A stretch of DNA of 31,162 nucleotides from Candidatus Zhuqueibacterota bacterium (GTDB taxonomy: Bacteria; BS750m-G25), in the NCBI GenBank assembly GCA_016783505.1, contig JADHWK010000024.1, positions 1-31,162 on the forward strand. The letters run 5' to 3'. Below are positions 1-31,162 of this stretch, one piece after another. The translations under genes and the position numbers were made by a program. The notes beneath the pieces were generated by a model. That model worked only from the letters and a program-made list of their open reading frames with translations, was not told the DNA's origin and searched no databases. Positions within the stretch are counted from its first letter, which is position 1; each line of letters begins with the position of its first letter.

Positions 1-649
1 TGAATCGCCGAGCAAAGGTTTCCTTTTTATCGTATTCCCTGAGGTCCCGGATCTTTTCCAGATAATCTTCCCGGGTGGAAATAACCATGCCCCCTTCCCC
101 GGTGGTCATTAGCTTGGTGGCGTAAAACGAAAACACCGCTATCTCACCCAGGCTGCCCACAGGCTGGCCGTCTACATTCACGCCAAAGGTTTGGGCACAA
201 TCTTCGATGACCGGCAGGCCCAGTTTTTTAATTCTTTCCATAGCCACTGGAAGGCCGAACATGTGGGGTACGATGATAGCCCGGGACCGGCGAGAAATCC
301 TTCGTTCTAAATCACGGATGTCAATATTAAAGCTTTTTCCGTCCACCTCCACCAATCGGGGCACCCCCCCCACCCCCCGAATCGCATGAAGCAGGGCGAC
401 GCAGGTAAAGCTGGGAAGCAGCACCTCATCCCCTTCCCCTACTCCCAGCGCCAGCAAGCTGAGATGAAGGGCAGCGGTTCCCGATGAGGTGGCCACCCCT
501 CCCCGGCACCCCACATGATGGGCCAGCTTTTCCTCAAACTCGGCGACAACCTGGCCCTGGGCGATCTGGCCCCCGGCGATCACCTTAGACACAGCCTCAA
601 TCTCCTCTGAGCCCAGGGTGGGTTGGGAATGGGGAATTATCCTTCTCAA
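1..649 (-). CDS. DegT/DnrJ/EryC1-family PLP aminotransferase, partial (C-terminus beyond left edge)
   Basis: Translating the minus strand gives the N-terminal half of a sugar aminotransferase that normally makes amino-sugars from nucleotide-linked keto-sugars using pyridoxal phosphate. Visible family signatures are IIPHSQPTLGSEE at the N-terminus, SSGTAALHLSLLALGVGEGD, the conserved VIEDCAQTFG aspartate segment, and FSFYATKLMTTGEGG, which carries the Schiff-base lysine. The frame is open through position 1, so roughly the last third is missing. The start is uncertain: I chose TTG at 649 because it gives the usual family N-terminus. A well-placed GGGAGGTGTG precedes an ATG at 681, but that ATG is in another frame and stops after 11 codons. 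A TTG at 706 is also in frame. It lies just downstream of the PIG-L gene and is probably co-transcribed with it and the WbqC gene. Family call is strong, substrate unknown. Confidence 0.9.
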   Translation of the reverse strand, partial: MRRIIPHSQPTLGSEEIEAVSKVIAGGQIAQGQVVAEFEEKLAHHVGCRGGVATSSGTAALHLSLLALGVGEGDEVLLPSFTCVALLHAIRGVGGVPRLVEVDGKSFNIDIRDLERRISRRSRAIIVPHMFGLPVAMERIKKLGLPVIEDCAQTFGVNVDGQPVGSLGEIAVFSFYATKLMTTGEGGMVISTREDYLEKIRDLREYDKKETFARRF

Positions 650-720
650 TTTTCCAACGACAATTTTAAATAAGGACGCATCACACCTCCCTCGAAGCGC
701 ATGCAAAAAGGAGAGAAGGA

Positions 721-1356
721 TCAGATATTTATAAAGAGCCTCAGGGACTGAAAGGCCTCGGCGAATTTTACGCGGGCCTGCACCCCCCGAAAATTGGCCG
801 AGGATCTGGCCACCTCAACGATAGACAACCCCTCGATGTTGGTCTTCAAAACCTGGGAGTTGTGGGCCTGTAGACTTTTTATCTTATCCTCAAGGCATTC
901 GCTTATGTCCACATAGACGTTAGGGCTAAAATTCTGGGTAGTTGGGGTCTCGTAGAAAAGCACGTTTCGGGTGTAACGACTGGCGGTGACGGTAATCTGG
1001 GCCAGATTCCGATGATCCTGATGGGTGTCATCGGTGAAATTCACGAAGATAAAATCCGGCGACACCCTTTTCAACACCTCCTCGACCCTGGAAATGGTGG
1101 GAACATCCACGCTGATTTCCGTATCCCGATAGCCCCCCCAGTAGAGTTCCTCGGCGCCGAGAATCCCCTTGGAAACAGCTTGTTCTTGACGCCTCACTTC
1201 ATCTTCCCCCCCGAGACCACCTGATGTCATCACCAGCAGATAAACCCGATGACCGGCACGGCTGTATTTGATCAGCGTCCCCGCACAACCGATTTCAATA
1301 TCGTCCGGATGGGCCCCGATGGCCAGAATGCTCATCTTATCCTGGGGAAGATTCAT
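721..1356 (-). CDS. PIG-L (LmbE-like) family N-acetyl sugar deacetylase
   Basis: A 211-residue protein with the two metal-site signatures of the PIG-L/LmbE deacetylase family: AHPDDIEIGCAG near residues 15-26 and HQDHR near residue 112. Family members are zinc-dependent enzymes removing N-acetyl groups from GlcNAc-type sugars, such as GlcNAc-PI, GlcNAc-inositol or antibiotic sugars. Length fits the family. The ATG overlaps the stop of the upstream WbqC-family gene (ATGA), so translation is coupled, and the DegT aminotransferase follows. A second PIG-L protein of similar length occurs at 15032-15664, also linked to a WbqC-family gene, which argues for a shared pathway step. The exact substrate cannot be read from sequence. 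No signal peptide is seen, so it is probably cytoplasmic. Confidence 0.9.
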   Translation of the reverse strand: MNLPQDKMSILAIGAHPDDIEIGCAGTLIKYSRAGHRVYLLVMTSGGLGGEDEVRRQEQAVSKGILGAEELYWGGYRDTEISVDVPTISRVEEVLKRVSPDFIFVNFTDDTHQDHRNLAQITVTASRYTRNVLFYETPTTQNFSPNVYVDISECLEDKIKSLQAHNSQVLKTNIEGLSIVEVARSSANFRGVQARVKFAEAFQSLRLFINI

Positions 1357-2036
1357 CGGTTGCCCCCCCGAATGATGGCTAAGCTTTCATCCCCCTGGTT
1401 AAACAAGAGATCAACCACTGATAGGTTGGCCTCGAAGCCCCCAAACAGTTGTGAATAGACCGGGGGGCAATAATCTTGAAAATAGACCCGAACCCCAGCT
1501 TGCTTAAATTTCTTCAAATCCATATATTCCTTCCCCCCCGCCCCGGCCAGATATTCATCCGCCCCCATCTGCCGACAGAGGTCAATCAGCCTATCATTCG
1601 GATCATCCCTCACCGTTTTTAGCCCCGATGCGATCCTGATTTTAGTCTTTATCCCCAGGGTTCCCGCCAATTCCTTGATGATGAAAACGTTTAATTTTAC
1701 CAAACGCTCCCATCTTTGGGCAAAGACCCGTTGGAAAAAGGGGAAATATTCATTGAAAGAGCGGGATTTTCCATAGTTGCTCCTTAAAGCCTGGAGATGC
1801 TTTTTGGACCAAACCCCGGGGCTGATGCCGACCTCATGGATGCGCTGGGGAAACCGGTAGCTAACGGGCACCGTAAGCCACTGCCAGCCCTGGACGGTCT
1901 TGATGCGGTTTCGGTTTATCCAGTCGTTTTTTCGATACTGAACGGTGTCCAGAAGCACAAAAGTGTCGGCCCGGTCTAGCTTATCGAAAAAACCCAACCA
2001 CGGCAAATAATTAGGCTGGTGGGCAGCAAACAACAA
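1353..2036 (-). CDS. WbqC-like family protein
   Basis: A 227-residue protein with the WbqC-like (PF08889-type) N-terminus: AHQPNYLPWLGFFDK, then the D-x-VQYRKNDWINRNRIKT stretch. It also carries the C-terminal YLAGAGGKEY and FGGFEANLSVVDLLFN segments seen in the paralogue at 13677-14381. WbqC-like proteins recur in O-antigen and capsule loci; their biochemical role is unsettled, so I give none. The start is TTG at 2036, with another TTG directly after it, preceded by AAGG about 8 nt upstream. No ATG is available before the conserved motif. Its stop overlaps the PIG-L start. It is the first gene of a WbqC-PIG-L-DegT set. Confidence 0.88.
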   Translation of the reverse strand: MLFAAHQPNYLPWLGFFDKLDRADTFVLLDTVQYRKNDWINRNRIKTVQGWQWLTVPVSYRFPQRIHEVGISPGVWSKKHLQALRSNYGKSRSFNEYFPFFQRVFAQRWERLVKLNVFIIKELAGTLGIKTKIRIASGLKTVRDDPNDRLIDLCRQMGADEYLAGAGGKEYMDLKKFKQAGVRVYFQDYCPPVYSQLFGGFEANLSVVDLLFNQGDESLAIIRGGNR

Positions 2037-2072
2037 GGCTAAACCTTGGGTTGAATTTTATAAAAAAAGTTC

Positions 2073-2101
2073 TTGACTTTTTTGTTTTTTTATTTTATAT
2101 T
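2073..2101 (+). promoter_or_regulatory. Predicted sigma70 promoter for the small membrane protein
   Basis: TTGACT at 2073-2078, a 17-nt T-rich spacer, then TATATT at 2096-2101: near-consensus -35 and -10 boxes at ideal spacing. The next gene downstream on this strand starts at 2189. The spacer region is very AT-rich, which raises the chance of accidental matches, but both hexamers differ from consensus by only one base. Confidence 0.55.
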
Positions 2102-2188
2102 GACAATAGACAATTTAAGAAAAAAAAAATTAAAATAAAAGAAAAAAATTCAATTAATCAAATCTTAATTAAAAAAGGAGGGTGAAAG

Positions 2189-2371
2189 ATGAAGACGATC
2201 TCCTGGATTGCTATTGTGGCAGCCGCGATCAGTTTCATTCTAGGTTTCATTGCCGTTTTCGCCGGGGATATTGTCGTGAGACCTGGGGCCTATTTGAATT
2301 TCACCAACACCTGCCTTCTGGTAGCCGTCGTATTCTTGGTTATGGAGATTGCCGGGGCTAAGAAGGAATAA
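2189..2371 (+). CDS. Small two-helix membrane protein of unknown function
   Basis: A 60-residue protein read opposite to its neighbours. It has two hydrophobic segments, about residues 6-26 (IAIVAAAISFILGFIAVFAG) and 39-54 (TNTCLLVAVVFLVMEI), joined by a short polar loop, with a charged AKKE tail, so it is most likely an integral inner-membrane protein. The ribosome binding site is strong (AAAGGAGGGTGAAAG before ATG). It has its own promoter-like boxes at 2073-2101 and a terminator at 2414-2444, making it a complete monocistronic unit between two minus-strand sugar genes. I do not recognise a function. Small proteins with this two-helix layout occur in several bacterial phyla, but that is recollection rather than a search result. 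Confidence 0.72.
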   Translation: MKTISWIAIVAAAISFILGFIAVFAGDIVVRPGAYLNFTNTCLLVAVVFLVMEIAGAKKE

Positions 2372-2413
2372 AGTCCACTTGGTTTTATTTCTAGCTTCGG
2401 CCATTTTACCTTT

Positions 2414-2444
2414 AAAAACCCAGATTTATTCTGGGTTTTTTTAT
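2414..2444 (+). terminator. Rho-independent terminator, bidirectional
   Basis: AAACCCAG at about 2416-2423 pairs with CTGGGTTT at 2431-2438 around a 7-nt loop, followed by a T run. An A run on the left side means it also has a U tract when read on the minus strand. It ends the small membrane protein unit and probably also the GT4 gene, which stops at 2457. Confidence 0.85.
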
Positions 2445-2456
2445 TTCACTGTGGAA

Positions 2457-3620
2457 TCATCCGCTTATCAAAGTTTTTTTAAGAAGAACCTGCTGGTAAA
2501 CTTTTATCGTTTCGTCCACCGTTTTTTCTATACTAAACCCTTGGGCCCATTGCTTACCCCTCTTTTGGAGCTGACGATAAAAATCAACGTCATGAAGCAG
2601 CCTGGCAATGGCTTCAGCTATGGCTCCAGGGTTTTGGGGGGGAACTAAAAATCCCGTTTCACCATCTTGCACGACATCCATTACACCCCCCACCCTGGTG
2701 GCGATCACCGGAACCCCGGCGGCCATGGCTTCAATCAATACCCGGCCCATACCCTCGTTTAAAGAAGAAAGGACAAACAGGTCAAGTGAGTGCATAATAT
2801 CGGGGATATCGTTCCGCTGACCGACAAAAACCAACCGCTTATCCTTCATCAAGGGAGTCCCCTGCTTTTCCAATTCAGGCTTCAAAGGACCCGCCCCGAC
2901 AATCAGAAATTTAACTTCAGGATTTTTCTGCCCCAATATTCGTGCTGCCTCGATAAAATACCCACACCCTTTTACCGGAACTAACCGACCAACCCATCCC
3001 ACCACCTTGTTCTGGGGGGAAAACCCGAATTGATGTCTTAGTTCCCGGGGGGTTCTGGTAGGTCGGACAAACTTTTCCAGATCAATGCCGCAGTGGATGG
3101 GCACCAGTTGAACCGCTTTCCCGATGCGAAACCGAAGATGGTCCTCTTTTTCCTGTCCGGTCAGGGTGATAATGCGGTCGGTGAACCGGGCGGTTATCCT
3201 CTCGGCGAGGATGAAAAACCAGGTAGTCACTGGGCCGAAATAGCCGTAGAAAATATGTCCGTGGGGGGTGTGGACGATACCCGGAACCCGGCAGGCCCGG
3301 GCGGCCCAGCGGCCTAAAATACCCGCCTTTGAGGTATTGGTATGTACGATATGGGGGACTTCTGTTTTAATGATATGAAATAATCTGAGATAAGCTAAAA
3401 AATCAATCAGGGGATTACCCCCCCTTTTCAGGGATTTTATCCCTAAAATAGGTATTCCGGTCCCACGGGAATATTCCTGCAAATTACCCTCCGGGTTGTC
3501 GGTGGGTCCGGTGACGATTTTTATTTCAAAACCCTTCTTTCTTAATCCTGCTGCTAATTGAAGGGTGACCTCAGCAGATCCCCCTTTTTCAAGGCGAGTG
3601 ATGATTTGAAGAATTTTCAT
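2457..3620 (-). CDS. Glycosyltransferase family 4 (GT-B) protein
   Basis: A 387-residue retaining-type GT4 glycosyltransferase. The N-terminal domain begins MKILQIITRLEKGGSAEVT, typical of the glycine-rich acceptor-side loop. The C-terminal domain has VGWVGRLVPVKG (GxGRL/K region), GQRNDIPDIMHSLDLFVLSS and EGMGRVLIEAMAAG, the E-x7-E nucleotide-sugar motif around residues 290-298. It would transfer a sugar from a nucleotide donor to a lipid-linked acceptor at the cytoplasmic membrane face. Length is normal. No clear ribosome binding site precedes the ATG at 3620. It stands alone between a 314-nt spacer and a bidirectional terminator. Donor and acceptor cannot be assigned. Confidence 0.92.
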   Translation of the reverse strand: MKILQIITRLEKGGSAEVTLQLAAGLRKKGFEIKIVTGPTDNPEGNLQEYSRGTGIPILGIKSLKRGGNPLIDFLAYLRLFHIIKTEVPHIVHTNTSKAGILGRWAARACRVPGIVHTPHGHIFYGYFGPVTTWFFILAERITARFTDRIITLTGQEKEDHLRFRIGKAVQLVPIHCGIDLEKFVRPTRTPRELRHQFGFSPQNKVVGWVGRLVPVKGCGYFIEAARILGQKNPEVKFLIVGAGPLKPELEKQGTPLMKDKRLVFVGQRNDIPDIMHSLDLFVLSSLNEGMGRVLIEAMAAGVPVIATRVGGVMDVVQDGETGFLVPPQNPGAIAEAIARLLHDVDFYRQLQKRGKQWAQGFSIEKTVDETIKVYQQVLLKKTLISG

Positions 3621-3781
3621 TATGGATTCGGAAAATCGCGTTAGTAGAAATTGCTTGTTTTGAGAATCAATTAAAAATTTTTTGATATTTACCGATTATG
3701 TTTCGGAATTTCTAAGAACAAAAAACGGTTAAAACCGTTATATTTTTGGTTCTTTATTTCTTTTCCCTACCCTACTATCTT

Positions 3782-3801
3782 AAACCGTTTTAGCGGTTTT
3801 T
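3782..3801 (+). terminator. Terminator-like hairpin
   Basis: AAACCG at 3782-3787 pairs with CGGTTT at 3794-3799 around a 6-nt loop, followed by TTT. The stem is only 6 bp, so it is weak, and no plus-strand gene precedes it closely. Confidence 0.4.
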
Positions 3802-3858
3802 TACAGCTTAGGTTGACGCCTATGTGAAGGTTCGGGATGGGGGCTTCATCCTTAAAGT

Positions 3859-3934
3859 GCGCCGGTAGTCCAATCTGACAGAACACGCCTCCGGCGAAGG
3901 CGTAGGTTGTGGGTTCGAATCCCACCGGGGCCCC
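3859..3934 (+). pseudogene. Degenerate tRNA-like sequence
   Basis: The 3' half is convincingly tRNA-like: a five-pair T arm GTGGG-TTCGAAT-CCCAC (3909-3925), then CGGGGCC as a 3' acceptor strand. A possible anticodon stem ACGCC/GGCGT flanks a 9-nt loop (normal is 7), and the D-arm region CAATCTGACAGA resembles real tRNAs. The 5' acceptor GCGCCGG pairs only partly with the 3' strand, U33 is not in place, and no CCA is encoded. So this looks like a decayed tRNA or a tRNA-end remnant such as an old attachment site, not a working gene. No amino acid identity is assigned. Confidence 0.5.
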
Positions 3935-5098
3935 TTAATACCGATAAAGTTCCGTGCAGCGGCTGCAGACGGGAAAGGTTTTCCTTTCTTTCACCACTCG
4001 TCGGAAGTCCCGATAGGCATCGCTGTTCCAAATTTCCTTAAAACCCGTCTCCTTTAAATTACCACCGGAAAAATTGATGGAATGAAAGGGACGCACCGAG
4101 CCGTCGGGGAAGATATAGGCCACCATCCAGGGTGAGAGACAACGGTTCCGATAGCTCACTGGCTCGAATTCTAAATTCGAATAATAGCGTTTCACTTCAT
4201 TGTCTGAAAAGTTAGGATAAAATGAGATGTCCACCGATGATGACCTTTTTTTAATTTCATGTATTTTTTCAATCAGGTAATCCACATCAATACGGGGAGA
4301 GGCCGCCCGAATAAAACCGGCCCAGTCGAAACAGGAGCGGCCAAAACGGGGCCGGAAAAAATCCTCATGACGGTCGAATATCTCCTGTGAGATAAAAATT
4401 AAATGGTGAAAGGTGATTGATTTCGCCCTTAAATCCTCGGCGATGTCAATCATTTCTTCCAGATGATGATAGCAGTCTTCGAAAATGGTCCCGGCAAGGT
4501 TAAGCTGGGGCTTTTTCCTGTTTCGCTTTTCCTTAAGTTCGTTGATCTTTTTAAGTCCAATCACCGCCCGGTCGAAAGTGCCCATGGTCCCCCGGATGCG
4601 GTCGTGGATTTCCCGGGGACCGTCTAAGGAAAAGATGATCTCATCCACCCCCAGGTCGACGATGAGCCCGGCGTTTCTTTCAAGCAATGTACCGTTGGTT
4701 ATGATGTTGCAGCGCATCCCTTTTTCTTTGGCCCGCTGGACGATCCTATCCCAGCCCTTATACAGGAGAGGCTCGCCTCCGAACAGGGTGATATTGGGCT
4801 TGAAGGAACTTACTTCATCAATCAGTCTTAAAAAGACATCCGGGGTCAATTCTTGGCGCAACATTTCCGGGGTATAAAATTTGGCCGACCCCACCTCTCC
4901 CCATTGCCCGCACATAGTGCAGCGGAGGTTGCAACGATAGGTTAAAAAAAGGGAGATCGTCTCCGGGTAAGCGCTTTTCCCATCCCACAAATAATAGCTT
5001 AAATAGGATTTCAGGCGTCTCCAGAAATTCCTGATAGCATAATCAGGCTGGGACAGGGCCTTCTTAAACTCCCGGATGAAATTTCTGCGGGGAATCAT
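3935..5098 (-). CDS. Radical SAM protein with SPASM-like C-terminus
   Basis: A 387-residue protein. The CX3CX2C cluster motif is C56, C60, C63 in TYRCNLRCTMCGQW; GGEP follows at 107-110, then ITNGTLL and FSLDGP. These are hallmarks of radical SAM enzymes that cleave S-adenosylmethionine at a [4Fe-4S] cluster. The C-terminal part resembles SPASM domains: C320 in RCLSPW, IFPDGSVRPF, the GN-x-KETGFKEIWNS segment, and C378/C381 in CSRC. The cysteine usually following the PDG motif is replaced (RPFHS), so the auxiliary cluster may be incomplete. Related proteins sit in polysaccharide loci as well as peptide-modification loci; the neighbours here are glycosyltransferases and an aminotransferase, so a sugar-linked role is more likely. 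Substrate unknown. Confidence 0.88.
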   Translation of the reverse strand: MIPRRNFIREFKKALSQPDYAIRNFWRRLKSYLSYYLWDGKSAYPETISLFLTYRCNLRCTMCGQWGEVGSAKFYTPEMLRQELTPDVFLRLIDEVSSFKPNITLFGGEPLLYKGWDRIVQRAKEKGMRCNIITNGTLLERNAGLIVDLGVDEIIFSLDGPREIHDRIRGTMGTFDRAVIGLKKINELKEKRNRKKPQLNLAGTIFEDCYHHLEEMIDIAEDLRAKSITFHHLIFISQEIFDRHEDFFRPRFGRSCFDWAGFIRAASPRIDVDYLIEKIHEIKKRSSSVDISFYPNFSDNEVKRYYSNLEFEPVSYRNRCLSPWMVAYIFPDGSVRPFHSINFSGGNLKETGFKEIWNSDAYRDFRRVVKERKTFPVCSRCTELYRY

Positions 5099-5386
5099 AA
5101 TTGAGTTCTATACTATTGTATTTTCGATTAAACTGTTCAAAGTCCCCCTTTTCTAAAGGGGGATTTTTCTTGTTGAATGGAAGCATTTCTATAAATCCCC
5201 ACCTACCCTTCCTTAAAAAAAAGGGGGGGGTACTATTGTAAGATCGACAATTTTAATAACTTAATAAATTAATTATTTAATAACTTAATTACTTAATAAC
5301 TTAATTACTTAATTACTAAAAAAATACAGGAATATTTCGGATCGAAAAAGTTGATAGGCTATTCGGTACCCACTATATGTTCCGAT
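5099..5386. repeat. Repeat-rich spacer: G/C-run hairpins and an 8-nt tandem repeat
   Basis: A perfect hairpin CCCCCTTT-TCT-AAAGGGGG lies at 5144-5162, followed by a second C-run/G-run pair up to 5230. The direct repeat TACTATTGTA occurs at 5111-5120 and 5231-5240, exactly bracketing the hairpin block like a target duplication. From about 5252 to 5317 there is a run of imperfect TTAATTAC/TTAATAAC units of roughly 8 nt. No gene is seen. The T-rich sequence after the first hairpin could terminate plus-strand transcripts. Confidence 0.65.
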
Positions 5387-6589
5387 TTAGTTCATCTTCG
5401 GAAAATGTTGGTCAAAAACTTGAACGACCTTCTCCAGATCATCCCGCCGCATGATGGGATGGGTGGGTATAAGCAACAGGTGCCTGGAAAGATAGGTAGC
5501 ATTGGGAAATGGGTCTTCGGTCAGGTCATATCCCAGGTCGTAGACTTCATGGATGGGATAGGGATAAAGAACGGTAGCTTCAACCCCAGATGCTACGATC
5601 TCATTCAAAATGAGATCTCTTTTTTGTTCATCCTCGATAATTATAGGAAATTGATTGAATGCAGGTTTAGATCGGGGTAAAATTTTGGGTAGAACAAGAC
5701 CCTTCCTTCCAGCAAGATGACGGTATAAAAAAAGGCCGTTTGAAGTTCTAACTTTAAATATTTGCTCAGCCCGCTGAAAGATCGCCAGCCCCAAGGCGGC
5801 TTGCAGTCCGGTATACTGATGGGCGGCAAAATCGGGGTGCAATGCCGTGTACTTAAAACCCGATATGACCGGCTTAAAAAGAGTATAAAACCAGGGACGG
5901 ACAGCCAGGGCCAGTCCTATGACCTTTGCCGCTATCCCCAGCTTTGAAAGACCATTTGGGGCATCCAGTTTCTCCCTTTCCTCCTCGATCGCCAGAGCCA
6001 GCTCTGGATCGTCGGTGCAGATCAGCCCCCCGGAAAGAGTGGATAAGTTCTTGCCCCGATTAAAGCTGTAAAACCCCACATTCCCAAGAGTACCCGTCAG
6101 TTGACCGTTTAAAACAGCCCCCATGGAAGAAGCGGCATCATCAACCACAAAGGCCCCCTCATTTTTTGAAACATCCACCAACTCGTCCATGGCACAAGGC
6201 ATGCCGAACATATGAACGGGTAAAAGACAGAGGGTCTCCCAGCTAAGCAATAGACCCGTTTTTTCTACATCCAGATTGAACGTTTCTAAGGAAACATCCA
6301 CCAGTCTGGGCTTTAATCCGGTTGCATTAATGGGCAAGATAAGGGAAGGGGCGGTATACGCTGGCAAGAGCACATCCCCCCGATTGGAAAAACGCTTAAG
6401 GGCCTTGAGGATGACATAAAAGGCCGTCGTCCCCGAATTGACCAAAAAGCAATATCTTTGACCCAAATATTCCTGAAAGAAGGTTTCAAATTTTTGCACG
6501 GCCCGGGAGCCGTCCAAAACAGCCAAAAAGGCCTGTACTAAATCTTGAAATAGAATAGGTGTTCCGGCAGATGGAATGATCCATCCCAT
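5387..6589 (-). CDS. DegT/DnrJ/EryC1-family PLP aminotransferase
   Basis: A 400-residue fold-type I aminotransferase of the sugar (DegT/DnrJ/EryC1) class. Signatures are VNSGTTAFYVILKAL (cofactor phosphate binding), LLPAYTAPSLILPI, VVDDAASSMGA (the pyridine-nitrogen aspartate region) and FYSFNRGKNLSTLSGG with the Schiff-base lysine. Length is typical. This class adds an amino group to a keto-sugar nucleotide. It differs from the left-edge DegT protein: its active-site loop is SFNRGKNL rather than SFYATKLM, so it likely has a different substrate. It is isolated between two repeat-bearing spacers, so operon membership is unclear. Confidence 0.9.
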   Translation of the reverse strand: MGWIIPSAGTPILFQDLVQAFLAVLDGSRAVQKFETFFQEYLGQRYCFLVNSGTTAFYVILKALKRFSNRGDVLLPAYTAPSLILPINATGLKPRLVDVSLETFNLDVEKTGLLLSWETLCLLPVHMFGMPCAMDELVDVSKNEGAFVVDDAASSMGAVLNGQLTGTLGNVGFYSFNRGKNLSTLSGGLICTDDPELALAIEEEREKLDAPNGLSKLGIAAKVIGLALAVRPWFYTLFKPVISGFKYTALHPDFAAHQYTGLQAALGLAIFQRAEQIFKVRTSNGLFLYRHLAGRKGLVLPKILPRSKPAFNQFPIIIEDEQKRDLILNEIVASGVEATVLYPYPIHEVYDLGYDLTEDPFPNATYLSRHLLLIPTHPIMRRDDLEKVVQVFDQHFPKMN

Positions 6590-6683
6590 AGTTCATATCC
6601 AGCAAATTCTACAAACTGACTGGGGAAATACAGGACAAGAAGTCTGTCCGGTTGGGCCGGTTATCCCTACGGGCTGTATGCCA

Positions 6684-6715
6684 ATCTTCCAACCTTCCAT
6701 TCTTCCATCCTTCCA
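6684..6715. repeat. Four tandem copies of an 8-mer ending CTTCCA
   Basis: ATCTTCCA, ACCTTCCA, TTCTTCCA and TCCTTCCA follow each other without gaps in the spacer between the methyltransferase and the DegT gene. The period is exactly 8 with only the first two bases changing. No coding role is seen. Confidence 0.7.
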
Positions 6716-6767
6716 TAACACCCTCCAGAGCGGGCCTTTAGGATTGTCCTCCACTGGGTGGGCAGAC

Positions 6768-7421
6768 CTACGGATCGGACCCCGCTCTTCCCGCTTCGAC
6801 TAGATAAGCCAAGGCCAACAACTTATGGGGTTTTCCAACCGGTACGATGCGTAATATTCTAAAACCGAATTTTTCTAAAATGGCTTTAATCTCCTTAATA
6901 AAGTAAGCCCTGGTGGGAAAATTTCCCCATAGGGAATGCCAGAGGTATTTCAGCCGTATTCCGGGATTGTGTTTATTTCTGAAATCAAAAATTATTTTAC
7001 CATTATCAGTACAACTTCTTCCCATTTCCTTTAAAAACTCCATTACTTCTTTCTTAGATTTCAGATTGAAAAGGGTATTTACACACAGGACCCTGGCGAT
7101 GCTTCTGTTCTTTATGGGCAATAAAAAACCATCCCCCTGGATGAGGGGAATTCCACTCATGTGGTTATCCCGAAATATTTCTTTTGCCTCTAGAAGAAGT
7201 TCCCACGAAGAATCAAGGCCTAGATAACCTCCATGGTTTATTCCAGAAGCTTTGGCCTCCACAAAAAGCAAGCCGTTTCCGCAGCCCACATCCAGCACTC
7301 TCCCGTTAACCCCCTGGGTTAACCGAACGGCCGCTTCCCGGATGTTGGAAGTCAGAGTCCCTAGAAAGGCCTTTTTTCTTCTCACACCACCAAGGTCTAT
7401 TGACCGGCAACAGTTCACCAC
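6768..7421 (-). CDS. Class I SAM-dependent methyltransferase
   Basis: A 217-residue protein with the Rossmann SAM-binding motif I VLDVGCGNGLL at about residues 42-52, an acidic GLDSS loop (motif II) and IQGDGFLLPI before motif IV. The methyl acceptor is not predictable; a sugar hydroxyl, amino or carboxyl group is plausible given the neighbours. The true start may lie downstream of the ATG at 7421, since the first 30 residues are not family-like. No coupling to neighbours: 178 nt on one side and 346 nt or more on the other, both repeat-bearing. Confidence 0.85.
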   Translation of the reverse strand: MVNCCRSIDLGGVRRKKAFLGTLTSNIREAAVRLTQGVNGRVLDVGCGNGLLFVEAKASGINHGGYLGLDSSWELLLEAKEIFRDNHMSGIPLIQGDGFLLPIKNRSIARVLCVNTLFNLKSKKEVMEFLKEMGRSCTDNGKIIFDFRNKHNPGIRLKYLWHSLWGNFPTRAYFIKEIKAILEKFGFRILRIVPVGKPHKLLALAYLVEAGRAGSDP

Positions 7422-7801
7422 GGAATCTCACGGAAATATACAGAAGCGTTCAGCTATCAGCCTTCAGCTTTTAGCGTATAACCTTTACTTTTCTAAAAAC
7501 TCATAGTGACAAGACCCATATAGATTAAAGTGAATCAGAATATCCGTCAGGCGCCGGACTGATCAGAGTATCAGAATACCAGATAATTTTCTCCATGCGA
7601 TGTTTAACTCGTTTATATTATCCTGTTCTCCTGATCCTCTGATCTTCTTCTCGCTGATCCCCTGATCAACTGATATACTTATTCCCATAAGAAACTTCCG
7701 GCTTTTTAATCCTCAAAGACCGCCGGTTACTGTTACGCCTTTACTATACAAAAATCATATCCCGAAGCTCGGTATGTTCACGATTTTCCAAGCATGGAAG
7801 T
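7422..7801. repeat. 380-nt spacer with several short word-repeat families
   Basis: No gene seen. Two kinds of near-repeats stand out: a TTCAGCTATCAGCCTTCAGC run at 7449-7468, and a GATCAG/TATCAG/CTGATC family at 7558-7585 and 7630-7678. The words recur with small changes, as in other spacers of this window. No terminator or promoter is convincing. Confidence 0.5.
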
Positions 7802-9028
7802 TCACCTCGTTAATATCTTATACACGCGTTTTGCCAACAACCGCCAGTCAAACTCCGCCACCGCCCGGTCCCGGCCTCTGGCACCCATTTCTTGGGCAAG
7901 TTCCTCATTATCTAAAAGCCTAAGGATTGCCCCTGAAATTTCCTCAACCGAGGACGGGTCAACCAACAGGCCGGTTTCCCCCTCTACCACCGCTTCAGTG
8001 ACACCCCCAGACTTCCCCCCGATCACCGGCTTACCGCAGGCGGCCGCTTCCAGGAAAACGATGCCAAATCCCTCGTAATCGCCCTTAAGCCGCCAGTAAT
8101 CCTCCGTCTCCCGATTGGGCAGCACGAAGATATCGCACAGATTGTAACAGTCGGGCAATTCGGGATCGGGGACGAAGCCGGCGAAAATAACGTGCCTTTT
8201 AAGACCAAACCCATCCACCAGCCCCCGGAGTCTCCCCTCCTCCCTTCCCCTGCCCACGATAATATATTTTAGATGGGGCCATTTTTCCAGAACCTGGGGC
8301 AGGGCTTCGATCACCTTATCATGACCCTTACGCTCGTCCAGCCTGGAAACCGTCAACAGCACCCTGCACCCTTCCATTCCAAATTTTTTTACCAGATCAG
8401 TGCGCGGCGGTTCCGGGTGAAAGAAGGTGGTATCCACCCCGGGGGTGATCTTCACCATCTTTTCGTCGGAAACCCCGAAGTCCCGGTATTCCTGTAGCGT
8501 AAAATCGCTGTTGGGGACGATCTGGGCTGCGGAGGCGAGGACCTTTTTCATCAAGCCAGAAAGAAATATGGAATGACCGAAACGTACAGTCTCCGATCCA
8601 TAGACATAAATCGTATACGGAACCTTCAGCAGACGTTTGCACAACCAACCCGCGGGACCAGAAGCAACGATCTGTCCGCAATGTAGTTTATCTACACGTA
8701 GGGTTTTGACGTAATGAAGGACCCAAAAGGCGTTCAGCAACGTTTTAAAAATCTTGGCTAGCAAGGATTCCCCCAAAGGCCATCCTTTACGGATCACCCT
8801 GAGGGTATCTTTTCGATCAAACTCTTTATCGCCTCCCGTCTTCGGTGCTAAAATAAACACGCTCTTACGGGGAAGAAAACGCCAGAGCTGATAAAAGTAA
8901 GTCGAGATCCCACTGACGATGGGGGGAAAATCGTTGGTGATCAGTAAACTCCGCCTTCCGCTCCCCGCTCTCTGCCGTCCTGTTCCCGTATCCCGTATCT
9001 TCGAATACCCATCTGATAAAATCTTCAA
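7802..9028 (-). CDS. Glycosyltransferase family 4 (GT-B) protein
   Basis: About 408 residues from a TTG at 9028 (an open frame continues to an ATG at 9085). I prefer the TTG because it overlaps the stop of the upstream GT2 gene as TTGA and has AAAAGGGGG just before it. The N-terminal domain shows ITNDFPPIVSGISTYFYQL; the C-terminal domain shows VSRLDERKGHDKVIEALPQV, GFVPDPELPDCYNLCDIFVL and EGFGIVFLEAAACGKPVIG (E-x7-E). It would add a sugar to a lipid-linked glycan at the cytoplasmic face of the membrane. Residues 10-25 (DTGTGRQRAGSGRR) are low-complexity and derive from a repeat-like DNA stretch, so the working N-terminus may be shorter still. Confidence 0.9.
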   Translation of the reverse strand: MKILSDGYSKIRDTGTGRQRAGSGRRSLLITNDFPPIVSGISTYFYQLWRFLPRKSVFILAPKTGGDKEFDRKDTLRVIRKGWPLGESLLAKIFKTLLNAFWVLHYVKTLRVDKLHCGQIVASGPAGWLCKRLLKVPYTIYVYGSETVRFGHSIFLSGLMKKVLASAAQIVPNSDFTLQEYRDFGVSDEKMVKITPGVDTTFFHPEPPRTDLVKKFGMEGCRVLLTVSRLDERKGHDKVIEALPQVLEKWPHLKYIIVGRGREEGRLRGLVDGFGLKRHVIFAGFVPDPELPDCYNLCDIFVLPNRETEDYWRLKGDYEGFGIVFLEAAACGKPVIGGKSGGVTEAVVEGETGLLVDPSSVEEISGAILRLLDNEELAQEMGARGRDRAVAEFDWRLLAKRVYKILTR

Positions 9029-9924
9029 ACATCCCCCTTTTCCAGCGTAAAATAACCCCAGATAAACCCAAACATATAGCACCAAAGGGAGATAAAATAG
9101 ATAAAACGCAGGTGCATAAGGGCTTTTACCAGTTTCATCCCATAGCGAAAGGTCCTTCTCAGTACCGATATTTTTTCTACAAAATCATCGGTATGAACCT
9201 CGGGTAGGTCAATCACCCATTGGGGGAAAAATTTATTGACATAGGCGGCCATCTTCCCGTTGCGAAAGAACTGTTTTAAAAGGGTCAAAGGATTGTTTGG
9301 GGGCAAATGATGGACCCACGTGTTGGGAATTACCACTACTCTGTATCCAGCTTTTCGAATTGCACTCCGCAAATAAGGGTCAAGGCCCCTGGGAATCATC
9401 TCATTTTCCCCCCCCACTTCAAAGAAAACCCTTTTGGGAATGGCGCAGCAGGGGTGCTCCGCTAAATCGCTTTCTGTAATTTTTTTAACTAAACCGGAAT
9501 GCCTCCGTGGGATTTCCTTCATCGTCTGCCGCACCAATAAGGGGGCCTTGGGGGGAACCAAATTGGAGACGCCCGCCATGCCAATATCTGAATGTGAATG
9601 TAATACATCCAGTAAGTTTTTGAAAACATCATCATGACCTAATTGGGTGTCGTCATCGAGGATAATGAGGATTTCCCCCCGAGATTTTTCCGCACCCACG
9701 TTGATGGCTCGACCCTGGCGGCGATCACCATTGACGATGATGGTTTCAAAACTTTGATAGGATTGTTTACGTAATTGCCTGAGAAGGTTCTGAAAATAGC
9801 CATCCCGACTCCCATCTAAAGTAGGAATGATAACGGAGACCTCGGGTTTTGGACCGGCCTTGTCAACAACTTCGATTTCGCCCCAAAACCCGTTCTCTTT
9901 ATATCTAACAAAGTTACGATCCAT
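9025..9924 (-). CDS. Glycosyltransferase family 2 (GT-A) protein
   Basis: A 299-residue GT2 enzyme. VSVIIPTLDGSRDGYFQNLL is the classic GT-A start at residues 29-48, RGEILIILDDDTQL carries the DxD metal motif, and the C-terminus has hydrophobic segments (FIYFISLWCYMFGFIWGYF) that suggest membrane attachment. It transfers a sugar from a nucleotide donor with inversion. Its ATG overlaps the stop of an asnB 3' remnant (TGATG), and its stop overlaps the next GT4 start. The first 38 codons are duplicated as a broken copy at 11171-11283, beside the intact asnB. The ancestral order was therefore asnB then GT2. Confidence 0.92.
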   Translation of the reverse strand: MDRNFVRYKENGFWGEIEVVDKAGPKPEVSVIIPTLDGSRDGYFQNLLRQLRKQSYQSFETIIVNGDRRQGRAINVGAEKSRGEILIILDDDTQLGHDDVFKNLLDVLHSHSDIGMAGVSNLVPPKAPLLVRQTMKEIPRRHSGLVKKITESDLAEHPCCAIPKRVFFEVGGENEMIPRGLDPYLRSAIRKAGYRVVVIPNTWVHHLPPNNPLTLLKQFFRNGKMAAYVNKFFPQWVIDLPEVHTDDFVEKISVLRRTFRYGMKLVKALMHLRFIYFISLWCYMFGFIWGYFTLEKGDV

Positions 9925-10225
9925 CAGCTATCCAAATATCGTCTAAACCAGAGTTCGAGAACCAACAGGAACCACAACTGATGATGAAATTCCCGGCGCC
10001 CAACGATGTGGTCATCTATCATCCTTTTAATCCCTGATACATTGTAAAATCCCCGATCCCAGACCGCCCGACTCAACAGAACCTCCCGGATAAAAACCCG
10101 AAGTTCATCCCGAAACCATTCTTTCATTGGAGGCGTAAACCCCTGCTTTTTTTTGTAAACAATTTTGTGGGGTAGATATCTTGACATCAGTTTATAAAAT
10201 ATATTTGGTGGTTTTAGTTTCTATT
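9924..10225 (-). pseudogene. asnB 3' remnant (copy A)
   Basis: An open frame of 87 codons (from an ATG at 10187) matches the last 87 residues of the intact AsnB at 11284-13185 with 15 differences by eye. Homology continues upstream to about 10225 (KYIL-like codons), but a 2-nt loss shifts the frame there. The N-terminal glutaminase and most of the synthetase domain are absent, so it cannot be functional. It ends in TGATG with the intact GT2 gene. Confidence 0.88.
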
Positions 10226-10236
10226 TTGTGGCCATT

Positions 10237-11082
10237 TTAATTTGCTTTAATTATGAAACTCGAGCATAGTATTTTATTTATTAAAGGAACTCTGGTAATA
10301 AGTTTTTCAAAGGGAAATCTCCCATGAATATAAAATAATTGACACTTCTTGAATCCAGTCTTATTTAAAATTTTTCTCATTGACTTTGGATCTGTAACAC
10401 CTATATGAGTATCTTGAAAATGAAAATTTTGTTCAAAGGGGTTTTGAAGTTTAATTAATGCTAAAAACCTTCTTAAAAATAAGCTGATCCTATATCTCCA
10501 TAGATTGTCTGTGTTGAGTATTAATGTGCCATTTTTCTTTAAAATTCTTCGAATCTCAATGGCTGACAAAAGTTTATCACCATCATTGAGATGTTCAAAG
10601 AAATCCGCAGCTATAACTATTGAAAATGTATTATCCCTAAAACCCTGATGCATAGCATTCATACAGATGTAATTAAATGGTCTATTATAATTAAGTTTTG
10701 TATAAATCTTTTTGGAAATAGCGATTATTTTTTTGTCTAAATCAAGGGCATAACACATTGCTTTCTTGGAAACTTGCCAGTAAAATGACCCAAGATTAGA
10801 AGCAATATCTAAAATGATATCCTGATTTTTCGTGTTTATATATTTCAGAATAGTAAAAATTCTTCTCTTATGATTTTCAATAAGTGATAAATAAAGTTTC
10901 CGTGTTAAACTATCAAAGAAATCAAGAAGTTTCTTAGAAGGACAAAATGTGAAGTAAACAGACATGTAATATTCTAATAATAGATCTGGGAAAGGATACA
11001 AACTTCTAAGCATCTGAATTTCATATGCCCCTCGATAGGAACCACCTTTCTTTAGAAGATACTTTGGAACTCTTCTTTCCAT
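10237..11082 (-). CDS. Class I SAM-dependent methyltransferase, AT-rich
   Basis: A 281-residue protein. Motif I is DIILDIASNLGSFYW around residues 87-101, with a less usual DIASNLG in place of the GxGxG loop. Motif II is YALDLDKKII; VIAADFFEHLNDGDKL and RRILKKNGTLILNTDN match the Methyltransf_11/23 type downstream blocks. Acceptor unknown. The gene is far more AT-rich than the asnB and GT2 sequences on either side and lies exactly between the two copies of the duplicated asnB-GT2 junction. That makes it the likely cargo of a recombination event. Confidence 0.8.
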   Translation of the reverse strand: MERRVPKYLLKKGGSYRGAYEIQMLRSLYPFPDLLLEYYMSVYFTFCPSKKLLDFFDSLTRKLYLSLIENHKRRIFTILKYINTKNQDIILDIASNLGSFYWQVSKKAMCYALDLDKKIIAISKKIYTKLNYNRPFNYICMNAMHQGFRDNTFSIVIAADFFEHLNDGDKLLSAIEIRRILKKNGTLILNTDNLWRYRISLFLRRFLALIKLQNPFEQNFHFQDTHIGVTDPKSMRKILNKTGFKKCQLFYIHGRFPFEKLITRVPLINKILCSSFIIKAN

Positions 11083-11170
11083 CCTTAATGCCTTAATAGA
11101 AAATGTTTATTTATGGATTATGTAAATTTAATCTTATAATAAATTTTTATAGATTTTTAATATTCTTTGT

Positions 11171-11283
11171 TCCATCTAAGATAGGGATGATAAAGGAGAC
11201 CTCGGGATTCAACCCGGCTCCCTTTATAACTTCGATTTTGCCCTCAAAACCGTCCTCCCTATATCTGACAAAGGAACGATCCT
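11171..11283 (-). pseudogene. GT2 5' remnant
   Basis: Translating from the base after the asnB stop gives a close copy of the first 38 residues of the GT2 at 9025-9924 (RSFVRYREDGFEGKIEV against RNFVRYKENGFWGEIEV, then PEVSFIIPILDG). The start codon has become AAG, and the gene is cut off after LDG. It sits directly downstream of the intact asnB, as the intact GT2 sits downstream of asnB remnant A. Confidence 0.88.
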
Positions 11284-13185
11284 TTAGCTATCCAAATATC
11301 GTCTACACCAGAGTTCAAGGACCAGCAGAACCCACAACTGGTGATGAAATTCCCGGCGCCCGGCAATGTGATCATCAATCATCCTTTTAACCCCAGATAT
11401 ATTAAAGAAGCCCCGATCCCGGGCCGTCCGACTTAACAGAATCTCCCGGATATAATCCCGAAGTTCGTTCCGGAACCATTCCTTTAACGGGGGGGTAAAA
11501 CCCTGCTTTTTCTTATAAACAATTTTATGGGGCAAATGTCTGGACATAAGTTTCTTCAAAATATACTTGGTACTAAATCCCTTTATTTTCAGGGACGGCG
11601 GAATGCGAGCCGCAAATTCCACCAGCCGATGATCGAGCAGGGGGACCCGAACCTCCAGCGAATGGGCCATACTCATGCGATCCACTTTGAAGAGCAGATC
11701 ATCGGGAAGATACATCATCGTCTCTTGATTTAAAAGCGCATTGATGGGCTCAGAAGGGTTTCCCAAGAATTTTCCGTCAAAGTAGGATCTTGCCAACTCA
11801 TGGGGATCATAATATTTGAATTCCTCTTTCAATTCTGGAGAGCAATAGGCATCAATTAGCGAGGAATTAAAATTGGTTATCAGCCGCAAAAAGGTTTCCT
11901 GATGTCCTCGTTTAAAATCGTTCATGAACCGTTTCGTCTGGGCCCAAAGGCCCTCTCTCTGTTGAGTATCCTTAAAGAAGTTATGCACCAGGGGGGCAAA
12001 AACATTATCTCGAATGGATCCTGGAAGTTTTTCATAGACCAAAATTGATTTAATGACCAAATACCGCTCGTATCCGGCAAACAACTCATCTCCTCCGTCC
12101 CCGGACAGGGCCACAGTAACCTGATTCCTGGTAAATTCCGACAAGAGAAAAGTGGGAATGACGGAAGAATCCCCCATGGGCTCGTCAAGATAGTCCATAA
12201 TCTTAGAAAACAAATTGACGGCATCGGGGTAAACCACCATTTGATGGTGGTCAGTACCCAGATGAGAGGCCGCCAGGGTAGAATATTCCAATTCGTTAAA
12301 CGGACCCTTAATGGGAAATCCGATGGAAAAGGTCTTGACCTGACCATCCCCCGCTTTCATCATAAAGTTGCAGATGGTGCTGGAATCGATCCCCCCGCTT
12401 AAGAAAGCCCCCAGCGGCACCTCGCTCATTAGCCGGATTTTGACGGCGTCGGCGATTAACTCCTCGATCCTTTCCGTGCACTTATTCACCGTCAAACCAG
12501 GGTCAACATCGTAGGAAAGGGTCCAGTATTTTTTGATGTCCAGGATCCTATCCTTCAGGACAAGAAGATGTCCAGGGGGGAGCTTTTTGATCTGTTTATA
12601 GATGGTATAAGGAGCAGGGATATACAGATAGGTCAGATAATAGTAAATGGCCTGATAATCTAAGGTCAGATCCACATCATCGCAGGCCAGGATGGCTTTT
12701 ATTTCGGAACCGAAGATAAATTTTTCGCCATCAACATAATAGTAGAGGGGCTTAATGCCCAGTCGGTCCCGGGTTAAAAGAAGGGATTGCCTTTCTGAAT
12801 CCCATATGGCAAAGGCGAACATCCCGTTGAGGTCCTGGACGCAGGCTGCCCCCCTTTTTTCATAATTATGCAGGATAGCTTCCGTATCCGTTCTTGTCTT
12901 AAAACGGTGACCATTGCTCACTAAACTTTCTCTCAAATCAAGGTGGTTATAAATTTCTCCGTTAAAGATGATTTGTTTGGAATTATCTTCATTGGCAATC
13001 GGCTGCTGCCCCCCGGATACATCAATGATGGCGAGCCGCCGCATGCCCAATCCCACATTCCGGTCAATAAAAAGCCCCTCATCGTCCGGACCGCGATGGG
13101 TTAAGGTGTGGCTCATCCCCCTTAACATTTCCGACCCGACCGATCTTCCCCGATCAAGATAAACTACACCGCAGATGCCGCACAT
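11284..13185 (-). CDS. asnB: Asparagine synthase (glutamine-hydrolysing), AsnB type
   Basis: A 633-residue class II glutamine amidotransferase/asparagine synthase. Cys2 in MCGICGVVYL is the glutaminase nucleophile; RGPDDEG, NGEIYN and RTDTEAIL complete the glutaminase domain. The synthetase half has the PP-loop SGGIDSS at 263-269 and SGDGGDELFAGYERY. It hydrolyses glutamine and uses the ammonia to amidate an AMP-activated carboxylate, classically aspartate. In glycan loci such enzymes may amidate uronic acids or other sugar carboxylates, but that is inference. All key residues are present, so it should be active. A GT4 tail stops 3 nt upstream of its ATG, and the GT2 remnant follows its stop. 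Its N-terminal 165 bp are about 95% identical to the start of the truncated copy at 16793-17440. Confidence 0.95.
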   Translation of the reverse strand: MCGICGVVYLDRGRSVGSEMLRGMSHTLTHRGPDDEGLFIDRNVGLGMRRLAIIDVSGGQQPIANEDNSKQIIFNGEIYNHLDLRESLVSNGHRFKTRTDTEAILHNYEKRGAACVQDLNGMFAFAIWDSERQSLLLTRDRLGIKPLYYYVDGEKFIFGSEIKAILACDDVDLTLDYQAIYYYLTYLYIPAPYTIYKQIKKLPPGHLLVLKDRILDIKKYWTLSYDVDPGLTVNKCTERIEELIADAVKIRLMSEVPLGAFLSGGIDSSTICNFMMKAGDGQVKTFSIGFPIKGPFNELEYSTLAASHLGTDHHQMVVYPDAVNLFSKIMDYLDEPMGDSSVIPTFLLSEFTRNQVTVALSGDGGDELFAGYERYLVIKSILVYEKLPGSIRDNVFAPLVHNFFKDTQQREGLWAQTKRFMNDFKRGHQETFLRLITNFNSSLIDAYCSPELKEEFKYYDPHELARSYFDGKFLGNPSEPINALLNQETMMYLPDDLLFKVDRMSMAHSLEVRVPLLDHRLVEFAARIPPSLKIKGFSTKYILKKLMSRHLPHKIVYKKKQGFTPPLKEWFRNELRDYIREILLSRTARDRGFFNISGVKRMIDDHIAGRREFHHQLWVLLVLELWCRRYLDS

Positions 13186-13188
13186 GGC

Positions 13189-13400
13189 TCATCTTTCCGT
13201 GCTTTTAAGAAATCCGACTATGCGATGGGTGATGACTTCCCAATCATATTCTCTCTGAACCAGTTCTCGGCCCCTGTCTCCCATCTCTTTCCTTAGCGAA
13301 TCACTAGCGAGCAAAAAATTAACCGCTTCGGCAAGTTCCAAAGGTCTTTCAGGGGCAACTGCAATTCCAATTTTATGTTTTTTTATTATATCGCTAGAAC
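13189..13400 (-). pseudogene. GT4 glycosyltransferase 3' remnant
   Basis: The minus-strand frame reads SSDIIKKHKIGIAVAPERPL, then ELAEAVNFLLASDSLRKEMG and VQREYDWEVITHRIVGFLK, ending in TGA. This is the last ~65 residues of a GT4 enzyme. A stop codon and loss of similarity occur just upstream, where an asnB remnant begins. It ends next to the ATG of the intact asnB. Confidence 0.82.
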
Positions 13401-13401
13401 A

Positions 13402-13676
13402 TTTATATTACCACCTAAGTTTAAGTACCAGCAGGACCCATAACTGATGATGAAATTCCTGACGTCCGGCAATATGGTCATCTCTCATTCTTCTAACTTC
13501 TGACACATTGTAAAACCCCCGCCCCTAGGCCACTTGACTTAATAGAACCTCCCCGATAAAGTCCCGAAGTCCATTCCGGAGCCATTCCTTCATTGGATAA
13601 AAAACCCTTGCTTTTCTTATAGCCAATTTTGTAGGGTAGATGTCTAGACATCAGTTTTTAAAAATATGCTTGGTCA
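13402..13676 (-). pseudogene. asnB 3' remnant (copy C), decayed
   Basis: The DNA aligns along its length with the 3' ends of asnB at 11290-11570 and of remnant A (for example ATGATGAAATTCC and the CAATTTTGTAGGGTAGATGTC block), but it has frame-breaking changes and in-frame stops. It runs from the stop of the WbqC gene to the truncated GT4 tail. Confidence 0.82.
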
Positions 13677-14381
13677 TCAGTTGTTCTTTTTCAAGAGATA
13701 ATTTCTACTGTCAGGACCACAATTAAATATTAAATCTATAATAGATAAATTTGGAATGAAATCGCCCCATAGTTGTGGATAAACGGGATGAATAAAATCG
13801 CTGTATAGTAATTCGATACCATTGTCGTTCAATAATTTTTCATCATTGTATTCTTTTCCTCCACCAGTACCTGATAGATATTTATTGGCATTTAACTTAT
13901 TACAAATGTCAATAATTAATCTGGTTTTTTGACCAAATTCTGATAAAATCTCTGATAAACGGATTGTTTCAACATCTATTCCAAGATCGTCTGCAAAAGC
14001 TTGAATTAAATTTATATTTAATTCTATTAAGTTGTCCATACTTAGCAATTGCTTTTTGTAAATTTCAAATATTTCATTAAAAAATTTGGCTCTTTTGTAA
14101 TTTAATTCTAATGTCCTCAGATGCTTTTGTTTCCAAATCTGATCTGAAAACTCAACATCGGTATATTTTACTTTCCCTTCATAGCCTTTAGGAATATTAA
14201 CCGGAATTGTTAAAAAAATCGGTCCGTTTGATGTTTTTATTTTATTTCTTGAGGCAAAACTTTGACCTCTTGGATATTGCACAATATCCAAGAATACAAA
14301 AACATCACATTTTGCCATTTTATAAAAATAGCCTAACCATGGTATATAATTAGGTTGATGAATTGCCACTTTTTTATTCAT
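13677..14381 (-). CDS. WbqC-like family protein (second copy)
   Basis: A 234-residue paralogue of the WbqC protein at 1353-2036. It shares AIHQPNYIPWLGYFYK, DIVQYPRG, RNKIKT and the C-terminal YLSGTGGGKEYND and PNLSIIDLIFN blocks. It has an ATG start and is much more AT-rich than its paralogue, so the two did not arise by recent duplication. It is the last gene of a WecB-PIG-L-GNAT-WbqC run. The recurring PIG-L/WbqC partnership suggests a common step in making a modified amino-sugar; the reaction is unknown. Its stop abuts the decayed asnB remnant C. Confidence 0.88.
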   Translation of the reverse strand: MNKKVAIHQPNYIPWLGYFYKMAKCDVFVFLDIVQYPRGQSFASRNKIKTSNGPIFLTIPVNIPKGYEGKVKYTDVEFSDQIWKQKHLRTLELNYKRAKFFNEIFEIYKKQLLSMDNLIELNINLIQAFADDLGIDVETIRLSEILSEFGQKTRLIIDICNKLNANKYLSGTGGGKEYNDEKLLNDNGIELLYSDFIHPVYPQLWGDFIPNLSIIDLIFNCGPDSRNYLLKKNN

Positions 14382-14459
14382 ATTATTGCCCTTTTATTCA
14401 TTAACTGAATAAAAAATCAACCAATTTTTTATATCTCAAATATTATAATATTTCGATAT

Positions 14460-15008
14460 TTATTGATGGTTTAAATCCCTTCTAAATATTGAATAAATAT
14501 ATACATCTATGAATTTCCCCTGTGAGTAAATCACCTCTTTATTAGTGCTTTCGTGCTGAAAACCTACCGACTCAAATAATTTTATTGCAGGAATATTAAA
14601 ATCATAAATTGATGCATAAATTTTATGAAGATTAAGTTCAAAAAATGCGAATGTAAGTAATAAATTTAATGCTTCTTTTGCATAACCTTTTCCTTGATAT
14701 TTCGGAATAACATAAACTCCGATTTCAGAGTTTTGATTTTTGTAATCAATATTAAATAATGAAACCATTCCAACATGTTCTCTATTTTTTGTTGAAATTA
14801 TAAGTTTTCGTTTAGTTTTATCTTTACAAATTTTCTCATACCAGATCATCTGTTCATATTCACTAACTGGGAATCTGGCCCCATTAGGAATATTGATCTG
14901 TTCATCATTTATCCATTTTGCAACCATTTCAATATGGTGCTTTTCAAAAGCAATTAAATCGAGATTCTTTCCTTGAAAATAACTTCTAAATTTGATAGAG
15001 TAATTCAT
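14460..15008 (-). CDS. GNAT-family N-acetyltransferase
   Basis: A 182-residue RimJ/RimL-like acetyltransferase: IGVYVIPKYQGKGYAKEALN carries the Q-x-x-GxG/A acetyl-CoA loop, followed by LHKIYASIYDFNIPAIKLFE, the usual C-terminal GNAT blocks. Given the neighbours (epimerase, deacetylase, WbqC), it probably N-acylates an amino-sugar nucleotide, for example re-acylating the amine exposed by the PIG-L enzyme; that is inference. AGGAGAG sits 4-5 nt before the ATG. It is 23 nt downstream of the deacetylase. Confidence 0.87.
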   Translation of the reverse strand: MNYSIKFRSYFQGKNLDLIAFEKHHIEMVAKWINDEQINIPNGARFPVSEYEQMIWYEKICKDKTKRKLIISTKNREHVGMVSLFNIDYKNQNSEIGVYVIPKYQGKGYAKEALNLLLTFAFFELNLHKIYASIYDFNIPAIKLFESVGFQHESTNKEVIYSQGKFIDVYIYSIFRRDLNHQ

Positions 15009-15031
15009 TGTTCTCTCCTAAAGATTTTTTA

Positions 15032-15664
15032 TTAAAATATAATTCTTATCATCTCAAAAGCTTCAGCATAAATTTCTGCAATTTGCGCACCCCTAACTCT
15101 TGCTAGTCCGAAGATAAAATTTATATCGCAATATGTCCTCCATTTCTGCGTTTCATAAAAATCTAAGGATTCCCATTTTTTTTGTATGTGCTTTTCTTCC
15201 AACTTAAAAAAAGACGTAGTAGAAAATTCTGTATTATCCCAAGGAAGATCATATCCAAGACATGAGCGATGCTTAAATGCTCTAATTCCTTCGTTAAAAA
15301 TTGTTTTATGATCTTGATGGAGTGAACGAGAAAATGGCATAAAGATTAAATCCGGAGAAATTTCTTTTCTAATTTTTATTAAAGACTCTAAAATTTCTTG
15401 TCTAGAATAATTAAATTTTCTAACTGGGTAATTTTTCAATATTAAATTTTTCGGACTAATTCCCAAATGTTTAGTTGCTTTTTTTACTTCAATTTCTAGA
15501 GCATTTTTTGGAAATCCTTCGGGAACAGATTCTTCACAAATTGAGAATGCCATGTAATAAATTTTTTTTCCTTCTTCCAATAATCTAGATAAAGTACCTC
15601 CACAACCCAATTCGCCATCATCTGCATGTGGTGAAAGTACCAAAACTCTCTCTATATTTTTCAT
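15032..15664 (-). CDS. PIG-L (LmbE-like) family deacetylase (second copy)
   Basis: A 210-residue protein with SPHADDGELGCGGTL (zinc site, residues 11-25) and SLHQDHKTIF. This is the same family as the protein at 721-1356 but with a distinct PHADD motif. It should be a metal-dependent N-deacetylase of a sugar or nucleotide-sugar. It has a good ribosome binding site (AAGGAG) that overlaps the end of the epimerase gene, only 2 nt away, and the GNAT gene follows. The order epimerase, deacetylase, acetyltransferase reads like a pathway that changes the acyl group on a 2-amino-sugar. Confidence 0.9.
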   Translation of the reverse strand: MKNIERVLVLSPHADDGELGCGGTLSRLLEEGKKIYYMAFSICEESVPEGFPKNALEIEVKKATKHLGISPKNLILKNYPVRKFNYSRQEILESLIKIRKEISPDLIFMPFSRSLHQDHKTIFNEGIRAFKHRSCLGYDLPWDNTEFSTTSFFKLEEKHIQKKWESLDFYETQKWRTYCDINFIFGLARVRGAQIAEIYAEAFEMIRIIF

Positions 15665-15666
15665 CT

Positions 15667-16734
15667 TTATAACTCCTTAATTAAAATTTTTACAATTTTT
15701 TCTGATGCTTTTCCATCACCCAAACAATTCGAATGAAAATCAGGAATTTTAAAATTTCTGATTCTATTTAATATTCTTTCTCTATTCGGGCCAGCAATAT
15801 AACTCCAACCTTCACTAACAGTCTCAACCCATTCCGTTTGCATGTCCAAAATAATAGTTGGAGTTTTATAAAAATACGCTTCTTTTATCACGCCTCCTGA
15901 ATCTGTTAAAACCATTTTTGCATGTTTAATTAATGTCTGTGTTTCAAAATAACCGGTTGGACTTGTTACGATTAAATTACCTATATTGAGAATTTTTTCA
16001 AGACCATTTTGTTTTATTGCTTTAGAAGTTCTTGGATGTAGTGGAAAAATAATTTGCCCATCTATATCTTTTAATACAGATAAAATTTGCTTTAGATGTT
16101 CAATATTATTGGTATTAGATGCTCTATGGCAAGTCATAAAATAATAATCCTTTTCTTCTAAATTATATTTCTTCAATACCGATTTATTTTCTTCTATTCT
16201 TTTCAGGTTATTATAAATTATGTCTAGAGTAACATCACCTACTTTAAAGACATTTTTTTCTATGCCCATATTTTTTAAATTACTGACTGCGGTCTCCGTT
16301 GGACAAAAGTAAAAATCAGAGAGTATATCAGTAATAAGTTTATTAATCTCCTCAGGAATATTTTTTTTAAACTCCCTTAATCCTGCCTCAATATGTGCCA
16401 GTGGTATATTGCTCTTTGCTGCAACGATCGAAGCAGCAGCCGTCGAATTCGCATCTCCATAGACAATTATAAGATCAGGTTTTTTATCTAAAATTATTTC
16501 TTCAAGTTTAATCATCATCATTCCGATTTGCCAGCATTGAAGACCCGAACCAATTCCCAAGTTATAATCAGGTTGGGATATTTTCAGTTCATTGAAAAAT
16601 GATTTTGACATTTCATAATCATAATGCTGTCCAGTATGAATCAATATTTCGTGAAAATGCTCCCGAATTTCTTTTGAAACAGCAGCACATTTAATAAATT
16701 GAGGTCTGGCTCCAACGATTGAAGCTACGATCAT
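15667..16734 (-). CDS. wecB: Non-hydrolysing UDP-N-acetylglucosamine 2-epimerase
   Basis: A 355-residue WecB-type enzyme. Signatures are IVGARPQFIKCAAVSKEI, HTGQHYDYEMSKSFF, VYGDANSTAAASIVAAKSN, AHIEAGLREF with PEEINKLITD, HPRTSKAI and LTDSGGVIKEAYF. It interconverts UDP-GlcNAc and UDP-ManNAc or acts on a related diacetamido-sugar. The EAGLREF variant (common form EAGLRSF) may mean a modified substrate. Length is normal for the family and no key motif is missing. It is the first gene of the tightly spaced epimerase/deacetylase/acetyltransferase/WbqC operon. The symbol marks family only. Confidence 0.9.
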   Translation of the reverse strand: MIVASIVGARPQFIKCAAVSKEIREHFHEILIHTGQHYDYEMSKSFFNELKISQPDYNLGIGSGLQCWQIGMMMIKLEEIILDKKPDLIIVYGDANSTAAASIVAAKSNIPLAHIEAGLREFKKNIPEEINKLITDILSDFYFCPTETAVSNLKNMGIEKNVFKVGDVTLDIIYNNLKRIEENKSVLKKYNLEEKDYYFMTCHRASNTNNIEHLKQILSVLKDIDGQIIFPLHPRTSKAIKQNGLEKILNIGNLIVTSPTGYFETQTLIKHAKMVLTDSGGVIKEAYFYKTPTIILDMQTEWVETVSEGWSYIAGPNRERILNRIRNFKIPDFHSNCLGDGKASEKIVKILIKEL

Positions 16735-16792
16735 AGGAATATTACCTCACTTTCTTCGATTTATTGAAAACATGGTGGATATAAAGTTACTA

Positions 16793-17440
16793 TTACTTGC
16801 ACATGATGCTAACGTTATCAAGCCAGACGGCGAATACCAATAAAGTCCAGATTTGATATTGAAAGTCCCTCTTTTTATCAAAATGTGAGATTAGCATCTC
16901 TTGAATATAATCCTTATTAAAATAATCATTCAACCTGCTTGAATTTAGTAGTACGTCCCAGCAAAAATGCTTTAACTCTTTTTCAAACCGTTCTTTAATG
17001 GATAGACGGAAGCCCTGTTTTGGTTTTCTAAGGAGTAGCGAGCGCTCATTTGAATCCCAGATGGCGAAGGCAAACATTCCATTCAGGTGCTTAAAGCATT
17101 CCAACCCTTCTTCTTCGTATAAATGAAGAATGGATTCCGTGTCCGTTCGCGTCTTGAAATGATGGCCTTTTCGAATAAGGAAATCTCGAATTTCTTTGAA
17201 ATTATACAATTCACCATTGTAAACAATATGGACAGCATCGTTTTCATTGGATATGGGCTGATGTCCACCGGCCACGTCAATGATGGCGAGTCGCCGCATG
17301 CCCAACCCCACATTTCGGTTAATAAAAAGCCCCTCATCGTCCGGACCGCGATGGGTTAAGGTTTGGCTCATCCCCCTTAACATCTCCGACCCGACCGATC
17401 TTCCCCGATCAAGATAAATTACACCGCAGATGCCGCACAT
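16793..17440 (-). CDS. AsnB with large in-frame internal deletion (glutaminase domain plus tail)
   Basis: A 215-residue open frame. Residues 1-137 are an intact AsnB glutaminase domain with Cys2, RGPDDEG, NGELYN and RTDTESIL. Directly after NERSLLL it jumps to RKPKQGFRLSIKERF, which corresponds to the AsnB tail KKKQGFTPPLKEWF. About 420 residues holding the PP-loop (SGGIDSS) synthetase core are gone, yet the frame is preserved. It cannot make asparagine; it might still hydrolyse glutamine, or it may be a pseudogene not yet disrupted. The first ~165 bp match the intact asnB at about 95% by eye, then similarity drops, suggesting a recombination or gene-conversion tract. Confidence 0.8.
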   Translation of the reverse strand: MCGICGVIYLDRGRSVGSEMLRGMSQTLTHRGPDDEGLFINRNVGLGMRRLAIIDVAGGHQPISNENDAVHIVYNGELYNFKEIRDFLIRKGHHFKTRTDTESILHLYEEEGLECFKHLNGMFAFAIWDSNERSLLLRKPKQGFRLSIKERFEKELKHFCWDVLLNSSRLNDYFNKDYIQEMLISHFDKKRDFQYQIWTLLVFAVWLDNVSIMCK

Positions 17441-17442
17441 GT

Positions 17443-17585
17443 CCTTTTTTCCAATATTTCTATCAAGTAAAATACCGTTTTATGCCAAGAGAATCGCTCT
17501 AAAACCAGCTACTGATCTTTCATTCCGTAATTATTCCGCAAATCAGGGATCTTCTAAGGACAATGCATCCCTTGCTGTACTGATG
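17443..17585 (-). pseudogene. GT4 glycosyltransferase 3' remnant, frameshifted
   Basis: Minus-strand codons read ARDALSLEDP, then after a one-base shift DLRNNYGMKDQ, an in-frame TAG, and LVLERFSWHKTVFYLIEILE. This is a typical GT4 C-terminus in decay. It ends against the ATG of the deleted asnB, the same arrangement as the GT4 tail before the intact asnB at 13189. Confidence 0.72.
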
Positions 17586-17607
17586 GGTAATTAGCTTGAT
17601 TTTAATA

Positions 17608-18813
17608 TCATGAATCTATAATGGCTTGAATCTGGTGATGATCTTTAATAATCTCTTTAATAAAATCAGTGGTCTTTTGGGCAACACTAAGCCATGAGTG
17701 ATTTCGCTCCACCAACAATCTTCCAGATCTACCGTACCTCCCTCTTCGTTCTGGGTCTTCAAGCAGTGTATGAATAACTTCTGCAAGCTGTTGGGGATTT
17801 TCAGGGGAAACTATGCAACCGCAAGTTCCCTCCGAACCTTCTATTAAAATATCCCTGATGCCAGTCATATCAGTTCCTATTACTGGAACACCGCAGGCTA
17901 AATATTCAAAAAGTTTTATAGGATAAACACCTCCATCAATGTAAGCCGATTTCCCATAAATCACGACAGCGATATCCATTGCGGAGATCGCTGTAGGAAC
18001 AAGTTGATATGAGATTTGCCCTTGAAAAAGCACAATCTCTTCCAATCCTAATGTGCGGACCATTTCTTCCCAAATTGAACGTTCTGGTCCCTTGCCAATA
18101 ATTCGTATTTGCAGTAAGGGAAATTCTTCTTTGATTAAAACCGCTGCTTCTATCAAAGTTGGAATGTTATGATAAAAAGAACAACTGCCTACATAACCTA
18201 AAATATATTTTTCATTTGACCAGTTTAATAAGTTTCGTGCTTCATGTTTTGGAATAGGTTTGAAATGGTGAATATCAGTGCCATTAGATATTAATCTAAT
18301 TTTTTCTTCAGGAAATCCATAGAAATGGACCTCCTCCTTAATTCCTGGCGATACTGCTATCACGCCATTAGTTTTTCGAAAAACAAAATGTCTAATTAAA
18401 GAAGAAATTGTTCGTTTTATCCATCGGGTTTGTGTTAATAGGGATTCCTCATTTACCAATGCATTTACTTCTATGACTAACGGAACTCGAAACAAAAAGG
18501 ATAAGACAGCTGGAAATGGATTGTATAACATTTCGCGAATGTAAAGCACATCATCTTTGATTTCTCGCCATTTTTTCATTATGAACCGGAAGGATTTCCA
18601 GTAATACCAGATCCAACCATATCGTGGCAGATCCGGGGAGGAAATTTCAAAAATCTCTAAGTTATTTGACTTCGTAAGCTCTGGTGATGAATAAGGGATT
18701 ACAAGGGTTACATGATGCCCAATTTCTGCAAAGTTACGTACAATCTCTATTACGTGCCGCGTGCCACCACGAATACGGCGTAAATCTTCATAGCATAAAT
18801 ATAGAATGTGCAT
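17608..18813 (-). CDS. Glycosyltransferase family 4 (GT-B) protein
   Basis: A 401-residue GT4 enzyme. The N-terminal domain starts MHILYLCYEDLRRIRGGTRH; later blocks are GVIAVSPGIKEEV, LGYVGSCSFYHNIPTLIEA, IIGKGPERSIWEEM and KLFEYLACGVPVIGTDMTG, the donor-binding region. The E-x7-E motif is partly changed (YPIKLFEYLACG), as in many GT4 subgroups that keep only the second acidic residue. It probably extends a lipid-linked oligosaccharide in the cytoplasm. It is the last gene of a four-gene operon, 8 nt after the preceding GT4. Confidence 0.9.
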   Translation of the reverse strand: MHILYLCYEDLRRIRGGTRHVIEIVRNFAEIGHHVTLVIPYSSPELTKSNNLEIFEISSPDLPRYGWIWYYWKSFRFIMKKWREIKDDVLYIREMLYNPFPAVLSFLFRVPLVIEVNALVNEESLLTQTRWIKRTISSLIRHFVFRKTNGVIAVSPGIKEEVHFYGFPEEKIRLISNGTDIHHFKPIPKHEARNLLNWSNEKYILGYVGSCSFYHNIPTLIEAAVLIKEEFPLLQIRIIGKGPERSIWEEMVRTLGLEEIVLFQGQISYQLVPTAISAMDIAVVIYGKSAYIDGGVYPIKLFEYLACGVPVIGTDMTGIRDILIEGSEGTCGCIVSPENPQQLAEVIHTLLEDPERRGRYGRSGRLLVERNHSWLSVAQKTTDFIKEIIKDHHQIQAIIDS

Positions 18814-18821
18814 TACAGCGC

Positions 18822-19907
18822 TTAATACTTTCTTAATACGTTCTTGTATATCTCTTCCATCAATCCGAGATTATCGTCCCGGTTCCACCTTCTCTGAATT
18901 GTTTTGATGTTCTCGAGAATATCCGATCTCCAGCTGTCAGGTTTCTCAAGTGCGGTGCATATGTTTTCTGCCAACCTTTCGGCATTACCAACGGGGAACA
19001 ACAATCCGTTTTTTCCATTTTCAATCAATAACCTGTTAGCAGGGATATCAGTAACAATAGGGAAAAGCCCACAGGCCATCGCCTCCAGCAATGATACGGA
19101 TAAACCATCCGAAGGGGAAGTGGAAACATAGACGTCGGCTTTTCGCAAAACATCCGGAATATGGTCATGAGAAATATTCCCCAAAAATTCCACCTGGTTC
19201 TCCAGGCCGAGATTTTTTATTTTTTCGATAAACTTTTTTCTTAGTTCTCCATCACCGACTATGACGAATTTTACATCAGGTATTCTTTTTATGACTAGTG
19301 AAATGGCATCAATCAAAACGTCTGCTCTGTACTTCGGAATCAGATAGCGGGTGCTGACGACGGTCTTCCCTAAATTTCGCTTAACCCTCTCGAGCGGAAA
19401 GAACTTTTTAATATCAATCCCGTATTGGAAAGTACAGACCTCTTTTGTCCTCAATCCGGTTGATTGAAGAACTTTGGTTAGATAATGAGAAGCAGATGTA
19501 ATTATATCAGCCCTGGTTACAGCGATTTTTACAAAAATCTGTGAAATCCAATCCTTATTATAATCCACCAGTAAATCAGATCCATGTAGCGTTAGGATAT
19601 AAGGGTGAAAATGGCTTAAAGCCGCAAGCACACCGTAATTGGTGGCATAATGGGCATGCAAGATATCGGGCTTGATCTTCGATAAGTGTTTTTTTATTCG
19701 ACGGACTTTTTCGGCGATTTGAATAGTAGCTGATAAAAATGGGATATTGGGTTTTACCAGACATTCGCCAACATTGATAGTTGTCACGTGATCTATCGGA
19801 TTCTCGGTATCCGTAATTAAATAGATATCGTGACCTTTTTGGGAAAAAAATTGTAGCCAGTTAATAGTATGGACGGACGTAGCGTCAGCAAGATAACAGA
19901 TTTTCAT
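18822..19907 (-). CDS. Glycosyltransferase family 4 (GT-B) protein
   Basis: A 361-residue GT4 enzyme. It begins MKICYLADATSVHTINWLQF, followed by LHAHYATNYGVLAAL and LTLHGSDLL. The C-terminal domain has VVSTRYLIPKYRADVLIDAI, FVIVGDGELRKKF and SPSDGLSVSLLEAMACG, the E-x7-E site with Asp in the first position. Its ATG overlaps the stop of the upstream glycosyltransferase (ATGA). Donor and acceptor unknown; cytoplasmic or membrane-peripheral role in assembling the glycan repeat. Confidence 0.92.
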   Translation of the reverse strand: MKICYLADATSVHTINWLQFFSQKGHDIYLITDTENPIDHVTTINVGECLVKPNIPFLSATIQIAEKVRRIKKHLSKIKPDILHAHYATNYGVLAALSHFHPYILTLHGSDLLVDYNKDWISQIFVKIAVTRADIITSASHYLTKVLQSTGLRTKEVCTFQYGIDIKKFFPLERVKRNLGKTVVSTRYLIPKYRADVLIDAISLVIKRIPDVKFVIVGDGELRKKFIEKIKNLGLENQVEFLGNISHDHIPDVLRKADVYVSTSPSDGLSVSLLEAMACGLFPIVTDIPANRLLIENGKNGLLFPVGNAERLAENICTALEKPDSWRSDILENIKTIQRRWNRDDNLGLMEEIYKNVLRKY

Positions 19908-21154
19908 ATCAGTGAATCAAAAATATCTGCAAGCTGTTTGGTCAAATTTCTTCTGTGAAATTGATTGATAAAATTGATATTTGGCTCGGGGTGAAGTCGA
20001 TTGGCTTTCCAAAGATGATAGAGGTATAAAATCTGATCTCTTATTGATTCAACATCATCAGGTCTGGCAAAGAATCCTAACCCGGATTTTTTCAAAATCA
20101 ATTTTGCTTCTCCATCAGGAACTATTGCCAGAATCGGCTTTAGAGTAGATAAATAGTGAAAGATTTTGGCAGGTAATGCATTCTTCCCAACATCCTGGAT
20201 AATCAATAGAAAAACGGTGCTTTGTCTATAAATCGACTGCAATTCTTCGAAATGTATAAACTGCATGTGTTTAACGAATATATCGATTCCTAATTTCTTC
20301 GCTTTATTAAGGATATCATAATCGCTTTTTCCACAGAAATTTGCCGCAATGGAGTCCGAAATATTCACATGATGGAGGTTTATCCAGGCAAGGGCTTTCA
20401 GGAATGCATCGGGATTCCTCTTCCCATAAAACGAACCAGTATAGGATATGGTGAACTTCTTACTGCTGATGAAATCCGGGTTATTCTCCTCTTCTAAGGT
20501 TTGGGAGTCGAATCCATTATAGATTAATGCTAATTTGCGATCTTTTAAATGGAACTTGTTTTTTATCTCATTTTTATTCCCAGCTGTTACTGAAATAACC
20601 TTATCGGCATAAGAGTTTAACTGGGTCTCCATGCGTGATTCTCTATTGACTCGGAATAACTTGGTATGTGAGTATAGAGGATTGATAGTCCACAGGTCTC
20701 GATAGTCGGCAACCCATGGTAGGTTAAATAATTTCTTTAAATAGTATGCAATAATATGCGTACAAGGAGTTGGAGAGGTTGAAAATATCAGATCGTATTT
20801 TTCTTTTTTTAGTTCCTTTTTTGATTGAAGATATGCGATGGGCAACCAGCCGATTTTTTCATCGGGGATAAACAATTTATCTTTAATTAATTGATAAAGA
20901 GAGGTTAATCCAAATTTAGATAGGACAATTTGAAGGTAAAATGGATCTAATTCCCCGGCACGGATAATTTTTACCCTATTGGGGACCTCATCTAAAAGCG
21001 TTTCATCATAAGCCCAATAGTTTTTCGTGTTGGTGGTTATGACGGTTGGCAGCCAGCCAAACTCCGGTAAATACTTGACAAATTTGAGAGAACGGAATGT
21101 GCCACCACCGGCTAATGGAGGGAAATGATAAGCGATCATTAAAACTTTCTTCAT
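19904..21154 (-). CDS. Glycosyltransferase, GT4-like (GT-B)
   Basis: A 416-residue protein beginning MKKVLMIAYHFPPLAGGG, a start typical of GT4 enzymes that modify lipid-linked glycans. SPTPCTHIIAYYLKKLFNLP, VADYRDLWTINPL and ISYTGSFYGKRNPDAFLKAL match the GT4-like group with the DxRD.W motif. The usual E-x7-E motif is replaced by LPAKIFHYLSTLKPILAIVP, again typical of this subgroup. It is third-to-last in the operon, 7 nt after the methyltransferase and coupled to the next GT4 by an ATGA overlap. Confidence 0.88.
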   Translation of the reverse strand: MKKVLMIAYHFPPLAGGGTFRSLKFVKYLPEFGWLPTVITTNTKNYWAYDETLLDEVPNRVKIIRAGELDPFYLQIVLSKFGLTSLYQLIKDKLFIPDEKIGWLPIAYLQSKKELKKEKYDLIFSTSPTPCTHIIAYYLKKLFNLPWVADYRDLWTINPLYSHTKLFRVNRESRMETQLNSYADKVISVTAGNKNEIKNKFHLKDRKLALIYNGFDSQTLEEENNPDFISSKKFTISYTGSFYGKRNPDAFLKALAWINLHHVNISDSIAANFCGKSDYDILNKAKKLGIDIFVKHMQFIHFEELQSIYRQSTVFLLIIQDVGKNALPAKIFHYLSTLKPILAIVPDGEAKLILKKSGLGFFARPDDVESIRDQILYLYHLWKANRLHPEPNINFINQFHRRNLTKQLADIFDSLI

Positions 21155-21161
21155 GCGATTT

Positions 21162-22076
21162 TTACTTTTTTACCTTAATAAAAGCAATATTATGATCGGG
21201 GGTTACCTGAAGAATTGAATCAGCTGAGAATTTTTTTATAATATTAAGTAAACTATCCAATCTTATCTGATTCATATGGGTATAACGATCCCTAATCTTT
21301 GATATTGGTCTCGAATAGATTAAACAGTAATAAGCAGATTTTAATATTCCTAAAGGTCCTCGATTAATTAATTCTATTAAATTTTTGGATAGTGGAGCCA
21401 AATCGCTTTGACTAATCAATTTTTGTTCTTTCTCATTTGACTCAACATGGGTCTGTATATAAATAAATCCACCTTTTCTAAGTACTCTGAAGCTTTCTTT
21501 TATTACTTCATCTACGGATACAACATGATCCAATATGGCGGTCATTATTATTGAATCAAAAGAAGAATTCCTAAAAGGAAGGTACTCACCAATAGCTTGA
21601 TAGAAAGGGAAGTCTGGATTATCAATTGTAATTATTGGATCTATTCCAACATAATTTCCTTGACAATGTTCCTTATTCCAGCCCCCTCCACAACCTATTT
21701 CTAAAATATCTCCCTCAATGCAATTACAAAATTTGAAAAAATTAGTCTTTAGCCTATCGTATTCTATCTGATTTCGCAATATTTCTGGGTTACCTTTTTC
21801 CTTCTTTTTATATCTTTTTTTCCTCCATCTTTCAAAATTCCTAAGTTTTTTAAACCACTTTTTCCACAATTTAAGGTCCTCACGATTAATCAAGGATAGG
21901 ATGGGGGGAATCATATTGGGGATACCATTTTCTATTTTAAAAAAGACATTACATGAAGTACAAATAATTTCGCCTTCATGAATGGCTTTATTAACAAATG
22001 ATAATATATCGATCTTTAACTCCGAACTTTTACAAATTGGACAGACCAGAATGTCCAGGTCGTTTCTTTTTACCAA
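21162..22076 (-). CDS. Methyltransferase with N-terminal Trm112-like zinc domain
   Basis: A 304-residue two-part protein. Residues 1-55 form a Trm112-like zinc ribbon: C12-x2-C15 and C39-x2-C42, then IENGIPNMIP, as in many methyltransferases. The second part has motif I DILEIGCGGGWN, VGIDPII, GEYLPFRNSSFDSIIMTAIL and ESFRVLRKGGFIYIQTH, a Methyltransf_11-type domain. It likely methylates a sugar or lipid-linked intermediate. It is the first gene of the operon reading down to 17608 and is divergent from the flippase gene; the intervening AT-rich gap of about 88 nt probably holds promoters for both, but none is clear. Confidence 0.87.
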   Translation of the reverse strand: MVKRNDLDILVCPICKSSELKIDILSFVNKAIHEGEIICTSCNVFFKIENGIPNMIPPILSLINREDLKLWKKWFKKLRNFERWRKKRYKKKEKGNPEILRNQIEYDRLKTNFFKFCNCIEGDILEIGCGGGWNKEHCQGNYVGIDPIITIDNPDFPFYQAIGEYLPFRNSSFDSIIMTAILDHVVSVDEVIKESFRVLRKGGFIYIQTHVESNEKEQKLISQSDLAPLSKNLIELINRGPLGILKSAYYCLIYSRPISKIRDRYTHMNQIRLDSLLNIIKKFSADSILQVTPDHNIAFIKVKK

Positions 22077-22164
22077 AATTTAGCCTATTTTACAAAATTT
22101 TTATTTGCTTAATTAAATTAAAAATGCTATATTAATTTGCCAAAAGTTAAACATATTGAGCAAC

Positions 22165-23601
22165 ATGGAACTAAAAACAAAGACTTTAACCGCCGCTTTC
22201 TGGGTGGGGCTAACTTCGGCATTCTCAAAAATCGTGAGTTTTGCGACTACCCTCATTTTAGCCAGACTGCTCACCCCCAATGACTTTGGTTTGATCGCTT
22301 ATGGTTTTTTGATTATTGGGTCAATCGGGATTTTTCGCGAGATGGGACTAAACAGGGCTTTAATCTATCAGAAACGAGACATCGCTACCGCCGCCAATAC
22401 CGCTTTCTTTCTCATCCTGGCCTGGAGTGTGGTCTTATACTTCCTCGCTTTCTTTTCCTCGCCCTATTTAGCCCTGTTCTTTAACGAATCCAATTTAAAT
22501 CTGTTGATCAAAATTATGGCCCTGTCTTTGGTTTTAACCTCCCTTACCGATGTCCCCTTTTCACTTTTGGAGAAAGAAATCCGGTTCAAGCAGAGGGTAA
22601 TTCCGGAATCTATTCAACTCACAACCTATGGAATCGTATCTACCATAGCCGCATTTAAAGGATGCGGTTATTGGTCATTCGTCATCGGGCAGCTTTCGGC
22701 CGATGTCCTGCAACTGGGTGCGGTATGGTTCGTATCTGAATGGCGGCCCAGATTGGCTTTTAGCAGAAAGATGGCGGTCGAACTTTTTGGCTTCGGAAAA
22801 AACATTATGGGACTGGGTGTAGTCTTCTTTGCCATCCGAAACATTGACGATGCCTTTGTGGGCAAACTCTTGGGAACCGCCACCCTGGGAATCTACAACT
22901 TCGCCTATCGCATCGCCAATATTCCCGCCACCCATATCACCAATGTTATCGGTAGAATAATGTTCCCGGTTTATTCTAAAATTTCCAATTATACTTTTGA
23001 CCTCAGAAATGCGTTTTTAAAAACCCTGAGGGTCACCTCATTAGTGAGCATCCCGGTGGCGTTTCTGATCGTTCTGGTCACTCCGGATTTCATAAATCTT
23101 TATTTTGAAAAATGGCGGGCTGCTATCCTTCCCATTCAGTTACTCGCTATTTACGGTCTCATTCGATCGCTTGGCTCGGGCATGGGTGGGGTATTTTTAG
23201 CAAAAGGGAAGCCGGAGATTATGTTGAAAATATCCGCCGTTCAATTGATCATTCTCGGAATATTTCTTTATCCAGTTACAAAGCTGAGCGGCGTCACCGG
23301 GGTCTGTGCCTTAGTTATTATCTCAATTTTTTATTCTTTTATAATGAATTATAGAAAACTGAAGAACTTAATAGGTTTCGCCCATAACCAGATCTTCCAG
23401 ATATTATTTCCTATCTTAATCTTCTCCTCCGTTTCGTATATAATCCCATTAATCGTTTGTGGATTGTTGCGGACAGAAACAACCCTTTCTATCTTTGTTC
23501 TAAAATTACTTTTAATGTTGACAATCTATTTTACATTAATTCTTATATTTTTTAAAGATATCAGAAACGTGATCTGGGACAAGTTAAAATTTCTCAGCTA
23601 A
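22165..23601 (+). CDS. Wzx-type oligosaccharide flippase (MATE-like/polysaccharide exporter)
   Basis: About 478 residues, strongly hydrophobic throughout, with roughly 12-14 membrane segments. The start TLTAAFWVGLTSAFSKIVSF and LARLLTPNDFGLIAYGFLII are hallmarks of the RfbX/Wzx-like polysaccharide biosynthesis family. It would flip undecaprenyl-linked repeat units from the cytoplasmic to the outer face. The start is ATG at 22165; a TTG at 22156 is in frame but has no better ribosome binding site. It is the only large plus-strand gene inside the sugar island and converges with the GT4 at 23622. No Wzy-like multi-pass polymerase accompanies it here. Confidence 0.92.
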   Translation: MELKTKTLTAAFWVGLTSAFSKIVSFATTLILARLLTPNDFGLIAYGFLIIGSIGIFREMGLNRALIYQKRDIATAANTAFFLILAWSVVLYFLAFFSSPYLALFFNESNLNLLIKIMALSLVLTSLTDVPFSLLEKEIRFKQRVIPESIQLTTYGIVSTIAAFKGCGYWSFVIGQLSADVLQLGAVWFVSEWRPRLAFSRKMAVELFGFGKNIMGLGVVFFAIRNIDDAFVGKLLGTATLGIYNFAYRIANIPATHITNVIGRIMFPVYSKISNYTFDLRNAFLKTLRVTSLVSIPVAFLIVLVTPDFINLYFEKWRAAILPIQLLAIYGLIRSLGSGMGGVFLAKGKPEIMLKISAVQLIILGIFLYPVTKLSGVTGVCALVIISIFYSFIMNYRKLKNLIGFAHNQIFQILFPILIFSSVSYIIPLIVCGLLRTETTLSIFVLKLLLMLTIYFTLILIFFKDIRNVIWDKLKFLS

Positions 23602-23621
23602 AGATCCCCATCCAGCTATCC

Positions 23622-24764
23622 TTAGGAATTCAGAAGTAATTCTTCAAGGACCTTAACATTTCTTTTTAGGTTAAAATCTTTCTCTATTTTGGCTCTCGCC
23701 AAGCGACCCAATTTTTTGCACAAATCAGGATTTTTGATCAATCGCTCAATGACTTGAGCGAGGGTGATTGAATCCTTAGGTTCAACCAAAATTCCGTTTT
23801 TCCCATCATCAATTAATTCTGGTATTCCGGTAATGTTGGTGGCGATTACGGGCAGTTCCATAGCCATCGCTTCCATCAGTGAGATGGGAATCCCTTCAGA
23901 GAGGCTTGGCAGAACAAACACAGAGACTTGGAGTAAATAATCACGAATTTTTTCAGGATGGATAGGCCCTAGCAGTTTGACACAATTATGAAGATTTAGG
24001 TCTAAGATGTATTTGTTAAGTATTTCAAAATCTTTACCTCCTCCAATAATTAAACAACTACAAGGTATATTCTTATTTTTCAGAATACTACAAGCCTCGA
24101 TCAAATATTTTACCCCTTTTACGTGTCTTAATGCAGTTACAGATATTATGTTAAAATCTTTCGGATAGGGTACTCCTTTTCTATTGAAATACTCTGTATC
24201 AACACCACAATAATTTACTTCTATTTTATCTTCGGATAAAGAGAATTTCCGCATCAATACTTTCTTCTTATAGTTGGATATAGTTATAAAAGGTTTTGCT
24301 TGTAATATAAGCTCTTCTAAATAGGGTTCTGGATAGCGAATAAGTTCAGAATGGTGGCCAGTACAACTAAAAGGGATATTAAAAAATTTTGATATTAAAT
24401 ATCCTCTTAATGCTGCATTTGAAGCAAAATGGCAGTGAATTCTATCCGCACTTTTTACTCCTAAGTCTGGGTAGTTTGAAAAAAAATTAATTGCTTCCCT
24501 AATTCCTAGATATTTCCTCAAAAAAAACAAATGTTGTAAGGACTTAAACCAATATTTTAAAAAAAGTGAAAGGAGATTAAATAACCGTATTGTTTGTTTA
24601 AGATAAATAATTTTAAAAGGAGCTGATTTTATTAAATTTCTTTCTCCACCCCAAACTGAAATAACAGTAATTTGATGCCCTCTTCTAGACATTTCTATCA
24701 TTTCATCATGAGCAACTATTTTATGTTGAGTGGGGTAAGAATTAAGGAAGTATATAATTTTCAT
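23622..24764 (-). CDS. Glycosyltransferase family 4 (GT-B) protein
   Basis: About 380 residues from ATG at 24764; the open frame reaches 24812, but the added 16 residues are not family-like, and AAGG precedes the internal ATG. Signatures: MKIIYFLNSYPTQHKIVAHD, HCHFASNAALRGYLISKFFN, FSCTGHHSELIR, ISVTALRHVKGVKYLIEACS, SLSEGIPISLMEAMAMELPV (E-x7-E). It assembles part of the glycan from nucleotide-sugars. The upstream half-gene at 24796-25146 has the same N-terminus, so a tandem pair once stood here. Confidence 0.9.
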   Translation of the reverse strand: MKIIYFLNSYPTQHKIVAHDEMIEMSRRGHQITVISVWGGERNLIKSAPFKIIYLKQTIRLFNLLSLFLKYWFKSLQHLFFLRKYLGIREAINFFSNYPDLGVKSADRIHCHFASNAALRGYLISKFFNIPFSCTGHHSELIRYPEPYLEELILQAKPFITISNYKKKVLMRKFSLSEDKIEVNYCGVDTEYFNRKGVPYPKDFNIISVTALRHVKGVKYLIEACSILKNKNIPCSCLIIGGGKDFEILNKYILDLNLHNCVKLLGPIHPEKIRDYLLQVSVFVLPSLSEGIPISLMEAMAMELPVIATNITGIPELIDDGKNGILVEPKDSITLAQVIERLIKNPDLCKKLGRLARAKIEKDFNLKRNVKVLEELLLNS

Positions 24765-24795
24765 ATTATTTGTACCTTTATTATAAGTACAATTA

Positions 24796-25146
24796 TTATT
24801 GAATTCGATCAATACCGAATTCCTTTAGCTGTTGTGCCAGAGCTATTGTAGCTAAAGCGAATTTAAATCCTAAATATTTTTGGGCCTTTTTTAGAAAGTT
24901 AAAGTATCGATGGGTGGAATGTAGGAGGTTACCTAAATTGTTTTTTGCCGTATCTAAATTCAGCTTTGTGGATGGGTAATAAATGCGACCCTTTAAAGCC
25001 GCCGGAATTTTATCTTTATTTGGTAACTTGCCCCATAAGGGAAAAATAAAAATCTGATGGCAAAGTTTTATCATTTGTATCATCTCATCCTCGGCCACCA
25101 TTTTATTCTGGGTGGGGTAAAAATTCAAAAAATAGGCAACCTTCAT
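24796..25146 (-). pseudogene. Truncated GT4 glycosyltransferase (N-terminal third only)
   Basis: A 116-codon frame starting MKVAYFLNFYPTQNKMVAED, closely paralogous to MKIIYFLNSYPTQHKIVAHD of the next gene. It ends at FGIDRIQ followed by two stop codons, exactly where the full protein continues ADRIHCHFA. The donor-binding domain is absent, so it is not a working glycosyltransferase. Its ATG overlaps the stop of the nucleotidyltransferase (ATGA). It may be a remnant of a tandem duplication that lost its 3' part by deletion. Confidence 0.82.
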
Positions 25147-26369
25147 CTCAACCTGCCTGACTTTTTCAACGCAGGCAGCCTTAATAATCGAGAATAGAGA
25201 AAGTAAGATAAAGCCAAAAAGTGCAACAGTAGCACTCGAAAAGCATGAACAATTTTGAAAAATACCAGATGAGGTTCAACTTCTTTTATCCGGTAGGCAG
25301 AACGCATAACTGAATGCTCACTCTCGAGAACAGACCTCTTTATCAAAATTCGATAGGAATTAACAAAATAGTTCAAAAATCCTCGCCCGCCCAGATTAAT
25401 CAACAGAAGCCGACTCAGGGCATAATAAAGCCACCCGGGAACAGACACCCCCCCTTCAAACCAGGGCAAATACCGCTTTATCCGATTTTCAATCGCCAAA
25501 TTATTTGTTTTCAATATTGGTGGAGTCCCAAGTCTCCGTTCGGCAAGGTAAAGAAAGATACAAAGAAAATTTTCCAAATGCAAGTTACGGGCTAATTCTT
25601 CGATTCTATTCCAATTAATCTCATCCCCATCCCGAAACTTCGGGATAAGGTTCGCCAAATCATATAAATCAGCTAAGCTCTGATTTATAAAATTATGATG
25701 GTGATAGGTATTATGGACAAATAGTTGATAAAAATGGTCGGTAGGGTTGGGAAAACGAACAGGAACCTTGTCCTGTACCACGGTGCAACTATTCCAGAAG
25801 GACTCCCAGTCGGGATAATAAAATCGATAACTTCGGGGTTGAAATATTTGAAGGTCAATAAATCCGGCTGAATCCGGTTTGGTAAAATGAAAATCCCCCT
25901 CTCCCCCCTTTTTATAACCTAGATCCCCCAAAATTTCTATCGCTTTTTCATCCTCCCCCTCTCTGACGATAATGTCAACGTCATCCATGATCCTCACCGA
26001 TTCCATGGGGGGGGTCCCGAACAAAAACACAGCGCCCTTCCATACAATCACGTGAAGACCCTCCTGGAAGAAAGCCCCCAGCACCCCAACCAATTCCCTT
26101 TTCAACAGGAAGTTTCTGGCCAAATTTTGATAGTAACCCGCTTCCAACCTCTGGAAGAGTTGAGGAAAATGGGAAGAAGCTATTCCAAGCTGTCTCAGTC
26201 TCCAAAAAAGAAGGGGAACAACTCGGTTTTCCTCTGCACACTGGAGAAATGCATCCAACCCAAACGGTTCCCCTTTTAAATCTAATAATAATTTTTCAGC
26301 AGACTGGCGGGATAAATCAACTCTCAAAAAATTTAATATAACCCTCCTGGTTTTATATTGAACACCCAA
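25143..26369 (-). CDS. Nucleotidyltransferase-fold protein (PF14907-like)
   Basis: A 408-residue protein of the uncharacterised nucleotidyltransferase family. The core is VIVWKGAVFLFG (KG at 111-112) and RIMDDVDIIV (128-135), which carries the paired acidic residues of the Pol-beta-type active site; helical YYQNLARN and HNTYHHHNFINQSLADLYDL segments follow. Members of this family often sit near PqqD-family proteins and HprK-related kinases, as here, and related genes occur in some lasso-peptide clusters. A role in nucleotidylating a peptide or glycan is plausible but unproven. It starts 25 nt after the methyltransferase and is coupled to the GT4 fragment. Confidence 0.83.
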   Translation of the reverse strand: MGVQYKTRRVILNFLRVDLSRQSAEKLLLDLKGEPFGLDAFLQCAEENRVVPLLFWRLRQLGIASSHFPQLFQRLEAGYYQNLARNFLLKRELVGVLGAFFQEGLHVIVWKGAVFLFGTPPMESVRIMDDVDIIVREGEDEKAIEILGDLGYKKGGEGDFHFTKPDSAGFIDLQIFQPRSYRFYYPDWESFWNSCTVVQDKVPVRFPNPTDHFYQLFVHNTYHHHNFINQSLADLYDLANLIPKFRDGDEINWNRIEELARNLHLENFLCIFLYLAERRLGTPPILKTNNLAIENRIKRYLPWFEGGVSVPGWLYYALSRLLLINLGGRGFLNYFVNSYRILIKRSVLESEHSVMRSAYRIKEVEPHLVFFKIVHAFRVLLLHFLALSYFLYSRLLRLPALKKSGRLR

Positions 26370-26394
26370 TTTAAGGCTTTCTGAATAAACCTAC

Positions 26395-27543
26395 TTAAGC
26401 AAAATTTTCCACCTCCTGAACGACCCGGGCCAGGGCTTGCCTTCGGCTTCGGAAAACCCCCGGAAATTTCCTTCGCAGGGAGGCGGCGATCTGGCCTGAA
26501 GATTTCTTTCCATTGAAGGATGACAGAATCCAGGCCTGAATCCTTCCCTCTAAGGAAGCTTGGGGTTTATAGGCATCAGAAAGTTTTGGAAGCCCCTCTC
26601 TTTTCAAAGGAAAACCCCGAAAAGTGCTGCCTTCTACAGTTTGTTGACCTGTTTTAACCCGCCAGTTGAACCATCCCTCCCGTGTGTATTTCGGCAGTTG
26701 GCACGAGAAGTCAACCTCAACCACCTGATCCTTTTTCACCCGCAGGGGTTGGGATAATGGAAAAAAGGATTGATGCCAGAGATTCTGTGGGGACATGGGC
26801 GAATTGGAGAGCATGACGCTGGGGGACAGCCGGGCGTCAAACCACCCAGCAATCCCGTTAAGCTCCCCGTCCTCCTTGATTTTATAGGAAACCGTGGTAT
26901 GGAACTCGTAGGGGTCATTAGCCGCCAATGAAATTTTATGAACCCTGACCGGTTCGCCGAGCAAATACTCCGCTTTTATCCTTTTCTGATAATAATTATT
27001 GAAAACCATCAGACGGGTCGGGCTGAAATCTATTCCGTAAACCTTTTCCTTCTTTGTAGCCCATATGTCAATTTCACCATAAACCAGTGGAGCTTGGCAG
27101 GGGGCCAGATAGATAAAGATTTCCGATGGAATCAAACAACCGTCTTGCTTGAGGAACCGTCTTTTGGCATCCTGATAGATCCCCTCCACCCCACCGCAGA
27201 CAAAGAGGCTGCTGAAATCTTCGAAGATAAGGACATCTACCTTCTCGGGTAGCTTAACCCGTTGGGATCGGCCATGGAGAAAGACAATGCGATCCTCCAG
27301 ACCGTTGGCCCTGGCAATATCCTCGGCCACGTGAATAATGTCCTCAGACTCAATGGCATAGACCCGGGCCGCCCCCGCCTGACAGGCAAAAATAGCGTAG
27401 GTTCCCAACCCCGTTCCGATCTCAACTACCTTATCCCCCTCCTTTACCTCTTCCAGGATCCCTTTTCGATAGGCCTGAATTCGAACCCTATCGTTGGCCA
27501 TCTGCCGATAATCATTGATCAAGGCCATAGGTTTTATCACCAA
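26395..27543 (-). CDS. PRMT-like SAM methyltransferase with C-terminal PqqD/RRE-like domain
   Basis: A 382-residue protein. Residues 7-30 and the SAM motif VVEIGTGLGTYAIFACQAGA (from about 39), then RVYAIESEDI and LPEKVDVLIFEDFSSLF, align with protein arginine methyltransferases (compare VLDVGTGTG and the double-E loop). The first acidic residue of the double-E loop is present (FED), the second is not obvious. A beta-barrel-like middle follows. The last ~52 residues, with AWILSSFNGKKSSGQIAASL, resemble the winged-helix PqqD/RRE fold that binds leader peptides. An ATG at residue 6 is an alternative start. Its target may be a peptide. It lies between the nucleotidyltransferase and a 377-nt spacer. 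Confidence 0.8.
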   Translation of the reverse strand: MVIKPMALINDYRQMANDRVRIQAYRKGILEEVKEGDKVVEIGTGLGTYAIFACQAGAARVYAIESEDIIHVAEDIARANGLEDRIVFLHGRSQRVKLPEKVDVLIFEDFSSLFVCGGVEGIYQDAKRRFLKQDGCLIPSEIFIYLAPCQAPLVYGEIDIWATKKEKVYGIDFSPTRLMVFNNYYQKRIKAEYLLGEPVRVHKISLAANDPYEFHTTVSYKIKEDGELNGIAGWFDARLSPSVMLSNSPMSPQNLWHQSFFPLSQPLRVKKDQVVEVDFSCQLPKYTREGWFNWRVKTGQQTVEGSTFRGFPLKREGLPKLSDAYKPQASLEGRIQAWILSSFNGKKSSGQIAASLRRKFPGVFRSRRQALARVVQEVENFA

Positions 27544-27920
27544 ATTCTAAAGCACAAAGCGTTAAACTCGGTGTAATTGAATGCTATACCACTGGAAAAA
27601 TCAATTAGACGATATCGTAGCCGGTTTATCGGTAACGCTGCCCGCCCCGTTGAGTAGTAGAACTTACTCCACGGGGCCCGTATCGGTTCTGGGTAACGGT
27701 ATCCGGCAAAACCGGGCTACGAATACCTAATACCGGGCATCAATACGGGTTACGTTAACGGTAAACGATATACGATCATCGGTCTGGCGCCCGACTGATA
27801 AGACGAACGATGCATTCTAAGACATCTCTATATTGAAAAATACAATATTTTAGTGATTACTTTAGTATTGGAAGGTTGGGACCTATTCATCCATAACTCA
27901 TCCATCATTCCACTCTTCCC
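27544..27920. other. 377-nt spacer with a long imperfect inverted repeat
   Basis: No gene seen. The inverted-repeat element at 27615-27722 is listed separately. Beyond it are AT-rich and low-complexity tracts and a GGCGCCCGACT word (about 27786) that recurs at about 29700. No clear promoter for the methyltransferase is visible. Confidence 0.5.
27615..27722. repeat. Long imperfect inverted repeat with nested hairpin
   Basis: The ends TCGTAGCC and GGCTACGA pair, and GTAGCC-GGTTT pairs with AAACCGGGCTAC with one base missing. In the middle, CCCCGT and GAGTA pair with TACTC and ACGGGG around a small loop. The right arm contains extra sequence. It could be a MITE-like element or a structured RNA; which cannot be told by eye. 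Confidence 0.65.
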
Positions 27921-28856
27921 CTATCCAGTCAATTCTTCAATTATTCCCACCGCCTCATCCGCATCCCGGTAGGAAAGTTTATACCCCCGACAACCCCGGG
28001 CCAAATTTGGGAGAATGTCAAACCATCCCCCCCTGAACTGATCGAAGTTAAACGAATGTTCTATCAGACCTGTAATTATCCCGGCCTGACCAATGGGCTC
28101 AAGGCCGGTCTCTCTGGTGCGATCATACTGGGGAAAAACTACGTAATTTAACTTTAATCCTTTGGCAGGAAAAGGATATTCCTTGATCGCTCGGGGGTTA
28201 AGGTAGAAGATTTTTTGGGGACGATACTCCTCGTCAGGTTCAGAATACGAAAAATCTAAATTCCCAATACAATCACCGGAGCGGCTCGCCCTGACAACAA
28301 AATTTCTCGGGTAGGGAAACAAAAGAAGCGAATCGGGGTCAATCAGCACTACTTCATCCGACAGAACATTATACCCGCGCTTGAGCAAAGCCAGCACCAA
28401 GCTGGTCTTCCCGGCCCCATTACCGCCGGGAAAGATGATCGTTCTCTCATTTCTCTCGACCCCCCCCGCATGAAGCTGATAATACCCGTCCAGGTTTTTG
28501 AGAATTTGCTCGGTAACTATCCATTCCAGCATGGGAAAGGAATGTTCGAGGCATTCTCCTTTATAGACGACCCGGTGATTTCTATAAACGTTTACACCTT
28601 CCCCATTCCCTCCAACCCTGGGGCGGATCTTTATAGCAAATGTGGCCATTGGCGTAATATCACCATTTGTCCTGGAGCTTGGATATACGCCCGCTGAAAT
28701 GTGGGGGGCCAATTCGCTTGGATAACGAAGTTGAAAGGGATAATGATAAACCTTATAATTTTGAAAACAGTCCATCTTGGATAATTGGATATTTGGATAA
28801 ATGAGTGGGTATGGTTGCTCTACGTTTTCAGTATAAATGAAATTTTTACAAAGCAA
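27921..28856 (-). CDS. HprK-related serine kinase-like protein
   Basis: A 311-residue protein. The Walker A loop GGNGAGKT is at 144-151, preceded by LHAGGVERNERTIIF and followed by LSDEVVLID, an arrangement typical of the HPr kinase/phosphorylase fold. Relatives (HprK-related kinases A/B) occur with PqqD-family proteins in peptide or exopolysaccharide loci; lasso-peptide kinases are similar in fold. It may phosphorylate a peptide or protein. The 130 residues before the P-loop have no motif I recognise. It probably was in one transcription unit with the PqqD gene before the transposase inserted, but 377 nt separate it from the methyltransferase. Confidence 0.85.
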   Translation of the reverse strand: MLCKNFIYTENVEQPYPLIYPNIQLSKMDCFQNYKVYHYPFQLRYPSELAPHISAGVYPSSRTNGDITPMATFAIKIRPRVGGNGEGVNVYRNHRVVYKGECLEHSFPMLEWIVTEQILKNLDGYYQLHAGGVERNERTIIFPGGNGAGKTSLVLALLKRGYNVLSDEVVLIDPDSLLLFPYPRNFVVRASRSGDCIGNLDFSYSEPDEEYRPQKIFYLNPRAIKEYPFPAKGLKLNYVVFPQYDRTRETGLEPIGQAGIITGLIEHSFNFDQFRGGWFDILPNLARGCRGYKLSYRDADEAVGIIEELTG

Positions 28857-28920
28857 AAATTTGGATGCGAGTCAGCAAACCTTTTAAAAGTTATTCGCCG
28901 GGGATAGGATCAACCTGCTT

Positions 28921-28967
28921 TTTTCTGCCGTTCATAATTTCAGAACTCAAGATAAATGAATCTTAAA
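28921..28967. repeat. Direct-repeat copy of the transposase 5' end, left of the element
   Basis: This stretch resembles 29612-29658, which spans the transposase start codon, including TTCAGAACTCA and AAATxAATCT. It lies just downstream of the transposase stop, so the element is flanked by an approximately 45-bp direct repeat with some mismatches. Confidence 0.6.
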
Positions 28968-28976
28968 GGAGATTTC

Positions 28977-29639
28977 TCATTGCTTCATCTCCCAGATAAA
29001 CTCTTTCCAGAATTTTTTTTCTGCCTTATCAGGTTTTCCATCAGGATTTTCTCTATCATATTCCCATCTTAACGAATTGTTGATGATGTATTCACGAATT
29101 CGATTTAATTCATTTTCATTTCGGATGACGTGCTCGTAATAATTGCGTTGCCATACGGGTGCCCCAGGGGTATGGCGCATTTCGTTGATTTGTTTGGTGA
29201 CGGTGGATTTAAATCCCCGGATGATGATTGGTATTGATCCCGAAACCGGTTTACCGAATGATTCATGTTTTGGGTTACGATTTGTTGGGGCACGATGCAT
29301 CGTGCCCCTACCACAGATATCAACAATAAACAATATTCCGTGTAAATGGTTTGGCATAATGATGTGTACATCCAATTCAATATTATGGCGCATTTGGGCG
29401 GTTTTTAACCACTCAGTTTCAACGATTTTGCTATATTCATTAAAATGCATTTTGCCATTGATCACATTGCCCAACATGCATTCCCTATTGTATGCACAAA
29501 TTGTAATAAAATATGCTCCGGGTTGTGAATAATCATAATTTCTCAACCTGATTGACCGCCTGTGATGTTTTTCTTTATTATCCATTATCAACCTAAACTG
29601 TGTTCTCCAATTTTTCCTGTCATTATATTCAGAACTCAT
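28977..29639 (-). CDS. REP-associated tyrosine transposase (Y1_Tnp, TnpA-REP type)
   Basis: A 220-residue HuH-type transposase. IRLRNYDYSQPGAYFITICA is the family N-terminus; HIIMPNHLHG at 92-101 supplies the two metal-binding histidines, and NYYEHVIRNENE (166-177) the catalytic tyrosine. Such single-strand-specific enzymes mobilise REP palindromes. A perfect 22-bp palindrome is inside the gene (29287-29308) and a direct repeat flanks it. It separates the PqqD and HprK genes, which in related loci are normally adjacent, so it is probably an insertion. Length and motifs look intact. Confidence 0.92.
   Translation of the reverse strand: MSSEYNDRKNWRTQFRLIMDNKEKHHRRSIRLRNYDYSQPGAYFITICAYNRECMLGNVINGKMHFNEYSKIVETEWLKTAQMRHNIELDVHIIMPNHLHGILFIVDICGRGTMHRAPTNRNPKHESFGKPVSGSIPIIIRGFKSTVTKQINEMRHTPGAPVWQRNYYEHVIRNENELNRIREYIINNSLRWEYDRENPDGKPDKAEKKFWKEFIWEMKQ
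29287..29308. repeat. Perfect 22-bp palindrome (REP-like) inside the transposase gene
   Basis: GGGGCACGATG is followed immediately by its reverse complement CATCGTGCCCC. It encodes RGTMHRAP in frame, an insertion between the metal-binding and tyrosine blocks. Such sequences are candidate substrates of this transposase family. Confidence 0.75.
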
Positions 29640-29735
29640 GACAAATAAATCTGAAAAAGGTTGGATTTTAATTTGCCAGCGACTATTTGCTTTCGGTAAG
29701 GCGCCCGACTCAATTGACCGAATTCTCTATCGCTT

Positions 29736-30026
29736 TCAACGAACATCACTATAATTTACCAAGAGACCCTTTTTTGAAAAAGAGCCCACCGTCTTTATGA
29801 CCTCTTCCAAAACTTTAGCATTCTCAGGTCGGAAGCCCCGAGTTATCCCGTCGGCAATTCCCTTGATGGAATGGGTGCCATCCGACATACACCAGATATA
29901 AGCAGCGATAGGGTTTAACGTATGAACTTTTCCCTTTTCGGATTCATAAAGTATACAGCCGTCATCCAACTCACGGAAAAGCACATCCCCCCGCACCTTT
30001 GGTTTATAATTCTGGTCTATCTTCAT
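29736..30026 (-). CDS. PqqD-family (RRE-like) peptide chaperone
   Basis: A 96-residue protein. VLFRELDDGCILYESEKGKV, then HTLNPIAAYIWCMSDGTHSI (37-54) and IKGIADGITRGF form the PqqD pattern, in which NxxAAxIW-x4-DG marks the winged-helix fold. PqqD relatives bind leader peptides and present them to modifying enzymes; those paired with HprK-related kinases are a described but uncharacterised group. The ATG at 30026 is followed directly by KIDQNYKPKVRG, typical for the family. It is preceded by a terminator hairpin and the 56-residue peptide gene. Binding of that peptide is inference. Confidence 0.88.
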   Translation of the reverse strand: MKIDQNYKPKVRGDVLFRELDDGCILYESEKGKVHTLNPIAAYIWCMSDGTHSIKGIADGITRGFRPENAKVLEEVIKTVGSFSKKGLLVNYSDVR

Positions 30027-30084
30027 GTCCCGGAAATTTTCCTGGTGTCCCTGAATTAGTCAAAATACCATAACAAAATAAATA

Positions 30085-30110
30085 AACGAAAACCGACCCC
30101 AAGGGTCGGT
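30085..30110 (-). terminator. Terminator after the small peptide gene, minus strand
   Basis: On the minus strand ACCGACCC pairs with GGGTCGGT (8 bp) around a TTG loop, followed by TTTCGTTTATTT. It lies between the peptide gene (stop at 30209) and the PqqD gene, so it could end or attenuate the peptide transcript before the enzymes. Confidence 0.8.
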
Positions 30111-30208
30111 TCGATGTAAAATTTTCGATTGTCATTCTCCTCGCTACCGCCGCATATACACAGACTCGTGTTGGAGTCCATAAAAAATACCCCCATCCCT
30201 GAGCTTGT

Positions 30209-30379
30209 CTATGGCGGGCCTGGAGGTGCTGGCTCCCACCACCCATGGGGGGTATGTTTATGTCCATGCCCCCCCTCCTGAGCCCAAAGGTCTCCGATGC
30301 GATAGGTTAAAATCACAGGCACCGAGTAAGCACAGGTCTTGACCAATTTTTTCAAAAATTCTCGCTTTGACTTATCCAT
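30209..30379 (-). CDS. 56-residue candidate precursor peptide with Tat-like/leader N-terminus
   Basis: Read on the minus strand from ATG at 30379 to TAG at 30209. Residues 1-14 are MDKSKREFLKKLVK; S-K-R-E-F-L-K fits the Tat consensus except that the first Arg is Lys. Residues 15-26 (TCAYSVPVILTY) are hydrophobic, DLWA-Q (30-34) gives a signal-peptidase-like site, and residues 36-56 are Gly/His/Pro/Trp-rich, with GGHGHKHTPHGWWEP. AGGA lies 3-4 nt before the start, a near-perfect promoter 32 nt further upstream, and a terminator follows. It was not long enough for routine gene calls. Upstream of a PqqD protein, kinase, nucleotidyltransferase and methyltransferase, it could be their substrate; an exported small protein is an alternative. 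Coding status is supported by start, promoter and the leader-like order, not by homology. Confidence 0.7.
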   Translation of the reverse strand: MDKSKREFLKKLVKTCAYSVPVILTYRIGDLWAQEGGHGHKHTPHGWWEPAPPGPP

Positions 30380-30410
30380 AATCCTGCCAATTTTTTTACT
30401 TTAACGAAAT

Positions 30411-30439
30411 AATATAATAAATTTAAATCTATTTGTCAA
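30411..30439 (-). promoter_or_regulatory. Predicted strong sigma70 promoter for the small peptide gene
   Basis: Minus strand: TTGACA (30439-30434), exactly 17 nt, then TATATT (30416-30411). Transcription would start near 30404, leaving about 25 nt before the ATG at 30379. The -35 box is perfect and the -10 box has one mismatch. The region also holds the start of the truncated plus-strand ORF. Confidence 0.75.
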
Positions 30440-31162
30440 GAGAAAAAATCCATACCTTTACTGCGGTAGAGAGTGCGTCGGTGGTCATATCCATTGAAGA
30501 GGCTAACACAGCAGGTTGGGTCAGCCAGTATGCCTATGCCTGGGATACCACCAGCTACCAATATGCACCCATAACCCCAGATGACTTATCCAATGCCGAT
30601 ACCATATCGGTCTGGCAGGGTTTCTGGACGGTTAAATTGGATGTGGCCCCCCCCTGCACCCTGCTGGTTCCCCCCACGGAGATCACCCCCAAAGCAGCCC
30701 CGGCCAGACCCCAGTGGCTGAACGACCATCTGGGGAAAGAAAACCCCCACCTTCCCCTTCAATTAGATGAATCCTGGTTCCTCCAATTAGTTGTACAATC
30801 TGAAACTGGATACCCAAGGGATACCTACAGTGGGGTTGGGGTGGCCCCCGATGCCCTGGCCGGGTATGACCGCCATGATGCCTTTGAGTTCACCCCCGCG
30901 GTGTCTTACTTTGTTCAGCTATACTTCCCCCACCACGATCCCGGGGATACCGAGAACTACTGGTCTGACCAGCCCTACCGCTACACCTATGACATCCGGG
31001 ACACCGAATTGACCCAGCCGGAATGGAAATTCTATGTCTACCAATACGGGGCCCCCGGGGATTATCGCTTAAGCGGGCTTGGCTTCAGGCTGATCCCCCA
31101 GACTATCCTGCTGTCCCTCCACGACGACGCAGGAATGGTCCTGGTGGATGATCTACGACAGG
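30427..31162 (+). pseudogene. 5'-truncated secreted-type protein fragment, runs off the right edge
   Basis: An open frame from 30427 (first in-frame stop TAA at 30424) to the edge, about 245 codons, GC-rich and without a credible start: the only early start is TTG at 30433, with no ribosome binding site and no signal peptide. It reads SIEEANTAGWVSQYAYAWDT, then SVWQGFWTVKLDVAPPCTLL and VVQSETGYPRDTYSGVGVAP, similar to C-terminal regions of large surface or secreted proteins in uncultured phyla. The signal peptide and upstream domains are missing. Its 5' end coincides with the promoter of the peptide gene, so it may have been cut when the island arrived. I do not recognise a specific family. 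Confidence 0.6.

Follow-up and report, generated by a model that had tools for sequence, protein, structure and literature searches.

The closest known system to the locus described here is that of the linear polyphosphorylated peptides (LPPs; Popov et al., Nat Commun 2026, PMC13381572), which combines a stand-alone RRE, an HprK-like kinase, and an NTP transferase in a polysaccharide locus that lacks a macrocyclase, and whose precursors have YxxPx[IV]-type leaders and variable tails. In LPPs, Ser3 of the core is the residue that the kinase phosphorylates, and the leader is taken off by a SipW-like peptidase (PMC13381572). LPPs have been found in Bacillota only, and their own features include the leader motif YxxPxVLxHQxIxFETxxS, the SipW-like leader peptidase, and an MsbA-like exporter; no PRMT-fold methyltransferase has been reported with them. 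A discrete RRE, an HprK-like kinase, and an NTP transferase are likewise found together in clusters for phosphorylated lasso peptides of the paeninodin type. A PqqD-like protein occurs in both the HPr-rel-A (TIGR04352/TIGR04353) and SynChlorMet (TIGR04248) systems, accompanied in HPr-rel-A by an HprK-related kinase.

We analyzed a 31,162-nucleotide stretch of DNA from a Candidatus Zhuqueibacterota bacterium (the window), in which an unannotated 56-codon ORF is present upstream of genes for PqqD-family, HprK-like, PRMT-fold, and PF14907 proteins (Table 1). A sequence-only reading of this DNA had described this series of genes on one strand, and Pfam and NCBIfam matches confirm it; the best NCBIfam matches of the window proteins are the HPr-rel-A and SynChlorMet models, all below their cut-offs. 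That reading missed the YxxP motif and the Tat-like N-terminus of the peptide, the transposase gene inside the operon, and a frameshifted second copy of the peptide gene. Its proposal that the enzyme set acts on this peptide is supported here. We consider it likely (probability about 0.8) that this ORF is the gene of an RRE-dependent RiPP precursor, which would be bound by the RRE, modified by the kinase, methyltransferase, and transferase, and probably exported by Tat; the peptide is very probably a RiPP precursor. Relative to LPPs, the distinguishing features are the Tat-like leader, a PRMT-fold enzyme with an RRE-like tail, and occurrence in candidate phyla.

Table 1. Features of the peptide locus (positions in the window)
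Feature	Position	Strand	Evidence or remark
Sigma-70-type promoter TTGACA-N17-TATATT	30411..30439	-	11/12 consensus; shuffle control; conserved in C81 copy
Precursor peptide gene, 56 aa, MDKSKREFLKKLVKTCAYSVPVILTYRIGDLWAQEGGHGHKHTPHGWWEPAPPGPP	30209..30379	-	Leader homologues in several phyla, their tails variable; HMM built without the window peptide
KREFLK, residues 5-10, twin-basic leader motif (Tat-like)	30350..30367	-	Leader alignments
YSVPVI, residues 18-23, predicted RRE-binding motif [YF]xxPx[IV]	30311..30328	-	25/25 family members
Predicted core QEGGHGHKHTPHGWWEPAPPGPP	30212..30280	-	Assumes cleavage after LWA (residue 33)
Hairpin, 9-bp GC-rich, T-rich tail	30090..30112	-	Between peptide gene and pqqD
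Discrete RRE (PqqD family), lasso B1-like	29736..30026	-	PF05402, 34.9 bits
REP-associated tyrosine transposase gene between pqqD and hprK	28977..29639	-	NF047646 E 8.9e-16, below cut-off
HprK-like kinase	27921..28778	-	TIGR04352 E 8e-34, below cut-off
PRMT-fold methyltransferase with C-terminal RRE-like wHTH	26395..27543	-	PF22528, PF17286
PF14907 nucleotidyltransferase (NTP5)	25143..26369	-	Pfam E 1.1e-34

The ORF is a real gene. A leader HMM built without the window peptide matches it alone among the 319 ORFs of the window (E 3.5e-8), so it is more than a chance reading frame; Pfam, NCBIfam, and PHROGs contain no model that matches it. The gene had been credited with its own promoter and terminator, of which the promoter holds up: when the region was shuffled 300 times with its dinucleotides preserved, an equally good match to the consensus turned up in 2.7% of cases, and both boxes and their spacing are conserved in the second gene copy. 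The hairpin with its T-rich tail is present but is not above chance by count (2 found vs 1.8 expected). We also considered whether the peptide gene is carried by an element with terminal repeats, but saw no flanking inverted repeats.

The second copy, on contig C81 of the same genome (G000:C81:34287-34433, minus strand; L021/L065), shares 72% protein identity with the window peptide over 48 residues. It has the same -35 and -10 boxes and the same start, and one extra A in an A-run breaks its frame. Nine leader codons differ from those of the window, four of them synonymously and two as Val to Ile. No PqqD, HprK, or PRMT gene was detected beside this copy, which looks like a decayed duplicate, a pseudogene being the simplest reading. 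TGA recoding or selenocysteine was rejected in view of the 1-base insertion in the A-run.

The leader consensus of the family is [RK]RxFLKK...[YF]xxPx[IV]x[ST]Fx[LIV]. In the alignments the second Arg of the twin-basic motif is invariant and the first is Arg or Lys, with KR in the window and mostly RRxFLK in relatives, while the downstream YSVPVI matches the motif bound by LppB/TbiB1-type RREs (PMC13381572). The cleavage site after LWA is a guess from the LxA/VxA pattern of several relatives. Thr43, the only Thr of the window tail, falls within the predicted core; all 25 tails contain at least one Ser or Thr, although no single residue is conserved across all. The tails are variable but strongly biased in composition (WTGHGHH-Pn, MSPMSPM, and GAR repeats). 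GHGHxHTP is common to the window core and the Marinimicrobia peptide of G591, and the similarity between the window and Marinimicrobia tails is largely compositional (shuffle p 0.006 to 0.32). An RRE-fold protein in the locus and short precursors with a conserved leader and a variable core (25 peptides compared) are two features of an RRE-dependent RiPP that are seen here.

Relative loci were gathered by their HprK, PqqD, or PRMT relatives; a search of the phylum around the source genome returned the source genome alone. Leader-bearing small ORFs accompany PqqD-HprK-(PRMT)-(NTP5) modules in Poribacteria, Tectomicrobia, and other lineages. Peptide ORFs adjoin PqqD and/or HprK in L047 of G214 (two in tandem, with GAR-repeat tails), in L049 and the Tectomicrobia locus L072 (MSPMSPM tails), in L073 (two) and L054 of the Tectomicrobia genome G047, in Poribacteria L071, where the peptide is beside the enzyme genes, and at two loci of G144, L060 and L114. 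G053 (L129) and G584 (L204) show the window's gene order PqqD-HprK-PRMT-NTP5, in both cases inside loci for polysaccharide export. The sequence-only reading had suggested looking for short ORFs with the same leader near PqqD and HprK; these are found, with conserved leaders and variable tails, in several phyla, so that homologous small ORFs, whose absence from related PqqD/HprK loci it had named as grounds for rejection, are present.

A first leader HMM, made from 11 peptides, was run over 385 genomes. Its full-length matches have E <= 7.3e-14, followed by two weaker small-ORF matches (2.2e-7 and 3.2e-6), and the other matches are essentially just the RRxFLK part of large Tat proteins (E >= 5e-4). 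A leader-like small ORF in G054 (L115 7758-8030, E 3e-6) was set aside, its genome being without any PF05402 match. In G329 (Candidatus Marinimicrobia UBA2242), which has a PqqD-HprK-PRMT module without an adjacent peptide, the HMM found a peptide on another contig. In G053, the peptide was first found as an orphan and a PqqD-HprK-PRMT-NTP5 module was then found on another contig, and in G144 the search revealed the second peptide beside a second PqqD. The findings in these three genomes had not been put into the first HMM.

An updated HMM, run over 245 genomes of the phylum of G329 (Marinimicrobia), identified 14 peptide carriers, of which 12 had been unknown before; the tails of their peptides follow the pattern W1-4-T-[GA]-H-[GH]-H...P4-8. 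Peptide and PRMT occur together in 10 of these genomes, the peptide only in 4, the PRMT only in 3, and neither in 228 (Fisher 1.5e-12, or 2.9e-10 without the two training genomes; several genomes are incomplete, and the p-values overstate independence because ancestry is shared within families). Counting against the assignment, no peptide was detected in the PRMT-positive genomes G588, G592, and G601 or with rSAM- or AsnB-type modules. The Marinimicrobia peptide gene is unlinked to the module; its neighbors are in several cases lipoprotein-like genes whose N-terminal domains are TPR and FN3-like, and in others thyX-like genes (L003, L189, L191, L195).

The window PqqD protein is, by its predicted structure, an RRE fold of the lasso B1 type. 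Searched against the PDB, its alignment profile finds TbiB1, TfuB1, and LppB (9x8z) as the best solved relatives, the first two outscoring LppB, and the predicted structure (pLDDT 89.9) matches the folds of TfuB1 (Z 12.3) and TbiB1 (Z 12.2). In LppB, N33 holds a kink at the leader proline and N33A nearly abolishes binding, while D70 hydrogen-bonds the leader tyrosine and D70A reduces binding (PMC13381572). All 16 PqqD proteins examined have Asn at the position of N33. At that of D70, an acidic residue (Asp or Glu) is found in 5/5 modules with a Tyr leader vs 2/11 with a Phe leader (p 0.0048, which ignores shared ancestry, especially within the Phe group). This covariation is the best indirect evidence that leader and RRE would bind one another; the residue played no part in finding the peptides. 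The substrate assignment draws on the conserved leaders with variable tails that accompany such modules in several phyla, the co-occurrence of peptide and module by genome, and the pairing of a lasso-type YxxPx[IV] motif with a lasso-type RRE.

The covariation also bears on whether the small ORFs are ordinary small Tat-exported polysaccharide or cell-surface proteins, with the PqqD-HprK-PRMT-NTP5 module acting on something else. We regard this as unlikely, since YxxPx[IV]x[ST]F is needless for Tat function and a loose form of it occurs in only 2/17 ordinary Tat N-termini, since peptide and RRE covary at the Tyr-binding position, and since the peptide is repeatedly adjacent to the module and co-occurs with it at the genome level. 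It does account for RRxFLK, a classic Tat motif, and for the unlinked peptide gene of Marinimicrobia, which several times lies beside TPR lipoprotein-like genes; in addition, L113, alone among the members scanned, passes the Tat model TIGR01409, and TatC is encoded in 12/12 carrier genomes tested, though also in 11/14 control genomes. For the RiPP precursor that we favor, a leader that is also a signal peptide has precedent in DUF2063 systems, whose precursors carry Sec-dependent signal peptides (PMC12710340). The open-access papers searched gave no account of a Tat-like leader combined with an RRE motif.

The transposase gene between pqqD and hprK is absent from the compact pqqD-hprK pairs of relatives; as these keep the two genes adjacent, it is probably an insertion outside the pathway. 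In the kinase, the Walker A GKT, His103, and D141-E142 are invariant in 14 homologues. Its alignment profile gives a weak match in the PDB to HPr(Ser) kinase 3tqf, and a single-sequence search of the PDB gave no match.

The locus could belong to a non-Bacillota branch of LPP that has another leader peptidase and an added methyltransferase. The set of RRE, HprK, and NTP transferase in polysaccharide loci, the variable tails, and the one to three precursors per cluster are as in LPP (PMC13381572), and 9x8z, the structure of LppB, ranks with the best profile matches of the window PqqD. However, the window leader begins in a Tat-like manner and is without HQxIxFETxxS, so that only the YxxPx[VI]L part of the LPP motif matches YSVPVILTYRIGDLWAQ; TbiB1 and TfuB1 score above LppB, and LPPs are reported as Bacillota-restricted. 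Moreover, a Pfam scan of the window ORFs, on a contig that ends just upstream of the peptide gene in a genome about 60% complete, found no SipW-like SpI, and no MsbA-like/ABC exporter was seen among the window ORFs scanned, again up to the contig edge. We therefore treat an LPP branch as possible but doubtful.

The methyltransferase matches the folds of PRMT6 and PRMT3 (Foldseek E about 1e-32, TM about 0.7 on the query) and contains the AdoMet motif. Unlike these eukaryotic enzymes, it has a C-terminal RRE-like domain: its last 65 aa match the PqqD profile (hhalign probability 94.7%), and PF05402 is detected in 7/13 members. The double-E loop and THW are hallmarks of arginine methylation in PRMTs. 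In the window enzyme the first Glu is kept, the second is Gly, and THW aligns with NLW; most peptide-linked relatives likewise lack the second Glu and the THW His. Due to these losses, we infer that the window-type enzymes act on something other than arginine, with histidine as a guess from the composition of the tails. The methyltransferase of L047, cut by the contig end, keeps both Glu, and the peptides of this locus are rich in RG repeats.

Other loci combine related enzymes differently. L068, L069, and L152 are PqqD-rSAM-(HprK)-PRMT-NTP5 clusters, whose methyltransferases keep the double-E loop and THW signatures, and L068 and L069 encode a different small peptide with a YxKPxI...LxPEEAVL-type leader. 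In L153 and L155, PRMT-like and HprK genes are found beside PqqD and AsnB-type, possibly lasso, synthetases.

The remainder of the window is a polysaccharide locus encoding glycosyltransferases, an epimerase, a flippase, and an XrtA-type amidotransferase. The last of these, an asparagine synthase about 12 kb from the module, raises the question whether this is a lasso peptide system whose cyclase and B2 protease are encoded at other loci of the genome, as would suit a lasso-type RRE, a YxxP leader, a kinase and NTP transferase as in paeninodin clusters, and PRMT relatives that occur with AsnB-type synthetases (L153, L155). This protein, however, scores far higher against the XrtA/EPS amidotransferase model TIGR03108 (628 bits) than against that of lasso cyclases (283 bits), and the genome, only about 60% complete, contains no match to Transglut_core3 (B2, PF13471). 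In the window tail, no Gly, Ala, Ser, or Cys is followed 6-8 residues later by Asp or Glu. In contrast to paeninodin-type systems, there is no B2 found, no cyclase in the module, and a tail unable to form the canonical ring. By sequence, lasso membership fails on both cyclase and core, leaving this alternative very improbable; the earlier statements that the module contains no B2 protease or typical cyclase, and that the peptide would belong to a class other than lasso, agree with these results.

Elsewhere in the window, two short ORFs (16793-17440 and 24796-25146) are probably decayed duplicates; they resemble an asparagine synthase that lacks the greater part of its synthase domain and the N-terminal part of the neighboring glycosyltransferase. 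A radical SAM/SPASM protein (3935-5098) has a very close homologue (E about 1e-131) at L129 11078-12244, near the module of the Marinimicrobia-phylum genome G053.

Taking the peptide as the precursor of an RRE-dependent RiPP, the leader would bind the stand-alone RRE through its YxxPx[IV] motif, lying in the RRE groove as a beta strand. The RRE would present the peptide to the HprK-like kinase, which would phosphorylate a Ser or Thr of the variable tail, Thr43 being the only candidate in the window, and also to the PRMT-fold methyltransferase, which carries its own RRE-like domain. The PF14907 transferase may cap the phosphate. Against this model, the related kinase LppK failed to accept a Thr substituted for its Ser (PMC13381572). 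As the leader starts RRxFLK-like and often ends in LxA/VxA, the modified peptide would probably be exported by Tat and then cut by signal peptidase.

We found no description of this peptide family in the open-access literature. We see the system as a novel variation on the discrete-RRE/HprK theme, and there is some chance that it forms a class by itself. Only tentatively, it might represent a separate multi-phylum RiPP class in which the leader serves as both Tat signal and RRE handle, a kinase and a repurposed PRMT-fold enzyme act on the peptide, the latter on another side chain (His being the obvious candidate), and His/Met-rich peptides are displayed or released in connection with exopolysaccharide, perhaps binding metal. 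The peptide family offers a concrete substrate for PqqD/HprK/PF14907 sets in polysaccharide loci that have been annotated without one, and would extend LPP-like chemistry beyond Bacillota. It also draws attention to a PRMT-fold enzyme whose specificity is probably altered, and to peptides that may undergo modification in the cytoplasm before Tat exports them.
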